Positions 1 through 64,000 of a stretch of 64,000 nucleotides of DNA are shown piece after piece (the stretch's first letter is position 1; each line of letters opens with the position of its first letter). The notes beneath the pieces were generated by a model. That model saw nothing but the letters and a program-made list of their open reading frames with translations. It did not search any database and was not told the DNA's origin. Both the position numbers and the translations under genes were made by a program. This stretch comes from Fibrobacter succinogenes (GTDB lineage Bacteria; Fibrobacterota; Fibrobacteria; Fibrobacterales; Fibrobacteraceae), in assembly GCA_902762795.1 (NCBI GenBank), contig CACWPM010000003.1:1-64000 (forward strand), written 5' to 3'.

Positions 1-2
1 CT

Positions 3-1442
3 GATTTCATGAACAAGGAAGGTTTTAACGAGAATTACAATACAGGCAGCGTAAAGGATTATTTTATAAAGAATTCCATGGGAAAATTTGTCCCGACATT
101 TGACGTTTATGGTCCCGTGACCGTTTCCGGAGAGCGGAGTTCTTATGGAAACTATTCGTTGAGGAGTAAAGGCGCTAGGCTCGCCTTAACGGAAGCTTTG
201 GACTCGCTTGTCAGGCAAGGTGGAATTGATTTGTCGCCGTATGATATAGACAACGACGGTTACATTGATTTTCTTTTTATGATTTACGCCGGAGTCGGGG
301 CGGCAGATTCGCCGGTTTCCGAATCCATTTGGCCCCATGCCGGATCTCTTGGTGATTTAGGATACTCAAAAGATGGGATGAAGTTAAGCGACGACGTTTA
401 TGCAAATCGCTATGCCTGTGCAAACGAAATTAATGGACGGGCTTATACAAATGACAGTAACACCTCTATTTATAACGGTATCGGGACCGCAATACACGAA
501 TTGAGTCATGTTCTTGGATTACATGATTTGTATGATACAAAACGCAAACATAAACGAAAAACGCCCTCTTACTGGGATGTTATGGATAATGGCTCGTATT
601 ATTGCCCTACGCCAGCGCTTAATACACGATTACTGGGGTGTGCACCGCCGCTCTATTCTGCATTCGAAAGAATGTCGCTCGGATGGCTTACCCCGACAGA
701 ACTAAACGTGACGGGCCCTGTGAAATTGGACAAGCTCGACGATAACGTTGCCTACAGCGTTACTAACCCCCAAAATCCCAATGAATTGTTCATGATGGAA
801 TACCGTACAAAAAAAGAATGGGATAGAGGGGTCCCGTCTTCTGGAATGCTGATATGGCATATCGATTACGTAGATTCTATTTGGAAAAGTAACAGTATCA
901 ATATCGACAGCACCCACATGCATGTCGATATTGTCGAAGCTATCCCCGAAAAAGGATCTTACGGCACGACAGAAGACCCGTTTCCCGGAACCGGCAACGT
1001 CGCCGGTTTCAGCAATTTTGTCTTTTGGACCGGCGACAGCATGAAAATCGCACTTTCCGACATTACGGAATCTTCGGACAAGGAATATGTCACTTTCAAT
1101 GTGGATATGACCGTCAAATCGTCTTCGTCCTCGGAAATCATCGAATCCAGTTCCAGCGAACATTCCGTTTTCGCGATGCGTCCGTCGCTTCCGCTGAACG
1201 TTCACGTTCAAACGCGTAACGGCGATATTTTCATTTACGCGCCGCAGCATGGGCAAAAAAACGTACGGTTGTTTTCTCCCATCGGAACGCTGTTATTTGA
1301 AACAACTATGGACGGTCACGAGCTGAAAATTGAAAAACTGCGCCAGATGCAAGGCGCAAATGTTATCCTGTCCGTAACTCAAGACCACAAACAGCTTTTC
1401 ACGGGGCTTCTCTCTTCGAAAAATTTGTTAGTTTTTCCATAG
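3..1442 (+). CDS. M6-family secreted metalloprotease, 5' truncated by the window edge
   Basis: The reading frame is open to the left edge (codons Asp-Phe precede the first Met at 9), so the start and signal peptide lie outside the window. The visible 477 residues carry the zinc site HELSHVLGLHD at about residues 163-173 from that Met, and the M6 hallmark text around FDVYGPV near residue 35. After the catalytic part comes a Ser/Glu linker (about 365-380) and then about 80 residues ending in a beta-rich segment with RLFSPIG and LLFETT, which looks like a type IX secretion C-terminal domain. I infer a secreted or surface-bound protease. The family (M6, immune inhibitor A-like) is recognised from the motif; the CTD call is softer. 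An NhaC antiporter gene follows 9 bp later. Confidence 0.88.
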   Translation, partial: DFMNKEGFNENYNTGSVKDYFIKNSMGKFVPTFDVYGPVTVSGERSSYGNYSLRSKGARLALTEALDSLVRQGGIDLSPYDIDNDGYIDFLFMIYAGVGAADSPVSESIWPHAGSLGDLGYSKDGMKLSDDVYANRYACANEINGRAYTNDSNTSIYNGIGTAIHELSHVLGLHDLYDTKRKHKRKTPSYWDVMDNGSYYCPTPALNTRLLGCAPPLYSAFERMSLGWLTPTELNVTGPVKLDKLDDNVAYSVTNPQNPNELFMMEYRTKKEWDRGVPSSGMLIWHIDYVDSIWKSNSINIDSTHMHVDIVEAIPEKGSYGTTEDPFPGTGNVAGFSNFVFWTGDSMKIALSDITESSDKEYVTFNVDMTVKSSSSSEIIESSSSEHSVFAMRPSLPLNVHVQTRNGDIFIYAPQHGQKNVRLFSPIGTLLFETTMDGHELKIEKLRQMQGANVILSVTQDHKQLFTGLLSSKNLLVFP

Positions 1443-1451
1443 GAGAAATAT

Positions 1452-2966
1452 ATGGAACAGCAAGCTGTTGAAGTTGTATCTTTGTTTCATGGTACGTTTT
1501 GGGCGCTAGTGCCCTCTGTCGTAGCAATTGTTTTAGCCCTCATTACCAAGGAAGCCTATTCGTCCCTTTTTATCGGGGTCGTGATTGGCGGGCTTTTTAT
1601 TAGCCAGGGGAGCTTCCCGCAGTTCTTGGATGCAGTTTTCAAGAATGGAATGGTCAAGCAGGTGTCCGACCCGTGGAATGTGGGCATTCTCTTTTTCCTC
1701 GTGATGCTTGGGGCGATGGTCGCGTTGATGAACAAGTCGGGCGCGGCGGCCGCTTTTGGAAACTGGGCGAAGCTGCATATAAAATCTAAAGTCGGCGCAC
1801 AGATTGCGACTATCGTTCTTGGCATCTTGATTTTTGTCGATGATTATTTCAATTGCCTTACGGTGGGCAGCGTGATGCGCCCTGTTACAGATAAATTTAA
1901 GGTGAGCCATGAAAAATTGGCGTACTTGATTGATGCTACGGCGGCTCCGATTTGCATTATCGCGCCGGTCAGTTCGTGGGCGGCGGCGGTGACCGGCTTT
2001 GTCGAAGGCGAAGACGGTTTGGGACTGTTTGTCAAGTCTATTCCGTACAACTTCTATGCGCTGTTGACGATTGTCGCCCTTTTCGCCTTGGTGCTCATGA
2101 AGGTCGATTTTGGTCCCATGAAAAGTTACGAGTCCGCAGCCGAGATGATCGAAGCGAAAATGGAAGAATTGAATGTGGAACAGGCGCGTGGGACTGTGCT
2201 CGATTTGGTATTCCCGATCGTGATGTTGATTTTCTTCTGCGTGATTGGGTTAGTTTATACGGGCGGCTTTTTCTCGGGTGGCGATGCGCACAAGGGCTTT
2301 GTTGCAGCCTTTGGCGGGAGCGATGCTTCTGTCGGGCTTGTGTATGGTAGCTTTACTGCATTTATCGTGACGGTGATTTGGTATCTCGGGCGCCGTGTCC
2401 TGAAAATCGGGAAGTGCCTCGAATGCTTGCCCGAAGGTTTCAAGGCGATGGTTCCCGCAATTATCATTCTGGTGCTCGCCTGGAGCTTGAAGGGCGTCAC
2501 CGATACGCTCGGTGCAAAGGACTTTGTGGCGGGGATTGTTTCGGGGAAGGCTACCGCTCTCATGAACTTTATGCCTGCGATTATCTTCTTGGTCGGAATT
2601 GGTCTTGCGTTTTCGACGGGAACGTCCTGGGGCACGTTTGGCATCTTGATTCCGATTGTTGTTGCGGCATTTTCCAGCGTCGATCCCGACTTGATGATTA
2701 TTTCGATTTCGGCCTGCATGGCAGGGGCTGTCTGTGGCGACCACATTTCTCCAATTTCAGACACGACGATTATGGCAAGTGCCGGTGCGCAGTGTAACCA
2801 CGTCAATCACGTGAACACACAACTGCCCTATGCGCTGTCGGTCGCATCAATCAGTTTTATCTGTTATGTTGTGGCAGGCTTTACGCGCTGTGCTTTACTC
2901 TCGTTACTTGCCGGTGTGGTGCTTGTTGTCGGTGGCCTGTTTATTGTCAAGAAAAAGTTGTCTTGA
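1452..2966 (+). CDS. Na+/H+ antiporter, NhaC family
   Basis: A 504-residue polytopic inner-membrane protein with about a dozen hydrophobic segments. It contains the conserved NhaC/MleN-type stretch with DDYFNCLTVG, followed by DATAAPICIIAPVSSW, and a second conserved block near the C-terminus (GTSWGTFGI, then GDHISPISDTT). These are the half-repeats of the antiporter family PF03553. Members exchange sodium for protons, some with a carboxylate such as malate/lactate, so the exact substrate is open. The start has a good Shine-Dalgarno (AGGAGAA at 1441-1447) that overlaps the stop of the preceding protease gene, so the two may be co-transcribed, although their functions look unrelated. Confidence 0.9.
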   Translation: MEQQAVEVVSLFHGTFWALVPSVVAIVLALITKEAYSSLFIGVVIGGLFISQGSFPQFLDAVFKNGMVKQVSDPWNVGILFFLVMLGAMVALMNKSGAAAAFGNWAKLHIKSKVGAQIATIVLGILIFVDDYFNCLTVGSVMRPVTDKFKVSHEKLAYLIDATAAPICIIAPVSSWAAAVTGFVEGEDGLGLFVKSIPYNFYALLTIVALFALVLMKVDFGPMKSYESAAEMIEAKMEELNVEQARGTVLDLVFPIVMLIFFCVIGLVYTGGFFSGGDAHKGFVAAFGGSDASVGLVYGSFTAFIVTVIWYLGRRVLKIGKCLECLPEGFKAMVPAIIILVLAWSLKGVTDTLGAKDFVAGIVSGKATALMNFMPAIIFLVGIGLAFSTGTSWGTFGILIPIVVAAFSSVDPDLMIISISACMAGAVCGDHISPISDTTIMASAGAQCNHVNHVNTQLPYALSVASISFICYVVAGFTRCALLSLLAGVVLVVGGLFIVKKKLS

Positions 2967-2983
2967 TTAAGGCTTTTTAAATG

Positions 2984-3889
2984 TTATCGTTTGATTTGGG
3001 CTGCGATAATGGCAACCATCATAATTCCGCAGCCTGTCAATTCCCGTAAAGAAAGCTGTTCTCCTAGAACTGCCCATCCGGCAAATACCGCAAATACGGA
3101 TTCAAGACTCATTGTGAGTGATGCAATGGTTGGCTTTACTTTGTCTTGAGCGACAATCTGGAGCGTGTAGGCTATTCCGCTGGAACAAAGGGCCGCAAAC
3201 AGGAGGCCAGCAACGGCGCGAGGGCTTGCGAATGATGTGATGACTGTGCTGAAATCCATGGCCGGAAATCTTAGGTCGAAAACGATCATCAGGGGAGCTG
3301 TCAAAACGCCAATGGTCAAAAATTGAATGCTCGAAACCCGAATCGGATCAATGTGGTTCACGAACTTGTCGATGACCAAAATATGGAATGAAAAGGCTAG
3401 CGCACATAAAAGAGATACGCCGTCCGAAAGTTCGAGTGAAAAGCCGTCCTTGATGCAGAGCAGATAAAGCCCTACGGTTGTGACACCCACGCAAATCCAT
3501 ATCTTGATTGAAACGCTTTTCCCTAGGAACAAGCTAACTACAGGTACGAGTACGATGTAGCAGGCGGTCAAGAAGCCGGACTTGCCGGCGGAGGTGCCGA
3601 GATACATTCCGAGCTGTTGCAAGTTCATGGCAATGCATAGCGCAACTCCGCAAAAGAAACCTGCTTTCCAGTGAAGCTTTGTTTCTTCGCTGCTGCGTGG
3701 TCTGCGAGGGCTTTTGCCGATGGCATCGAGAATTTTGAAAACAAGAGCGAGGAACCCTGCGGCGATAAAGCATCGGATGCACGAAAAGGCAAACGGTCCA
3801 AACGCATTTCCTTCGATTTGGGCGACAAAACCCGATCCCCAAATGAACGCCGTCAACACGAGCAAAAGACTATAGCCAACACTTGCCAT
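2984..3889 (-). CDS. EamA/DMT-superfamily permease
   Basis: A 301-residue protein with ten predicted membrane helices arranged as two EamA repeats. The first begins with VLTAFIWGSGFVAQ; the second ends with SLESVFAVFAGWAVLGE, a signature of drug/metabolite transporters. The substrate cannot be read from sequence. The gene converges on the NhaC gene, with 17 bp between the stops. The ATG at 3889 has no Shine-Dalgarno: instead TATATA sits 7 nt upstream, suggesting a leaderless transcript. Confidence 0.88.
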   Translation of the reverse strand: MASVGYSLLLVLTAFIWGSGFVAQIEGNAFGPFAFSCIRCFIAAGFLALVFKILDAIGKSPRRPRSSEETKLHWKAGFFCGVALCIAMNLQQLGMYLGTSAGKSGFLTACYIVLVPVVSLFLGKSVSIKIWICVGVTTVGLYLLCIKDGFSLELSDGVSLLCALAFSFHILVIDKFVNHIDPIRVSSIQFLTIGVLTAPLMIVFDLRFPAMDFSTVITSFASPRAVAGLLFAALCSSGIAYTLQIVAQDKVKPTIASLTMSLESVFAVFAGWAVLGEQLSLRELTGCGIMMVAIIAAQIKR

Positions 3890-3902
3890 GCGTGCATATA
3901 TA
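3890..3902 (-). promoter_or_regulatory. -10-like box directly before the EamA start (leaderless candidate)
   Basis: On the minus strand TATATA (3897-3902) is followed by seven bases and then the ATG. With normal -10 to start-site spacing, transcription would begin at or next to the A of the start codon. I see no convincing -35 element. Confidence 0.45.
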
Positions 3903-3939
3903 GCATTTTGCGTAAGATACCAAGTCCTAAGATCGAAGT

Positions 3940-4010
3940 TCTACCGCCCACTTCCTACCGCCTACCGTCTACTTCCAACTTCCAACTTCCTACCGCCTAC
4001 TTCCTACTAA
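3940..4010. repeat. Degenerate CTACTTCC-type phrase repeat
   Basis: About 70 bp made of near-repeats of CTACCGC, CTACTTCC and CAACTTCC units of 7-8 bp, lying between two divergent genes. It belongs to the phrase-repeat class seen in at least ten other intergenic spaces here. A -10-like TATATT at 4014-4019 follows it and probably serves the next gene. Confidence 0.7.
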
Positions 4011-4051
4011 TACTATATTTCCCTTGAATTGAAAAAATTTATGGAGCATTT

Positions 4052-4987
4052 ATGCGTTGTTTAGTTACCGGTGGTGCGGGATTCTTAGGAAGCCACCTTT
4101 GTGAAAGACTTTTGAATGACGGTCACGAAGTCATTTGCCTGGACAATTACTTTACAGGTCGTATGGCGAATGTTGCTCACTTGCGCGATAACCGCAATTT
4201 TGAACTCATCCGTCACGATGTGACCGAGCCAATCCTTCTCGAAGTAGACCGCATTTTCAACTTGGCATGCCCGGCAAGCCCAATCCACTACCAGTTCAAT
4301 CCGGTAAAGACTATCAAGACGAGCGTCATGGGCGCCATCAACATGCTCGGCCTCGCCAAGCGCGTGAAGGCCCGCATCTTGCAGGCCTCTACCAGTGAAG
4401 TTTACGGCGACCCGGCTGTGCATCCGCAGACCGAAGACTACTGGGGAAACGTGAACCCCATCGGCATCCGCAGTTGCTATGACGAAGGCAAACGCGTCGC
4501 CGAAACGCTTTTCATGGATTACCACCGCCAGAACAACGTCGATATCCGCATTGTCCGCATTTTCAATACGTATGGCCCGCGAATGCTCCCGAATGACGGC
4601 CGCGTTGTATCGAACTTCATCGTCCAGGCTCTGAATGGCGAAGACCTCACCATTTACGGTGACGGCAACCAGACCCGCAGCTTCTGCTATGTGGACGACC
4701 TCATCGAAGGTTTTGTTCGCATGATGAATCAGGACAAGATTATCGGGCCGGTCAACATCGGCAATCCTGGCGAATTCACGATGCTCGAACTTGCAAAGGA
4801 AGTGCTTGAACTCACGGGTTCCAAGAGCAAGATTGTCTACAAGCCGCTTCCCGGTGACGACCCCAAGATGCGTCGCCCGGATATCACGCTTGCAAAGGAA
4901 GCCCTTGATTGGGAACCAACCATCCCGCTCCGCAAGGGGCTCGAAAAAACCATCGTCTATTTTGACAATTTACTCAAGACGAAGTAA
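4052..4987 (+). CDS. UDP-glucuronate decarboxylase (UDP-xylose synthase)
   Basis: A 311-residue extended short-chain dehydrogenase. It opens with the NAD-binding GGAGFLG loop (residues 7-13), has the TSE segment near 114-116, and the catalytic pair Tyr143 and Lys147 in SCYDEGKR. The middle and end ([36 protein letters not shown]) are diagnostic of UXS-type decarboxylases rather than general epimerases. It converts UDP-glucuronate to UDP-xylose in the cytoplasm for surface glycans. The length is typical. The start is fixed by a GGAG at 4043-4046. A terminator hairpin follows the gene, so it appears to be monocistronic. Confidence 0.92.
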
Positions 4988-5028
4988 CCGTTCGTCCTGT
5001 AAAATTGCCTTTCAGCAAATAATTTGGT

Positions 5029-5057
5029 GGAGTCGTCAAGACTCCTCTTTAATTTTT
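5029..5057 (+). terminator. Rho-independent terminator after the UDP-xylose synthase gene
   Basis: Stem GGAGTC/GACTCC (5029-5034 with 5040-5045), 5-nt loop, followed by a T-rich run to 5057. Confidence 0.7.
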
Positions 5058-5095
5058 GGCTCAATGTTCTACCTTTACGGAAAAAAGAGTGCGAA

Positions 5096-6640
5096 ATGTT
5101 CCGTAAGTTATTGATGCTGCTGTGCGCGTTTTTCTTGAACGTTCTTGGTTCGGAAAATTCAAATAGTGTAGATTCGGATTCTGTCGATACTGTTTCGCGT
5201 GGTGTTGTTCCTTTGTTTTCAATAGAGTCTAAGGAAGCCTCTTACGATTCCATCGACATCGATTATCCCATAACGAACACGGCGTTTGAAAATACACTCA
5301 AAATCGATGTGCCCAGTAAACCTAAAGAAGTTTCACCTTTGATTGTTGCAGGCGAGGTTCTCGGGTTTAACGGATTTATTTGGGCGTGGGACCGCTATGT
5401 TCTTGACAAGGGTTACGCACGTACGGGCCCAAGTTATTGGAAACGCAATTTTCAGGAAGGCTGGGAATGGGATCACAATCATTGGGCCATCAATTTTTAC
5501 GGACATCCTTATCAAGGTGCAACCTATTACAATTTTGCACGTGGTGCGGGGTACGGCTTTTATGCGAGTTTCCTGTTTGCTGCACTTGGAAGCTATACGT
5601 GGGAAATGTTTGCCGAAACGGAATATCCCTCGACTAACGATCTTATTGCAACGTCGATTGGCGGTTCTGTTTACGGAGAAGTTCTTTACAGACTTTCTCG
5701 CAAATTTTACGGAGTGGATGAAGCTCCTTGGTACAAGCAAATTGGCGCTTTTGGGTTAGCGCATTCCGCTTATTTGCAAAGAAAAATTTTTGGGAATCGT
5801 GATGATGTCACGGGAAGCACTCCGTTGGATTTGTCCATATTTTTAGGGGCGGGTTCGCATTTTGGTAATATCTATCGATATGGTGGACGCAATGAAGATG
5901 ATCTTGATCAAAGATGGGATGATAAGCATTTTATGTATGGAGCCGAGATTGAATATGGAAAACCGTTCCGAAAAGTTAAACGTCCATTTGACTATTTTAC
6001 TTTATCTACACGTGGCGAAGTGGGGCCGGATGGTACGCTTTTTCAGCTTGACGTGACGGGAAAGCTTACGAATGCGAGTGTCCATGGTCGCGGGCATTGG
6101 GTTGATTTTGCGACATATCTTGACTATTGTACTTTCTATGGCGATTTTGCTACGGTCGGGACTATTTCTGTCGGTACGGGTATTGATTTTTCTCTTTGGC
6201 TTTTGCCTTCGCTCCGCTTCCGCATGTATCACCAGATTTATTTTATCTTGCTTGGCACAACGGACATGGGCTACGATGACTTGATCCAGGCGGTTCATCC
6301 GGAATATGAATCGGACATGGACAATTACCAGTACAATATGGGTGCGAAGTATGTGCTCGGCGTAGAAGTCTTGATTGGCAAAAAGTTCCGTCTCAAGAAC
6401 AAGATGATTGTTGATGCTTTGCATACGATACCGGGGTCTTTGCCGCACTATGGTGCCGACGGTTGGGATATGTTGCTGATGAATTACACCTCGATGGAAT
6501 ATGATTTGACGGACGCTTTTTCTATGGGCGGTCGTTTGGACGCCTATGCTAAAATTGCGGCCTACTCATCGGAATTCTTTGAGCCCATGAGCCGTGGCGT
6601 ATTTGCTTATACGCTCTACTTCAGCTATAAACTGTTCTAA
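5096..6640 (+). CDS. DUF3943 domain protein, exported
   Basis: 514 residues with an N-terminal signal peptide (MFRKLLMLLCAFFLNVLG). Residues about 80-240 match the DUF3943 pattern: many aromatic residues around WAWDRYVL, WEWDHNHWAINFYGHPYQG and GSYTWEM, then an alternating hydrophobic pattern to the end that would suit an outer-membrane barrel. The final residue is Phe, as is usual in such barrels. Function is unknown. I chose Met 5096 because the 24 upstream codons are unlike a signal sequence and overlap the terminator of the preceding gene. The Shine-Dalgarno is weak. Confidence 0.8.
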   Translation: MFRKLLMLLCAFFLNVLGSENSNSVDSDSVDTVSRGVVPLFSIESKEASYDSIDIDYPITNTAFENTLKIDVPSKPKEVSPLIVAGEVLGFNGFIWAWDRYVLDKGYARTGPSYWKRNFQEGWEWDHNHWAINFYGHPYQGATYYNFARGAGYGFYASFLFAALGSYTWEMFAETEYPSTNDLIATSIGGSVYGEVLYRLSRKFYGVDEAPWYKQIGAFGLAHSAYLQRKIFGNRDDVTGSTPLDLSIFLGAGSHFGNIYRYGGRNEDDLDQRWDDKHFMYGAEIEYGKPFRKVKRPFDYFTLSTRGEVGPDGTLFQLDVTGKLTNASVHGRGHWVDFATYLDYCTFYGDFATVGTISVGTGIDFSLWLLPSLRFRMYHQIYFILLGTTDMGYDDLIQAVHPEYESDMDNYQYNMGAKYVLGVEVLIGKKFRLKNKMIVDALHTIPGSLPHYGADGWDMLLMNYTSMEYDLTDAFSMGGRLDAYAKIAAYSSEFFEPMSRGVFAYTLYFSYKLF

Positions 6641-6675
6641 AAGAGTTGTTAGTCCTTAGTTGGTTGTTACTGGAA

Positions 6676-6772
6676 ATGTCATCCTCGAAGCGGAGCGAAG
6701 GAAATCCATACAGCTCTAATCGCTTTTGTTTCTTTTTACCGAGCCAAAGAGGTTGGGGCTTGCCCCATTCAT
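6676..6772 (+). repeat. GTCATCCT interspersed repeat, copy 1
   Basis: This stretch contains GTCATCCT, CGGAGCGAAGGA, ATCCATACAG, CTAATCGCTTTTG and ACCGAGCCAAAGAG in order. The same chain recurs at 9153-9315 and, in part and inverted, at 18675-18715. It is noncoding. Confidence 0.8.
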
Positions 6773-6816
6773 AATTTCTCGTAATACAATTGGGATGGAA
6801 TCCTTTATTTTAGTAA

Positions 6817-6845
6817 TTGACATTCATTCTTCTTTTTACTAAGAT
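6817..6845 (+). promoter_or_regulatory. Near-consensus promoter of the AraC-type gene
   Basis: An exact TTGACA (6817-6822), a 17-bp spacer and TAAGAT (6840-6845). The ATG at 6855 follows 9 nt after the -10, so the 5' leader would be only a few bases long, and no Shine-Dalgarno fits. Confidence 0.65.
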
Positions 6846-6854
6846 GTTCTTATA

Positions 6855-7754
6855 ATGAAAAACTTCCCCTTACATAAGAATGGTAACATCCGCACTGCGG
6901 ATTTTTCGATGCTGAATTATCTGCAGCAAGTAAACGTTTTGCCCGACAAGATAGCCATGTTCAGCAATCTCAAGGAATTCGGGCTAGAAAATTATGTAAA
7001 GGTTCAGGCGGCAGTGCTTTTGCTTGTGAGGCGCGGTTCTGTCGAAGTTGAACTCGATCTTAAAACCTACAAACTTGAAGCGGGATCGTTGTTCGTTGTT
7101 TTTCCAGAACAGGTCGTGCGAGCTAAAAGGGCATCTGAAGATTTTGAACCGATCTGCATAGCTTGTTCTAAAAACATGATTGAAGAACTGATCATTCGCT
7201 TTGACGATAATACGCGTTTGATTTTAAGGTTCCGTGAAAATCCGTTGCAGCAACTGGATAAGGGTAAGTTTGAACAACTGAATTCTAGTTTTGATTTCTT
7301 GAAGAAAAAGTTTGAAACGACGGAAGCGAATTCTTGCCGTTTGCAAGTTCTAAAAAATCATTTGATTGGACTGTTGTACGAGTGCATTGGTTTTGTAGAT
7401 GAACCGATTACAACGGATAGCGTCAAGAGTCGTGGGCAAGTGTTGTTCTCTCAATTTATCGACCTCGTTGTCGAAAATCATCGCGAGCAGCATTCCGTGA
7501 AGTTCTACGCCGATGAACTCGGGATTACGCCGAAGTATCTCTCTGCCGTTGCCGAAGAGCAGACCGGTAAAAACGCCAAACGCTGGATTGACGAACATAT
7601 CGCGCTCGATGCGAAAGTCCTGTTGCGCTCGTCTTCCAGAGACGTCCAGAAAGTCTCCAAGATTCTGAACTTCCCGGATGTTTCGTTCTTTGGTAAATTC
7701 TTCAAGCGCCTCGTCGGAGTCTCGCCCAAAGCATACCGTAAAACGACTGAATAA
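6855..7754 (+). CDS. AraC-family transcriptional regulator
   Basis: 299 residues. The N-terminal half is a cupin-like sensing domain (VEVELDLKTYKLEAGSLFVV is typical). The last 100 residues are the double helix-turn-helix: YADELGITPKYLSAVAEEQT for the first helix pair and KVSKILNFPDVSFFGKFFKR with GVSPKAYRK for the second. It binds DNA as an activator or repressor; the effector is unknown. It has its own near-consensus promoter and a probable leaderless start. The next gene begins 9 bp downstream and may be in the same unit. Confidence 0.9.
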   Translation: MKNFPLHKNGNIRTADFSMLNYLQQVNVLPDKIAMFSNLKEFGLENYVKVQAAVLLLVRRGSVEVELDLKTYKLEAGSLFVVFPEQVVRAKRASEDFEPICIACSKNMIEELIIRFDDNTRLILRFRENPLQQLDKGKFEQLNSSFDFLKKKFETTEANSCRLQVLKNHLIGLLYECIGFVDEPITTDSVKSRGQVLFSQFIDLVVENHREQHSVKFYADELGITPKYLSAVAEEQTGKNAKRWIDEHIALDAKVLLRSSSRDVQKVSKILNFPDVSFFGKFFKRLVGVSPKAYRKTTE

Positions 7755-7763
7755 AGATTTTAG

Positions 7764-8939
7764 ATGAAAAATTTGAATTTGTTTAAAACCTTTAGAACTT
7801 TGATAAAGGGAATATCCAAGATATTCCTCTTTTTTGTCGCTACGATAGCCTTGATGATCGGCTTTTGGTATATCCATCGATTTGATGACAACGTGTGTTT
7901 TCCGGATCCTTTAATTCCTGGTGAAAATGTTTTTTCAGCATTTCATTCCGGTACATTATGGAATTTGAAGCTTTTTGTACCGAACGATTGGTTCTATAAT
8001 TACGATACTCCTGAGTATTTTTGGATAAATTCTGTGAAAAAGCAAATAGATTCCCTTAAACCAAGAAATGATTTTACAGTTTATACTCTAGATTCTCAAA
8101 AGGGAATGGCTGATGATACGATTGCAAAGGGCGATTTTATTTATACGCAGGGGCGGATTTCAAAAACAATCGTGAACGGAGAAGAAACCTCTTTTTATTA
8201 TGATAAAAATGGAATCGTCGACAGAAAAGTGACAAAAAATCCGTATAAAACGGTTTTACAAATGCGAAATGATGGCCTTTTGGAAGTGGATTCCATAGAG
8301 GAAAAACAATATGAAAACGATGATTCTATTGGCTTTTATACAAAATATTATCATGATACCCTTGTGGAAAGTTTTGGAAAAAACTGTAAAAGAGAACCTG
8401 TATGGTGGAAATGCTATGTTAAAGATGCCTTGACAGGCTATTTGTCCCGTGAATATGCAAGTGACGGTTCCTTGAAAAAGGTTGTCAAAAAGAATGCTTC
8501 GGGGGCAAAACAGGTCGTCTATTTTCATCAATGTTCCTTAGAACGTTGTATAGAAAATCGGGAGGATTCTTTTTATAAATACCAGCATTACGTCCAAAAA
8601 GAAGAAAATCGAATTGTCGATGAAAAAATAAAGGCTGTTAAATATTTTGGACCGGATGTTGAAATTTTTTCGCATGCGATAACTTACAAGTACGCCCCTG
8701 ACGGAACGCTTCTCGAAAAGAATTATTTGAATGAAAAAACTCAAGAACATTTCAAGGAAACATTTACCTATGAAGATGACGTTGAAAAATCCTGGTTTGT
8801 AAAATCAGGAAAAGATACGTTGGGTTGGGTGTTCAAGAAAGATGGAATTCTTGATGAATTTGCGATATCTTTAAAATTGCTTGACGAGAATAAAACAGGT
8901 TTTAGAATTGTAAGGTTTGTTTCGAGCTCGGAATTGTAA
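7764..8939 (+). CDS. Membrane-anchored protein of unknown function
   Basis: 391 residues. A membrane helix near residues 15-40 (ISKIFLFFVATIALMIGFWY) anchors an otherwise soluble domain. That domain contains several YD-like or MORN-2-like turns, for example SFYYDKNGIVDRKV and YKYAPDGTLLEKNY, resembling the repeats of the two large genes further on. The gene is AT-rich compared with the housekeeping genes here. It starts 9 bp after the AraC gene, so co-transcription is likely. I cannot assign a function. Confidence 0.7.
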   Translation: MKNLNLFKTFRTLIKGISKIFLFFVATIALMIGFWYIHRFDDNVCFPDPLIPGENVFSAFHSGTLWNLKLFVPNDWFYNYDTPEYFWINSVKKQIDSLKPRNDFTVYTLDSQKGMADDTIAKGDFIYTQGRISKTIVNGEETSFYYDKNGIVDRKVTKNPYKTVLQMRNDGLLEVDSIEEKQYENDDSIGFYTKYYHDTLVESFGKNCKREPVWWKCYVKDALTGYLSREYASDGSLKKVVKKNASGAKQVVYFHQCSLERCIENREDSFYKYQHYVQKEENRIVDEKIKAVKYFGPDVEIFSHAITYKYAPDGTLLEKNYLNEKTQEHFKETFTYEDDVEKSWFVKSGKDTLGWVFKKDGILDEFAISLKLLDENKTGFRIVRFVSSSEL

Positions 8940-9350
8940 CGTATGCATTTTTTTAGCTTTATATTTACAATAATTTAACCTATTGTCTATAATCAATTGC
9001 GGGTGCAAGTTGTAAATTGTTTTGGAAATGTCATCCTGAGCGAAGTCGAAGACAACTCAGAAGGCGAGTATGCCTCAAGGCGAATACCATGTTGTGCTTG
9101 CACAAACATGGTTGAGCCGTTTGGCAAGACGCAACGCGTCAACGTCGCAGCCACGGTCATCCTCCGTTAGGAGGATCCATACAGTTCTAATCGCTCTTGT
9201 ATGAACATGACCGAATCTAAAGGGAGGGGCTTTGCCCCATCGCCCCATCCCTACAGTTCTAATCGCTTTTGTTTCTCTTTACCGAGCCAAAGAGTTGGGA
9301 CTTTGCCCCATCCAGTGATTTTTTCTAATTTGCAACAAACGAGTTTGATT
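8940..9350. repeat. Intergenic repeat cluster with GTCATCCT elements and micro-hairpins
   Basis: No gene is supported in this 411-bp gap. It holds a GTCATCCTGAGCGAAGTCGA element at 9028, short palindromes such as GACGCAACGCGTC (9128-9140), a GGTCATCC/GGATCCAT block at 9156-9180, and two successive copies of the CTAATCGCT segment (near 9188 and 9257), the second followed by ACCGAGCCAAAGAG and TTTGCCCCAT. An open frame from 9201 through these repeats is not a credible N-terminus. Confidence 0.75.
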
Positions 9351-11654
9351 ATGAAATTGAGAAAAGTCATTTTATTTACGCTGCTTTTTGCCTCCATTTT
9401 GCTTTATGTGTTCTCGTCCTATGAAAGTGACGAGCGAAAAGAAGATTACGATAGCGGTGAACTGAAATCCATAACAACAATCCATGAAAAGCTGAAAGAT
9501 GGCAAGTACATCTCGTTTTATCGTGATGGAAAAAAGGAAGTAGAAGGCCTATATAAAGATGGGAAAAAAGATGGTACATGGAAAATATGGTACGCGAATG
9601 GACAATTAATGTCGGAGAAATTTTACAAAGCCGATAGAAAAGATAGTGTTTGGAAAGAATGGTATGATAATGGTCAATTGGAATGGGTGGGAAATTATAA
9701 AGAAAATAAGCGTGATGGTGCTTGGAAAAAATGGTATGAAAATGGACAATTATATAAAAAAACATTTTATAAAAATGGCAAATTATTAGCTTATAAAGAA
9801 TTTGATGAAAAGGGGCTTCTATTAGAAGAAAGAGAGTCATCGGGAGGATGGGAAAAACGTTGCAAAACGATGCGTACTAGGGTTGCGTTTAGAAATGTTT
9901 GTGAAAACTTTTTTAATGGAATTGGTTTTGAAAAAGTATGGTATCGAAATGGACAATTGAAATTTGAAAGATATTACAAATCTGACAAGCGTGATAGCGT
10001 TTGGAAATCATGGGACGAAAATGGATCTTTGAAAGAAGAAGGGTTTTATAGAGAGGGTAGAGAAGATAGCACTTGGAGAGAGTGGTTCTCAAATGGACAA
10101 TTATCATCGATTCGCTTTTATAGATCTGGCAAGCCTGAAGGGTCGTGGAAAGAATGGGATGAAAATGGCAAATTGAAAAAAATGGAAAATTATAAATCTG
10201 GTGAGTTGCATGGCATTCAAAAGGTGTGGCATGAAAATGGCAAGTTAGAAAAATTGGAAAATTATAAATCTGGTGAGTTGCACGGCGTTCAGAAGGTGTG
10301 GTTTGAAAATGGCAAGCTAGAAAAATTGGAAAATTATAAATCTGGTAAGTTGCATGGCATTCAAAAGGTGTGGAATGATGACGGTTTGTTGAGAATGGAA
10401 AGAAACTATAAAGCAGGAAAACTTAATGGAGTTTACAGGAGTTGGCATGAAGGTAATGGACGATTGGAAGAGTCTGGAAGTTATAAAGATGATGAAATGG
10501 ACGGCAATTGGAAAACATGGGATGAAGATGGTCAGTTGTATAAGGAAGAAAATTATAAAGCAGGAATACTTGATGGCGTTCGAAAAACGTGGTATGAAAA
10601 TGGAAAATTAGAGACAAAAGATTATTACAAGGCGGGGTACCAAGTTGGCGTATGGAAATCTTGGCATGAAAATGGGCAATTGGCAGGTGAAGGAAATTTT
10701 AAAAAAGGTATGCGTGATGGCGTATGGAAATCTTGGCATGAAAATGGACAACTAGCAGAAGAAGGTGCATATAAAGCCAACGATGAAAAAACTCAAAATC
10801 AAAATTCGCTAGCGGATCTTTGGGGCGGAGTGAATAATTTTTTGGGCGGTATAAGGGAAGGGAAATGGAAATCATGGCATGAAAATGGACAATTGCGGTA
10901 TGAAGGAAATTATAAAAAAGGTAAGTGTGATGGAGTATGGAAATTTTGGTATGCAAATGGACAATTGCGGTACGAAGGTTCTTACAAATATGGCTCAAAA
11001 GTTGGTTTATGGAAGGATTGGTATGAAAGTGGAAAACTGAAAACAGAAAAACAATACCAATTGGATAGTGATGAATGTATTTGGAAAGAGTGGTTCGAAA
11101 ATGGAAAGCTGAAATGGGAGGGAACCTTCAAATCTGGTAAAGAAAATGGTTTGTGGAAATCATGGCATAAAAATGGACAATTGGCAAGTGAAGGAATGTA
11201 TAAAGACGGTTTGCAATATGATGTATGGAAATTTTGGTATGCTAATGGACGAATTGCAAAAGAAGGTCTTTATAAAATAGATTGGAGCGACAAACAAAAA
11301 AGAGAACAAAATCCTCATAAATATTCAGGTCCAATAAAAAAATATTTGCGTCCAGAAATTAAGGAACTAAATGGAAAATTTTTTCGTAAATGCTCCCTAA
11401 TGCAAGGAACATGGAAATCATGGCGTGAAAATGGACAGTTATGGTATGAAGGCTCTTATGCTTTGGATTTGAAGGATGGTGTATGGAAGGTATATCATGA
11501 AAACGGCCAATTGGTATTCGAAGGTTCGTATAAATTAGGCAAGCCGGACGGCATCTGGAAAGAATGGGAATGGGACGGAAAATTGAAAAGAGAAGGATAT
11601 TACGAATCAAATAAACAAGTTTGGCAAAAATGGGATGAAGTCGGGAAACCTTAA
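9351..11654 (+). CDS. Large MORN-2 (YwqK-like) repeat protein, paralog A
   Basis: 767 residues built almost entirely of about 22-24-residue MORN-2 units of the form W-x-x-W-[YH]-E-N-G-Q-L-x-x-E-G-x-Y-K-x-G-K-x-D-G. MORN-2 repeats (PF07661) define the YwqK family; some are annotated as antitoxins, but I see no toxin here. The start at 9351 opens a hydrophobic signal-like stretch (LFTLLFASILLYVFSS). In paralog B the matching place is a lipobox (LLLAAC), and here the cysteine is lost, so A is probably not a lipoprotein. Three near-identical units lie at about 10180-10380. The gene is AT-rich. B follows after 13 bp. Confidence 0.85.
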   Translation: MKLRKVILFTLLFASILLYVFSSYESDERKEDYDSGELKSITTIHEKLKDGKYISFYRDGKKEVEGLYKDGKKDGTWKIWYANGQLMSEKFYKADRKDSVWKEWYDNGQLEWVGNYKENKRDGAWKKWYENGQLYKKTFYKNGKLLAYKEFDEKGLLLEERESSGGWEKRCKTMRTRVAFRNVCENFFNGIGFEKVWYRNGQLKFERYYKSDKRDSVWKSWDENGSLKEEGFYREGREDSTWREWFSNGQLSSIRFYRSGKPEGSWKEWDENGKLKKMENYKSGELHGIQKVWHENGKLEKLENYKSGELHGVQKVWFENGKLEKLENYKSGKLHGIQKVWNDDGLLRMERNYKAGKLNGVYRSWHEGNGRLEESGSYKDDEMDGNWKTWDEDGQLYKEENYKAGILDGVRKTWYENGKLETKDYYKAGYQVGVWKSWHENGQLAGEGNFKKGMRDGVWKSWHENGQLAEEGAYKANDEKTQNQNSLADLWGGVNNFLGGIREGKWKSWHENGQLRYEGNYKKGKCDGVWKFWYANGQLRYEGSYKYGSKVGLWKDWYESGKLKTEKQYQLDSDECIWKEWFENGKLKWEGTFKSGKENGLWKSWHKNGQLASEGMYKDGLQYDVWKFWYANGRIAKEGLYKIDWSDKQKREQNPHKYSGPIKKYLRPEIKELNGKFFRKCSLMQGTWKSWRENGQLWYEGSYALDLKDGVWKVYHENGQLVFEGSYKLGKPDGIWKEWEWDGKLKREGYYESNKQVWQKWDEVGKP
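10180..10385 (+). repeat. Three near-identical 72-bp units inside the MORN gene
   Basis: Three successive 24-codon units share the text KSGELHGIQKVW...ENGKLEKLEN almost base for base, unlike the diverged neighbouring units. This points to recent local duplication. Confidence 0.8.
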
Positions 11655-11667
11655 AACGAGCTTGATT

Positions 11668-13584
11668 ATGAAATTGAGAAAAGTCATTTTATTTACGCTG
11701 CTTTTTGCCTCCGTTTTGCTCCTCGCCGCTTGCGACAAAGAAAAACGCAAGGAATATTACAATAGCGGACCGTTAAGATCTATTACGACATATCGTGATA
11801 GTGTAAAAGACGGCCCGTACATCTTGTACTATGGGAATGGAAATGTATGGGAAAAGGGGCAATATAAAAATGACGAGAAAGATAGCGTTTGGAATATATA
11901 TCGCGAAAATGGAAAATTGAAAATAGAAGAATCCTATAAATCAGGTAATTTAGATGGAATCAGGAAAGAATGGTACGAAAACGGACAACAGAAAACTGAG
12001 GTGAAATACGAAGCCGGTGTTTGTGACGCTTGTTTTTGCAAATACAAAACCAATGCAGGTAATTTTTGTATTGAGAAGGAATGGTATGAAAATGGAAAAT
12101 TAAAGGAATGGCGTTATAAAACTGAAAATGAGGAAAAATGCGTTGTGAAAACGTGGCATGAAAATGGAAAAATTGCGGAAGAAGGGAATTATAAATCAGG
12201 TCAATTAGATGGGAAATGGAAAACCTGGTATGAAAACGGGAAAATTCGAAGTGAAAAATATTATAAAGAGAATTTGGAGGAAGGCTCTTGGAAGGAATGG
12301 TATGAAAACGGAAAAATGAAAAATCTCGAGAGCTACAAAGAAGGACGGAAAAATGGAACTTGGAAAACTTGGTACGAAAATGGTCAATTGCAAGTGGAGG
12401 AATTTTATAAAAATGACAATCTATTAGCTTATAAGAAATTTGATGAAGAAGGACATCTTCTAGAAGAAAAAGAGTCGTCGGAAGGATGGGAAAAACGTTG
12501 CAAAAAGGTATATGCTAGTGATGAAAATAGGGCTCATCTTGGGGAGCGTACTAGGAATACATTTGGTTATGATTGTGAAAATTATTTTAATGGAAATGGT
12601 TTTGAAAAAGTATGGTATCGAAACGGACAATTAAAAGAGGTTCTGGATTATAAGGATGGCAAAATATTTACTTATAAATGTTGGTATCAAAATGGTAAAT
12701 TGCAAGAAGAAATAGTATCATCTAAAGGGATTGATGATGGAAATTGGCGTACTTGCGTTGGAAAATATGAGCTTCATAAGTCAGTTGAAGAATTTGTTAG
12801 TGAAAATTCGTCTGTTCAGAACATTATTCAAAAAGAATGGAATGCTATTCGAAAAGAATGGTATGATAATGGAAAATTGCGAAGAGAAAGATATTACAAA
12901 AATGGGCGTGATAGTGTTTGGAAAACTTGGTATGAAAATGGACAATTAAAATTCGAAGGAAAATATAAACATGGTGAGAAAGATGGCGTTTGGAGAGAAT
13001 GGCTCGAAAATGGTCGTTTGCAATCGGAATGTTCATATAAATTAGGTAAGAAAACCGGAAAATGTAGGGAATGGTATGAAAACGGGAAAATACGAAGTGT
13101 AAAATATTACAAAGATGATTTTGAAGATTGTTTTTGGAAGGAATGGTTCGAAAACGGGAAATTGAAAAATATCGAGAGCTACAAAGAAGGGCGGAAAAAT
13201 GGTGTTTGGAAAACTTGGTACGAAAATGGTCAATTGGAAGCGGAAGAAAACTATAAAGCTGGACTACTTGATGGTGCTAGGAGGGAATGGCATGAAAACG
13301 GAAAAATAAGGCTAAAAGAATATTATAAAGACGGTGAACTTGATGGAGTCCACAAAGCATGGCATGAAAATGGGAGAATGTCTGAAACGCAGGAATTTAA
13401 AAAAGGTTTGTTTACTGGCTTATGGCGTTCATGGTACAAAAATGGAATCGTAGCAACAGAAATAAACTACAATAATTGTCAAGAGGATTGTATTGAGAAG
13501 CGTTGGCTTGAAAATGAAGAGTTTTTTATGGAATATCATATTCCTTCCCATAATGCCTATTTTAAGGCTCTGCCTTCTCATTAA
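11668..13584 (+). CDS. MORN-2 (YwqK-like) repeat lipoprotein, paralog B
   Basis: 638 residues. It starts with a clear lipoprotein signal ending in LLLAAC (Cys about 22), then the same 22-24-residue MORN-2 units as paralog A. The first 20 codons and about 12 bp before the ATG are nearly identical to A, so the pair arose by tandem duplication. Both copies share a break in the repeat pattern near residue 255 in B with ESSEGWEKRCK followed by FEKVWYRNGQLK. It is probably exported and lipid-anchored. The function is unknown. The next gene, on the other strand, overlaps the 3' end by 4 bp. Confidence 0.85.
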   Translation: MKLRKVILFTLLFASVLLLAACDKEKRKEYYNSGPLRSITTYRDSVKDGPYILYYGNGNVWEKGQYKNDEKDSVWNIYRENGKLKIEESYKSGNLDGIRKEWYENGQQKTEVKYEAGVCDACFCKYKTNAGNFCIEKEWYENGKLKEWRYKTENEEKCVVKTWHENGKIAEEGNYKSGQLDGKWKTWYENGKIRSEKYYKENLEEGSWKEWYENGKMKNLESYKEGRKNGTWKTWYENGQLQVEEFYKNDNLLAYKKFDEEGHLLEEKESSEGWEKRCKKVYASDENRAHLGERTRNTFGYDCENYFNGNGFEKVWYRNGQLKEVLDYKDGKIFTYKCWYQNGKLQEEIVSSKGIDDGNWRTCVGKYELHKSVEEFVSENSSVQNIIQKEWNAIRKEWYDNGKLRRERYYKNGRDSVWKTWYENGQLKFEGKYKHGEKDGVWREWLENGRLQSECSYKLGKKTGKCREWYENGKIRSVKYYKDDFEDCFWKEWFENGKLKNIESYKEGRKNGVWKTWYENGQLEAEENYKAGLLDGARREWHENGKIRLKEYYKDGELDGVHKAWHENGRMSETQEFKKGLFTGLWRSWYKNGIVATEINYNNCQEDCIEKRWLENEEFFMEYHIPSHNAYFKALPSH

Positions 13585-14267
13585 ACTTTCATCGCATCGA
13601 CTTGATTCACGATTGTGGTAACGGCTTCGATGTACTTGTTGATGTTTGATACAATCACATCGTTGTCCTTAGTCATATTAGGGATGCGTACGCCCGGGAA
13701 CATTTCGTAAACTTGTTCGTGACTCTCGGGATAATTGCCGGTCGAAAGGTAATAGACTCCGTAAAGCAAGGGGAGGAGTGTCGTTGCAGAACGCACGTAA
13801 ATCCCGTGCGGATTGCGGTCTTCCTTGAGGTAAAGGAATGCACGGCGTAAATGCACGAGCAGCCCGCGCAGTTCGCGTTCGCATTCGATGCGGAGTTCCG
13901 CGAGGTTCGGGCTGAAATCTGCAAGCGGCGTTTCGCCGCAAAGCGTCACGTTCTTGCTCTTGATGTGCAAAAATTCCAGTGGAAACACGTCTTGCGATGT
14001 CTTGATTTCAAAACGGCTGAACACGTGATTGAACACGATGTTGTCGTGCTTTGCCTTTGATGTGAGCTTTTGCAACGGCAGCAAGTCCTGTGCGGAATTG
14101 GATTTCAAGATGAAGCTGACGGTCCACGGGGATTCCAGCGCGGAAAACCCTTCCATAAGGCAATCGCCGTGAACGAATGCCGAAATGAGGTTGTCGCCGA
14201 GCGCTTCTTGAAAGAGCTTCGGCCATTCCGAATTTTGAAATTCTGCAACGCTTAAGATTTTTCTCAT
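13581..14267 (-). CDS. Conserved protein of unknown function, weakly nucleotidyltransferase-like
   Basis: 228 residues without signal peptide or membrane helix. The region FVHGDCLMEGFSALESPWTVSFIL looks like the first strand, turn and helix of a minimal nucleotidyltransferase, but the GS and DxD metal residues are not evident, so any activity is doubtful. The second half is helical. It begins 3 bp after the TPM gene and is the last gene of a five-gene minus-strand run. Confidence 0.65.
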   Translation of the reverse strand: MRKILSVAEFQNSEWPKLFQEALGDNLISAFVHGDCLMEGFSALESPWTVSFILKSNSAQDLLPLQKLTSKAKHDNIVFNHVFSRFEIKTSQDVFPLEFLHIKSKNVTLCGETPLADFSPNLAELRIECERELRGLLVHLRRAFLYLKEDRNPHGIYVRSATTLLPLLYGVYYLSTGNYPESHEQVYEMFPGVRIPNMTKDNDVIVSNINKYIEAVTTIVNQVDAMKV

Positions 14268-14270
14268 AAA

Positions 14271-15065
14271 TTACCATCCTCCGCCGGAGCCGCCACCGCC
14301 AAAGTGACCTCCACCGAAACCACCGCCGAAGCCACCCCCAAAGCCGCCTCCGCCTCCAAATCCTCCGCCGAAGCCACCGCGGTGATGCCCTCGGCTGCTA
14401 TTGCTGAGCATGGACCCGAGCAAGAACCAAAGGCAACCGTTTCCGCACCCGCCGCCGTTCTTCGAGACGAACAGGAATAGAATCACGAAAATAATGAATA
14501 CGAGTCCGAGCGGATTGTTTTCCGGTTCTTTGGGAAGTTTGTCTGTATCGACTTCGAGTGAAATGTTTTTTTCCTTGGCGACGACTTGCGCAATTTCCCA
14601 GACGAGCTGCATCACGCCTTGTCCGTATTTTTCAACCTTGAATGCCGGAACAATCGTCTTTTGCTGGAGCCGTTCTACGAGTACGTCGGGCAGGTAGCCT
14701 TCTGCACCGTAACCGACTTCTACGCTTCGCCTGCGCTGCTTCATCGCTGCAAAGATGAGGATGCCTTCGTTTGATTTTCCGCCAACGCCCCAGCTTTCGG
14801 CAATCTTTAAAGCGTAATCCCTAAAGTCCGCATAGCCGATGTCGTGAACGAGCGCGACTGCAAGTCCAACTTTAGCCTTCTTGTAAAGCTGTTCGGCGAG
14901 TTCGTTTACAAACTGCACTTCTTGCTTCGATAGCAGGCGGTCTTCGTCATAGACGTAGCTGTTCTGCGGACGTTTGGGGAGTCCCTTTTTGTTCACGCCA
15001 AAACCTGCCGCAACAGGGATGGCGAACAGTAGTATGAACAGTATCGATAAAAATCTTTTTGGCAT
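14271..15065 (-). CDS. TPM-domain protein with glycine-rich tail
   Basis: 264 residues. Signal peptide (FLSILFILLFAIPVAAG), then a TPM domain (about residues 25-150) with VYDEDRLLSKQEVQFVNEL and IAESWGVGGKSNEGIL, typical of YgcG/TPM_phosphatase proteins. A membrane helix near 205-220 (LGLVFIIFVILFLFV) precedes a short Cys/Gly segment and a low-complexity Gly/Phe tail ending GGGGSGGGW. TPM proteins are membrane-linked with debated roles (phosphatase-like, or envelope and photosystem repair). I prefer the ATG at 15065 because the 13 upstream codons lie in a terminator-like hairpin. Confidence 0.85.
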   Translation of the reverse strand: MPKRFLSILFILLFAIPVAAGFGVNKKGLPKRPQNSYVYDEDRLLSKQEVQFVNELAEQLYKKAKVGLAVALVHDIGYADFRDYALKIAESWGVGGKSNEGILIFAAMKQRRRSVEVGYGAEGYLPDVLVERLQQKTIVPAFKVEKYGQGVMQLVWEIAQVVAKEKNISLEVDTDKLPKEPENNPLGLVFIIFVILFLFVSKNGGGCGNGCLWFLLGSMLSNSSRGHHRGGFGGGFGGGGGFGGGFGGGFGGGHFGGGGSGGGW

Positions 15066-15067
15066 AG

Positions 15068-15092
15068 AAAAAGCCGCCTTTACTGCGGCTTT
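15068..15092 (-). terminator. Terminator or attenuator hairpin inside the operon
   Basis: Stem AAAGCCGC/GCGGCTTT (15070-15077 with 15085-15092), 7-nt loop, followed on the minus strand by TTTTTC. It sits just before the TPM start codon, so it would end or attenuate transcription between the 60-aa gene and the TPM gene. Confidence 0.65.
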
Positions 15093-15104
15093 GCAAAGAT
15101 ACAT

Positions 15105-15287
15105 TTATAAATTGTCTAAAATTGCTTCTATAGGTTTTGTGACCACGTGAAAGAGTGCTTTGCCCACTCCTTCGATTGCTGCTTCTGCCGCTTTGTCAAC
15201 CACTGCGTCACCAACTTGTTCTAGCAAGCTACTTTCAGAGGTTATTTCTGGTTTTGCGGCTTGCAGATTGCTTTGATCTGTTGGCAT
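15105..15287 (-). CDS. Small 60-residue protein of unknown function
   Basis: 60 residues, rich in Ala, Glu and Val, with an amphipathic helix (LLEQVGDAVVDKAAEAAIEGVGKALF). There is no signal peptide. It fits exactly between two genes of the run (9 bp after the previous stop), and a terminator-like hairpin follows, which supports a real gene. I recognise no family. Confidence 0.55.
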   Translation of the reverse strand: MPTDQSNLQAAKPEITSESSLLEQVGDAVVDKAAEAAIEGVGKALFHVVTKPIEAILDNL

Positions 15288-15296
15288 CGATGATTT

Positions 15297-16514
15297 CTAT
15301 TTCCCGCAAACAGGCATCAATTGCTTCTGGAGTGCGCTAAAGTCTGTTTTCTTGATAGCGCTGATGGTCGCATCGACTTCAGTCTTGCCGACACCCTTCG
15401 CTGTCGTGAAAAAGTTGACATTTTCACCCTTGATCGCGATGGTGAAGTCGAAAGACGAGATGAAGCCTAGACGACCTCTGAAAGTGTTTTCAATTTCTAC
15501 ACTGAGTTCTGGAGCCGTAGATTCTTCATCAGTTGTTGTGAAAATAGATTTCTTTGAAAGTGCATTTTCGAGTGCGCTGCAAGCGTTAGCGATCATTTCG
15601 CAATCAAGCTTGATTGTGCAGCGCGATTGGCGCACGCGGTAGGGAACTTCAAGGGCGCTTGTGAGCCCTGCCTTTTTCAAGAGTTCCAACGGGAAGTTCG
15701 GCTCCACAATAATCACGTACGGGCCTTTGTCGAAATTTACGTTGCGCAACTTGAACGTGGCGATACCGTTTTTCTGTGTGCGGCGTTCCGAAAGCGTCTT
15801 GCTTTGGCGAGCGATAAGCGGGAAGCTCGGCACTGGACCAATGGAATCCTTGACGATTACGTTCCAGGACGGCATTTCTGCACGGGTCAGTTCAAAGTTC
15901 GGTTCGGTGGTCGTCGTGACGGTGACGCTTGAAAGTCTTTCGACCAGAAGCTTTTCAATTTCCGGGAGACCGTGCTGTAAACGATGGCTGTCATCGAGCG
16001 GATAGACGTCTGCAAGCTGGAGCAAGTAGAAATTGTGCTCGTTGACCTTGTCCTCGGCTTTTTCCAAGTCGGTAGCCGCATTGATGTACACGCGGGTGTC
16101 GATTGCCTTTCTGGCGGATTTTTCAAGCTTTGCGATTTCTTGCTTGAGAGTCTTCAAGCGGAACTGGAGGTCGGCGGTGAACTCGTCCATGTCGAGTGTT
16201 GCCGTAGCCTTGAAACCCTTATCGGCCTTTACGGGAACCACCTTGACGCCTTTAAGAACAACGTTGCTCTTGACATTGCTCTTTGCTCTGTAAGTTTCGC
16301 CCAAGACACTTTTACCATCGTTAATGTCTTCATATTTGGTAAGAGTCTGCGTTGCGGAAACCTGAGATTTGATTTGCTTGGCGACTCCAGCCATCGCCGC
16401 GTTGTTCGCCTCTTCTTGCGAAACCTTGGATGTGGCTGTGTAGGTGACGATTTTCCCTGCCATTGCCGGCATTGCCGCGAGACAGGCGCAAAGGATAAGG
16501 GCTTTGATGTTCAT
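15297..16514 (-). CDS. Exported LPP20/FlgT-like protein of unknown function
   Basis: 405 residues with a signal peptide (MNIKALILCACLAAMPAMAG). The segment after it (ATSKVSQEEANNAAMAGVAKQIKSQV) resembles the start of LPP20 or FlgT N-terminal domains, where a leading helix packs on a small sheet. Residues about 145-180 form a coiled coil (LKTLKQEIAKLEKSARKAI). A possible carboxypeptidase-regulatory-like beta segment lies near 240-280 (TQKNGIATFKLRN). It starts 2 bp after the upstream lipoprotein gene, so the products probably act together in the periplasm. No catalytic motif is seen. Confidence 0.7.
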   Translation of the reverse strand: MNIKALILCACLAAMPAMAGKIVTYTATSKVSQEEANNAAMAGVAKQIKSQVSATQTLTKYEDINDGKSVLGETYRAKSNVKSNVVLKGVKVVPVKADKGFKATATLDMDEFTADLQFRLKTLKQEIAKLEKSARKAIDTRVYINAATDLEKAEDKVNEHNFYLLQLADVYPLDDSHRLQHGLPEIEKLLVERLSSVTVTTTTEPNFELTRAEMPSWNVIVKDSIGPVPSFPLIARQSKTLSERRTQKNGIATFKLRNVNFDKGPYVIIVEPNFPLELLKKAGLTSALEVPYRVRQSRCTIKLDCEMIANACSALENALSKKSIFTTTDEESTAPELSVEIENTFRGRLGFISSFDFTIAIKGENVNFFTTAKGVGKTEVDATISAIKKTDFSALQKQLMPVCGK

Positions 16515-16516
16515 TA

Positions 16517-17575
16517 CTAGTTCAGCTCCATCAAAATCAGTTTACGAGTGAGATTGATTTTCTTGGATTCGGCAATTGGCTTTAAAATCTGCCTAATCTT
16601 AGAATACACCTCCTGGGAATCCTTGTATTTCAAAGGATTGGCGTAGATAACGAAATCAAGAGTCTTGGCGGTCATCACGTTGACCTTTACGGAACTAAAG
16701 TTACCCTTGAGTCCCTTCATGATGGCGTCGTGCAAGTCTTCGGTCTGGCTGTCGGAGTATTCGCCCCTAATGTTTACGACGACCTTGTATTGCGTTCCCT
16801 TGGCGAGATCCATTTTCCAATAACCGAGAATTTTCTGTTCGAGACTGGGCATAGCCTTGCGGACTGCTGCGCCGATGTTCGAATTCAGGTTGATCTTGGA
16901 TGTATGACCGTTATTGCGGACCACGGCGGACTGGGAACCGAGGAGCCTTGAAGTAGAAGATTCGTAAGCGGATATTTCGACGGAGACTTCTTCGTTCGTA
17001 ATCTCTTGAGAGAACTTGATATAGATGTCAGCATCGAGAGCGATGCCTGCGAGGTAGGAAAAATCATCTTCAGTGTTCGCGATGTCGTTCTGCATTTGGA
17101 GAATGGCGCTCAGTTCGGCTTGACCTTCGATGGACTTGACCTCGTAGTTCTTCTTGGTGAGATAGCTGTTGATCGCTTCTGCCATTGTGCGGTCGTACGG
17201 ATTTTCAGGAGCGGCTTCCTGGGCTCCGGCCTTCATGGTCGGGGAGACCATAATAATGGGCTGGCTGTAATTCTGGAGGGCTTCCGCTGAGGCGTATGTT
17301 TCCGTGGCCTCTGCAGCGGCGGTTGAAAGCTTCTGGGCTGCGGCCGGTGAGCTTGCATTAAATGCTGTAGGTGCGTTTACGGTTGATTTTGTAGCAGTCG
17401 TTGCTGCAGAACCGAAACCGTCTAGTTCGTTGTAGGCACTTTCTGCTCTTTGGCGAGTGGCTGCGTTTTTTTGACGGGATTCAGAGTCTGATTGGCGTTT
17501 TACGGCGTTCGGAGCGGAACAGGCAGTTTCGGCCAAAAGGAGGGCTAAGCAGAGAGAAGGTATCAAATGTTTCAT
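16517..17575 (-). CDS. Lipoprotein, DUF6175-like
   Basis: 352 residues. The lipoprotein signal ends in LLAETAC (Cys about 19). After a low-complexity Ala/Thr/Ser region comes a segment starting QPIIMVSPTM, then YDRTMAEAINSYLTKKNYEV and ALDADIYIKFSQE, which fits the general pattern I associate with DUF6175; that call is tentative. The last 100 residues look like a small alpha/beta domain. The start at 17575 has AAAGAGA upstream. It heads the five-gene minus-strand run, with AT-rich DNA upstream including TATATT boxes near 17605-17630. Confidence 0.65.
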   Translation of the reverse strand: MKHLIPSLCLALLLAETACSAPNAVKRQSDSESRQKNAATRQRAESAYNELDGFGSAATTATKSTVNAPTAFNASSPAAAQKLSTAAAEATETYASAEALQNYSQPIIMVSPTMKAGAQEAAPENPYDRTMAEAINSYLTKKNYEVKSIEGQAELSAILQMQNDIANTEDDFSYLAGIALDADIYIKFSQEITNEEVSVEISAYESSTSRLLGSQSAVVRNNGHTSKINLNSNIGAAVRKAMPSLEQKILGYWKMDLAKGTQYKVVVNIRGEYSDSQTEDLHDAIMKGLKGNFSSVKVNVMTAKTLDFVIYANPLKYKDSQEVYSKIRQILKPIAESKKINLTRKLILMELN

Positions 17576-17819
17576 TTTTACAAATCTCTTTAAAGGTTTC
17601 CTACAATTAATATACAGATAATATACAATGTTTTTGTGTCGGAGGTAAACAAATAATACGAATTGTAAAATACTTTTTTTAAGAGTTGCCTTCAAAAGGA
17701 AAATTGCGTATATATATCCATAAGACTACATTTATCAAAAAGGTTGTTGAATAGCAATTTTTTTAGTAGGGGTGTAGTCCAGAGTGTTAGGAATGATTTT
17801 CGTATGAGGAAGGGTGATT

Positions 17820-18458
17820 ATGAGCGAAAAATGGATCTGGCTGCCTGATTGGGCCTCAAATCTCGGCATTTGGGAAGACGATCTGATGGACGTAGCTCCT
17901 TCGGCGAACCACATTTATGTGCAGTACAACCAATTGGCTGATTTTTTGGAGTGTCCGGCGAATATTCCGGATTTCAAAAAATCATCGACGGTTGTGGCTT
18001 GGGGGCTTGGTGCCTTGTCGCTTTTGTGTTCTGCGGCAGGTCCGCAAAAGGGGCAAAAGTGGATTTTACTTTCTCCGTACGCGGATTTTTGCGACGAAAT
18101 AGGCAATTGGACTGTACCGAACCTGCATTTTATGGCTCACCAGCTACAGACCACAACGGAACCTGCGCTCAAGGCGTTCATGGAACTGTTCGAGGAGGAC
18201 TTTGGCGACTGGCAGGATGACTGGTTTACTGAAGCCAAAAAATACGATGCGGAATCGCTTGCGAAGGGGCTTATGTATTTGGCGTCCCATCGGGTAGAAT
18301 CCGTGATCCCGAATAGCGAAAATATCCAAGTGCTTTACGGGCGACTGGACGTGACGGTCCAACCGGAATGGACCTTGAAACTCAAGGAATTCTTGCCCAA
18401 GGCTGAATTTAAGGAACGTCCCAAGGCAGGTCACTGGCCCCCGATGTTGTTGCTTTAA
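17820..18458 (+). CDS. BioH-like alpha/beta-hydrolase fold protein lacking the nucleophile serine
   Basis: 212 residues. The pattern follows pimeloyl-ACP methyl esterase (BioH)-type hydrolases: an opening WIWLPDWASNLGIWED, the nucleophile elbow, a late Asp (YGRLDVTVQP) and a final His (KAGHWPPM). The elbow reads VVAWGLGAL where an active enzyme has GxSxG: Ser is replaced by Gly62. The Asp and His remain. It is therefore probably not a serine hydrolase; a binding or scaffolding role is possible. The ATG at 17820 is preferred over the GTG at 17814 because AGGAAGG lies 6 nt upstream of it. Confidence 0.72.
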   Translation: MSEKWIWLPDWASNLGIWEDDLMDVAPSANHIYVQYNQLADFLECPANIPDFKKSSTVVAWGLGALSLLCSAAGPQKGQKWILLSPYADFCDEIGNWTVPNLHFMAHQLQTTTEPALKAFMELFEEDFGDWQDDWFTEAKKYDAESLAKGLMYLASHRVESVIPNSENIQVLYGRLDVTVQPEWTLKLKEFLPKAEFKERPKAGHWPPMLLL

Positions 18459-18815
18459 GAAATAGACTGTGGTTAGTAGACAGTAGACAGTGATAGTTTG
18501 GCGGCTTTGCCGCGATTATAAAAACTTCCTACTTGTACTTTCGCTTCGCTCAAGCACCAAAAGTGTGCAAGGCTTATGCAGCGACAAAATGCTTGCATTT
18601 TGGCATTGCATAACCGAAGCCACGAACGCCAAAGGCGTTAAATGCTAGCCTCGGTCCAAAAATATACAAGCGTATATAGGACTGTATGGATCCTCCTGGC
18701 GGAGGATGACCGTGGCCGCGACGCTCGACCTATGCATTTGTCCTACCGACTACTTCCTACTATTCCCTAATCACTAACCACCAACCACTAACCACTAATC
18801 ACTAACCACTAATCA
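18459..18815. repeat. Intergenic phrase repeat with inverted arms and micro-hairpins
   Basis: 357 bp with no gene. The left arm (18465-18497) has GTAGACAGTAGACAGTGA; the right arm (18738-18830) has CTACTTCC units and many CACTAACCACTAATCA units, roughly its complement. Between them lie GCGGCTTTGCCGCG, AAATGCTTGCATTT, AACGCCAAAGGCGTT, and at 18675-18715 an inverted copy of the GTCATCCTCC/GGATCCATACAGT element. It ends within the 3' end of lnt. Confidence 0.75.
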
Positions 18816-20747
18816 CTAACCTAACCTATTTCCCAGCTTCGCAATCGCAAGCACTGCTACGAGATAAATCACAAAGAACCATAGCAATATTTTTTCGAAA
18901 TTTTCTCCCACGGCTGTATAGAATGTGCTCCTTGTCTTGAGGGGCATTTTTCTTTGGATGACGCGGGTTTCAAAAATGTCTGTGTTCTGGTCATAGTGAC
19001 CGTACTGGTCGATGAACGCTGAAACGCCGCTGTTCGCAAGGCGTGCGACCGGGTAACCGTAAGAGACGGCGAGATGGCGCACGATGTTCAAGTGTTGGAA
19101 GGGGGCTGTGCTCCGTCCGAACCATCCGTCGTTCGTGATGTTCACCATGAGGCGTGATCCTTTGTGGATGGCTTCTCGGACTAGGTCTCCGAAAATGGCA
19201 TCGTAACAGATATAGGGCGTCCACTTGTAAGGTCCGTAAACAGGAGTTTCTTTTCCGGGGACGAAGTCTCCTTCGCCGAGGTCCACGTAATTGAGGATGG
19301 GGAACACATCGTCGAACGGAATGCGCTCGCTGAAAGGAACGAGGTGCTTCTTGATGTAGCGTTTCGGGAATCTCGGGTCACCGGGCGTAAAAAGGAACGA
19401 GGCGTTGTAGATTTCGAAGCGTCGCGGGTTGTTGAGATCCCTGGAAACTTGTTTGTAGTCCAGAGCGCCGGTGAGAATGCTCGTGTTTCTCTCGTTGGCC
19501 ATCTGGTGCAGTTGTTTGATGACGTTGTGTTGCCTGCGGATATAATCGGGAATGGCCGTCTCTGCGAGGAGAATTAAGTTTGTTCCCAGTTGGGTGCTGT
19601 CCATGGCCATGTCGAATGTTTTGATGACGATGGAATCGAAGCGTTCCTTGCTCCACTTGGCGCCTTGAGCAATGCTTGGCTGGACCATCGCAATCGATGG
19701 ATTTTCTTGGGAATCCGCATTGTAGAACGGGGCTGCTTCTGGTGATGAAAGCGTGCAACTCCCGTGAATTAGGAGCGCAAGGAAAATGACGAACGGAACG
19801 GCGAACAAAGCGAAGCGCTTGCGATTTTTTTGCAAGAACGCGTAGGCGACGATTTGGTTCGATGCTACAATCAGGATTGTATAGCCGAATACACCGAGAA
19901 TGGAAAGCGCCTGGATGAGTTCAAGATGATTGCCGAATGTGTAACCGAGATGGTTCCATGGAAATGCGAAATCCCCGTGGGTGCGGAACATCTCGATAGA
20001 CGCAAAGTAGATTGGAAAAAGGATTAGCAGGTAAGCTCTGCCTTTGAACTTTAAATTTTTGGCGGTGGAGTAGGCGAATGCGGCGAGTACGTTGAACAGG
20101 CTGAGGTAAGCGATAAGGAGGATGAGCCCAAGGAAGATGAGTCCCGAAGGAGCCGTTTCCACGTTCATCACGTTGCGGATCCAGTAGTAGTTGATGGAGT
20201 TATAGACCATGCTTGCCCAGAACGTCGCAAAGATGGCTGTTTCACGATTGTATTTGTTCAAGACAATGAACCATGGCACAAGTAGCACGAGTATGGCGGG
20301 GCCGAGCGGGAGTGGCGGGAATGCGAACGCGACAAATCCCCAGGCGCATGTGGCAAGTGCAAGCGCAACGCGCGAATCCTTTTGCTTGAATAGCTTTACG
20401 TTCCATCGGGCGAATAACGAAAACCAGTAGAGCGCCATCGGAATGAACGTCGCGACAATCTGGAAAAGCCCGGCGTGGCTGCGCGTAAGGTAATCCAAGG
20501 CGAGGAATGCAAAAATGATAATTCCGTAGGTATTCATGAATCGCGAAAACGGGCGGCGAGCATTCTTTATGAATAAGAACGGAATTGCCACGGCAATGGG
20601 CAATAGCTGCGGAAGTTGTGTGTAAAGCCCGGGCGTATCCGGACGTAACAGGAATAGGACAAATTCAACGGCAACAAGAACCGCGACGTAAATCTTGTAC
20701 GCCCGCGGAAGAAATTTAAGTTTGTTTAAAAATTGGTCAATAGTCAT
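18816..20747 (-). CDS. lnt: Apolipoprotein N-acyltransferase
   Basis: 643 residues. The first about 340 are polytopic membrane segments; the rest is a carbon-nitrogen hydrolase domain with the catalytic triad visible as Glu in LAETAIPDY, Lys in KKHLVPFSE and Cys in YICYDAIFGD. A last membrane helix ends the protein. It adds the third acyl chain to periplasmic lipoproteins, matching the many lipoproteins in this window. It is about 120 residues longer than typical Lnt, mainly through additional N-terminal membrane segments. No Shine-Dalgarno is obvious. Confidence 0.92.
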   Translation of the reverse strand: MTIDQFLNKLKFLPRAYKIYVAVLVAVEFVLFLLRPDTPGLYTQLPQLLPIAVAIPFLFIKNARRPFSRFMNTYGIIIFAFLALDYLTRSHAGLFQIVATFIPMALYWFSLFARWNVKLFKQKDSRVALALATCAWGFVAFAFPPLPLGPAILVLLVPWFIVLNKYNRETAIFATFWASMVYNSINYYWIRNVMNVETAPSGLIFLGLILLIAYLSLFNVLAAFAYSTAKNLKFKGRAYLLILFPIYFASIEMFRTHGDFAFPWNHLGYTFGNHLELIQALSILGVFGYTILIVASNQIVAYAFLQKNRKRFALFAVPFVIFLALLIHGSCTLSSPEAAPFYNADSQENPSIAMVQPSIAQGAKWSKERFDSIVIKTFDMAMDSTQLGTNLILLAETAIPDYIRRQHNVIKQLHQMANERNTSILTGALDYKQVSRDLNNPRRFEIYNASFLFTPGDPRFPKRYIKKHLVPFSERIPFDDVFPILNYVDLGEGDFVPGKETPVYGPYKWTPYICYDAIFGDLVREAIHKGSRLMVNITNDGWFGRSTAPFQHLNIVRHLAVSYGYPVARLANSGVSAFIDQYGHYDQNTDIFETRVIQRKMPLKTRSTFYTAVGENFEKILLWFFVIYLVAVLAIAKLGNRLG

Positions 20748-20754
20748 TTTTAGC

Positions 20755-20914
20755 TATGGGGTCGGCGCGTTGCGCCTTTGAGGTCGCTTTGCTTTGAGGT
20801 TGTCAGGCATGGGGTTGTGAGGTTGAGTGTTTTTAGAAATCGCTCGTAGCCCAAAGCGAGTGAAACGAGCGAGCCCATAGCGCAGAGAGCGTAGCTCGAC
20901 CTCATACCCGAATC
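20755..20914. repeat. Phrase repeat with inverted arms
   Basis: Left arm units GAGGTCGC, GAGGTTGT, GGGGTTGTGAGGTTGAG (20780-20830); right arm CGACCTCATACCCGAATCTC (20898-20917). Between them is the palindromic text GCTCGTAG...AGCGAG...CGAGCG. No gene. Confidence 0.7.
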
Positions 20915-21601
20915 TCACAGTCCGCTTTTGTCTTTGGGGTTGAACACTAGTACGAATTCACCTTTGGGCGGGTGCGCCTTGAAGTGCGTAGAAATTTCTG
21001 TAGGCGTCCCGATGAGGTGTTCCTCGAACTTCTTGGTGAGTTCCCGCATGAGCGCAATCTTGATGTCGCCGAAGACAAGCTTGATTTCTTCGACGAACTT
21101 GTCGATGTTGTGCGGGCTCGCGTAGAAAATCTGCGTCGCTTCTTCGTCTTTTAGCTTTTCCAGGAGATGGATGCGCTGGGCGCTCTTCTTGGGCGAAAAG
21201 TACTGGAACGTAAAGTGGTCGGTCGGCATGCCGCACGAGACGAGCGCCGTTATCATCGCGCACGGGCCCGGAATGGCGCGCACGTCAATCCCTTCGCGGA
21301 CACATTCGCGCACGAGGTTGAAGGCCGGATCGGCAACGCCGGGAGTTCCCGCATCGCTTACGAGCGCGATATCACCCGTGTTCTTAAGAAAATCGACGTA
21401 CTTGGGCGTGACTTTTTCTTTGTTGAAGTCGTGATAAGCTTCCATTGGCGTCGTGATGCCGTAGTTGTCGAATAGAATCCTCGAATGGCGAGTGTCTTCG
21501 GCCAAGACGAGGGGTACTTCCTTGAGAATACGCACGGCGCGGTACGTGATGTCTTCCATGTTCCCGATGGGAGTCGCTACGATGTAAAGTGTGTATGACA
21601 T
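20915..21601 (-). CDS. rsmI: 16S rRNA (cytidine 1402-2'-O)-methyltransferase
   Basis: 228 residues with every RsmI landmark: VATPIGNMEDITYRA at the start, LAEDTRHSRILFDNYGI, SDAGTPGVADPAFNLV, AIPGPCAMITALVSCGM, and ALMRELTKKFEEH near the end. It methylates the 2'-hydroxyl of C1402 in 16S rRNA using S-adenosylmethionine. Length is slightly short (E. coli about 286), missing the usual C-terminal extension. It may be separately transcribed, as phrase repeats lie on both sides. Confidence 0.94.
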   Translation of the reverse strand: MSYTLYIVATPIGNMEDITYRAVRILKEVPLVLAEDTRHSRILFDNYGITTPMEAYHDFNKEKVTPKYVDFLKNTGDIALVSDAGTPGVADPAFNLVRECVREGIDVRAIPGPCAMITALVSCGMPTDHFTFQYFSPKKSAQRIHLLEKLKDEEATQIFYASPHNIDKFVEEIKLVFGDIKIALMRELTKKFEEHLIGTPTEISTHFKAHPPKGEFVLVFNPKDKSGL

Positions 21602-21929
21602 ACTAGATTTAGACGAAAGAACAGGCGTTGCCTTATAGACTATAGACGAAAGATAGTAATTGGAACTTGGAGCTTAAGGCTAAGAGTTTCGAAATTAGAG
21701 CTTATGGCTTGGAAAAATTGATCATAACCCCAAATTATAACGAATCCTTTGCGTTGTGTGATGATATGACGAAAAAAGCTGGTGAATATAAAAATTGCTT
21801 TTTTTTCGTAATTGCCCTGATACTAAAATCGTTCGTTGATTATAATTGGGGGAGAAATGTTAATTTGAAAAAAAAACTTACTTTGAATTTGAATAAAATA
21901 TTGTTATTTTAATCTTGGGAGAAATTTAT
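21602..21929. other. Intergenic stretch with phrase repeat; no supported gene
   Basis: Up to about 21715 there are degenerate units (GACGAAAGA, CTTATAGACTATAGACG, GAACTTGGAGCTTAAGG). The remainder is AT-rich and presumably carries the promoter for the following cluster. An 81-codon frame (21667-21912) begins within the repeat phrase and is not convincing. Confidence 0.55.
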
Positions 21930-22472
21930 ATGAAAATGAAATATTTGATATTCATAGCTTTATTTATGCTTGTATGTGTCGGATGTTCCGAAAAAAAAGA
22001 AGAGGCGAAGAAAAACCAAGAACAAATGGCTATAGGAATCAATGAACGTTCTGCTGAACTTGATTGGCAGGATTCATCAAAGAAAATTGTATTGAAAGAT
22101 GTAATATTACCTTTTGTAAAAAAGCTATGTCCATCATTAAATGTTGAATGTCCTAAAAAATATGGCATAGAAGATCTTTATTGGACTGTTGAATGGAAAT
22201 GTAAAAAGAAAAATTGTGCTAGTTATATTCGAGATAATCGCTTTGTAGAAGAACGAATTTTTGTGCTGGATAGTTTGTATCGGTCTAATGTATTGGATAG
22301 TCTAGTAGGATTGATTCAATGGAGTCAGAAAAAAAATCAAGAAAGACATTGTTTTTTTCAGAAGTCAAATGGTAAACAAGAAGTATGTCCTCCAAATCCT
22401 GATTTAGATCTCGGTGTTGAAGGGGTTTTGGAAAAATTGAAAGAAAACAATGTTAAAAGAGGGGGTGTGTGA
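21930..22472 (+). CDS. Small AT-rich lipoprotein of unknown function
   Basis: 180 residues. A lipoprotein signal (MKMKYLIFIALFMLVCVGC) is followed by a charged mature region with several Cys pairs (KKYGIEDLYWTVEWKCKKKNC). GGGAGAA at 21917-21923 fixes the start at 21930. The 3' end overlaps the next gene's possible ATG, so these two are translationally coupled. Low GC compared with housekeeping genes. No family recognised. Confidence 0.7.
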   Translation: MKMKYLIFIALFMLVCVGCSEKKEEAKKNQEQMAIGINERSAELDWQDSSKKIVLKDVILPFVKKLCPSLNVECPKKYGIEDLYWTVEWKCKKKNCASYIRDNRFVEERIFVLDSLYRSNVLDSLVGLIQWSQKKNQERHCFFQKSNGKQEVCPPNPDLDLGVEGVLEKLKENNVKRGGV

Positions 22473-25101
22473 TTTGCGCCTACTGGGACTTTGTATTGTC
22501 TTGGCGTCTTCTTTGTATGCAAATATTGTTAGGTGTGTTAATCTTGATGATTATCAAGGGTGGATTGATCAAGAAGGATTGGGATATGTTCAAAATGTGT
22601 TGGTAAATGAACTTACGCCAGTTGTTGAAAATAATTGTCTTTCTGAAGCTGGAATGGGTGCGAAATCAACTTGTCGTGGACGATGGGTGAATACATGTTC
22701 TGGTGAATCGGGGGCAATAAATGGCTATTTGAAAATCGAAATGTCTTGTGATTTTTGTCAAGGCGCTAAGTTAAAGAATGAATTAGATATGTTTGTTGAA
22801 CAATGTAAAGCTATTTGTAGAAATACTAATAGATTTTGCATAGGAGATGAATCCGGTTGGGGTGGTGCAATTGTATTGATGCCTGGGCAAACAAATGATT
22901 GTGGATCGCCTCTCCCGAACTGTTCTGTCTCCAGTTCATCAGAAACTATAGAATCTTCTTCTTCCGAAGAATTCAGCAGCTCATCCGAAAACATAGAATC
23001 CTCCAGTTCCGAGGCACCTCCTGTCAGTTCATCGTCCGAAGAAGATGTTGAATCGTCCAGTTCCGAAAAAAAAATAGACTCTTCGTCTAGCGAAGACGAT
23101 GAAATCTTAAGTTCGTCTAGTTCTTTGAATGGTCCTTATGGGTATCTAGAAGATCTTGAACCCTGTCCCAATACCGATTATATGACGATTGATGGTATTC
23201 ATGGTGACGTGTTATTTGAATCTAATGTATTTCTTGAATCGAAAAAATTGAAGTTACCACGTTATACGTTGAAGCCCGGATTCTTTGGTGATATGATGGT
23301 TGAAATATATTGTTTTCAAGATGAAGGTAGAGATTCTCTTAAAGTGATGACAAATATCCCATATGTGTATTATACACATTCTCCTTATGCGTATTGCTCT
23401 GGTTATTTCCGGAGTGAAGATGATTATATTGTAAATATTCAAAGTTTTTATGTTTGCAAAGGGGTCGCGTACCGTGAACCCTATTCTAGAAATGTTGTTC
23501 AAGATGTTCAAGGTTGTCGTATGTTAAAAAGGAGGGAAGGACTTGGTTTTGGCATTGAAATAACGAGAGATATGGCAATAAACAATGTTGATTTTCAAAT
23601 TTCAGACACGGGACTTGAAGAATATGCGGATTTCTTTCCAAGTAATATTAGCCTACAACAACTGATAAATGATTATAAAATTGTGGAACGCTTTGATGAA
23701 TGTAAAGAACGTGTTAGGCGGAATTATGGTTATAGGTTGTCGTCGAGTTCTTATAGGCGGTCAAGCAGTTCTAGTGAAGAAGAATCGTCCTCTTCGCAGA
23801 CAGAATCTTCTAGTTCTGAAAAAGAGGATATAGCATCATCGTCATCGATTCAAATCAACTTGAGTAGCTCAAAGATAATCAAGGTTTCTTCGTCTTCTAT
23901 GGATGAGGAATCGAGCAGTTCCGCACTTGTTGAAACTTCATCCTCGTCGCGGCAAGCTGTATCCAGCAGCTCTGATTTTGTATATTCTTCAAGTGACGAC
24001 GGTGTTTTTGTTGCAGGGGGCGACCGGGAGTACACTCCGGACCAGATTTTCAAAGACGGATTGGACAATATGGAAGACGGGAAGTGCTATTCGCTGAATC
24101 CGGCTCGTGGCACGCAGCGCGGCTGGATTAACACCAATGCTCAGGACAGCTGGTGGTGGCGCAAAGTCGATTGCGAGACCGGCGATAAAGTCGACAACAA
24201 TCGGGTCGGATCGTGTCCGGGCTTCCCGTTGGATAACGTGCCGAGCAATCCAAAGAACGCCTGTTTTGCGTACAACGGCACATGCTACAAGTGCAATCCT
24301 GCCCGCGGCTCGAAATGCTCGAATTCCTGGCTTTGGCAAGGATCTTTTACATCGTCCAATGTCGGCTGGTGGTATGAGGAAGTGGATTGCTATGACCCGT
24401 TTGGGGAGGAAGATGATAATCCTGTTTGTCTCGATGGCTCTATTTTGTATAAGAAGTCCTCAAATAGTAAAGATTGGTATTTTGATGATAAGCTAGAAGA
24501 ATATCAAAAAGTTCTAACAACGTATTTATATCTTGATGCTCTTGGTCGATCTGTGAAGAACGATGATGTATTTCGTGTTAAACGAGCTGTTTATGTTAAA
24601 TCACGACTGAATAGAGATGCTAGAATTGTGTCGACTAAAGGTTCTATGTTTAACGCTTTGTTGAAAACTGTAAGCGGACATGTTAGTGCAATGACAAGTG
24701 CTGCTTTTAGTTATAGTACAGAGTGCTCTAATGAAGAATATGTCCCTTTAAATATTACGATTATATTGAGTACGCCTGAAGATGGTATCGAGGTGTATTT
24801 GGAAGGGAATGATGAAAATTTAAAAAATCATGAACAAAAACATAAGAATATATATATGGAATATGGAAATGATTCTTGGACGATTTCTACGACTATATCT
24901 CGTCGTATGACGAAGAAAAGTGTGTGCGAAAAAATAAAGAATGATTACTGGGCTTCTGTGGAATCGAGATTTAGGACAATGCTGAATTTACAGAATGCAT
25001 GGGATGATGAAGATAAGAATAATGTTAGTCATGAAAGAATTGATGTTAATCGAGAAATTGAAAGATTGAAAAAGCAATGGCAAAGTTCAAAGTGTGAATG
25101 A
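22450..25101 (+). CDS. Large secreted multi-domain protein with Ser linkers and a C-terminal HExxH motif
   Basis: Up to 883 residues. A signal peptide (LLGLCIVLASSLYA) may really start at the TTG at 22474, which has AGAGGGGG upstream; ATG 22450 overlaps the previous gene. Order: Cys-rich domain (about 20-155), Ser/Glu linker (158-225), a second domain (230-430), another Ser linker (432-520), a duplicated module (525-655) with CYSLNPARG...WWWRKVDC and CYKCNPARG...GWWYEEVDC, then a C-terminal domain with HEQKH at 794-798. The last may be a DUF922-like zinc peptidase, but only the HExxH supports this. The duplicated module is GC-richer than the rest. Exported; function otherwise unknown. Confidence 0.75.
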   Translation: MLKEGVCDLRLLGLCIVLASSLYANIVRCVNLDDYQGWIDQEGLGYVQNVLVNELTPVVENNCLSEAGMGAKSTCRGRWVNTCSGESGAINGYLKIEMSCDFCQGAKLKNELDMFVEQCKAICRNTNRFCIGDESGWGGAIVLMPGQTNDCGSPLPNCSVSSSSETIESSSSEEFSSSSENIESSSSEAPPVSSSSEEDVESSSSEKKIDSSSSEDDEILSSSSSLNGPYGYLEDLEPCPNTDYMTIDGIHGDVLFESNVFLESKKLKLPRYTLKPGFFGDMMVEIYCFQDEGRDSLKVMTNIPYVYYTHSPYAYCSGYFRSEDDYIVNIQSFYVCKGVAYREPYSRNVVQDVQGCRMLKRREGLGFGIEITRDMAINNVDFQISDTGLEEYADFFPSNISLQQLINDYKIVERFDECKERVRRNYGYRLSSSSYRRSSSSSEEESSSSQTESSSSEKEDIASSSSIQINLSSSKIIKVSSSSMDEESSSSALVETSSSSRQAVSSSSDFVYSSSDDGVFVAGGDREYTPDQIFKDGLDNMEDGKCYSLNPARGTQRGWINTNAQDSWWWRKVDCETGDKVDNNRVGSCPGFPLDNVPSNPKNACFAYNGTCYKCNPARGSKCSNSWLWQGSFTSSNVGWWYEEVDCYDPFGEEDDNPVCLDGSILYKKSSNSKDWYFDDKLEEYQKVLTTYLYLDALGRSVKNDDVFRVKRAVYVKSRLNRDARIVSTKGSMFNALLKTVSGHVSAMTSAAFSYSTECSNEEYVPLNITIILSTPEDGIEVYLEGNDENLKNHEQKHKNIYMEYGNDSWTISTTISRRMTKKSVCEKIKNDYWASVESRFRTMLNLQNAWDDEDKNNVSHERIDVNREIERLKKQWQSSKCE

Positions 25102-25108
25102 GCGAAAA

Positions 25109-25594
25109 ATGAAAAAAAGTATTATTTTTCTTTGTTCTTTTATAAGTGCGTTTGCTGCACCTGTAGAATTGTGTGCTTCTTTTGAATGCGAAAATTGCTA
25201 TTCCATTCGCGTTCAAAAAATTGAAGCTTTGGAGAAAAAGCAATGGTTGCTAAAAGATTCTGTTGCGTGTGAATGTGGTATGTGGCTTTCGCCTTCTTTT
25301 GAAATAAAGAATTTGCCGGGTGAGTACTTGTCGGGTGTGGGCGGTGGCTGTGTGACGGTTGGGAGAAAAAGAAAAATGATGAAAATGCCTCCTGTGCCTC
25401 AAATGAACATTCAACAAGGAGATATTGTTTATACGGCGTATATTGAAAAGCCAAAGGAAAAAATTTCGTCTCAATATAAACAGAAGTTGGATTTTTATTG
25501 GAAAGTTCGTTTTGTGTGCCAAGATAATCATTCTGGTGATTTGAACTTGACTCAAAAAATGGATGCTATTCTTGTTGGGGAATGTTCTAATTAG
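25109..25594 (+). CDS. Small exported cysteine-containing protein
   Basis: 161 residues with signal peptide (MKKSIIFLCSFISAFAAPV) and several Cys pairs (ASFECENCYS, ACECGMW, VRFVCQD). AT-rich like its two upstream neighbours, and it begins 7 bp after the large protein's stop, so it is the third gene of the same unit. An alternative start at 25094 would overlap that stop. Family not recognised. Confidence 0.65.
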   Translation: MKKSIIFLCSFISAFAAPVELCASFECENCYSIRVQKIEALEKKQWLLKDSVACECGMWLSPSFEIKNLPGEYLSGVGGGCVTVGRKRKMMKMPPVPQMNIQQGDIVYTAYIEKPKEKISSQYKQKLDFYWKVRFVCQDNHSGDLNLTQKMDAILVGECSN

Positions 25595-25700
25595 TGCTTG
25601 CTAAAACCAGGTTGTGTCAAGGACTTTTTACAAAAATAGTTTGTACCAACATTCGATTTGGGCGCCGGATAAACCTAATCCCTATAGCTTACAGTTAAAC

Positions 25701-26267
25701 CTAATAATCGCTTGCGCTGTTCAAATCCGTAAGTCTATTCGAGTTGAGTTCAAAGGCGAGGCGCTGCACGAGTTTGCGGTGCATTTCCTTGGAAGCCTTG
25801 TTCACGAGGTCCGTGCGCATACGACCGTATAAAATAGCGTTAATGTCTTGCTGCTCGATGAATTCCACGTGCCGAACGAGAGCTCCGTTACAGAATATTC
25901 GCGCCGAGAGCGCGTAAGTCCAGGATTCGTTGACGGGGAGGACGGGCCACAAAGGAATGAGTACGCCGATGTTCCATGTCGATGGCGGCTCGTTTTGCTG
26001 GACTGTCGCCTTGATGGTGGCTTCGCCGCGGCAGGATGCCCGCGGGAAATCTGAAGCGCTCGCGGCTTTTGTATAGGCTCGCAGCAGGTCTTGCGAGAGT
26101 TCTAGCGAGTCGCCCCCGTATAAAAGGGGGATGTTTCCGAAAAAGCTGAACGATTCTTCGGTTAGGGGAATCCCTTCGAGGTCTCCTTGCGTGAGTTTCA
26201 TGGAACATCCGGAGAGAGATGCCGCAAAAACAATGGCTGGACTCAAAAACTTGACAATGGAGCGCAT
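25701..26267 (-). CDS. Lipoprotein of unknown function
   Basis: 188 residues. The lipoprotein signal ends in AASLSGC (Cys near 20). The rest is a mixed domain with RASCRGEATIKATVQ and VPLWPVLPVNESWTYALSARIF-like strands (read LIPLWPVLPVNES), perhaps an outer-membrane assembly lipoprotein; this is inference. The only ATG is at 26267; TATATC lies 8 nt upstream and no Shine-Dalgarno is visible, suggesting a leaderless mRNA. The divergent LpxH-like gene starts 41 bp away. Confidence 0.7.
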   Translation of the reverse strand: MRSIVKFLSPAIVFAASLSGCSMKLTQGDLEGIPLTEESFSFFGNIPLLYGGDSLELSQDLLRAYTKAASASDFPRASCRGEATIKATVQQNEPPSTWNIGVLIPLWPVLPVNESWTYALSARIFCNGALVRHVEFIEQQDINAILYGRMRTDLVNKASKEMHRKLVQRLAFELNSNRLTDLNSASDY

Positions 26268-26281
26268 GTGCAAAAGATATA
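26268..26281 (-). promoter_or_regulatory. -10-like box before the lipoprotein (leaderless candidate)
   Basis: TATATC (26276-26281, minus strand) is followed by eight bases and the ATG. No clear -35 element. Confidence 0.4.
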
Positions 26282-26307
26282 AAAAAACGGAAGCGAATGA
26301 TTTTATT

Positions 26308-27039
26308 ATGATTGATGCTATGGAATTGCCTGCTTATTTTATTAGTGACGCCCATCTAGGTATCGAGCCGCCGGGAGCTGTACCCGACAGGGAACAAAAA
26401 TTGATAGAACTGCTCTCTTCGTGGAAGGGCAAGGCGAGCCATGTCGTCGTGATTGGCGACCTTTTTGAATTCTGGTACGAGTACGACTATTATATTGCCT
26501 CGGCTCATTTCAATTTGTACCGAGTTTTTGCGGAACTCGTGGAATCGGGCGTCGAGGTGCAAGTCCTGCAAGGGAATCACGACTTCGCATACGGGGATTT
26601 TTTCCCGAAGCGTCTTGGCGTGGCCGTTCACAAGTCCGTGGTTCTCGAAATTCAGGGAAAGCGTGTGTTTTTAACGCATGGCGATGGCGTTCCCAAGTCC
26701 GATCGCGGTTACCGTTTTTTGCGCAAGGTGCTCGACTTGCCGCTCAACCGTTTTCTTTTCAAGCAAATCCACCCGGACTGGGGGATGGGGCTTGCCCGTT
26801 TTGTCGGGCGCAACAGCCGTAAATACGGTGAAAACCGCGCCATCAAGATCGAAGAGTATCTGGAATGGGGGGACCGTATTCTAAAAAAAGAAAAGTGCGA
26901 TTATTGCATTCACGGTCACCATCATATTTCGGGCATTTGGAACACGCCGAACGGCGTGGTGGCCTCCCCCGGAGAGTTCATAAAAAAGCCCGCCATCCTC
27001 TGCATGGAGAATGGCGGACTAAAATTGATTTCGCTTTAG
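26308..27039 (+). CDS. UDP-2,3-diacylglucosamine diphosphatase-like metallophosphoesterase
   Basis: 243 residues (or 239 from the Met at 26320) with the calcineurin-like metal ligands in order: ISDAHLG near the start, GDLFEFW, GNHDF, LTHGDG and IHGHHH. GDLFEFW followed by GNHD and the overall length fit LpxH, which removes UMP from UDP-2,3-diacylglucosamine during lipid A synthesis at the inner membrane. E. coli LpxH has GNRD rather than GNHD, so a related sugar-nucleotide hydrolase is possible. The start at 26308 is uncertain, since the Shine-Dalgarno is poor. Confidence 0.82.
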   Translation: MIDAMELPAYFISDAHLGIEPPGAVPDREQKLIELLSSWKGKASHVVVIGDLFEFWYEYDYYIASAHFNLYRVFAELVESGVEVQVLQGNHDFAYGDFFPKRLGVAVHKSVVLEIQGKRVFLTHGDGVPKSDRGYRFLRKVLDLPLNRFLFKQIHPDWGMGLARFVGRNSRKYGENRAIKIEEYLEWGDRILKKEKCDYCIHGHHHISGIWNTPNGVVASPGEFIKKPAILCMENGGLKLISL

Positions 27040-27059
27040 TTGGAGACTAGCGGTAAAAG

Positions 27060-27491
27060 TTATTCGTCAATATTGCTTGCTCGATCTTCTGATGATTTGA
27101 CCATCTTCTTCTTGGAGTTTTCACCCCAGAGCTTTGCGATAACGTCGATGCTTGCAAACTGCTGCCAATATTCTTCTACCCAGCACCAGTGGTGGACTTC
27201 GCCCTTTTCATCGGTAATTGTCCAATTTTTCTCTACCGAGAAGGTCATTTTCTTTACCTCCGGTATATAATAAGGATCGGACGATTTTTCCGGTTCAAAG
27301 GTGATTGTCCATGACCTGTCGGCCGTTCGCTTGTAAATTGCGATATTGAACGCCAGGAGTAGGGCTAGACTGATGAGACTCCACTTGAAGTTTTTCTTCG
27401 ACAGCAGGTATATTAATAACAGGATTAATAATATACTGACTGCTGCGAAGTTATAATGGGTCGGATAAAATACTTTGAATACTTCAATCAT
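27060..27491 (-). CDS. Small two-helix membrane protein
   Basis: 143 residues. Two hydrophobic helices near 15-30 and 38-55 (FAAVSILLILLLIYLLS, LISLALLLAFNIAIY), then a soluble C-terminal part with Trp-rich text (WTITDEKGEVHHWCWVEEYW). No family recognised. Its stop faces the stop of the LpxH-like gene 20 bp away. Confidence 0.6.
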   Translation of the reverse strand: MIEVFKVFYPTHYNFAAVSILLILLLIYLLSKKNFKWSLISLALLLAFNIAIYKRTADRSWTITFEPEKSSDPYYIPEVKKMTFSVEKNWTITDEKGEVHHWCWVEEYWQQFASIDVIAKLWGENSKKKMVKSSEDRASNIDE

Positions 27492-27519
27492 TTTATCTTA
27501 CCTCTAGAACTAAAGAAGA

Positions 27520-28257
27520 TTACTTCTTCTTGGCGGCCTTCTGCTGAGCAACGAGTGCTGCTACGCTGAACGTAAGGACGTTCTTGTCAACCTGGCTTTC
27601 AGTACGGAAGCTCTTGAGCGGAAGAGCGATGCCGTGAGAAGAAAGCGTACCCATGAAGGATGCATTTGCATGGCTTGCGATGGTACGGACATTGATAAAG
27701 CCCTTGTTCTTGCTGAAGGTCAGCTTAAAGGTTTTCTTGGCTGCATCGTATTCGGCAACCATTGTCTTGTTTTCCTTGGTATTCAGAGCATTCTTGGTGT
27801 TGTGGTCAAAAATGATGGTACCACGGGTATCAATGGAGAGCATGGTCTTGTTGCCCACAGCGTTGCGGCATGCGAGTGTTGTCCATTCGCCCTTCTTCTT
27901 GGAGCCTTTAGCCGTGAAGACATACTTGTTGCCTTCCTTGACGAGCGTGTATGCGCCTGTTGCGACCGGGAGACCGATGGCATTGAATGCGCCCTTGAAG
28001 TACAGGAATTTGGACTTGGAGCCGATGATTCCGTTGATGAAGCGGAAGGATGTGGACTTTGGCGTCTTGATCGGCGTGATAGCTACGCGCTTGCCGACCG
28101 GATCGACTTCGACGTCTACATAAGGACCAACGTCGACTGTGCGGCCATCTTCAGCCTTTGTCTGAGTGGCAAGCTTGTCGAGCTTGAGTGCCTTGACAGC
28201 TTCTTCAGGGAATCTGATGAAACCGCGGACATCCATTTTTACGATTACGTTTTCCAT
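27520..28257 (-). CDS. Conserved two-repeat protein of unknown function
   Basis: 245 residues, strongly basic at the end. Two halves look alike: MDVRGFIRF (8-16) with IDTRGTIIF (142-150); VDVEVDPVGKRVAITPIK with MVAEYDAAKKTFKLTFSK; and FNAIGLPV with SHGIALPL. The leading motif recalls the AbrB/SpoVT swapped-hairpin start, but this is speculative. No signal peptide, so cytoplasmic. It has a clean promoter and AGAGGTG Shine-Dalgarno, suggesting a well-expressed protein. Confidence 0.7.
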   Translation of the reverse strand: MENVIVKMDVRGFIRFPEEAVKALKLDKLATQTKAEDGRTVDVGPYVDVEVDPVGKRVAITPIKTPKSTSFRFINGIIGSKSKFLYFKGAFNAIGLPVATGAYTLVKEGNKYVFTAKGSKKKGEWTTLACRNAVGNKTMLSIDTRGTIIFDHNTKNALNTKENKTMVAEYDAAKKTFKLTFSKNKGFINVRTIASHANASFMGTLSSHGIALPLKSFRTESQVDKNVLTFSVAALVAQQKAAKKK

Positions 28258-28294
28258 TTACACCTCTTTTGTTTGTTGTTGTTTGATTGACGAT

Positions 28295-28323
28295 AAAATA
28301 ACAATTTATTGTCCAAATGTCAA
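28295..28323 (-). promoter_or_regulatory. Strong promoter of the two-repeat protein
   Basis: On the minus strand: exact TTGACA (28318-28323), a 17-bp spacer and TATTTT (28295-28300). A leader of about 30 nt with AGAGGTG leads to the ATG at 28257. This is a conventional leader, unlike the leaderless genes elsewhere here. Confidence 0.7.
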
Positions 28324-28446
28324 AGATTTTCATGAAAAAAACATGTACAAAGGATAAAAATAGCTTTTTCGTAACCAATAACATTTGTTGTATAAAAAAT
28401 AATAATAAAAATGTAAAATGTTGCAACAAATGAAAAATTTTTTTCT

Positions 28447-29223
28447 TTATTTGGTCGTTATTGCGTCAAAAATGGCTTCTGACAGGGTTTTTGAGCCTCG
28501 CTTTGACAAATTAATGACCTCAAGTGCTTGTTTGACGGAGTGATTCCTGTCATTAAAACGAGCTCTATCCGATAAAATCACGGTGCTTTGGGGTGGTAAA
28601 ATGTTCTGTTTTTCAATTTTTACGTTTGCTCGGACAAGAAATTTTGGGTAAAGAATGCGGTATTTGTCGGAAATGGCATCTGCGATGCTCAAAACCGGGT
28701 CGATAAGGATGACTATGTTATCTTTTTTTGCCTGTTTTGTAGCTAAAATGGCGCCGGTGCCACGTCCCGCTGTGACTTTGGGGGCGCGACCGTTTATTTG
28801 TGAAGCGCATTCATAAATCATTTGGGCGTCCTGCTCGAAGGATTCTTGTGATGGCGTTCCTTTGTTGTTCCCGCTTCCGCGGTAGTTGAACGTGACGGCT
28901 GCATAGCCGGGGAGTGAATCGAGCTCGGCCAGGAACTGGGCGGCGTCTTCATCGGCATCGGGGTAGTATAGGAATATGTTATTATGTTCGTTTCCGACAA
29001 CGAAACCCTCTAGAACGGTGCCGTCATCGAGGGTGCAGAAGATGTTTTTGGCTTTATCGGCAATGGCTTCGCGAGCCTCGTTATGCGTAATGGCTCGAGG
29101 GAATGCGTTCCTGCGCTCGGTGAGCGCTAGGTAAAATACCATACTAATATATATAAGGAGAAGAATTCCCGCGTAACGTAAAATACGGCTAAGTGTTCCC
29201 AGAGCGAGTTCTTTTATTTTCAT
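28447..29223 (-). CDS. Membrane-anchored alpha/beta-hydrolase fold protein lacking the nucleophile serine
   Basis: 258 residues. An N-terminal membrane helix (about 12-34) anchors a hydrolase fold resembling ABHD12/13-type proteins: TFNYRGSGNNKGTPS is the typical oxyanion-region text. The nucleophile elbow reads TAGRGTGA, so the GxSxG serine is replaced by Gly155. A late Asp (IDPVLSI) and His (DRNHSV) are candidates for the rest of the triad. As written it should be inactive as an esterase. The start lacks an obvious Shine-Dalgarno. Confidence 0.7.
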   Translation of the reverse strand: MKIKELALGTLSRILRYAGILLLIYISMVFYLALTERRNAFPRAITHNEAREAIADKAKNIFCTLDDGTVLEGFVVGNEHNNIFLYYPDADEDAAQFLAELDSLPGYAAVTFNYRGSGNNKGTPSQESFEQDAQMIYECASQINGRAPKVTAGRGTGAILATKQAKKDNIVILIDPVLSIADAISDKYRILYPKFLVRANVKIEKQNILPPQSTVILSDRARFNDRNHSVKQALEVINLSKRGSKTLSEAIFDAITTK

Positions 29224-29561
29224 GGATTAGTTAATTGTTGTCAGTCATTAGACAATAGTTATTGGTTCATCGTGAATTTAGAAAAGATTTTAGTAGGCAG
29301 TAGGAAGTAGGTGGTAGGAAGTAGGCTGTTGCACCCAAGAGAGTGCAAATTTATTCAAGCATAAGCCATTTATGGACTTGTATTTGATAAATGCAGACGG
29401 ACGCGAAGCGTCAAGGTTGCAATCGTACTTGCACGGTTATAACCGTGCCGCAGCGTTTGGCATTATGGCCCGCGGTTTAGAAAAGCACAAACGCCTAAGG
29501 CAATTGATGCTAGAAAAAAGCATGAGAATACACAAATGCGTAAGGCGAGTGTCGCATCCAA

Positions 29562-29673
29562 GCTTGCTTGGGTAAATTTGGTTTACTAGAATCTAGAAAA
29601 TACACAAACACCTAAGGCGAATGTTGCAGGGCCGCTTGCGGACCTATGACTGAGCCGTCGTGTTTGGCGTTAT
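29562..29673 (+). repeat. 112-bp direct repeat, copy 1
   Basis: Identical to 29725-29836 except for one base (G at 29648, A at 29811). It contains GGTAAATTTGGTTTACT, itself an imperfect palindrome. Confidence 0.9.
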
Positions 29674-29724
29674 GGCCCGAAGGCGAATAATAGCACAAAT
29701 GCGTAGGTCGAGAGTCGCGACCAT

Positions 29725-29836
29725 GCTTGCTTGGGTAAATTTGGTTTACTAGAATCTAGAAAATACACAAACACCTAAGGCGAATGTTGCAGGGCCGCTT
29801 GCGGACCTATAACTGAGCCGTCGTGTTTGGCGTTAT
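29725..29836 (+). repeat. 112-bp direct repeat, copy 2
   Basis: Second copy, 163 bp downstream of the first. The 51 bp between the copies have their own small palindrome (GTCGCGAC). Confidence 0.9.
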
Positions 29837-29861
29837 AGGCCTGTGGCCGTATAACGCAAAA

Positions 29862-29891
29862 GGACTCCCGGTGGAGTACAACCGGGAGTCC
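29862..29891. repeat. Perfect 11-bp hairpin
   Basis: GGACTCCCGGT (29862-29872) pairs with ACCGGGAGTCC (29881-29891) around an 8-nt loop. There is a short T-run (TTTTGC) only on the minus-strand side, where no gene is present, so its role is unclear: a minus-strand terminator, or a structure in the leader of the following gene. Confidence 0.75.
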
Positions 29892-29906
29892 GAGGGATGG
29901 GATTGG

Positions 29907-30044
29907 GTGTTCCTTTAAATTAAGCAATTTTTTTTGAAAGCGTATCACTTCAAAAACAAAAAGTGTTCCCAAGGTGTTCTTTTTTGCCGAAATTAAAATG
30001 GAATAAGGATTTTTTACGGGAAGTTTTCAAAAATAGGTGTTCCC
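29907..30044 (+). promoter_or_regulatory. Four GTGTTC direct repeats upstream of the TIGR02147 gene
   Basis: GTGTTCC (29907), GTGTTCCC (29963), GTGTTCT (29974) and GTGTTCCC (30037), all in the same orientation, in the 170 bp before the regulator's start. They could be binding sites of that regulator or a partner; this is inference. Confidence 0.4.
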
Positions 30045-30076
30045 AAAAAACAGAAAAAAAATTAGATTTCTATTTG

Positions 30077-30952
30077 ATGAACGTATATGCCTATTACAAT
30101 TACCGGAAGTACCTACAGGACTATTACGAGTATCGTAAGTCCGTACAGAGGTATTTCTCGTACCGGTCTTTTGCAAAGAAGGCCGGGTATTCCTCTTCTG
30201 GTCTCTACCTGGACTTGATTCGCGGTCGCAAGTCGCTTACTCCGCAGATGCTCCCGAAATTCATAGCAGCTCTTGGACTTAATGAAAGGGAAGGCCGCTA
30301 TTTCACCTTGATGGTGGACTTCACGCATGCCACAACGGCCTCTTCGAAGCAACAGATTTTTGATCAGATGTCGGCGCTCCTTCCGCGTACGATCAAGAAC
30401 CTGACCAAGAACCAGCAGGAATATTACAGCAAGTGGTATTACGTTGTCGCCCGCGAAGCTTTAGCCGTTTTAAAAATTAATGACAAGAATATTCAGGAAC
30501 TTGCGCTTTTCCTCAATCCGAAAATTTCGCTCCCGCAGGCGAAGCAGACTATCCAGCTCCTTCTCAATTTGGGACTTATAGAGCTCGGTGAAGATGGCTT
30601 CTACCATTCCGTAAACAAGGCAATTACGAATGGTAGCGAAATCGCCCCGCTTTTCGTTCATCAGTTCCAAAAGCAGATGATTGATTTGGGTAAGGATGCG
30701 CTTGATCACTACAGCACCGAACGTAGAAATGTATCTTGTATGACGATGAGCGTCTCGGCGCAGGGATTGGAACGTATAATTAGCAAGATAGACTTGTTCC
30801 GCAAGGAAATCGTGGACATCGTCCGTTCGGACGAAGGTGAATCCATGGTTTGCGAATTGAACATCCAGTTTTTCCCGCTGAGTAAGGAAAAGATAAATCT
30901 TCCGCCTGAGGCGAATGTCGATGTCGAGGAGGATGAAGATGAAGTTTGCTAA
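30077..30952 (+). CDS. TIGR02147/DUF4423-family regulator
   Basis: 291 residues. The first 75 residues form a helix-turn-helix-like segment (YRSFAKKAGYSSSGLYLDLIRGRKSLTPQML), followed by LGLNEREGRYFTLMVDF and a helical body with YYSKWYYVVARE and a conserved tail with FRKEIVDIVRSDEGESMVCELNIQFFPL. This is the TIGR02147 pattern, a paralogous family abundant in Fibrobacter. The role is presumed regulatory and is not established. The start at 30077 is chosen because the 38 upstream codons are not family-like; TAGATT lies 8 nt upstream. The lipoprotein gene overlaps the 3' end by 14 bp. Confidence 0.85.
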   Translation: MNVYAYYNYRKYLQDYYEYRKSVQRYFSYRSFAKKAGYSSSGLYLDLIRGRKSLTPQMLPKFIAALGLNEREGRYFTLMVDFTHATTASSKQQIFDQMSALLPRTIKNLTKNQQEYYSKWYYVVAREALAVLKINDKNIQELALFLNPKISLPQAKQTIQLLLNLGLIELGEDGFYHSVNKAITNGSEIAPLFVHQFQKQMIDLGKDALDHYSTERRNVSCMTMSVSAQGLERIISKIDLFRKEIVDIVRSDEGESMVCELNIQFFPLSKEKINLPPEANVDVEEDEDEVC

Positions 30953-32336
30953 GTCGTATGTAGGATTGCTTTTTGCAGTGTGTGGCTGCATGCTTGCTTG
31001 TACGGGCGAGCATGGTGATGTGGCGGGTACCGTTACGGATACTGGCAATACGATTGCAATGGGTGTTGTGACGCGTAGTGATGGCTCGCGCGCTGTTTCT
31101 GCATTAGTTCGTATTTCCCGTGAGCCGGATTCTGGCGATACGCTTTCTAAGATGGACTTCATCCAGACGAAGACGGATTCGCTGGGTGTGTACACGTTCG
31201 ATTCCGTGTTGGTGGATACGTTCCAGCTTGCGGTTGTTGATGTTGAGCATAATGAAATTTCGTACAAGCCGCGTGCGACAAAAAATTCGGGTGCCTTGGA
31301 TAGCATCAGGCTTGAAAAGGCGGCTGTGTTCAGCAGTGTGCTTTACTATGAAAATGTGGTTGAACCTTCTGTGGCGGTCGGGTCTCATTTTGAAGTGTTC
31401 ATGCCGGGAACGCCGTTCTCCCAGAGTGTCTTTGCCGGGGATTCTTTCTCGATGCTTATTCCTGCCGGTTCATGGTGGTTCGGGTTCTGCCCGGGCGATC
31501 CGCAGATTGTGGCTCGGCTAACGGATTCCGGTGTCGCGGATTCGTTAATTTATCGTACATGGAATATGGACGGTAAGGTGAAATCGGGTGATACGCTTTC
31601 GAAGGGACCTTTTATTTGGAGCCCGACGATGCAGGTGGATTCCTTGATCAAGCTTGAAGAAAAGAAGAGGGCTAAACCTTACTTGTCCGGTGTCGTGAAA
31701 TGCTATGACGAAAAGCCTTGCTCGAATGTTCAGGTAGAAATGATTACGGACTTGTACGGCTTTGACTTTGTCGATGGAGATTCCGTTGGTTTTGTGGCGC
31801 AAACGGTGACGGATGCCTCGGGTCGCTGGGTGTTGCCCATTCCTGAAAAGGTGCCGTATGACAGTCTCCGCATGGAATACCGCTTGTTGAATGATAATGG
31901 CAAGATCGAGCTTGCGGGGGTCAGCCGCTATGTGCGTGTTTCCGAGTTCAAGAACTTGAAGGATACTCTCTCCATCGGCGACACTATTCTTGCACCGCCG
32001 TCTGTTTTGGTGAGTGGAGTTAAACTTGCCATTGACGGAGCGGATACGACTCGGGCTAGCAACTGTATGGTAAACAGCGTGGTCGTCGGCTTGAAGGGAA
32101 CGAGCCATTTTGTGAGAGAGATGGTTTGCAACTTGCTTAAAATTGAAAATCTTCCGGCAGGTGGTCAGGATATCGTTCTTTATTCTGGTGATCCTAAAGT
32201 GGTGAAGACGCTTCAGGAAGCGGGAGAGGGAATAGAAGACTATGTGAGAATTACGCATGTGCAGTTGCCTAAGGGGGATACGCTCGATCAGCAATGGATG
32301 ACTTTCGAACCTCCAACTTTGCAAACGGACAAATAA
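30939..32336 (+). CDS. Lipoprotein paired with the TIGR02147 regulator
   Basis: 465 residues. The lipoprotein signal ends in CMLAC (Cys about 21), followed by TGEHGDVAGTVTDTGNT and a carboxypeptidase-regulatory-like beta domain (AMGVVTRSDGSRAVSALVRI, then TDSLGVYTFDSV). The second half holds another such domain (LSGVVKCYDEKPCSNVQVEM, TDASGRWVLPIPE). It is exported and probably outer-membrane bound, with a possible glycan- or protein-binding role. GAGGAGG sits 6 nt before the ATG at 30939. Its overlap with the regulator gene implies translational coupling. Confidence 0.8.
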   Translation: MKFAKSYVGLLFAVCGCMLACTGEHGDVAGTVTDTGNTIAMGVVTRSDGSRAVSALVRISREPDSGDTLSKMDFIQTKTDSLGVYTFDSVLVDTFQLAVVDVEHNEISYKPRATKNSGALDSIRLEKAAVFSSVLYYENVVEPSVAVGSHFEVFMPGTPFSQSVFAGDSFSMLIPAGSWWFGFCPGDPQIVARLTDSGVADSLIYRTWNMDGKVKSGDTLSKGPFIWSPTMQVDSLIKLEEKKRAKPYLSGVVKCYDEKPCSNVQVEMITDLYGFDFVDGDSVGFVAQTVTDASGRWVLPIPEKVPYDSLRMEYRLLNDNGKIELAGVSRYVRVSEFKNLKDTLSIGDTILAPPSVLVSGVKLAIDGADTTRASNCMVNSVVVGLKGTSHFVREMVCNLLKIENLPAGGQDIVLYSGDPKVVKTLQEAGEGIEDYVRITHVQLPKGDTLDQQWMTFEPPTLQTDK

Positions 32337-32393
32337 TTTTACAAAAACCCCTTGCAGGAATGAAAATTATTTTCTAAAATTGGTGCGCACTGA

Positions 32394-32464
32394 TGAGCTA
32401 TGGTGTAACGGTAGCACAACAGATTCTGACTCTGTTTGTCTAGGTTCGAATCCTGGTAGCTCAA
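32394..32464 (+). tRNA. tRNA-Gln (anticodon CUG)
   Basis: Acceptor arms TGAGCTA (32394-32400) and TAGCTCA (32457-32463) pair perfectly, with U1-A72 as is typical for tRNA-Gln. The anticodon stem-loop ACAGA-TTCTGAC-TCTGT gives CTG, the T arm has GGTTCGAATCC, and the D arm has GGTGTAACGGTAGC. CCA is not encoded. Confidence 0.95.
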
Positions 32465-32468
32465 CTAA

Positions 32469-32499
32469 AGTCCCTCTACTCCGAGGGGCTTTTTTTTTG
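32469..32499 (+). terminator. Terminator after tRNA-Gln
   Basis: Stem AGTCCCTC/GAGGGGCT (32469-32476 with 32483-32490, one G-T), 6-nt loop, then a run of nine T. Confidence 0.9.
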
Positions 32500-32850
32500 T
32501 TATGGGCGGTGGCGCCATCGGGGGTGTCGCGGGGTGTGCTGCGGGATGCCGGAAAACGCCGCGAAATGCCGCTGTTTGTGCGAAATTTTGAAAAAATGCG
32601 TTTTTTTACGTAAAAAAGTTGGAAAATGTGGGGATGCTTACGTAAAATTATGTATAAATTAGACAAAATTAGGGTTAAGTTGATGCTTTTTTATGTGTTT
32701 TGTTGTGTTTTGGCTCGTAAAACAGTCGTGAAAGGTCGCTAAATGCGCAAAATGTCAAAAAATATTACAGATAAAGTTGAAAAATTACGTAAAAATTGGA
32801 TGATATTGGGGTGTTTTTACGTAATTTGGGGCGTTTTCAGACGAAAAAGG
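32500..32850. promoter_or_regulatory. Noncoding stretch with two pairs of TTACGTAA palindromes
   Basis: No gene is seen here. Perfect 8-bp palindromes TTACGTAA occur at 32606, 32638, 32785 and 32817: two pairs, each 32 bp start to start, 179 bp apart. Each pair bounds a related 40-bp element (TTACGTAAAAA, TTGG, TGGGG, TTACGTAA). Looks like a protein-binding array or a diverged duplicated element. Confidence 0.7.
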
Positions 32851-32956
32851 TTTTAGGTAATAGGTGTTAGGGATTAGGTTGATTCTTGCGGCTACGTCGT
32901 TTATTATAGACGTGCGGAGCACATGATAATATTCCTATAACCTACAACCTAATTCC
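32850..32956. repeat. Phrase repeat with inverted arms upstream of the RNA methyltransferase
   Basis: Left arm TTAGGTAATAGGTGTTAGGG with GATTAGG (32852-32880); right arm CCTATAACCTACAACCTAA (32934-32952), its approximate complement; between them a GC-richer centre. Confidence 0.7.
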
Positions 32957-32962
32957 TATATT
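32957..32962 (+). promoter_or_regulatory. -10-like box before the methyltransferase gene (leaderless candidate)
   Basis: TATATT ends 6 nt before the ATG at 32969. There is no Shine-Dalgarno and no clear -35. Confidence 0.4.
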
Positions 32963-32968
32963 TGTGCC

Positions 32969-33730
32969 ATGGAATTTTTTGGTTACTTTGAAGAAGTTTA
33001 TGGCGATCGATGGCCTACGTTGCTGGAATCGCTGAAAGGCGAGGGGCGCGCAACGAAGCTCCAGTTTGCAGATTCCTTGGAGCCGTACTTTTTGGACGAG
33101 GCTTCGGTGTTTGCGGCTAAGGCTCTTGCTGTAGAACCAGGAATGGACGTGCTTGACATGTGTGCCGCTCCGGGGGGCAAGTCGCTCGTGATTGCCTCGA
33201 TGCTCAAGGGCGAGGGAACGCTGCAATGCAATGACCGTTCTCCGGACAGGCGGCTTCGCTTGCAGCATGTGCTTGAAAATTCCCTGCCGGAATCATGGCG
33301 CTCGATAATCAATGTTACCGGCTATGATGGAGTCAAGTTCGGTATGCACAAGAAGGAGTGTTACGACCGCATTTTGCTCGATGCTCCGTGCTCATCAGAT
33401 CGGCATGTGCTGAATTCTCCTTCGCATTTGGAAGTGTGGTCGGTGAAGCGTGTCAAGCGCCTGGCTGTGGAGCAAGGTTCGCTTTTGGCGTCTGCGGTGG
33501 ATGCGCTCAGGCCTGGTGGCGAACTGATTTACGGGACTTGTGCGCTTTCGCCTCTCGAAAACGATGCCGTGGTCGCGAAAATCTTGAAGAAACGCAAGAT
33601 GATGGAATTTGTTCGCATCGAGGACTTGCCGGAGGGCGCGGACCGCACTGAGCTCGGTGTGCACATTTTGCCGGACAAGGCTCATGGTTGCGGACCCATC
33701 TACTGCGCGAAGATGCGGAAGGTGTGTTAG
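32969..33730 (+). CDS. RsmB/NSUN-family RNA (cytosine-5)-methyltransferase
   Basis: 253 residues. AdoMet-binding motif DMCAAPGGKSLVIAS near 57-72, then the DAPCSSDRH motif whose Cys acts in product release, and YGTCALSPLEND, whose Cys is the usual nucleophile in this family (RsmB, RsmF, NSUN). It lacks the N-terminal NusB-like and C-terminal PUA parts of RsmB/RsmF, so the target RNA (rRNA or tRNA) is not predictable; NSUN4-like small forms exist. Start supported only by a -10-like box. Confidence 0.87.
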   Translation: MEFFGYFEEVYGDRWPTLLESLKGEGRATKLQFADSLEPYFLDEASVFAAKALAVEPGMDVLDMCAAPGGKSLVIASMLKGEGTLQCNDRSPDRRLRLQHVLENSLPESWRSIINVTGYDGVKFGMHKKECYDRILLDAPCSSDRHVLNSPSHLEVWSVKRVKRLAVEQGSLLASAVDALRPGGELIYGTCALSPLENDAVVAKILKKRKMMEFVRIEDLPEGADRTELGVHILPDKAHGCGPIYCAKMRKVC

Positions 33731-33868
33731 AGCTTAGAACTTAGAACTTAGAGCTTAGAACACTCCTTTTGCTCTAAAAGAAAATAACTAAGTTCTAAGA
33801 GCGAAGCGGGCTAAGTTCTGCCTACTAATCACTAACCACCAATCACTAACTACTTAAAATGCTATATT
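33731..33868. repeat. Phrase repeat with inverted arms (TTAGAAC type)
   Basis: Left arm AGAGCTTAGAACTTAGAAC... (33731-33762) faces right arm CTAAGTTCTAAG (33790-33801) and then CACTAACCACCAATCAC units (33835-33852). A -10-like TATATT lies near 33863 ahead of the thioredoxin gene. Confidence 0.75.
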
Positions 33869-33894
33869 TTTCATCGTAAATAATGGAGGATTTT

Positions 33895-34218
33895 ATGGCA
33901 GCTTTAAATCTTACTGCAAAATCGTTTGATGAAGTTATTTCTTGTGGTCAACTTGTGCTTGTTGACTTTTGGGCGACCTGGTGCCGTCCTTGCATGATGA
34001 TGGGGCCGGTGGTCGAAGATCTCGCTCAGGAATTTGACGGTCGTGTTGTTGTCGCAAAGATCAATGTCGATGACGAGGGCGTGTCTGATATTTGCGGACG
34101 CTTTGGCATCACGAACATCCCAAATATGAAGTTGTTCAAAAATGGTGTCGAAGTGGGCAACGTCGTTGGTGCCGTGCCGAAGAATACGCTCAAGAGTGCT
34201 ATCGAAAAAAATCTCTAG
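33895..34218 (+). CDS. trxA: Thioredoxin
   Basis: 107 residues with the classic fold: VLVDFWATWCRPC places the redox pair at Cys30 and Cys33, the cis-Pro loop is TNIPNMKLF, and the end has GAVPKNTLKSAIEK. The active site is CRPC instead of the usual CGPC, which is expected to shift the redox potential. It reduces protein disulfides in the cytoplasm. GGAGGA directly upstream supports the start at 33895 rather than 33883. A hairpin follows. Confidence 0.93.
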   Translation: MAALNLTAKSFDEVISCGQLVLVDFWATWCRPCMMMGPVVEDLAQEFDGRVVVAKINVDDEGVSDICGRFGITNIPNMKLFKNGVEVGNVVGAVPKNTLKSAIEKNL

Positions 34219-34238
34219 TCGCTAGTGAGGTGTGTTTG

Positions 34239-34268
34239 AAAGAGCTCGGTTCATTTACCGGGCTCTTT
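34239..34268 (+). terminator. Hairpin terminator after trxA
   Basis: AAAGAGCTCGG (34239-34249) pairs with CCGGGCTCTTT (34258-34268), one G-T, 8-nt loop. The T-run is short (GTTGTTG), so termination may be partial. Confidence 0.6.
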
Positions 34269-34272
34269 GTTG

Positions 34273-34300
34273 TTGACGGCTTTTGCTAGTTTTCTATTTT
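34273..34300 (+). promoter_or_regulatory. hisF promoter (leaderless candidate)
   Basis: TTGACG (34273-34278), 16-bp spacer, TATTTT (34295-34300), then 7 nt to the ATG at 34308. Transcription would begin at or next to the start codon. Confidence 0.6.
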
Positions 34301-34307
34301 TCTTAAT

Positions 34308-35099
34308 ATGCTCACAAAACGTTTAATTGTCTGTTTGGATGTTCGTAACCGTAAGGTCACGAAGGGTGTAAAGTTTAAAGGTAATATCGACATTGGCGAT
34401 CCCGTAGAAATGGGTGCACGCTATAGCGATGATGGTGTCGATGAACTTGTTTTTTATGATATCACGGCGAGTGCAGAAAATCGTCCGTGCGATATGGAAA
34501 TGATTCGCCAGATTGCAAAGCGCGTGTTTATTCCGTTTGCAGTGGGGGGCGGTATCCGCAACTTGGATGATATGCATGAGGCGCTCCTCGCGGGTGCAGA
34601 GAAGGTGAGCGTGAACAGCCTTGCCGTGCTCCATCCAGAAATCATTGCCGAAGGCGCGAAGGCTTTTGGACGCCAGTGCATCGTGCTTGGCATGGATGCG
34701 AAGTTCGTGGGTGTTTCGGACAAGATCCCGAGCGGTTACGAAGTGTTTATCCGTGGCGGTCGCCAGGCGATGGGCATCGACGCTTTGCAGTGGGCAAAGC
34801 GCGCCGAAGAGCTCGGTGTGGGCGAAATTTGCCTGAACTCCATCGACACGGATGGCGTGAAGAATGGCTACGAACTCACGATTACCGACATGATCGCAAA
34901 GGCTGTGCAGGTGCCTGTGATTGCAAGCGGCGGTGCAGGAACTCCGGCTCACATTGTCGATTTGTTCCGCAAGACGAGTGCCGATGCGGCACTGGTCGCG
35001 TCGATGGTGCATTTTGGCGATTATACGGTCCCTGGTATCAAGGGTGAAATGCTTGCCGCAGGGATTCCTGTGCGCAAGAAGATGAACGGCGAGGTGTAA
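34308..35099 (+). CDS. hisF: Imidazole glycerol phosphate synthase cyclase subunit
   Basis: 263 residues. A (beta/alpha)8 barrel with the catalytic Asp11 (VCLDVRN) and Asp130 (VLGMDAK), phosphate-binding loops AVGGGIRN and ASGGAGTPAHI, and LNSIDTDGVKNGYE. With HisH it turns PRFAR and ammonia into IGP and AICAR in histidine synthesis. The hisH gene is not in the window. tldD begins 1 bp later, so they share a transcript. There is no Shine-Dalgarno; see the promoter entry. Confidence 0.95.
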   Translation: MLTKRLIVCLDVRNRKVTKGVKFKGNIDIGDPVEMGARYSDDGVDELVFYDITASAENRPCDMEMIRQIAKRVFIPFAVGGGIRNLDDMHEALLAGAEKVSVNSLAVLHPEIIAEGAKAFGRQCIVLGMDAKFVGVSDKIPSGYEVFIRGGRQAMGIDALQWAKRAEELGVGEICLNSIDTDGVKNGYELTITDMIAKAVQVPVIASGGAGTPAHIVDLFRKTSADAALVASMVHFGDYTVPGIKGEMLAAGIPVRKKMNGEV

Positions 35100-35100
35100 G

Positions 35101-36501
35101 GTGAATCCAGAAGTAGCCGTCAAGATTTTTGAAGCTGGCAAAAGTGCCGGGGCTGACTTTGTTGAAATTTTCGAAGAAGAAACCCGCAGTTCGAGCCTTG
35201 GCTTGAAGGACCGCCAGATTGAAACGGCGACTGCGGGTACCGAGTACGGTATCGGCGTTCGCCTTTTGTACGGGACGGAGGTCCTGTACGGCTTTACGAG
35301 CGACGATAGCGAAGACGCTTTGGTCAAGCTCGTGAAGACTCTTGCGTTCGGGCGTATCGCTGCTGCAGCGGGGGCGGACGGCTTTGCTGCAAAGCCGTTT
35401 GAATTTGCTCCCGAAAAGCGTGTTTGCGATTTTAACGCGGCTGCTTACAAGGATCCGCGTGTGCTGGGTCAGGCCATGAAGCAGGACTTCTTGTTCCGTG
35501 CGGACAAGGCGGCTCGTGCGCTTTCGCCGAAGATTGCGCAAGTGGGTGCTAGCGTGACTGACAGTTGCACTTCGATTTCGCTCTTGAACAGTGAGGGCTT
35601 GCATTTGGAGATGACGCGTGGTCGTTTGCGTGTGAACGTGAACGTGACGGCAACAGACGGCACGGAACGCTTGACGACTCATGAAGCTCCGGGAGCCCTT
35701 GGCGGTTATGAACTCTTGGCGAACTATTCTCCGGAAGCGCTTGCGACGGAATGCGGAGAACGCGTGCTTCGTATGCTCGATGCCGGTTATATTGCTGGCG
35801 GTCAGATGCCGGTCGTGATGGGCAATGGTTTTGGTGGAGTGATTTTTCACGAAGCTTGCGGTCATCCGCTGGAAACGGAATCCATCCGTCGCAATGCGAG
35901 CCCGTTCTGCGGAAAGCTTGGCGAAGCCATCGGCCAACCTTGCTTGACTGCCATTGACGATGGAACGATGGACGGTGTTTGGGGCAGCCTCAAGTACGAT
36001 GACGAAGGAACGCCGACGCAGCGCACGACGCTTATCGAAAATGGCATCTTGAAAACGTACATGAGCGACCGCGTGGGTGCTATGGAAGTCGGCATTGCCC
36101 GTACGGGGAGTGCCCGCCGTGAAAGCTACAAGTTTGCACCGGTCAGCCGTATGCGCAATACGTTTATCGCTCCAGGCAAGGATTCTCTCGATTCCATGAT
36201 TGCAAGTGTCGATAACGGACTCTATGCGGCCCGTATGGCAGGAGGTTCCGTGAACCCGGCTACAGGCGAGTTCAACTTTGCTGTGGATGAAGGTTATGTC
36301 ATCCGCAATGGCAAAATTTGCGAACCTGTCCGCGGTGCAACACTTATTGGTAAAGGCCACGAAATCATGCCTCGCATCAGCATGGTCGGGACAGACTTCG
36401 AGCAGGCTGCTGGTGTATGCGGCGCCTCTTCGGGACATGTCCCAGTGACCGTCGGACAACCCTCTATAAAAGTTGATCAGATTCTAGTTGGAGGGCGGTA
36501 G
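35101..36501 (+). CDS. tldD: TldD-type metalloprotease
   Basis: 466 residues. The TldD metal motif HEACGHPLE is at residues 250-258 (HExxxH form), with KDRQIETATAGTEYGIGVRL near the start and GTDFEQAAGVCGASSG at the end. In E. coli TldD works with TldE (PmbA) in peptide maturation and unfolded-peptide cleavage; no TldE gene is visible here. The start is GTG at 35101, preceded by GGCGAGGTG. The last codons lie in a segment that was duplicated downstream (see repeat). Confidence 0.93.
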   Translation: MNPEVAVKIFEAGKSAGADFVEIFEEETRSSSLGLKDRQIETATAGTEYGIGVRLLYGTEVLYGFTSDDSEDALVKLVKTLAFGRIAAAAGADGFAAKPFEFAPEKRVCDFNAAAYKDPRVLGQAMKQDFLFRADKAARALSPKIAQVGASVTDSCTSISLLNSEGLHLEMTRGRLRVNVNVTATDGTERLTTHEAPGALGGYELLANYSPEALATECGERVLRMLDAGYIAGGQMPVVMGNGFGGVIFHEACGHPLETESIRRNASPFCGKLGEAIGQPCLTAIDDGTMDGVWGSLKYDDEGTPTQRTTLIENGILKTYMSDRVGAMEVGIARTGSARRESYKFAPVSRMRNTFIAPGKDSLDSMIASVDNGLYAARMAGGSVNPATGEFNFAVDEGYVIRNGKICEPVRGATLIGKGHEIMPRISMVGTDFEQAAGVCGASSGHVPVTVGQPSIKVDQILVGGR

Positions 36502-36550
36502 CCGATTATCCGATACGGAAAAGCCCTCGTAAAGAGGGCTTTGGAGTATC
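36490..36550 (+). repeat. Direct repeat spanning the tldD stop, copy 1, with terminator
   Basis: GGTAGCCGATTATCC and then hairpin AAAGCCCTC/GAGGGCTTT (36520-36528 with 36534-36542). Copy 2 is at 36568-36636. The hairpin serves as the terminator of hisF-tldD. Confidence 0.75.
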
Positions 36551-36567
36551 GAAGGTCATCTTTTAGT

Positions 36568-36636
36568 CGGAGGGTGGTAGCCGATTATCCAATGCTCTAG
36601 AAAACGGAAAAGCCCTCGTAGGAGGGCTTTGGAGTG
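36568..36636 (+). repeat. Direct repeat of the tldD end, copy 2, with second terminator
   Basis: Repeats GGTAGCCGATTATCC and the same hairpin (36609-36617 with 36622-36630), including the remnant of the last codons before the stop. Confidence 0.75.
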
Positions 36637-36705
36637 ATATGGGTTGTCATTTGCTGATAAAGTACAAAATCGTTTCGAATAAAACCAGAAAAAATGAAAA
36701 AAAGA

Positions 36706-36742
36706 AACAACGGCATCTCAGAAGAGGTGCCGTTGTTTTGGT
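36706..36742 (+). terminator. 14-bp hairpin, probable third terminator
   Basis: AACAACGGCATCTC (36706-36719) pairs with GAGGTGCCGTTGTT (36724-36737), one G-T, around a 4-nt loop, then TTTTGG. The rest of the 522-bp gap up to 37023 is AT-rich and presumably holds the promoter of the giant gene. Confidence 0.75.
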
Positions 36743-37023
36743 GTATGGGATGTTTGGTTTTGTATCTTTAAAATAGTTTAATTTGGAATATTCGTGTTTT
36801 TTTTATCAGTTTTTCTGATGTAAAACTTTACAACACTTAAAATCTAAAATGTTTAATAAAATTTACATTCAAAACTTTAAATACAGAAAAAATGAAAAAG
36901 GTATATGCCGATAGCCCGAAAGTATTAGATAATGTATTATTGCTTTTTTCTTATTTATTTCTAATATTGTGCAAATTGATAATACTGTACAAAGTATTTA
37001 ATTCTAAAACGAGAAGAGACTAT

Positions 37024-40000
37024 ATGACCAGAATAAAAATAAACAAATCTTTACGTTCGCTCCGTTTGGGACTTGTGTTCCTCTTTACCCTGCTAATGTC
37101 GGCAAATTCGTGGGGATATATCTTTTATATTAACGAAAACGGAGAAAGGGAGCCCGTATCTCTTTTTAATTATCTCTCAAAAGACATTGACCATATGACG
37201 CTTATGCAGAATAACGGTATTTATGTGGTAAATGACACCGTAGATCTGGGTGATAAGAATATCGGGTTCGAGGGTCGTATCACGATTATTTTAATGGATG
37301 GAGCTTATTTAAACTGCAACAAATTATATTATAAAAAAGATTTAGGACTTTCAGATGTTCCTTCTATATCCATTTTCGTAGGATCAACTAGCTACTATAA
37401 ACCCATTTTAGGTACGGGTGTATTAAATGTCAAAAATGGTATTGACCCTACTACAGCATCTAATGTCTCTATAGCTATTTATGGCGGTCACGTCACAACG
37501 GATTATAATAATCCTAAAAACGATAGTCATAAAGATAATGTACGCATAGATGTTCAAAATTTTGAATTTCATGGTGGTAATGTCGATGTAGAAGAACTTG
37601 AAGCAAAAACGATTACGCTTGGTTGGAAAAATCCCACGGATTCTTTTAGAGTGCGCAATTTTATCAGGATGCGCGAAAGCTTCACCATAGAGAACGATTT
37701 ATACGTCAAGGATGAAAACGGCAAATTTTACAGCGGCCAATTATCTGTTGACAATATTTATAGCATCCTAGACAAAACACTTGTGCCCGCAAAGACTCCT
37801 TTCTTCTACATGGACGAAAACGGAGTAGAGCGAGGTGTTGAGGATTATGTCATCCTCGATACACTTTTACCGAAAGTTCAGAAGGATCCTTATTCCAATG
37901 ATCGTTTCGTGTATTTGCCGAGTGGCTGGTATGTAGTGAACGATCGTGTAACTTTTGAGGGTCAAATTTACTTTAGGAAAGACGAAGGCGATGCTAACCT
38001 TATCATTGCGGATAATGCCGAATTAAACGTTGTGGATTATGAAAAGGATATTCTCTTCGGTATAAGCGGCCAAGGAAACTTGAATGTTTATGGTCAGAAG
38101 AATGGCTCTGGAAAATTGAATGTTTATAGTCAGAAGAGTACCTCTCCATACGTACAAGGTGATTTAAGTGCAGGAAGAAATAAAGATCTTGTTATAAACG
38201 GAATTTCCGTGAAAGTAGGTGGTCAATTGTTTGCTAGTAATGGTCGTGTTAAATTAAACGGCGGTTCTTATGATGTTAATACAGTTTTTGCTGATTTAAT
38301 CATTTTGGATTGGCGTAAAACTACCGATTCCATTAAGGTTGAAAAATTTAGCTTAGGTAATTTTCATCAACCGGGGAAGTTTCTTCAAATAGCCGAAGGC
38401 AAAGCCTTTGGAGATGAAGACGGCAAAGTTTATACCGGTAAAGTCTATTCGACGGAAACCGTATATGATGAGAATTGGAAAAAGGATGAATATTTAAGCC
38501 CGCTGAACGGCAAGACTCTTAAGCCGTGCTATGCGGTTACATTCCAAGCGCTGAACGGCACGGAACCTGTGGTTGCTGCCACGACCTTCGACGAACAAGG
38601 CTATGCCAACATTGCTGAGCCGCCGGCTCCAACCCGCAACGGATCCAAGTTTTATCACTGGTCCACCACTGAAGATGGCACAAGGGGATATTTTTTCAAT
38701 ATCCCTGTCACTGAAAATATGACCCTCTTTGCCCAATGGAACAAAGACAGGCTTGAATATATTGACGAAAATGGTCAATCTCAATCTCTAAATAGTTATA
38801 CCGTGCTCACAAGCGACCTTATCAAAGCCAACGAAGAAGAAGGCGTCGTCAACCTCCCGGGCGCTTGGTATGTGGTGCATAATACTTTCTACGATAGCGT
38901 AGACGTTTATGTTGAGAATTACACGCTCTCGTTCAATGGGGATGCGCATATCATCCTTGCGGATGGTGCAGAAATGAAACTGGATCCATTTGATAGAATG
39001 TTAATCGAAGCCAAAGGCAATTTGTCCATTTACGGGCAGAAGCTTGGTACGGGTAAGCTCACGGCTATTGATTCGACTGCTGATAATAGTGCAATTGTGG
39101 TGAAAGGTAAGAACTTTAACATTAACGGAGGAAATATAACCGTAAGAAACAGTTTTATAACTGGGCGTACTGCAGTAACATCCAACACAGTCAATATCAA
39201 CGGTGGTGTCGTGAATATTTCCTCTAATAACGAATATGCTTTTGATCCTGTAAATGCAATCGAGGCCAAAGAACTTAACTTAAATTCGTATCGCTTAGAC
39301 GATCGCTTTACTATTGGTCTCACCGGTGCCAACGTCAATGTCGCGAGTGGCAAGTCCTTCAAGGACGACGCGAATGAAATTTATAGCGGCACTCTCGATG
39401 CTAAGCAGATTGAAACTCTCGTTGACCGGACGCTGATCCCCGCTATAGAGTTCCCAAGCAATATTGCTGTTGCCGATATTCCCGATATGACCTATGTCGG
39501 TGATTCGATTTGCCCGCAACCCGCTGTGCGCATCGGCAATAGTCAGCTTACGCTTGACGAAGACTACATTGTTGTATGCGAAGATAACTTGAATGTTGGT
39601 ACCGCTAAACTAACTGTTCAGGGCGCAGGAAATTATTATGGCGAAGTTGAGAAAACGTTTAATATCGTGAAGGCTCCGCTTACGATTAAGGCCAAAGATA
39701 CTACGATTGTTTATGGTTCTGATGCTCCAGAAGCATTGACAATCGTTGGCCTTGTCGGTGCAGATACTTTAAAGGAATTGTCCGAAATTCTCAATGGTAC
39801 GTTATCTTATGATTGTATCTATACGGCTGGGGACACCGTTTCTAGTTACACAATTATGTTAAGTGGTAATGTGACTGCCGACAACTACGAAATCGAATTG
39901 ATGGAAGGTGTGTTTACGGTTGAACCGAAGGAAGTTTCCATCGTTTGGGATAAGCAGACTACGTTTACTTACGATGGCAAAGAACATGCTCCTACTGCAA

Positions 40001-42189
40001 CACTGGAAGGCCTTTTTGGAAGAGACAGGTGTGACCTCACGCTGTTTGGTGCTAAGGTAAATGTCGGCGAGTATACAGCTTCGGTGATAGATTTGAGCAA
40101 CTCTAACTACAAGTTGCCAGAAACAGGCTTGGACCAAGCCTTCGAAATCACAAAGGCTCCGCTCACGGTTACGGCCTTCAACGATACGATTGTCTATGGC
40201 GATGAACCGTCTAACGCCGGAGTCAAATTCAGTGGCTTTGTCAATGGAGAAAACGAAAAGTCCTTGAACGGCACTCTCGTTTATAGCAACGAATACAAGC
40301 AATATGGCAATGTCGGTGAATACGCGATTTCGCCGAGCGGTCTCTCTGCCGACAACTACGAAATCAATTTCATCGATGGCAAGTTGACCGTTGAACCGAA
40401 GTATGTTGCTGTTACATGGGATAAGCAAAATACGTTTACTTACGATGGTTCAGAACATGCTCCGACAGCAACGCTGGAAGGTGTTTTGGAAAGCGACAAG
40501 TGCGGTTTCACCATTGCTGGTGCTGCGGTAAATGCGGGCAAGTACACGGCTTCGGTGACTGAATTGGACAATGAAAACTACAAGTTGCCGGAAACTGCCG
40601 CCAAGCAGGATTTTGAAATTACCAAGGCTTCGCTCACGGTTGTGGCCAAGAACGAAACAATGGTTTATGGTGATGAACCGTCTAACGCGGGTGTTGAATT
40701 CAGTGGCTTTATCGGTGAAGATAATGAAAAGTCCTTGAATGGCGCGCTTGTCTATAGTTACAATTACAAGCAGTATGACAACATCGGTGAATACACCATT
40801 ACTCCGAGTGGCCTGACTTCTGACAATTATGAAATTACTTTCGTTGATGGCATGTTGACGGTGGAACCGAAGGAAGCCACTATTATATGGGGCGAACAGA
40901 CTTTGTTTGTTTACGATGGTGCAGAACATATCCCGTCTGTAAAATCGTTAGAAGGTGTCGTAAATGGTGAAACGTGTTCCGCTGTAGTGGAAGGTGCCGC
41001 GGTAAATGTAGGCAAGTACACCGCTAAGGTAACGGACTTGAGCGACAAAAATTACAAATTGCCGAAAAATGGTGTTGAACAAGTTTTCGAAATTGTTGCG
41101 CCGAATTTCGTTGTCGAAGATATTCCTGTCCAGGCCTACACGGGCAATTCCGTTTGCCCCGATGTCGTTGTGAGGGTCGGTCAAAAGACGCTTGAAGCAA
41201 AGTTGGACTATATTGTGGAATGCTTTGAAAATGTGGAAAAATCTTCGACTGCTCCTTATGCAAAAATTACTGGCATGGGTAAGTATGCTGGTGTCGTCGA
41301 AAAGCACTTTGCCATCCTCGAAAGAACCGCCGATTACGCCGCAGTCGGAATTTTCAAGGACGAAAACGGACATTCGATTGCTGCCATCGATGGAAATTTC
41401 GGTGAAGACGGATCCGTGAATATTGACGAAGAAATTACGGTCGATTCTGTTATGTTTGAACGTTGCTTCTCGAAAGGCTCTCGCTCTACAATTGTCTTGC
41501 CGTTCAGCGTAAGCACGAGTCAAATCAAGGGGTTGAAACAAGTACTTGGATTCAGCAAAATCGTGGTGGAAAACGGTCAAAAGGCGGTCGGCATGCATAT
41601 CGTCTGGGAAAACACGTCGTCTGAACATGTGACGTTAAACGCTTACACTCCGTATATAGTACTGATGGATGGCGAAAAGTTCGATATCGGCGGTGCCGTG
41701 ACGCTCGAAGTCACGAAGGAAGTTGTTGACGCCGGTTCCGAAGATAATTCGGAGTGGGAATTCCGTGGAAGCTTAACTTACAAGAAATGGGAAGAAAATG
41801 ACCCGGAACTGGGTAGAATTTACGGATTTGCAGGAAACGCCGACGATGAGCACGGTATAGAAGTGGGCGATTTCGTCAAGGTTGCCGCAGGTGCGTGGAT
41901 TGCCCCGATGCGTGCTTACCTTGTCAAGAAGCCTTCTGCTTCGGGAATTCGTGCTAACGGCGCCCGTATCGCAAAAGCTGCTGCAAATTCTGAATTGCAG
42001 GACCGCATGTCCATCGTGATTATCAAGAACGACGAAAATGGGGAGAATAACGAACAAACGACCGTTATTGGACAGTTCAATACCCGCACAGCTCCGTACC
42101 GTATGACCTTTATGCCACGTACCTATGACATCAAGGGACGTAACGTGGGTGAAGGGAAGAAAGCGAAGGGTGTGTACTTGAAAAAGTAA
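37024..42189 (+). CDS. Giant surface protein with MBG/YDG repeats and C-terminal sorting signal
   Basis: 1721 residues. Signal peptide (LGLVFLFTLLMSANSWGY), then pectin-lyase-like beta strands about 60-500 with recurring IYGQK and GKLTV-type phrases. A Listeria-Bacteroides repeat (VTFQALNGTEPVV...LFAQWNK) lies about 505-575, more beta-helix follows, and from about 810 alternating MBG and YDG-type Ig-like repeats carry the text KAPLTVTAFNDTIVYGDE and TFTYDGKEHAPTATLEG several times. The end, TYDIKGRNVGEGKKAKGVYL, looks like a type IX secretion CTD. Secreted or surface-bound adhesin-like. Start chosen at 37024 with GAGAAGAG upstream, not the AT-rich upstream frame at 36892. Confidence 0.85.
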   Translation: MTRIKINKSLRSLRLGLVFLFTLLMSANSWGYIFYINENGEREPVSLFNYLSKDIDHMTLMQNNGIYVVNDTVDLGDKNIGFEGRITIILMDGAYLNCNKLYYKKDLGLSDVPSISIFVGSTSYYKPILGTGVLNVKNGIDPTTASNVSIAIYGGHVTTDYNNPKNDSHKDNVRIDVQNFEFHGGNVDVEELEAKTITLGWKNPTDSFRVRNFIRMRESFTIENDLYVKDENGKFYSGQLSVDNIYSILDKTLVPAKTPFFYMDENGVERGVEDYVILDTLLPKVQKDPYSNDRFVYLPSGWYVVNDRVTFEGQIYFRKDEGDANLIIADNAELNVVDYEKDILFGISGQGNLNVYGQKNGSGKLNVYSQKSTSPYVQGDLSAGRNKDLVINGISVKVGGQLFASNGRVKLNGGSYDVNTVFADLIILDWRKTTDSIKVEKFSLGNFHQPGKFLQIAEGKAFGDEDGKVYTGKVYSTETVYDENWKKDEYLSPLNGKTLKPCYAVTFQALNGTEPVVAATTFDEQGYANIAEPPAPTRNGSKFYHWSTTEDGTRGYFFNIPVTENMTLFAQWNKDRLEYIDENGQSQSLNSYTVLTSDLIKANEEEGVVNLPGAWYVVHNTFYDSVDVYVENYTLSFNGDAHIILADGAEMKLDPFDRMLIEAKGNLSIYGQKLGTGKLTAIDSTADNSAIVVKGKNFNINGGNITVRNSFITGRTAVTSNTVNINGGVVNISSNNEYAFDPVNAIEAKELNLNSYRLDDRFTIGLTGANVNVASGKSFKDDANEIYSGTLDAKQIETLVDRTLIPAIEFPSNIAVADIPDMTYVGDSICPQPAVRIGNSQLTLDEDYIVVCEDNLNVGTAKLTVQGAGNYYGEVEKTFNIVKAPLTIKAKDTTIVYGSDAPEALTIVGLVGADTLKELSEILNGTLSYDCIYTAGDTVSSYTIMLSGNVTADNYEIELMEGVFTVEPKEVSIVWDKQTTFTYDGKEHAPTATLEGLFGRDRCDLTLFGAKVNVGEYTASVIDLSNSNYKLPETGLDQAFEITKAPLTVTAFNDTIVYGDEPSNAGVKFSGFVNGENEKSLNGTLVYSNEYKQYGNVGEYAISPSGLSADNYEINFIDGKLTVEPKYVAVTWDKQNTFTYDGSEHAPTATLEGVLESDKCGFTIAGAAVNAGKYTASVTELDNENYKLPETAAKQDFEITKASLTVVAKNETMVYGDEPSNAGVEFSGFIGEDNEKSLNGALVYSYNYKQYDNIGEYTITPSGLTSDNYEITFVDGMLTVEPKEATIIWGEQTLFVYDGAEHIPSVKSLEGVVNGETCSAVVEGAAVNVGKYTAKVTDLSDKNYKLPKNGVEQVFEIVAPNFVVEDIPVQAYTGNSVCPDVVVRVGQKTLEAKLDYIVECFENVEKSSTAPYAKITGMGKYAGVVEKHFAILERTADYAAVGIFKDENGHSIAAIDGNFGEDGSVNIDEEITVDSVMFERCFSKGSRSTIVLPFSVSTSQIKGLKQVLGFSKIVVENGQKAVGMHIVWENTSSEHVTLNAYTPYIVLMDGEKFDIGGAVTLEVTKEVVDAGSEDNSEWEFRGSLTYKKWEENDPELGRIYGFAGNADDEHGIEVGDFVKVAAGAWIAPMRAYLVKKPSASGIRANGARIAKAAANSELQDRMSIVIIKNDENGENNEQTTVIGQFNTRTAPYRMTFMPRTYDIKGRNVGEGKKAKGVYLKK

Positions 42190-42216
42190 ATGGGCTTAGG
42201 GCTCATACGCCATATG

Positions 42217-42250
42217 AAAAAGTCTAGCAAGAGATTGCTGGACTTTTTTT
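42217..42250 (+). terminator. Terminator after the giant surface protein
   Basis: AAAAAGTCTAGCAA (42217-42230) pairs with TTGCTGGACTTTTT (42235-42248), one G-T, loop GAGA, followed by T. Confidence 0.88.
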
Positions 42251-42457
42251 GATGTATTCGGGCGTTTCCGGGGCGTTTCAAAAAAGTCCCCTGAATCGTT
42301 GCTTTTGAAACGTTTGCGTGTTATTTTTTGAATAGGCGGGAGGGGGAAAATTGCTAAAAATGATGTTTTTTCCTTGAAAATCGCGATTTTGGGGTACTTG
42401 GGGATTTTTGGCACGCGGTTTGCAATGGGGATGGGGAAAAAGAAAAGCGAGGATAAA

Positions 42458-45025
42458 ATGTCTGATTTTACTAATGATGCGGAAAAGGTCTTGGCCAAGG
42501 CGCAGAGCTTGCGCGATCGCTGTTCGCACTCTTACCTGGGTGCGGCTCATTTGGCCGTCGGCCTTGTTGAGGGTCCCGATGCAACCCTGAAGAAACTCTA
42601 TAAGTCCAAAGGGGCGAAGACCACGGAACTCCGTGGACGTTTGGAGCCTTTTGTGCAGAAAATCCCGCGCATGGAAGGCGTGAATCCGGACGTAGAACCG
42701 GATAGCGACTTGAACCGCATTTTGCGTGCTGCTGTGCAGGCGGCCCGTCAGGTCAGCCGTATGGTAACGCCGGGCGATTTGCTCGTGGCCTTGATGAAGT
42801 TCTCGGGTGACCGTGGGCTTGCCAAGGTCTTTGAAGATGCGCTTGGCTCGACCGAAGTGGTGGAAACTTGGCTTTCTGATCCGTTTGCGGGTGCCGCGAA
42901 TGCCGAGGAACAGTCTCCGCTGAAACTTTACGGTCGTGAACTTGTCGAAATGGCGGCTGACGGAAAACTCTCGCCGGTGATTGGCCGTGAAGAAGAAATC
43001 CGTCGTGTGATTTTGATTTTGAGCCGTAAAACAAAGAACAACCCTTGCTTGGTCGGTGAACCGGGTGTGGGTAAGACCGCTATTGTCGAAGGCCTTGCCG
43101 AACGTATTTACCACGGTGACGTGCCGGATGCGTTGAAAGGCAAGAAGGTCTTTGCGCTTGATTTGTCTGCGTTGATGGCGGGTGCAAAATACCGTGGCGA
43201 CTTTGAAGAAAGGCTCAAGGCTGTTATTGACGCTATTGAAGAAGATGGCAACACGCTTATGTTCATCGATGAACTCCACAACATTGTGGGGGCGGGCAAG
43301 ACCGAGGGCTCGATGGACCTTGGCAATATGCTCAAACCGAAGCTTGCTCGTGGCGAACTCCATTGCATTGGTGCGACGACGACACAGGAATACCGCAAGT
43401 ACATCGAAAAGGATTCCGCTTTGGAACGTCGTTTCCAGCCGGTGCAGGTTTCGGAGCCTAGCGAAGACGAAGCAATTTCCATCTTGCGTGGCATTAAGGA
43501 TGGCTTTGATGCGCACCACGGCGTACGTCTGCACGACAATGCGCTCGTGGCGGCTGTGAAACTTTCGAACCGTTACATCAGTGACAGGTTTTTGCCGGAC
43601 AAGGCTATTGACTTGATTGACGAGGCGGCAAGCCTTGTGAAAACGCAGATGGATACGGTTCCGGAAGCGCTCGATACGTTGCAGCGTAAGGAACTCCAGA
43701 TGAAAATCGAGGAGCAGGCGCTTTCGAAGGAAACGGACGAAGCGAGCGTCAAGCGCTTGAAAGAACTCCGTGAAGATTTGGCTGTGACTGATGCTGCGGT
43801 CAAGCAGATGCAGGAACGCTGGCAAGACCGTCGTGCCGCATTTGCCGAAGTGCAAGACTTGAAGAAATCATTGAAGGCGGCAAAGGACGAGATGGAACAG
43901 GCGGAAGCCCGTTACGACTTGAACCGTGCTGCGGAACTCAAGTACAATAAGATCGTGAACATCGAAAAGGAACTTGCCGAAAAGACCGAAGCGCTCCGCA
44001 AGAGTGCCGAAGAAGGTGGTTTGAGCGAAGAAGTCACGGAAGAGACGATTGCGCTTGTGGTAAGCCGTTGGACGGGCATTCCGGTGACAAAGCTTTGCGA
44101 AGGCGAAAAGGCAAAGTTGTTGCACTTGGACGAACGTCTGCATGCCCGCGTGATTGGCCAGGACGAAGCTGTCGAAGCCGTGTCCGAAGCGATTTTGCGT
44201 AATCGTAGCGGTTTAAGCCGCGAGAATGCGCCGATTGGAAGTTTCCTCTTCTTGGGCCCGACGGGCGTGGGCAAGACGGAACTTGCGAAGGCTTTGGCTG
44301 TGGAACTTTTTGATAGCGAAAACGCACTTGTCCGTATCGACATGAGCGAATACATGGAAAAGCATAGCGTTAGCCGTTTGATCGGTGCTCCTCCGGGATA
44401 CGTGGGCTACGAAGAAGGCGGCCAGCTGACCGAAGCCGTGCGTACGCATCCGTACTGCGTGATTTTGCTCGACGAAATCGAGAAGGCTCATCCGGACGTG
44501 TTTAATACGCTGTTGCAGGTGCTCGATGACGGTCGTTTGACGGACGGCAAGGGCCGTACGGTGAACTTCAAGAACACCTTGATTTTGATGACCTCGAACT
44601 TGGGTGCCGAGAAGTTTCGCTTGAGTGCGGCTAGCGCCAAGAACGGTGAACCGCCGCAGGTTGCGCTTGCGGATGTCGAAGCCGACTTGCATGCATTCTT
44701 CCGCCCGGAATTCTTGAACCGCTTGGACGAAGTGCTTGTGTTCCAGAGTCTCTCGAAGAAGCAGATTCGCGAAATCGTGAAACTCAAATTTGCAGATTTG
44801 GCGAACCGCGCTGCTCGTCAGGACTTGGTGATAACGCTTTCGGATGCGGCGCTTGATGCGATTGCGGAAGGCGCTTACCAGCCGGAATTCGGTGCTCGCC
44901 CGATCCAGCGTTACATCGAACGCAACATTGAACGTCCGTTGAGCCACGCGATACTCTCGGGAACCGTAAGTGCCGCAAAGCCCGCTGTGGTGGACTACAA
45001 GGACGGAATGTTTGTGGTGAAGTAG
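42458..45025 (+). CDS. clpB: ClpB-type AAA+ disaggregase
   Basis: 855 residues. N-domain repeats (about 1-140), first ATPase with Walker [10 protein letters not shown] and Walker B MFIDELHN, a coiled-coil middle domain of roughly 125 residues (about 385-510), second ATPase with Walker [10 protein letters not shown] and Walker [14 protein letters not shown]. The long middle domain fits ClpB rather than ClpA/C. It rescues aggregated proteins with DnaK. The start at 42458 has GCGAGGA upstream; the 28 residues of the longer frame from 42374 are probably not translated. No CIRCE element seen. Confidence 0.92.
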
Positions 45026-45194
45026 TGATGGGGTATGAGGTATGAGCTCGGTCGCCTACGGCTCCCTTTGGGGTATGGGCTATTGTAATTAGAAACGCCC
45101 CAAGGCTTGTGAAACAAGCCGACCTCATAGCTCAAAGCGAAGCGTCCCCAAAGCGAGTTTACGAGCGTGCTCATAGCCCACAGCGGCGAAGCCG
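45026..45194. repeat. Phrase repeat with inverted arms (GGTATGAG type)
   Basis: Left arm GGGGTATGAGGTATGAGCTC (45029-45048); right side GACCTCATAGCTC and GCTCATAGCCC (45118-45180). The centre has GGCTTGTGAAACAAGCC (45104-45120). Similar in wording to 20755-20914. Confidence 0.7.
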
Positions 45195-45899
45195 CTACAA
45201 TGCTGTCATAACGTAAAGGGCAATGGTCTTACGATCATTGTTCTTTTCTTGCATGACGCCTACATCGAAGTCGATGCGAACGTGCGTACCGCCGAAGGTA
45301 AGTTCGAACTTCGGGATGATATCGACCATAAAGTCATCGCGAAGGTTTCCGATGCTGAACGAGGAATTGATTTCGAGAAAAATACGGAACATTTGTCCGA
45401 AAACAAGAGTCGGAATCATGGCTCCCGCGAACTTTACATATCCGTCTTTACCAGTGGCGCCTTCGAGAAAACCTGCGCGGAGTTCGTAGTAGTTGGCGAA
45501 GCATTTTGCAATAAATTGCTGTGTGCCGATGGTGAGGGCTAACGCACTTTGGCTTGTGTTGCTTAAATCAAGATAGCCGTCGAAAGCTATGTAAGAACTT
45601 GGCTTGTAGCGGTAGCGGACACCAAGGTCAAGTGCTGTATTGATTTCTTCGAGTTGGCCGTAGGTATTGATATCGAGCTTTGCACCTACGTCAAAATTTT
45701 TGTTCAGTCGAGTTGTAAAATTGATGGGGAAGAGAACATCGGAGTTGAACGGGGAACGGATTCCGACGCCTACACCCATTTTGGGAGAGGGACGACTTTC
45801 GGGACCGAAATTGTAGCGCATGTCCCAGAAGTGGTCCAATGCAAATGCGTTTGTTGCTAAAATCGTAAATAGCAGGCTAAGAATGTGTTTCATGTTCAT
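45195..45899 (-). CDS. Exported outer-membrane beta-barrel-like protein
   Basis: 234 residues. Signal peptide (MKHILSLLFTILATNAFA), then alternating strands rich in Gly and aromatics (MGVGVGIRSPF, NFDVGAKLDIN, YIAFDGYLDLS, VRIDFDVGVMQ), as in small porin-like barrels. No family recognised. Met 45893 or 45899 could start it; TTATCT is 7 nt before 45899, again with no Shine-Dalgarno. The much longer open frame upstream on this strand is a shadow of hisC and hisN and is not coding. Divergent from hisC. Confidence 0.7.
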   Translation of the reverse strand: MNMKHILSLLFTILATNAFALDHFWDMRYNFGPESRPSPKMGVGVGIRSPFNSDVLFPINFTTRLNKNFDVGAKLDINTYGQLEEINTALDLGVRYRYKPSSYIAFDGYLDLSNTSQSALALTIGTQQFIAKCFANYYELRAGFLEGATGKDGYVKFAGAMIPTLVFGQMFRIFLEINSSFSIGNLRDDFMVDIIPKFELTFGGTHVRIDFDVGVMQEKNNDRKTIALYVMTAL

Positions 45900-45959
45900 C
45901 AAAGTTAGATAAATCGCTTGGTAAAAGCTAAATTTACATGCGTTAAAATGGAGGTATTT

Positions 45960-47045
45960 GTGATCGAACCGCGTCCAGAACTTTCTAAACTTTCCGATTA
46001 CGTCCCGGGCAAGTCCATCGACGAAATTCGTGAACGTTATGGTCTTAAGAATGTTGTAAAGCTTGCGTCTAACGAAAACCCGCTGGGCGCTTCCCCTAAA
46101 GCGGTGGAAGCGTTCCACGAAATTGCAAATTCGTTGCACTTGTATCCGCGCGGCGATGCTCCGAAGCTGATTGACGCTATTGCTAAGATGTATGGTGTTG
46201 AGACGAACCAAATCGTAATCGGTAACGGTTCCGATGAAATCATCGATATGGTGGGCAAGGCTTTTATCCGCCAGGGCGACAATTGCGTGGGCATCACGCC
46301 GACGTTCTCCGTCTACAAGTTTACGACGCTTTCGAACGGAGCCGATTTTATTGGCGTTGGCGAAGGTGAAGAAAAAGCTTCTCTTGATAAGCTCGCGGCT
46401 GCCGTCAATGACAAGACTCGCGTGGCGTTCATTTGCAACCCGAACAACCCGACCGGTCACTATTATACCGAGGCTGAAATCCGCAGCTTCCTTGCGAAGG
46501 TTCCGTCGAGCGTTCTCGTGTTCCTGGACGAAGCTTACGCTGAATTTGCAACGGCTGCCGATTATCCGAAGATGGCTCCGCTGCTTTCGGAATATCCGAA
46601 CTTGTTCCTCAACCGTACATTCAGCAAGATTTATGGTTTGGCTGGGCTCCGCGTGGGATATGCGATGGCAAGCGTTGAAGTTGTCCGTGCCATGTGGAAA
46701 ATCAAGCCGCCGTTTGACGTGAACCAGGCTGCTCAGGTGGCCGCCGTGGCGGCTCTTGCCGATACCGCTCACGTTGAAGCGACCCGCAAGAACAATGCTG
46801 TTGGCTTTGAATACTTGAACCGCGAACTTGGTGCGCTTGGCTTCAAGGTGCTCCCGACGCAGGCAAACTTTATTTGCGTGCGCATCGGTGAACGTGCAAA
46901 GGAACTCGTTTCGTTCTTGGAACAGAACGGCATGATCGTTCGTGGCCTCACGAGTTTTGGAATGCCGGAACATATCCGCATCACGGTCGGCAAGCCCGAA
47001 GAAAACGAATTGCTCGTTTCGCTTGTCAAGAAGTGGGTCGGCTAG
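45960..47045 (+). CDS. hisC: Histidinol-phosphate aminotransferase
   Basis: 361 residues. Fold-type I PLP enzyme: LASNENPLGASPKA near the start, CNPNNPTGHYY, the Lys in NRTFSKIYGLAGLRVGY, and a C-terminal RGLTSFGMPEHIRITVG. It transfers the amino group in the seventh step of histidine synthesis. A GTG start at 45960 is preferred because GGAGG lies 5 nt upstream; the ATG at 45948 falls within that Shine-Dalgarno. hisN follows after 9 bp. Confidence 0.92.
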   Translation: MIEPRPELSKLSDYVPGKSIDEIRERYGLKNVVKLASNENPLGASPKAVEAFHEIANSLHLYPRGDAPKLIDAIAKMYGVETNQIVIGNGSDEIIDMVGKAFIRQGDNCVGITPTFSVYKFTTLSNGADFIGVGEGEEKASLDKLAAAVNDKTRVAFICNPNNPTGHYYTEAEIRSFLAKVPSSVLVFLDEAYAEFATAADYPKMAPLLSEYPNLFLNRTFSKIYGLAGLRVGYAMASVEVVRAMWKIKPPFDVNQAAQVAAVAALADTAHVEATRKNNAVGFEYLNRELGALGFKVLPTQANFICVRIGERAKELVSFLEQNGMIVRGLTSFGMPEHIRITVGKPEENELLVSLVKKWVG

Positions 47046-47054
47046 GAGCTCGCT

Positions 47055-47894
47055 ATGGAAAATCGCAAAATTGCAAAGGCCGGTGTCGCTCCCGAGAATC
47101 TGGAACTCTTGAAGATTGCGCTCAAGACGGCGGAACTTGCCGAAGAGAATATTCTCAAGTACTACCAGAACAATGTGGGCGTCGAATGGAAAGCAGACAA
47201 GACTCCCGTGACGATTGCGGACAAGGGGACTGAAGAACTTGCTCGAACGTTCTGGGCGAAGGAAACGCCCGGCTTTGGTGTCATTGGTGAAGAATTCGGC
47301 ATTGAAAGCCCGGATGCGGAGTTTCAGTGGGTGATTGACCCGATTGACGGAACAAAATCGTTTATCCATGGTGTGCCTTTGTTCGGTACGCTCATTGGCC
47401 TTTATCACAAGAACGTTCCGATTGCGAGCGTGATCCGCTTGCCCGCGATGAAGAGCGCTGTATGGGCGGTGAATGGCGGTGGTGCATTCTTGGATGGTCG
47501 CGAAGTTCATGCTTCGGGCGTTTCGCAATTGAGCGATGCGCTTGTGCTTTCGGGAACGGTCAATACGATGGAAGACAAGGGTTTTGGCGAAGGCTTTACG
47601 AAGCTCCGCCGTAGCGCCCGCTTGCATCGCGGTTGGGGCGATTGCTACGGCTATTACCTTGTGGCGGCTGGCCGTGCCGAAATCATGGTGGATCCGGTTG
47701 TTTCGCTGTGGGACATTGCTCCGTTCCCGCTCTTGATGAAGGAAGCGGGCGGCAAGTTCAGCACGATTGATGGCAAGACGGAACTCTTCGATGCCAACGG
47801 CAAGCCTACGGCTCCGATTTACGAAGGCTTCACGAGCATCGCGACGAACGGGCTGTTGCACGACGTTGCGCTGGAAATGCTGGCAGGAAAGTAA
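47055..47894 (+). CDS. hisN: Histidinol-phosphatase, inositol-monophosphatase type
   Basis: 279 residues. IMPase motifs: GEEFG, WVIDPIDGTKSFIHGVP (metal site) and LWDIAPFPLLMKEAGG. The FIHGVPLFGTLIGL wording and its location directly after hisC favour histidinol-phosphate phosphatase (HisN) over inositol or PAP phosphatase. AGGAG at 47044-47048 precedes the ATG. Confidence 0.87.
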   Translation: MENRKIAKAGVAPENLELLKIALKTAELAEENILKYYQNNVGVEWKADKTPVTIADKGTEELARTFWAKETPGFGVIGEEFGIESPDAEFQWVIDPIDGTKSFIHGVPLFGTLIGLYHKNVPIASVIRLPAMKSAVWAVNGGGAFLDGREVHASGVSQLSDALVLSGTVNTMEDKGFGEGFTKLRRSARLHRGWGDCYGYYLVAAGRAEIMVDPVVSLWDIAPFPLLMKEAGGKFSTIDGKTELFDANGKPTAPIYEGFTSIATNGLLHDVALEMLAGK

Positions 47895-48294
47895 ACAGTA
47901 GGCAGTGGTTGACGTCTTCGACGTCCGCGGCTGCATTCGGACATAAAAATAAGCAAGCTTATTTTTGTGTCACTCATTTGGCACGCTCTTGGTGGTTAGG
48001 ATTGCAATAAGAAACTTCACTGGATCCCTCGTTCCTTCGCGTCTCGGGATGACGGCTCCAGTAAACTGTTCACTTCCTACTTGTACTTTCGCTTCTCTCC
48101 ACAGAGGATAACTCAACTAAGGCAATAAATTGCCGAGTTTCGTATAGCTCAAGTTCCAAATGCTGGTCTCGGTCATGCCAAAACAAGTTTTGTCGCGACG
48201 CTCGACCTACGTATTTGTCCTAACCCCTAAAACCTGTAACCTAAAACCTCTCTCGTCTGTAGCCCGAAGGGCGTTCTCTCGTCTTTCGTCTAAC
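47895..48294. repeat. Intergenic repeat cluster
   Basis: 400 bp without a gene. It contains CAGTAGGCAGTGG (47898), GACGTCTTCGACGTC (47918-47932), a GGATCCCTCG...CGGGATGAC element (48023-48053), AGGATAACTCAACTAAGGCA (48104-48123; again at 55202-55221), and CCTAAAACC and CTCTCGTCT phrases (48222-48296) running into the end of comEC. Confidence 0.75.
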
Positions 48295-50742
48295 TCACTC
48301 CCACATCGTTGTGTAGCTTACGGAATCCGGGGCGAACGTGAATGTTATCGTCCCTTTTTTTGCGGTGTTGATGTAGGGGATGTTAAGCGAGTCTAGTCGG
48401 TCGGTGACTTGCTTGTGCGGGTGGCGGAACCTGTTCTTGCGACCGCTCGGGATGATGGCGTACGTGGGGGATACTGCGTTCAGGAAAGGTACGCTGCTGG
48501 ATGTTTTGGAACCGTGGTGCCCGAGTTTCAGCACGTCGCTTTTCAGATAAGCGTCTGTTTTCATGATCTCTTTTTCGCCTTTGACGGTGAGGTCTCCGGT
48601 GAGGACGGCGGAATGCCCGAGTCCTTTGAGCCGAAGCGTGATGCTTCCTTCGTTCGCTTCGACGCAAACGTCGTTTCGCGGATGGATGGTGCGCATTTCG
48701 AAGAAATTTTCTTTCCATAGGATGCCGCGATGGATTTTGCGGATGGGGATGTTCCGCTTGCGGGCTTCGTTGAGAACTTGTTGCCAATCGGGTTTGCTTT
48801 CGTTCATGGAACAGTCGCTTGCCCAGAGTTCCTTGACGGGGAACATTTTCAAAATAGATTTGGCACCGCCGAAATGGTCTTTGTCGGGGTGAGTGATGAT
48901 GATGGCGTCGAGTTCGCTTACGCCAATGTGGTGCAAAAATGGTACGATGATGTCTTTGCCGGAATCTTGGCGGCTATTGTCGCCGGCATCGATGAGAAAA
49001 TGCCTTCCGGATGGCGCTTTGACGAGGTGGCTATCGCCTTGCCCGACATCGATGGTCGTGAGCGTCCACGACGGGTGCAGCACTTCGCGGTAGCTTTCAA
49101 ACGCGAACAAAGCGGCTGCAATTAAAATGCATAAAAACGCGTATTTGCGGGCGATGTAATTCTTGTAGCAAACCGGCAAAAGCAGAATTAAGAATCCGAG
49201 CGCGAGCAGTACCGCAGGCGAAAACGGTCCGACGGTCATCGAGGCGGCGGCAGAGTCCGAGAGTATTCGCGTCAAAAGCGAGGCCAACCGCAAAAAGAAT
49301 CTCGCGGCTTCGCAGAACGTTCCGCAGATAAAGTCAACGGGCGAAAGTTGTGCGAAAAGTCCCGCCTGCATGCCGAGCGAAATCGCGGGAACGATGATGA
49401 TGTTTCCGAACCAGGCGAATGGCGAAAGCGTCTTGAAATGATGGATGAGGAACGGAGCCGTGGCGAGCGTTGCGCAGAGCGTGACGTAAGTCGGGTCCAT
49501 TGCGAACGCCTGGATCTTTTGCCAAAGCTTGTTTTGCTTGAGGCTTTCGGGCAACAACTTTGTCGGGTTGTGCGGCGTTCCGATGATAATACCGGCGGTT
49601 GCGGCGAACGAAAGTTGAAATCCCGGATTCCAGATGACACTTGGTTCCGGCAAGATGATGAGGAGCAACGCGACACCCAAGCTATTGAGCGTATTGGCGG
49701 GTTTCCCGAACAACGTGCCGATTTGCGGAATGGCGAACATCATGACGGCACGGCGAACAGCTGGCGAACCTCCCGTAACGGGAACGTAAATCGCGAGAAG
49801 CGTCACGGCGATGATGATGACGATTTTATGCGGAAGTCCGGTCGCTTTCAAGAAAATCATGAGCATTCCCGCGAGCAAAACCACGTGAAAGCCGCTAATC
49901 GCAAGCACATGCACAAGTCCTGACCGCTGGAAATCGCTCCGCAACACTTCTGGAATGCCCGAACGGTCGCCTGCCAATAATCCCATCAAAAGTCCTGTCT
50001 CTGCGGGGTCGAGAAACTTTGCGAACCGCCGTTGCAAAAATTGCCGGAACTGAAAAAAGCTCCGCTCGAATGTCCAATCGCCCGGATATGCGGTCCATCG
50101 TTTGAATTTGCCGTAAGCGGCGAGCCCCTGCGAATTTAACCAGCCTTGTGTATCGAACGCTCCGGGCACGCTCGGCGGTGTCACCGGATACCATGAAGCC
50201 TCGTAACAGATGGAATCCCCCGGCAAGGGAAGGTCCGGCAAATTCCGCTTTTCGGTGAGACGCACCTTGTAACGTACTTTGTGCGCTTTCTCGCGATTTC
50301 TCCCTTCGCTCGCCTGCCCGTGCGCAGTCTTGTTGGAATTTTCCGAAACATTGATTATAAATGCCATCCCCTTGGGGCGTGGCTGTCTCGATTCGACTAT
50401 TCCGCAGCCAAAATGGCTGAGGGTATCACGTTTGCTCACTATGCTACAGTCCATGCGTTTGTCAACAGCGCTGGCGTTTAATACCCCTCCAATTCCTAAA
50501 AATCCTTCGTGTACGACGATTCCTGCAGTCATGGTGATCAAAATTACCCATTGCACATGACGCCTAAATGAATGCGTGAACCAAAATACCGGTCCAAGCA
50601 GGAAAAAAGCGAATTGGGGTTCATCCAGAGCTGCTATGGTGGCGGTAAGTGTGAGCGCACTCACGAGAGCCGGTTTCCCGTCTAGCGGGGCTAAAAGTTC
50701 CTTAATTGCGATAATTGTTTTTTCTTTAATATTTTTTTTCAT
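48295..50742 (-). CDS. comEC: ComEC/Rec2-type DNA uptake channel
   Basis: 815 residues. N-terminal membrane helices and an OB-like part (about 60-220), the Competence domain with many helices (YGKFKRWTAYPGDW then LMGLLAGDRSGIP and LAISGFHVVLLAGML), and a C-terminal metallo-beta-lactamase domain with TTIDVGQGDSHLV, THPDKDHFGG and LGHHGSKTSSS. It carries single-stranded DNA across the inner membrane in transformation. Length and order are complete. No other competence gene is in the window. The start could be 50742 or 50790. Confidence 0.92.
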   Translation of the reverse strand: MKKNIKEKTIIAIKELLAPLDGKPALVSALTLTATIAALDEPQFAFFLLGPVFWFTHSFRRHVQWVILITMTAGIVVHEGFLGIGGVLNASAVDKRMDCSIVSKRDTLSHFGCGIVESRQPRPKGMAFIINVSENSNKTAHGQASEGRNREKAHKVRYKVRLTEKRNLPDLPLPGDSICYEASWYPVTPPSVPGAFDTQGWLNSQGLAAYGKFKRWTAYPGDWTFERSFFQFRQFLQRRFAKFLDPAETGLLMGLLAGDRSGIPEVLRSDFQRSGLVHVLAISGFHVVLLAGMLMIFLKATGLPHKIVIIIAVTLLAIYVPVTGGSPAVRRAVMMFAIPQIGTLFGKPANTLNSLGVALLLIILPEPSVIWNPGFQLSFAATAGIIIGTPHNPTKLLPESLKQNKLWQKIQAFAMDPTYVTLCATLATAPFLIHHFKTLSPFAWFGNIIIVPAISLGMQAGLFAQLSPVDFICGTFCEAARFFLRLASLLTRILSDSAAASMTVGPFSPAVLLALGFLILLLPVCYKNYIARKYAFLCILIAAALFAFESYREVLHPSWTLTTIDVGQGDSHLVKAPSGRHFLIDAGDNSRQDSGKDIIVPFLHHIGVSELDAIIITHPDKDHFGGAKSILKMFPVKELWASDCSMNESKPDWQQVLNEARKRNIPIRKIHRGILWKENFFEMRTIHPRNDVCVEANEGSITLRLKGLGHSAVLTGDLTVKGEKEIMKTDAYLKSDVLKLGHHGSKTSSSVPFLNAVSPTYAIIPSGRKNRFRHPHKQVTDRLDSLNIPYINTAKKGTITFTFAPDSVSYTTMWE

Positions 50743-50820
50743 TTTCTTATTTCTTTTGTATTTTAAAGGAGTCTCTATTTTTTTATACACGCAAGTGAGG
50801 AGTTTTTGGACGGGCGTTTT

Positions 50821-52140
50821 ATGAAAAATGTTTGTAAAAAAATTGTAGGGCTTAGTTTTTTTTGTGCTTTGTGGGGGTGTTTTTTAGCGGCGTGTTCCAC
50901 AGTTGTTGATGTAGATGGGGATGCTGTACTTTCTCCTGATACGAATCGAACGATTGTGCATAGACTTTATCCGAACGATAAGGCGAAAAACGATTCCTCG
51001 GCGGCAAATTTGGCGCGCGGGATAAAGTTGGTCGTTCATCCCGGAGTTTCGTACAGTCTTTCTTTTGATATAGATTCAACGCAGCCGCCTCCAGAATTGC
51101 AGTTGTTCCGTACATTCGGGCTTGATCATGATGTAGATCGTTTAGGTTTTTCGAAAGTCCGGACGTTGTCTCCAGAAATTGTCGGAAATCGCTATGTATA
51201 CAAGTTTAATTGCGAAGAAGAAAAAATGTCAATATGGCTTACTTCGCTTGGTGTTAATGGGCGGTATTATGAAGGAAAAGTGAAAAACATCTATTTTGAA
51301 GGTGTCGGTTCTTATAGCGACCATTTTTCGATTAATTTGGTAGTCGTCGGTTCTATGGAAAGGACTTTGGATGGCATGGACGTAGAAGAACTCTCCCGGT
51401 ACATGTTAAAGCTTTTCCGCGAAAAATACTATGGCGTTACTATTGACACGCTCTATTTGAGCTACGCCCACAATCATCCGGTTAACGGTCAAAAATATCT
51501 GGCGAACAGACCTTGGGTGGCTGGTTTCGATTCGGAAGATTACTTTGTGAGCGATGTCGCCGGCTGGCCAGAAGATGGGCTTCGCAATGCATTGAATATC
51601 GTTCTTGTCCATAGCATTGTTGATAATGACATCATGGGACTTTCGAACCTATTCTCCGGGAATATGGGGATGGCGGGAGGGGCTGTCGTGATTGGAGAAC
51701 ATGTAAGGAATTCGTCTGGCGAGATTCAGGTATTGTCTTCGAAAAATATTGCCTCGACGGCAATCCATGAGACGGGGCATTTTTTTGGATTACGACACAC
51801 GTCAACGACATGGCGCGACCTGAACCAGGTATATGAAAATGGAAAAGACACGGTTTTTTGGGGCGATTTGTCGAATGTTGAAGATGGATTGACCGATACG
51901 CCGTTCTGCCCTGTGGTTTTAAAGAACACACTTTATCGCCGTGCTTCAGTTCCTGAAAATTTTCGTAGTGATATTTATTATAGAAAGAAGGTAAATTATT
52001 TGGCCAAATCTGGATTTGACGCTTGTCCGGACCGAGAAAATATTATGTTTCCTGTGACGATCGATGAAGATGATAAGGTCTCGTTTACGAAACAGCAAAT
52101 GGATCTGGTTCGTTCGTCGCTCATGATATTCCCGCATTAA
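50821..52140 (+). CDS. Lipoprotein with metzincin (pappalysin-like) protease motif
   Basis: 439 residues. The lipoprotein signal ends in CFLAAC (Cys about 22). The zinc site HETGHFFGLRH at 316-326 is the full metzincin form HExxHxxGxxH, and NIMFP about 85 residues later could be the Met-turn. The family is M43-like. It is an outer-membrane or periplasmic peptidase by inference. The 290-residue N-terminal part is unknown. DUF4416 follows 3 bp later. Confidence 0.83.
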   Translation: MKNVCKKIVGLSFFCALWGCFLAACSTVVDVDGDAVLSPDTNRTIVHRLYPNDKAKNDSSAANLARGIKLVVHPGVSYSLSFDIDSTQPPPELQLFRTFGLDHDVDRLGFSKVRTLSPEIVGNRYVYKFNCEEEKMSIWLTSLGVNGRYYEGKVKNIYFEGVGSYSDHFSINLVVVGSMERTLDGMDVEELSRYMLKLFREKYYGVTIDTLYLSYAHNHPVNGQKYLANRPWVAGFDSEDYFVSDVAGWPEDGLRNALNIVLVHSIVDNDIMGLSNLFSGNMGMAGGAVVIGEHVRNSSGEIQVLSSKNIASTAIHETGHFFGLRHTSTTWRDLNQVYENGKDTVFWGDLSNVEDGLTDTPFCPVVLKNTLYRRASVPENFRSDIYYRKKVNYLAKSGFDACPDRENIMFPVTIDEDDKVSFTKQQMDLVRSSLMIFPH

Positions 52141-52143
52141 AAA

Positions 52144-52677
52144 ATGAAAGCTTCTCAATTTTCTGAAAATGCGCAACTGATTGCGTTTGTTTTGCAAAAA
52201 GGTTCCGAGTGGGATCCGACCGTTATCGATCTTTTGGAAAAGACTTGGGGAAAGCTCCGCCACAGGGGGCGTCTCTTTGCTTTTGACAAGACGGATTACT
52301 ACAAACCCGAAATGGGGGATGGCTTGTATCGCGGTGTCGTTTCTTTCGAGAAGGAAATACCGCCCGAGACGATTGCCGAAGAAAAGGAACGCAGCAATGC
52401 GCTGGAACTTACGACCGCTTCGGCTGAAAACCCGGAACTGCGCCATGTGAATATCGACATCGGCTACATGGACATGGATAAAGTGGTGCTGCCGAGCTAC
52501 AAGCGCGGACCGTTCAAGCTCTATGCGGGCAGGGGCGTTTGGCTCGATATGCTCTTGACTTATGCGAAGGGCGTTTTCCACCCGACCGCATGGGCGTTCG
52601 ATGATTTTGTACGTAACCCCTACCAGCACGATTTGCAGCTCATCCGCGAAAAGTTCAAGAAAGCGCGTAAGGGGTGA
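52144..52677 (+). CDS. DUF4416 family protein
   Basis: 177 residues, cytoplasmic. Diagnostic DUF4416 text: FDKTDYYKPEMG, VNIDIGYMDMDKVVLPS, GRGVWLDMLLTYAKG and AWAFDDF. Function unknown; the family is common in deltaproteobacteria and Fibrobacter. It follows the metzincin gene by 3 bp. Confidence 0.88.
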   Translation: MKASQFSENAQLIAFVLQKGSEWDPTVIDLLEKTWGKLRHRGRLFAFDKTDYYKPEMGDGLYRGVVSFEKEIPPETIAEEKERSNALELTTASAENPELRHVNIDIGYMDMDKVVLPSYKRGPFKLYAGRGVWLDMLLTYAKGVFHPTAWAFDDFVRNPYQHDLQLIREKFKKARKG

Positions 52678-52679
52678 GT

Positions 52680-52815
52680 TGGTAGAACTTTGATAGGTTA
52701 TAGGTTGTAGGCGATAGCGGGTAGGTTCGTTAGGCACCTACGGCGCGATTGTAAAAACCTAACGCTTTTCTAAGCTCTAAAAACCCTCTCTATGTTCTAA
52801 GCTCTCGGTTCACAG
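52680..52815. repeat. Phrase repeat with inverted arms
   Basis: Left arm ATAGGTTATAGGTTGTAGGC with GATAGCGGGTAGG (52691-52725); right arm AAACCTAACG, TTCTAAGCTC (52755-52805). The centre is GGCACCTACGGCGCGATTG. Confidence 0.7.
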
Positions 52816-52828
52816 TTGTAATTCTTGT

Positions 52829-52834
52829 TATATT
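52829..52834 (+). promoter_or_regulatory. -10-like box before the lipoprotein gene (leaderless candidate)
   Basis: TATATT, then 8 nt, then ATG 52843. A TTCACA 14 bp upstream is too close for a standard -35. Confidence 0.4.
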
Positions 52835-52842
52835 GCGTATTG

Positions 52843-54045
52843 ATGAAAAAGAAGCCTTTATTCCTTGGTCTTTGGACCTTTGCATTTTTTGCGTGCTATA
52901 GCCCTGATCCGTTCGTTGCGGATTATTCCGATCATTCTGCGTCTAGCAGCGTAGAGACGGCAGTTGGAAAACTGTATCCGGTGGATGCGAATGAAAATGA
53001 TGACGAGCAAACTTGCAATCCGTCCATTTCGCAAGACACGGTAAATTTCCCGGCATCGATGCTTTGGCTCAATTTCAACAAGCTTATTGTGAAGGGCCAT
53101 GATGAGGGTTATTCCGTGACGAATGTGGACCAGCATGACCGCTTGACGGTTTCGGATACTGCGAATAATGTAAAGTGGTATTTGATGATCGATAAAGATA
53201 AGGGCGAATGCCAGTTCCAGGATCCGGAATGGAGTACGCATGCCGATTATATCGTGGCTTTGCGCGGCAAGCGTTTCAAAAGCGACCAGTCCTGTAGTGA
53301 TGCACTGGATTATGGCATTTTTGCTGTCCGTACGTCGGACAAGAAAAAGTTCTGGTTCTACGAGAAGGGTATTATCGAAGACGCCACTCCGCATGTGTGG
53401 GTGGATCCTTCAGCAAAAGCATCCGAAGGTGGCGATGATTCGACCGTCGAAGGTTTCTTTGGAACTAAAAACGTGCGCCTTACCTACATTGAAGGTGATA
53501 AAGATCCGCAAAGAAAGATTGTGTTTGTGGACTATGCGAACGGGGGCAAGGCCGTTAGATTGCAAAAACCGTCGGATCGTGAAGACTGGAATATTGATAG
53601 TCCTTTGATTTCGCCGGATGGAAAGTTCGTCGTTTATAATATGAAAAAAGGAGAATCGAGTTGGGAAGCCTACATCCAGGAGTTATCCGGGAATTCCAAG
53701 GCTGTTAAGGTGGATCGCACGAAGGACATGATGTCCGATCCTGCGCAACCGCACTGGTTCGCTTTTAACGGGCGTCTTTTTGTGTTGTGGACTGATTTTC
53801 CGATAGGTACGTCCAAAATGCAAAACCGGGTTAACTTGATGGTTGCTTCGGCTCAGGATGGTTCCTCTGGCCGCACGTTGATGCGCGAGATCCGCTTGAC
53901 TGCGGGAGCTCCTTCGGATATGGCTGTGGAATGGGTCGGCGAAAATCGCGTGGTTGCGACCGTGCCTATGATGGGCGGTCGTTCCCCTGATGGAAAGTTT
54001 CTCTCGACTGGTACTGATAAGGCGTATTTGCTTAAGCTCCCGTGA
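52843..54045 (+). CDS. Lipoprotein with TolB/PD40-like beta-propeller strands
   Basis: 400 residues. Short lipoprotein signal (LGLWTFAFFAC, Cys about 18). The body includes blades of a propeller: LISPDGKFVVYNMKKGES and VVATVPMMGGRSPDGKFLST resemble PD40/WD40-like repeats of TolB-type proteins. The Cys residues DEQTC and DQSC could form a disulfide. It is adjacent (8 bp) to a barrel gene, so the two products may be a periplasm/outer-membrane pair. No catalytic motif. Confidence 0.7.
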   Translation: MKKKPLFLGLWTFAFFACYSPDPFVADYSDHSASSSVETAVGKLYPVDANENDDEQTCNPSISQDTVNFPASMLWLNFNKLIVKGHDEGYSVTNVDQHDRLTVSDTANNVKWYLMIDKDKGECQFQDPEWSTHADYIVALRGKRFKSDQSCSDALDYGIFAVRTSDKKKFWFYEKGIIEDATPHVWVDPSAKASEGGDDSTVEGFFGTKNVRLTYIEGDKDPQRKIVFVDYANGGKAVRLQKPSDREDWNIDSPLISPDGKFVVYNMKKGESSWEAYIQELSGNSKAVKVDRTKDMMSDPAQPHWFAFNGRLFVLWTDFPIGTSKMQNRVNLMVASAQDGSSGRTLMREIRLTAGAPSDMAVEWVGENRVVATVPMMGGRSPDGKFLSTGTDKAYLLKLP

Positions 54046-54053
54046 GGTTCGAC

Positions 54054-55175
54054 ATGAAAAAGAATTTGTTGATTGAATGTTGTTCTTTAGTCGCTCTTGT
54101 TGCGGTTGCTTTTTATGCGGGCCTTAGTTCTCCTGTGGCGCCTGCAACTCCGTGGGAATCTATTGGCGGCTGCGGTGCGGGCGGTTCCGGTGGCGGTTCC
54201 GGCGATGGCATCAAGTGGATCGGCCAGGGCGTTTCGGGCGGATATCTCGAAGCGGAAGTTTTTACAAAGTATAACGTGGGGCAGAATTTCTCGGCGCTTT
54301 CCGTGACTCCGCATTTCTCGATCAAGCCGACATGGGACACGAAAGTGGGTATTTCGATTCCATTCATGAGCCATCAGGGCGAAGTGCAGTATCGCAGTAA
54401 TCAGCCTGCGACTGACCGCAGCACGGGTGGGCTTGGAGATATCTCGTTTGATTTTTCGAAGACGATTGGCAGTGGCGGTGCAGCTTCTCTTTCGGCATCG
54501 CTTACAATTCCGACGGGTCAATACGATATCAAGCGCGGTACGGATGGAGGAAAGGAAATCTTGCCTAGTAGCTTCCAGAAGGGTAGTGGTCTTTATTCGC
54601 TTACGCTTGGTTGGGACTATAGCCGCGATACGGATAAGGGCATTTGGCTTTATAGCCTGAGCTACACGCACCCGTTTGCCATGCACCTGTTTTCGGGTGA
54701 AAACGAATTCAATGACAGCTACTGGAAGAATATCAAGAAGCACGGAGACCGCTTCAAGTACCGTTTCAAGCCGTACGGAGAAAATGATCTTGGTGCATTT
54801 ACCCCGCCGTCTATTGGTGGCTCTATCGCTTACGGTTACCGTGGACGTTCCGGCATTGTCCAGTCGTTTGGCTTGAATTTCTCTATTCCGCTGGGCGTGG
54901 CTTGGATTTCTTCGGAAACGGAAGGTTCTTATGACCCGAGACCGGACCCGGATCACCAGGCGTGGTCGGTTTCGCTTGTCTATGGTCTGGAATTCTCGAA
55001 TCCGGACTTCCCGGTTTTCCTCGCGTTCTCCTTGCCAATCCATGACAAGGCAGGCGCATCTAACGCCATGAACGAATATGACGAAAAGCCGATGAAAAAG
55101 TGGAACGCTCCGGACTGGAGTGACATTGGCCAGCAGTGGACAATTGCCGTAGGCGTTAAAGGAAGCTTCTTTTAG
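54054..55175 (+). CDS. Outer-membrane beta-barrel protein
   Basis: 373 residues. Signal-like N-terminus (SLVALVAVAFYAGLSS), a Gly/Cys-rich segment (GGCGAGGSGGGSGDG), then strands with LEAEVFTKYNVGQNF, DTKVGISIPFMSH, SLTLGWDYSRD and FSNPDFPVFLAFSLP; ends in Phe. This pattern is that of outer-membrane porins, perhaps MetA-pathway-like. Start at 54054; the frame to 54042 overlaps the previous gene. Confidence 0.68.
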   Translation: MKKNLLIECCSLVALVAVAFYAGLSSPVAPATPWESIGGCGAGGSGGGSGDGIKWIGQGVSGGYLEAEVFTKYNVGQNFSALSVTPHFSIKPTWDTKVGISIPFMSHQGEVQYRSNQPATDRSTGGLGDISFDFSKTIGSGGAASLSASLTIPTGQYDIKRGTDGGKEILPSSFQKGSGLYSLTLGWDYSRDTDKGIWLYSLSYTHPFAMHLFSGENEFNDSYWKNIKKHGDRFKYRFKPYGENDLGAFTPPSIGGSIAYGYRGRSGIVQSFGLNFSIPLGVAWISSETEGSYDPRPDPDHQAWSVSLVYGLEFSNPDFPVFLAFSLPIHDKAGASNAMNEYDEKPMKKWNAPDWSDIGQQWTIAVGVKGSFF

Positions 55176-55327
55176 TTAGACGAGAGACCGCTTCTCCTCA
55201 AAGAGGATAACTCAACTAAGGCAACAAGTTGCCAAGTTTCGTATAGCTGGTAGACGAGAGACGAAAGATGAATAATTCTCTCGTCTTTCGTCTGTAGGAC
55301 CGTAGGTCCGTTCTCTCGTCTAAAATG
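55176..55327. repeat. Phrase repeat with inverted arms (GACGAAAGA type)
   Basis: GTAGACGAGAGACGAAAGA (55252-55270) faces TCTCTCGTCTTTCGTCT (55278-55294), and TTAGACGAGAG (55176) faces TTCTCTCGTCTAA (55312-55324). Also AGGATAACTCAACTAAGGCA (55202-55221), shared with 48104-48123. No gene. Confidence 0.75.
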
Positions 55328-56320
55328 TTACGCCCTGGGGTGTGTTTTCTTGAAGGCCTGCTTTAGTCGTTCGGCGTTCACGTGCGTATATATTTGCGTG
55401 GTCGAGATGTTCGAGTGTCCGAGCATTTCCTTGACGCTCATGATTTCGGCGCCGTTTTCGAGCAGGTGCGTGGCAAAGCTGTGACGAAGCACGTGCGGGC
55501 TCGCCTTGCCTTCCCAGCCGATATCGCGGAGCAGGTCGTGGATGTCGTTTCTGAGCGTGCGGATGCTGAATGGTTTGCCTTCTTCGCTGAGGAATACGTA
55601 GCTCGTGATGCTTGGGGCGTGTCCCGCTTCGATTTCTGCGACTTTAAACCGTTCCAACCATGTTGTTAGCGTGTCTGTAATGGGGACTATGCGTTCCTTG
55701 TTGCCCTTGCCAATCACACGGACAAGTTTTTCTTTTGTCTGTAGCTGATTCCAGCAGAGGCTCTGGCATTCCGAAATTCGCAGTCCCGAGCCGTAAATGA
55801 GTTCGAGCAAGAGACGTGCGCGGACTTGCTGGAGTGACGGGTTTTCGGGCAATTCGGGGAATTTTTCTTCGGCAAGATCTTTTTGTCCGAGGAAGGATAC
55901 GAGGCGCTTGGGGCGTTTGGGCATGGGAATTGCCTCGGCGGGATTCTTCTGCAAAATCTTGGAGCGCACAAGGTACTTGCCGAAGCTTTTCAATGCGGCG
56001 AGGTGCTCGCAGATACTTGTGGGTGCAAGTTTCTGCTTGATTTTCAAATCCCACACGAAATTCTTGATACTTGTTTCGGAGAACTCTTCTAGGGACGCTG
56101 CGTTTGGAACGGCGTCATTTGGATTGGTGGCAGATTGGTCTGAATCTTGAGCGGCACTTGTGACGTGCGACACATTCACGGTGTTCTTTTGGCCGTTCTC
56201 GCCGAGTGTTGTTAAGAATTTTTCGAGCGATTTTCGGTAGGTATCGACCGTTCTTTCGGAATATCTGCGCTGGGTTTGCAGGTATATCAAAAATTTTTGG
56301 ATGTATTCGTCTAAAAGCAT
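55328..56320 (-). CDS. xerC: XerC/XerD-type tyrosine recombinase
   Basis: 330 residues. Catalytic set visible: Arg181 (YGSGLRISE), Lys205 (KGNKER), His276-x-x-Arg279 (SPHVLRH), His302 (LGHSNIS) and Tyr311 (IYTHV). SAM-like N-terminal domain with an about 35-residue low-complexity insert (44-78: ENGQKNTVNVSHVTSAA and then a stretch rich in Asn, Ala and Asp) that is unusual. It resolves chromosome dimers at dif. No dif-like partner site or phage genes next to it. XerC versus XerD cannot be decided. Confidence 0.9.
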   Translation of the reverse strand: MLLDEYIQKFLIYLQTQRRYSERTVDTYRKSLEKFLTTLGENGQKNTVNVSHVTSAAQDSDQSATNPNDAVPNAASLEEFSETSIKNFVWDLKIKQKLAPTSICEHLAALKSFGKYLVRSKILQKNPAEAIPMPKRPKRLVSFLGQKDLAEEKFPELPENPSLQQVRARLLLELIYGSGLRISECQSLCWNQLQTKEKLVRVIGKGNKERIVPITDTLTTWLERFKVAEIEAGHAPSITSYVFLSEEGKPFSIRTLRNDIHDLLRDIGWEGKASPHVLRHSFATHLLENGAEIMSVKEMLGHSNISTTQIYTHVNAERLKQAFKKTHPRA

Positions 56321-56370
56321 TTTTTTAATTTCTTCCAGGACAAAAAATAATCTATCTTAGTTGTCACCAA

Positions 56371-57717
56371 ATGTCTTTCTTGAAAAATTTTTATACTCTA
56401 CGAAATGTTTTCGTTGCTTGCGCGCTTGTGTCTGCGGCTGATGCTGCCGACCGCGTTTCGGGTGCGAATGCGACTCTTGATATGGAACCGGGCGCGCGTT
56501 CCGCGGCCCTGGGTTCTGCAACTTTAGCGGTCGAGGGCGATTACCTCGGGCTTATGACTAATGCCTACCAGCTTTCGCAGGCGAAGTACATGTGGGCCTC
56601 GTTCTCGCACACATCTTATTTCGAAGACACCAAGTACGATTATGCGTCGATGGTTATCCCGCTCCCGAAAAATCAGGGAATTGGTGTTTCGTTCGCCAGA
56701 TTTGGCGCTGACGATATCCCCTATATCAGGGAAGGTGAGCCTTTGCCGGAAGGTTCGGACTACAATACGCTCTCTTATGCGGACTGGGTGTTTTCTGTTG
56801 CTTGGGGCCGGCGCATTATTGACCGGTTGGACTTGGGTCTTGCGTTCCATGTGCTGTACCGCGATATGGACCAGAGCGGCTGGGGGTTCCGTGGAGATGC
56901 TAGCGCTCGTTACCAGATCAAGGACGACTTTTATGTATCGGGTCTCTTGAAAGGCTGGACTTCGTCGGCAGCTTCTTGGGAATCGGGCACGTTTGAATAC
57001 TCCGCACCTGAATTTTACTTGGCCTTGAGTTACGGACTTCCTGTAGAATACTTGTATGGCAAGTTCAATTTCTATTGGCAGAGTGCAGGACTTTTTCACC
57101 ATGACGCGAGAGACTTGGACTTTGACGAGGATACTCATGGTGGCGAGCGTATTTGGGAAGATCCCCTGGATTGGCTGTCCGGCGGCCGTGGCGGTGTGGA
57201 ATTCGCTTTTGACTTTGGTCTCAAGTTGCGTGTGGGGCTTAGCAGCTTTACAACGTTCAAAAGTGTAACGGCGGGTGCCGGTTTTACGATTGCGAACTTC
57301 CTTGTTGTGGATTACGCTTTTGAATCGCATCCGGTATTTTCTCCGGTGCATCGCGTGAGTGTGAGCTTTAGTCCGTACCTCTTTGGACATAAGCCGAGAG
57401 AAAAGGGGCGCTTGAGCAAGAAGGCTGCGGCAAAGAAACTCGAGACGGAAGAGCCCGAAGAATTGCCCGTTGAAACATTTGTGGAAGAAAGTATCCAAGA
57501 AGCGCCTGCGAAAGTTTCCGAGACGGACGTCCCTGTTAATGGGACTGAGTCTGCAAAAAATGCTACTCCGACCGCATCGGCGGTAGAAACGGTTCCTGGG
57601 AATACGGCCGTTCCTGCAACGGATCCTCTTTCGGTTCCGGTAACACCAGAAGCCCCGGCTCCTGCTGTTGCTCCTACGACTCCGATTATTGAAACTGACG
57701 ATGAAATATTGGAATAG
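56371..57717 (+). CDS. PorV/PorQ-family outer-membrane protein
   Basis: 448 residues. Signal peptide (VFVACALVSAADA), then GARSAALGSATLAVEGD, the characteristic N-terminal motif of PorV/PorQ barrels, then about 14 strands with ending VHRVSVSFSPYLFG. PorV shuttles type IX substrates and supports the CTD-like tails seen elsewhere here. A 100-residue Pro/Ala/Glu-rich tail follows (352-448), which is unusual and may reach into the periplasm. First gene of a five-gene operon. Confidence 0.8.
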   Translation: MSFLKNFYTLRNVFVACALVSAADAADRVSGANATLDMEPGARSAALGSATLAVEGDYLGLMTNAYQLSQAKYMWASFSHTSYFEDTKYDYASMVIPLPKNQGIGVSFARFGADDIPYIREGEPLPEGSDYNTLSYADWVFSVAWGRRIIDRLDLGLAFHVLYRDMDQSGWGFRGDASARYQIKDDFYVSGLLKGWTSSAASWESGTFEYSAPEFYLALSYGLPVEYLYGKFNFYWQSAGLFHHDARDLDFDEDTHGGERIWEDPLDWLSGGRGGVEFAFDFGLKLRVGLSSFTTFKSVTAGAGFTIANFLVVDYAFESHPVFSPVHRVSVSFSPYLFGHKPREKGRLSKKAAAKKLETEEPEELPVETFVEESIQEAPAKVSETDVPVNGTESAKNATPTASAVETVPGNTAVPATDPLSVPVTPEAPAPAVAPTTPIIETDDEILE

Positions 57718-57725
57718 GAGGCTTC

Positions 57726-58337
57726 ATGATGACAGATGCAAAGTGTGTGGGTTTATTTCTGGTGCTTCCTGCTCCGCTCAATCCGATAGGGGCTTTTGAT
57801 GCCGAAGTATTCAAGGAAAAATTCCATTCCTTGGTAACCGAGAGAACTTATGCCAAGTATATCGCGGTTGATTTGTCGGGACTTGATTTTGTCTATAGCG
57901 ATGCTTATAACGCCTTTTTGCAGTTTCATCAAGAACTTTTGAAGAGAAACGGTACCTTTGCCGTTCTTGTCAATAGGGAATCTTTGGCAAAGAGTCTTAG
58001 AAAGGTTGGGCTGGAACGGTTTATTCGTATTTTTTCGAATTTGACGGAAATATTGACGTATACGCCTGTTGATCCGCCCAAGTCCTCTGCGAATACGCCT
58101 CCGAAGAGTATTGCCGAAATCAGCGCTTTTCATGCTGCAAAACCGCTTTCCAAAAAAATGGTGACGCCTGTAACGGTTGCGCGTCCACAAAATACATTTG
58201 CTTTGCTGTCGGCTGAACCGAAAATTCTGGACAAGAATCCTTTAGTGGATGAAGAATCTTCTTCGAAGGGAACCTTCATCGTGGTGCTTGTTCTTTTGCT
58301 TGTCGTTGCCGTTGTTGTCTTGCTTTTTGTCTTGTAA
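57726..58337 (+). CDS. STAS-domain protein with C-terminal membrane helix
   Basis: 203 residues. Residues 1-115 form a STAS (anti-anti-sigma) domain; the SpoIIAA-like segment reads VDLSGLDFVYSDAYNAF, and Ser58 aligns with the phosphorylated Ser58 of SpoIIAA. A flexible Pro/Ala/Lys linker (115-178) leads to a C-terminal membrane helix (FIVVLVLLLVVAVVVLLFVL). A tail-anchored STAS protein is not a form I recognise. No RsbW-type kinase is nearby. Starts 8 bp after the PorV-like gene. Confidence 0.8.
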   Translation: MMTDAKCVGLFLVLPAPLNPIGAFDAEVFKEKFHSLVTERTYAKYIAVDLSGLDFVYSDAYNAFLQFHQELLKRNGTFAVLVNRESLAKSLRKVGLERFIRIFSNLTEILTYTPVDPPKSSANTPPKSIAEISAFHAAKPLSKKMVTPVTVARPQNTFALLSAEPKILDKNPLVDEESSSKGTFIVVLVLLLVVAVVVLLFVL

Positions 58338-58340
58338 CCG

Positions 58341-59255
58341 ATGGCCGTAGAATTCTCAGAGTATCAAGGAAAGAAGAAAAGAAAGCGGGTACATCGTAAA
58401 TTCCCGTTGATCAGGATTATTTTAGTATTCTCCTTGATTATAGTCGCCTATTCGAACGGATGGTTCCGTATGCTGGTAGATAAGCTTCCGCTGCCAGGAA
58501 ACGAGGAGCCTCCTCCGCCGGTTGTCGAAGAATGGATTGCCGGTTGCACGTCTTACGACGGGACTCCTTTTGAACTCCAGAAAGGCTATGCGCAGTGTTC
58601 CTGGATCGTGACGGATTCTCTTTCGCTTCCGAATGCATTTTTACGTTATGTGAAAAACCTGGCGAGCGATGGCGCAAAAATTCATTGGGTGGCATCCAAG
58701 AAAGATTTTGGCGATGCGCTGCTTGTCGTTCTTGAAGACACGACTCGAAATGTTTATTTGCACATGAAGTGTGAAGATTCGTCGAAGGTCTGGATTTCGA
58801 GCAAGACCGGTTGCCTTTTCCCGGGACCTTGCCCGCACGTACCGCTTGGGTGGTCGGCGCTTGCGATTGTAGACAACTTTGACTTTGAGGGCTTGGAACA
58901 GTTGATTTCTGCGGATGTCTTTAAAGGTCTTGGCGAGGCTCCGATTTATCCTGTGCTCCCGGGAACGGTGCTCGAGGCAGGGCGCGATTCGCTTGGCATG
59001 TTCGTGGAACTCAACCATGGGAATGGAATTACTTCGCGCATGTTCGGCATTGGATCTTGGAAAATGGCTCCTGTTGTCGGGAGAAGGCTTGGGGTTCAGG
59101 ATGCGGTGGGGCGTCTTTCTCCGCAAGACAGCTCGTCGTTTTTCTTGACTGTTCGGCAAAACGGTTTGTTTGTGCGCTGGAAAGATTTCTACAAAGCGAC
59201 TCATCCAGTGGACTCTGCCCAAATTGCTATATTCAAGAAGAACCTGCCTTTTTAA
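58341..59255 (+). CDS. Membrane-anchored degenerate M23/LytM-domain protein
   Basis: 304 residues. Basic N-terminus and membrane helix (PLIRIILVFSLIIVAYSNG, about 23-41). The last 110 residues trace M23 peptidases: APIYPVLPGTVLEAGRDSLGMFVELNHGNGITSRMFGIG, then GRRLGVQDAVGRL and a tail FFLTVRQNGLFVRWKDFY matching VRKNGKPVDPLKY-like ends. The zinc ligands are missing (the YxHL site reads RMFG, the HxH site reads SFFLTV), so it should be inactive, as in EnvC/NlpD activators of cell-wall amidases. Third operon gene, 3 bp after the STAS gene. Confidence 0.75.
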   Translation: MAVEFSEYQGKKKRKRVHRKFPLIRIILVFSLIIVAYSNGWFRMLVDKLPLPGNEEPPPPVVEEWIAGCTSYDGTPFELQKGYAQCSWIVTDSLSLPNAFLRYVKNLASDGAKIHWVASKKDFGDALLVVLEDTTRNVYLHMKCEDSSKVWISSKTGCLFPGPCPHVPLGWSALAIVDNFDFEGLEQLISADVFKGLGEAPIYPVLPGTVLEAGRDSLGMFVELNHGNGITSRMFGIGSWKMAPVVGRRLGVQDAVGRLSPQDSSSFFLTVRQNGLFVRWKDFYKATHPVDSAQIAIFKKNLPF

Positions 59256-59265
59256 GTGAAATTGT

Positions 59266-60381
59266 ATGAAGCGTCGATTCGCAACAATGCTCCCGTTTTA
59301 TTTGCTGTTCCCGTTGATGGCTTTTTTTTCCTCGTGCGCACAGGATGGCGATGGCCCGCTCGATGTGATGCCGAATGGGGAAGCTGTTGTTGGCAAGGGC
59401 TTTTTTCTAAGTGCAACGCTTGATTCCGGGAAAACGCTTCATCTGATTTCGGATACGCTTTATATTACGCTTTCGAAAATTTGGTCTTTTTCGAATTGCT
59501 CGCTCACATCGATTGATTTGGATGAAAGTGTTGAAGATTCATTGCTTGTCATTGCCCCGAAAATTAATATCAAGGTGAATACGGACGATTGCCCCGCACC
59601 GATGTATCGCCCGGATACAACTTTTAAAAAAGTGCTGGGTGAGAACGTTTCTTCGCAGGTGACGAGTGTTGTTGTCAAGAACGATGTGGATTCCCTGCTT
59701 TCGTCCATTAAACTGCGCCGCGGGAAGCTTGTTCTGGATACGTTCAGTATTTTTGTGGATTCCGCTTTTGCCGATCACGGAAAGCTTCCGTTGCGTACAA
59801 AAGGTTCCCCTTCGATTTTACGAGTGCTCGATTCCATTACGCCGCAAAAGTTCCATTGGCGGACGCTTCGTGCAAATTGCACGATGCGCGTGGATATGTG
59901 CGATGAAGTTGTTGCCGATACCGTTTACCCGTCTAATTGGAATGTGAACGATACGGCGATTGTTCCGGTGCGTTATGCCTGTGCAGCGACAGATTCCGTT
60001 TACTGCCTCGATTCTAAATGGGAGTACGATTCGACTGCGCTTGGTAAAGTGATGGAACGGTTGGATACCGTATGGCACATGAGCACGTATTATGTCGAGG
60101 ATATCTCCTCATGCGGATTGATGAACGGCTTTAGATATTCGGGTTTCGCTTATGGCAATAAGGCTATTTTTGTACGTGAGCTTTTTGTGCCTAGCGAAAA
60201 TGAGCGCTCCTGCGGACCCTCGACAAAGAAGGATTGGTTGGCTTTCCGTTTGGAAAATAACGAAATCGTACTGGACGACAATGGCGAAAATAAGGCGTCT
60301 ATAGATAGTTTATATAAAGTCTGGAAGTCGGCAATCGTAGCGCGCGACACGCTTAAAGCCGACACGACGGAGTCGAAATGA
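59266..60381 (+). CDS. Lipoprotein of unknown function
   Basis: 371 residues. Lipoprotein signal ending in AFFSSC (Cys about 25). The mature part has several Cys pairs (KIWSFSNCSL, TDDCPAP, RANCTMRVDMCDE, YACAATDSVYC) typical of a disulfide-bonded periplasmic/outer-membrane protein; no family recognised. Fourth gene of the operon, with the Nudix gene overlapping its end by 4 bp. Confidence 0.7.
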   Translation: MKRRFATMLPFYLLFPLMAFFSSCAQDGDGPLDVMPNGEAVVGKGFFLSATLDSGKTLHLISDTLYITLSKIWSFSNCSLTSIDLDESVEDSLLVIAPKINIKVNTDDCPAPMYRPDTTFKKVLGENVSSQVTSVVVKNDVDSLLSSIKLRRGKLVLDTFSIFVDSAFADHGKLPLRTKGSPSILRVLDSITPQKFHWRTLRANCTMRVDMCDEVVADTVYPSNWNVNDTAIVPVRYACAATDSVYCLDSKWEYDSTALGKVMERLDTVWHMSTYYVEDISSCGLMNGFRYSGFAYGNKAIFVRELFVPSENERSCGPSTKKDWLAFRLENNEIVLDDNGENKASIDSLYKVWKSAIVARDTLKADTTESK

Positions 60382-61100
60382 TTGAATATACCTTTGCGGC
60401 TGAAATTCCCGAAGAAGATAAGTCTGTAATTCTGGAAAGTAAAATTTATAAGCAGTGGCTCGAAGCCTCCGAACAAAAGTTCAAGATAACAAAGGTACAT
60501 TTTGCATCGGTGGATTACTTCAACAAGCGTCACGAGCCGCTGTTCATCAAGCTGAAGGCAACGGCGTTCTTGCCGGACGGCAAACCGGTTCACGGGATCG
60601 TACTTGTACGCGGTCATGCGGTGGGCGTGCTTGTCGTGCTCCATTGCGAAGGCAAACGCTACTTGCTTCTGGTGCGTCAACCGCGCTTTGCTATTTCGGA
60701 GACGGCATCGCTCGAAATCCCGGCGGGAATTCTTGACTGGTCGGGCGATTTCCGCAAGGTGGCGCTCTCGGAACTGGAAGAAGAAGCGCAGATCAAGGCT
60801 GACGATTCCGAACTCATCGACTTGATGGATTTTTGGTACAAGGGCACAAGCGACGGCTTTGCCGGAAGCTGCGGCCTTTTGGACGAACGCATCCGCCTTT
60901 ACGCAATCGAACGCCATGTAACGCGCGCAGAACTTGAGGCGATGGACGGCAAGAACCAGACTTACACCGACGAAAACGAATGGATCCGCACGGAAGTGTT
61001 GCCTTACGAAGAGGCTGCGCACAAGTTTATCGACGGAAAGAACTTTATCGCGCTGTTCCTCTACGAACGTTGGCTTGAAGCGCAGAAAGCGTACTACTAG
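60378..61100 (+). CDS. Nudix hydrolase, ADP-sugar diphosphatase-like
   Basis: 240 residues. The Nudix box reads PAGILDWSGDFRKVALSELEEEAQI. The metal-binding Glu residues of the ExxEE part are present, but the box has Gly for the first Glu, Ser for Arg and Gln for Gly. The surroundings resemble plant NUDX14-type ADP-sugar diphosphatases (SELIDLMDFWYKGTSDGF...GLLDERIRLYAI). Expected to hydrolyse a nucleotide sugar in the cytoplasm. Last gene of the operon; its link to the envelope genes is unexplained. Confidence 0.82.
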   Translation: MIEYTFAAEIPEEDKSVILESKIYKQWLEASEQKFKITKVHFASVDYFNKRHEPLFIKLKATAFLPDGKPVHGIVLVRGHAVGVLVVLHCEGKRYLLLVRQPRFAISETASLEIPAGILDWSGDFRKVALSELEEEAQIKADDSELIDLMDFWYKGTSDGFAGSCGLLDERIRLYAIERHVTRAELEAMDGKNQTYTDENEWIRTEVLPYEEAAHKFIDGKNFIALFLYERWLEAQKAYY

Positions 61101-61190
61101 TAAGTTGTAGGCCGTAGGGATTAGGTGGTTGGTGGCGAAGCCGCGATTATAAATTCTAAAGCCTAATACCTGTTGCCTAAAACCTAATTT
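61101..61190. repeat. Phrase repeat with inverted arms
   Basis: Left GTAGGCCGTAGGGATTAGGT (61106-61125); right AAGCCTAATACCTGTTGCCT and AAAACCTAA (61159-61188); centre GGCGAAGCCGCGATTATAAA. The same centre (CGGCTTTGCCGCGATTATAA) occurs at 18502-18520. Confidence 0.75.
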
Positions 61191-61400
61191 CTAAAAAATC
61201 GTATTGTTGATCGTGAGTCCTGCAAAGAACAGAATCAAATAGCCGTACCAGAGACCTGTCGGGACGTAGTTCAAAATTCGCTTGTATTTCTTGGGCTCAT
61301 CCTTGTTCTTGTCTTTGATACGGACAATATTTTTCTTGAGATAGAATCCGCAGAGCGCAAGCCCTGCAATGCTGATAAGAATGAGAAATACGTATGCCAT
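61191..61400 (-). CDS. Small two-helix membrane protein
   Basis: 69 residues: membrane helix 3-20 (VFLILISIAGLALCGFYL), basic loop (KKNIVRIKDKNKDEPKKYKR), second helix 48-65 (GLWYGYLILFFAGLTI). Unknown family. It has a TATATT box 6 nt before the ATG and no Shine-Dalgarno. The regular helix-loop-helix layout and the promoter argue for a real gene. Confidence 0.55.
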   Translation of the reverse strand: MAYVFLILISIAGLALCGFYLKKNIVRIKDKNKDEPKKYKRILNYVPTGLWYGYLILFFAGLTINNTIF

Positions 61401-61412
61401 AGGCTAAATATA
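61401..61412 (-). promoter_or_regulatory. -10-like box before the small membrane protein (leaderless candidate)
   Basis: On the minus strand TATATT (61407-61412) is followed by 6 nt and the ATG. No clear -35. Confidence 0.4.
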
Positions 61413-61606
61413 ACAATTAGAATTTTAAACTTAGAGTTAGTGTCTTAGAATTTTTGTTCGATAGGCTCGCTTTGGTGAAATTTTGCACTAGGCACGCATC
61501 TTCTTTTTTATAGTGCAAAGCGCATTGGGGTGGCTGATAAAAAAACAATATAGAACAAAGCAAAAAATTGAATAAGTGACGTAGAACAAACCCGATAAAA
61601 TGTTGT

Positions 61607-61634
61607 TTGACGGGCAACCCTAAAAATGTTACTT
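61607..61634 (+). promoter_or_regulatory. Promoter of the FISUMP pair (leaderless candidate)
   Basis: TTGACG (61607-61612), 16-bp spacer, weak -10 TTACTT (61629-61634), then 7 nt to ATG 61642. This is the same geometry as the hisF promoter. The 240 bp upstream (61401-61606) hold no convincing gene. Confidence 0.4.
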
Positions 61635-61641
61635 TATGGGT

Positions 61642-62526
61642 ATGAAACGTTTACTTTTTGCTTTCGTTGTTTTGGCTCTTTCCATTAATGCTTTTGCGAC
61701 CTATGTGGCGGTTCTTGAGACTGCGGCTGACGGTAGTGCTAAGGATAGCGTCTCCCTTTTAGACCGCCAGTACCTTACGAACGTATTGCGTGAACAAGCT
61801 GTCAAGGAACTCCCCGCTATGGAGGATTTCACCATCATGACCCGCGAGAACATCTTGCAGATGTTGCCTCCCGGCAAGGCGATTGAAGACTGCGAGGGCA
61901 GTTGTCTTGTGGAAACCGGCAAGAACATTGCTGCGGATTTTATTGCGCAGGCGCGCGTGGGACGCTTCGGAACTTCGCTCACGCTTTCGGCGGAACTCTA
62001 TGAAACGGCTGGGAACAAACTCATTGCAAGCTTCAATGGGCGCGGACAAAATGTCGAGGAACTTCTCTCCTTTGTTGAAAGGGAAGCGCACGAATTCTTC
62101 GGGATGATTCGCAAGGTTACCCGCCCGACAGAAAATGGTGGCAAGGTTGCTGAAAACAATGTCGGTAGCGAAAAAATCGATAGCGCCAAATCCGATGAGG
62201 TCAAGGTCGAACGTGAAATTAGCGATAAGGATAGTAAAGCGGGCGAAAGCGTTCCTACGAATGTGAACGCTACGGAAACCATGGCGAAGAAACGCGGCGT
62301 TCATTGGGTTCCGCTGTGTATCAGTGCTGTTGCAACTGTGACTGGAGTCGTGCTTGCCGTGGTCGGGAATAGCAAGGCGAAAAGTGAAAGCGAAAAAAAG
62401 CCTGCCTCGCAAGATGAATACAACAAGCGTCACGACGATATAGGAACTTATCAGACGATGCGGGCAGTGGGAATAGGTATCGCAATCACAGGTGCCGTTG
62501 GTATTGGCTTGAGCTTTGCTTTTTAG
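61642..62526 (+). CDS. Exported protein of a Fibrobacter paralogous type, C-terminal two-helix domain
   Basis: 294 residues. Signal peptide (LLFAFVVLALSINAFA), then a CsgG/FlgO-like domain: LDRQYLTNVLREQAVKEL, TIMTRENILQML, GKNIAADFIAQARVGRFG and LYETAGNKLIASF. This type senses or binds components of the outer membrane or secretion machinery. After a charged linker (165-215) come two C-terminal membrane helices (220-237 and 275-294). ATG 61642 is preferred over 61636 for its promoter spacing. FISUMP gene follows 9 bp later. Confidence 0.7.
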   Translation: MKRLLFAFVVLALSINAFATYVAVLETAADGSAKDSVSLLDRQYLTNVLREQAVKELPAMEDFTIMTRENILQMLPPGKAIEDCEGSCLVETGKNIAADFIAQARVGRFGTSLTLSAELYETAGNKLIASFNGRGQNVEELLSFVEREAHEFFGMIRKVTRPTENGGKVAENNVGSEKIDSAKSDEVKVEREISDKDSKAGESVPTNVNATETMAKKRGVHWVPLCISAVATVTGVVLAVVGNSKAKSESEKKPASQDEYNKRHDDIGTYQTMRAVGIGIAITGAVGIGLSFAF

Positions 62527-62535
62527 GAGAGGATT

Positions 62536-64000
62536 ATGTTTTTATACAAGAAAAAAAACGCTTTTGCGAGGACCGAATGGACGAAGCAACCTATCCGTCG
62601 AAAAATCTCTCTCTCGTTTCTCATCTTTAGTCTCTCATCTTTCGTCTTGTTCTCCGCTTGCACGGATTATCAGGAAGAATTTGAAAATGCTTTCGGGGCG
62701 CTGGAATATTCGAACGAATCTAGCGATTCTACGCAGGATATTTCTAGCGATAGTGGCACCGGAAAGTCATCGTCTTCGGCCAATGAAAAATCTAGCAGTT
62801 CGGTAAAGTCGTCTTCATCGAGCAAAAAAGAAAGTTCATCTTCTAGTGTAGGGTCTTCTTCTGCCGTTAAAATTGTTGTGGATGAAGAGGGGGTATTTAC
62901 AGATAAACGTGATAACCAGAAATACAAGGTTGTAAAGGTTGGCGACCAAGTGTGGTTGGCGCAAAACTTGGCTTACAATATGGGAAATGGAATAAGTCCT
63001 TGCTACCAATATGATTGTTCCGCCGAAGACCATTCCTATGGAAGGTTTTATACCTGGATTGATGCTCAAAAAGCGTGCCCTGATGGCTGGCACTTGCCAT
63101 CGAAGGGTGAAATTGGTGCGCTTACGGCTTTCGTGGGTGGAGACGAAAAGGCTGTGAAATCGCTTAAGGCGAAAGAAACTTGGACAAAAGGCGCCGGAAC
63201 GGATGATTTCGGATTCGCTTTACTTGCTGCCGGTTCTTGGAACGGGAAAAATGCCGGCATTTCAAGCAATTATTCTGACAGGGGGCAATTTGCGTTTGTT
63301 TGGAGTGGGGACGAATATGTTGAAGGAGCTCAAGCTTATGTTGTGATGGTGAATGCTGATAAATGGGATGTGACGTACCATAAAAAAGATATGGGATTTA
63401 GCGTCCGTTGTGTTGTTGATGCGAAGAATGTTGATTTTAAGTCGGGTTCGGGAGCGAAGTCTTCGTCATCGGCAATGTCCAGCAGTTCGGCGAAGTCTTC
63501 GTCGTCGGCAACGTCCAGCAGTTCGGCGAAGTCTTCGTCATCGGCAATGTCCAGTAGTTCAGCGAAGTCTTCGTCATCGGTTGCATCCTCTTCTAGCCGC
63601 ACTCCGATAAGCTACGGAACCATGAGCGATGGAAAAAATTCGTATAAGACGGTGAAAATCGGTTCGCAGGTCTGGATGGCTGAAAATCTCAATGGCCCGG
63701 AAGTCGAAGGCTCCTCTTGCTATGATGGTAATCCGGTGCTCTGTGCCGAATATGGTCGCCTGTATAACTTGGCTGCGGCTCAGGAAGCGTGCCCTACAGA
63801 CTGGCATTTGCCAACGGAGAAAGAGTTTAAAACGCTCGTTGATGCGGTTGGTGGTTACAGTCGCGCAGGCAAGATACTTAAAGCTCAAAATTTTGGTGGA
63901 GATGATACTTTAGGCTTCGGTGTCCTTGCTGGCGGTCAAAAAAGTCTTTATGGCTATTTTGTCGGGGCTGGGGATTCCGCATATTTCTGGATGGCTCCTG
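62536..64000 (+). CDS. FISUMP-domain lipoprotein, truncated by the right window edge
   Basis: At least 488 residues. Basic N-terminus, then membrane/lipoprotein signal ending in FVLFSAC (Cys about 42). Ser/Glu linker, first FISUMP domain (about residues 115-290: QVWLAQNLAYNM, YGRFYTWIDAQKACPDGWHLPS, GFALLAAGSW, FSVRCV), 12-residue tandem repeats (AKSSSSAMSSSS), then a second FISUMP domain (MAENLNGPEVE, ACPTDWHLPTEKEF, GFGVLAGG) that runs off the window. FISUMP (TIGR02145) was named in Fibrobacter succinogenes. AGGAGAGG precedes the ATG. The ligand is unknown. Confidence 0.9.
   Translation, partial: MFLYKKKNAFARTEWTKQPIRRKISLSFLIFSLSSFVLFSACTDYQEEFENAFGALEYSNESSDSTQDISSDSGTGKSSSSANEKSSSSVKSSSSSKKESSSSSVGSSSAVKIVVDEEGVFTDKRDNQKYKVVKVGDQVWLAQNLAYNMGNGISPCYQYDCSAEDHSYGRFYTWIDAQKACPDGWHLPSKGEIGALTAFVGGDEKAVKSLKAKETWTKGAGTDDFGFALLAAGSWNGKNAGISSNYSDRGQFAFVWSGDEYVEGAQAYVVMVNADKWDVTYHKKDMGFSVRCVVDAKNVDFKSGSGAKSSSSAMSSSSAKSSSSATSSSSAKSSSSAMSSSSAKSSSSVASSSSRTPISYGTMSDGKNSYKTVKIGSQVWMAENLNGPEVEGSSCYDGNPVLCAEYGRLYNLAAAQEACPTDWHLPTEKEFKTLVDAVGGYSRAGKILKAQNFGGDDTLGFGVLAGGQKSLYGYFVGAGDSAYFWMAP
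63454..63582 (+). repeat. 36-bp tandem minisatellite inside the FISUMP gene
   Basis: The unit begins GCGAAGTCTTCGTC at 63454, 63490, 63526 and 63562: three full copies and a partial fourth, differing at single bases. It encodes 12 residues per copy and lengthens the Ser linker in frame. Confidence 0.92.

Follow-up and report, generated by a model that had tools for sequence, protein, structure and literature searches.

Why should a perfect 8-bp palindrome occur four times, in two pairs of identical spacing, in the short gap between a tRNA gene and an RNA methyltransferase gene of Fibrobacter? The first-pass annotation of this stretch of DNA (64,000 nt, here called the window) offered two readings, a cooperative protein-binding site or diverged copies of one element. 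Our analysis indicates that the four palindromes belong to one copy of a dispersed module, and that this module is probably recognised in trans by a family of proteins that have a PD-(D/E)XK-like nuclease domain, ORF276 being the module's own member. All evidence is computational and comes chiefly from MAGs; the assembly that contains the window is designated G000.

Results

The four-palindrome module

The window contains exactly four copies of TTACGTAA, at the starts that had been annotated (Table 1). The mean in shuffled windows was 0.81, and four or more copies occurred in 2 of 100 shuffles. Start-to-start spacing is 32 bp in both pairs and 179 bp from pair to pair, and the module's neighbours are, as claimed, tRNA-Gln(CTG) (32394-32465) and an RsmB/F-type methyltransferase gene (32969-33730). 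Each pair bounds a 40-bp unit, TTACGTAAAAAAGTTGGAAAATGTGGGGATGCTTACGTAA on the left and TTACGTAAAAATTGGATGATATTGGGGTGTTTTTACGTAA on the right. The TTGG and TGGGG said to be shared by these units are present in both, but the spacers of other copies do not keep them, and because they are absent from that spacer profile the likeness is incidental. The first-pass annotation overlooked the inner and outer flanking motifs and the attached gene family. It also missed that the module is independent of the tRNA or methyltransferase.

Table 1. Anatomy of the module, in positions of the window.
Feature	Position	Strand	Basis or remark
Left outer flank AAATTTTGAAAAAATGCGTTTTT	32583..32605	+	Inverted counterpart of right outer flank; 68-module profile
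Half-site 1, TTACGTAA, outer, left pair	32606..32613	.	Exact match
Left-pair spacer, 24 bp, A-tract at 5' end	32614..32637	+	23-25 bp in profiled copies
Half-site 2, TTACGTAA, inner, left pair	32638..32645	.	Exact match
Left-pair inner motif AATTATGTATAAATTAG (family consensus AATTNNNTACAAANTAA)	32646..32662	+	Profile
Core	32663..32764	.	Sequence unconserved between copies; length in helical turns alone kept
Right-pair inner motif ATTACAGATAAAGTTGAAAA (family TTACANACAANNTNAAAATT)	32765..32784	+	Profile and window-locus comparison
Half-site 3, TTACGTAA, inner, right pair	32785..32792	.	Exact match
Right-pair spacer, 24 bp	32793..32816	+	Profile
Half-site 4, TTACGTAA, outer, right pair	32817..32824	.	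Exact match
Right outer flank TTTGGGGCGTTTTCAGACGAAAAAGGTTTTA	32825..32855	+	Profile

Several other features of the window were recorded. A different element follows directly after the module (32856-32960) and consists of a TTAGG-type tract, GCGGCTACGTCG...GTGCGGAGCACATGATAAT, and then the near reverse complement CCTATAACCTACAACCTAATTCC; it is also at the same place in G006, which has no module. Short degenerate repeats, of AACTTAG and CTAATCAC type, form intergenic tracts at 33731-33860, and similar tracts are found in the same gap of G001 (L018). The protein encoded at 36892-42189 (1765 aa) looks secreted and has a List_Bact repeat in addition to three MBG_2 domains. A DUF4423 protein is encoded at 29963-30952, and proteins of similar appearance adjoin two other modules (L052 5310-6323, L053 5458-6327).

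Copies in the genome and in the genus

The objection that TTACGTAA might be no more frequent than chance fails, since the whole assembly G000 has 24 exact pairs, chiefly as double pairs 179-211 bp apart, and the reversed control pattern gave 0. With base 7 left free (TTACGTNA-N23..25-TNACGTAA), relaxed pairs numbered 41 in G000, 38 in G001, 39 in G062, 20 in G063 and 19 in G004, against 0 for the control. They were few in the near relatives G014 (5), G006 (2) and G019 (2), and the other 33 Fibrobacter genomes scanned had 0. Several seemingly incomplete copies are complete once TTACGTCA or TTACGTGA is allowed.

A profile of 68 modules gives a common order: an outer flank ending in TTTT, TTACGTNA, an AAA...TTT spacer of 23-25 bp, TNACGTAA, the inner motif AATTNNNTACAAANTAA, the core, a second inner motif, the second pair and the inverted outer flank. 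In these 68 modules the TTTT that ends both outer flanks before TTACGT is conserved. Cores at different loci are unrelated in sequence and put 139-171 bp between the pairs. These comparisons show one module type, with four putative half-sites, at about 20 intergenic loci of the genome, and the 15 modules examined first lie in tandem, convergent and divergent gaps alike. Seventeen of the 20 loci of G000 have a counterpart in at least one other genome (15 of them in G062, 10 in G001), which resembles a kept site rather than active mobility. At the window locus, where a check for conserved pairs and spacing had been proposed, both are present in three other genomes with spacing shifted by 0, about 1 or about 20 bp (pair-to-pair distance 179 bp in G000, 178 in G001, 179 in G062 and 199 in G004). 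The left-pair inner motif is conserved there in G001, G004 and G062. In G006, G014 and G019 the same gap is without pairs. The proposed refuting condition, loss of pairs or spacing in close relatives, thus fails wherever the element exists.

Modules of the Fibrobacter type were also seen at extreme contig ends in bins of other phyla, L117 (Bacteroidia RUG13471) and L115 (Treponema UBA4326). The L117 contig is likely chimeric or misbinned, because its flank clusters with Fibrobacter loci.

Base 7 of the half-sites differs by genome. It is mostly G in G001 (65 of the 72 half-sites listed), C in G004 (27 of 38) and A in G000 (59 of 76). All 10 half-sites of G014 have G, and G062 is mixed, the two arms differing there at this variable base in 17 of 39 pairs. 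That base 7 has shifted genome-wide, though most loci are shared, suggests that the sites have one trans-acting reader in common and that its preference changed.

Helical phase of the sites

Module lengths cluster near 218, 229, 239 and 250 bp. In 77 comparisons of orthologous modules the spacing differed by 0-2.5, 9-12.5 or 20-22.5 bp, and differences of 3-8.5 or 13-19.5 bp did not occur. Arrays at family genes and in other phyla, described below, have distances of, for example, 53, 63, 73, 85, 95, 106, 137, 147, 168 and 192 bp. For all arrays the Rayleigh R at 10.5 bp was 0.81 with a phase near 0 (null 95%, 0.37), and an independent set of TTACGTACT pairs gave R = 0.86. Centre-to-centre distances cluster at whole multiples of about 10.5 bp, which places the sites on the same face of the duplex, apparently under selection to stay so. 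Of the two readings offered at first, diverged copies of one element is borne out by the recurrence of the module, and a cooperative protein-binding site is supported by a geometry that would form a same-face platform with conserved spacing.

ORF276 and its paralogues

A gene of 276 aa, ORF276, lies 91 kb past the module on the same contig, outside the window (G000:C3:124177-125004), with rnd and trpS as its neighbours. Two modules in the same orientation flank it, one per side, and this arrangement is repeated in G004, G062 and G063. At the same place G001 has a solo module and no ORF, and G014 and G019 have neither, only a short gap. In a horse-gut Fibrobacter (L159) an ORF of 46% identity, located beside rnd, adjoins a module. 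The state of G001, one module where relatives have module-ORF-module, and the clean empty sites agree with whole units being gained or lost. Close ORF276 homologues occur in four genomes, which have 19-41 pairs, and among the other 37 only G001 has more than 5. In G001, an assembly about 94% complete, 19 modules are kept and no close ORF276 homologue was found.

ORF276 has paralogues in genomes without TTACGTNA modules, and the gene could have been a bystander for that reason. This reading was dropped because most of the paralogues carry a flanking word of their own. At least two exact inverted 8-mer pairs were found at 21 of 30 family genes and at 1 of 30 control loci, the single positive control being the window module itself; no dinucleotide shuffle reached two pairs, and the remaining 9 of the 30 members in this main test set had fewer than two. 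The words of other members include TTACGGG, ATGCTACY, GGGGCGTAT, GGGGCATAT, CGTACCTAT, ATAGGACT, TGTGACT, GTGGGACC and more. Every word again makes phased inverted pairs of similar length, and the neighbour genes differ. Most other family genes are thus shown to be flanked by putative site arrays that keep the geometry and change the word, and the words sort with the protein tree, which groups members into TTACG, ATGCTAC and GGGGCRTAT/GTACCTAT-type clades. Of the five other family members of G000, four were examined; each has one or more cognate inverted pairs, and three of them (TTACGTACT, GTACCTAT and GCGGTGAAAT) have at least two. Arrays are likewise present at two family members of G001. 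Several orthogonal site sets occur together in one genome.

Dispersed pairs accompany the genes. The TTACGTACT member is present in G000, G001 and G062 as orthologues that are 75-77% identical and have arrays on both sides, and these three genomes hold 38, 18 and 58 TTACGTACT pairs; G024 has 1 and the 37 remaining genomes 0. The three genomes that carry the GGGCGTAT member have 14, 11 and 6 of its pairs; two further genomes have 4 and 3, and 36 have 0. For the three members tested genome-wide, dispersed pairs (6-58) are almost confined to gene-bearing genomes, counts that come from phylogenetically related genomes and hence from non-independent samples. Many dispersed copies of a presumed word are thus shown to go with the matching gene, the exception being G001 for ORF276.

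The family protein

No entry of Pfam or NCBIfam fits the family protein. A transposase match was absent from Pfam and PHROGs, and the lone one in NCBIfam was weak (IS630, E 0.09). PADLOC PDC-S68 is matched at its C-terminus by the final 120 residues (E=7e-24), a match shared by all 28 members, and no PADLOC system is matched by the whole protein. Residues E168, D204, E219, H220 and K236 do not vary among the 28 members.

An AlphaFold2 model built from three sequences is weak (mean pLDDT 61.5). In its C-terminal region the secondary-structure elements follow one another as alpha-beta-beta-beta-alpha-beta, as they do in PD-(D/E)XK nucleases. The best structural match of this region is the catalytic domain of I-Bth0305I (Z 8.9, rmsd 2.5 A, 89 residues), followed by Bax1, Vsr (Z 7.5), VRR-Nuc and TnsA. 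Foldseek with the model returned nothing below E 0.001, and a sequence search found no solved homologues. In this model of modest confidence the core order, and the acidic residues in helix 1 and strands 2/3, are those of the Vsr/EDxHD-like branch of PD-(D/E)XK. We therefore assign the C-terminus, at low confidence, to a PD-(D/E)XK-like nuclease domain. The N-terminal part of about 150 residues is helical in the model, lies beyond the reach of the PDC-S68 match and may bind DNA.

Distribution beyond Fibrobacter

Besides Fibrobacter MAGs, a scan of GTDB contigs for the four-site pattern found arrays in MAGs that bear the labels Butyrivibrio, Treponema and Clostridiales. The Butyrivibrio MAG has a TTACGTGA array immediately upstream of a family member. 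The profile of the protein family matched in 35 of 80 genomes of the bacterial family to which that MAG belongs, Lachnospiraceae, a few of these matches being weak or partial. At least two inverted pairs were present at 9 of 30 Lachnospiraceae loci and fewer than two at 21, several of which are truncated by the end of a contig. In Lachnospiraceae many family genes are about 1 kb or less from such an end (L212-L217, L223-L227), as if arrays break assemblies.

Family matches number 9 in the Treponema MAG and 10 in the Clostridiales MAG, and some of them have arrays, for example CCCACTTA repeated seven times at 85-bp steps. Five TTACGTGA arrays with periods of 72-73, 83, 94 and 104 bp occur in G066, a Treponema MAG (L175-L179), by glyA and other genes. 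No family gene was found within the flanks examined around them, and G066's own family members carry words other than TTACGTGA.

In IMG/VR neither the module nor a relative of the ORF276 protein was found, and plasmid and phage collections gave few and distant matches to the family protein, mostly C-terminal. These results speak against a viral origin.

Discussion

The module is best explained as a cognate site for its own family member, and we infer that the family acts as a trans-acting, nuclease-like protein with cognate binding platforms, through binding, cleavage and movement. Protomers would bind the half-sites, and two protomers would cover each 40-bp pair. The two pairs might then join across the core as a loop. 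The nuclease domain could act at or near these complexes, so that sites are spread, repaired or maintained. Gene and dispersed sites together would form a system with the logic of RAYT/REP and an unrelated enzyme. Most sites are at stable orthologous loci, which implies that present movement is slow and makes a host function such as chromosome organisation possible.

In the RAYT (TnpA-REP)/REP-BIME 'REPtrons', a gene flanked by cognate palindromes coexists with many dispersed intergenic copies, protein and word co-evolve, and copy number is tied to gene presence (PMC2817692, PMC8266576). Here too, cognate palindromes flank the gene and are dispersed between genes, and their copy number tracks the gene except in G001 for ORF276. 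The enzymes differ, since RAYT is an IS200/IS605-type HUH tyrosine transposase whereas the family described here has a PD-(D/E)XK-like domain and falls outside that class. REP elements are stem-loops preceded by a short motif such as GTAG and reach hundreds of copies; here arm pairs stand 32 bp apart on duplex DNA at whole turns and number in the tens. The arm mismatches in G062 and the duplex phasing speak indirectly against recognition of a single-strand hairpin as in RAYT/REP. A search of open-access literature found RAYT/REP work and nothing on this family.

The C-terminal nuclease fold is likely the same as that of EDxHD/Vsr-type endonucleases, which include the homing endonuclease I-Bth0305I. 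A homing endonuclease has its target once per genome, and its gene lies within, and is copied into, that single cleavage site. Here there is no intron, intein or interrupted gene, and the sites are recurrent, with 38-41 pairs per genome in the richest genomes, nearly all without the gene. PDC-S68 candidate defence proteins have a homologous C-terminal domain of 120 residues in about 1,200, whereas the present family has the same domain after its helical N-terminus of about 150 residues. The copies do not fit MITEs or other non-autonomous transposons, which are near-identical over their full length, as they share motifs and lengths but not cores. Their outer flanks are inverted, but the empty sites inspected showed no recognisable target duplication. 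Helical phase also matters for regulators of the NrdR or Lrp/AsnC type, whose sites are separated by about three turns (31-32 bp). The present sites differ from theirs in the word and do not sit at regulated promoters, and the protein linked to them has a nuclease fold.

The main rival is a host role in chromosome organisation, and we consider it rather unlikely. According to this explanation the host keeps the sites as organising or regulatory nodes that are wrapped or looped by the family, its nuclease fold turned into a structural or regulatory part, or by another DNA-bending protein. The stability of 17 of 20 sites at orthologous intergenic loci across divergent genomes agrees with such a role, as do whole-turn spacing held while the core diverges, conservation of phased A-tracts and an additional inner motif, and flanking genes in every orientation. 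However, the catalytic-site residues are invariant in all 28 members, close relatives live without the set or nearly so (G014, G006 and G019, with 5, 2 and 2 pairs), and one genome can hold several orthogonal site sets.

It is improbable that the family is a defence or addiction system, in which the genome's own sites restrain the nuclease or mark self, and DNA that has no such sites or is unbound by them is attacked. Profile comparison places the nuclease domain nearest to the C-terminal parts of candidate defence proteins (PDC-S68, HEAT_CxxC_PDDEXK), and a patchy distribution with a specificity that changes between genomes would suit defence. However, no companion methylase or immunity gene stands by ORF276, where rnd and trpS are found instead, and the whole protein matches no PADLOC system. 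No defence target is in sight either, because of the results from IMG/VR and from the plasmid and phage collections.

We give still less credence to the inverted pairs as RNA or single-strand DNA hairpins, that is REP-like stem-loops or guide-type arrays. Their arms of 8-12 nt are complementary, and the second pair as DNA folds better than shuffles (z -4.8), but the module as RNA does no better than shuffles (z -0.34), the arm difference in 17 of 39 G062 pairs would break a base pair, and helical phase kept over 50-240 bp belongs to duplex DNA. A CRISPR or guide-RNA array is likewise disfavoured by the phasing and the mismatched arms, and Rfam has no family for the module. Least credible is that the module serves the adjacent methyltransferase or tRNA-Gln gene as an ordinary operator or promoter, for although it stands 145 bp before the methyltransferase gene, the placement of the copies between convergent genes and by unrelated genes refutes this as a general explanation, the module is missing from the same gap in G006, G014 and G019, and the pattern is nowhere in most members of the genus.

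Our preferred explanation thus remains a nuclease-like family that recognises its cognate modules in trans. With less assurance, we also favour the view that this is a cross-phylum class of nuclease-plus-sites systems, several of them mutually orthogonal in one genome, in which dispersed, helically phased duplex sites persist and are re-specified together with the protein, and that it was invented independently of RAYT/REP. An unnamed family, present in nearly half of the sampled Lachnospiraceae genomes and in many Fibrobacter, is tied to a readable DNA code that consists of a member-specific word of 7-9 bp and whole-turn spacing. Dozens of natural protein and word pairs make specificity, looping and co-evolution directly testable, and the family could supply a set of orthogonal DNA-binding proteins. 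It would be a second, independent invention, beside RAYT/REP, of intergenic repeat families in bacteria.
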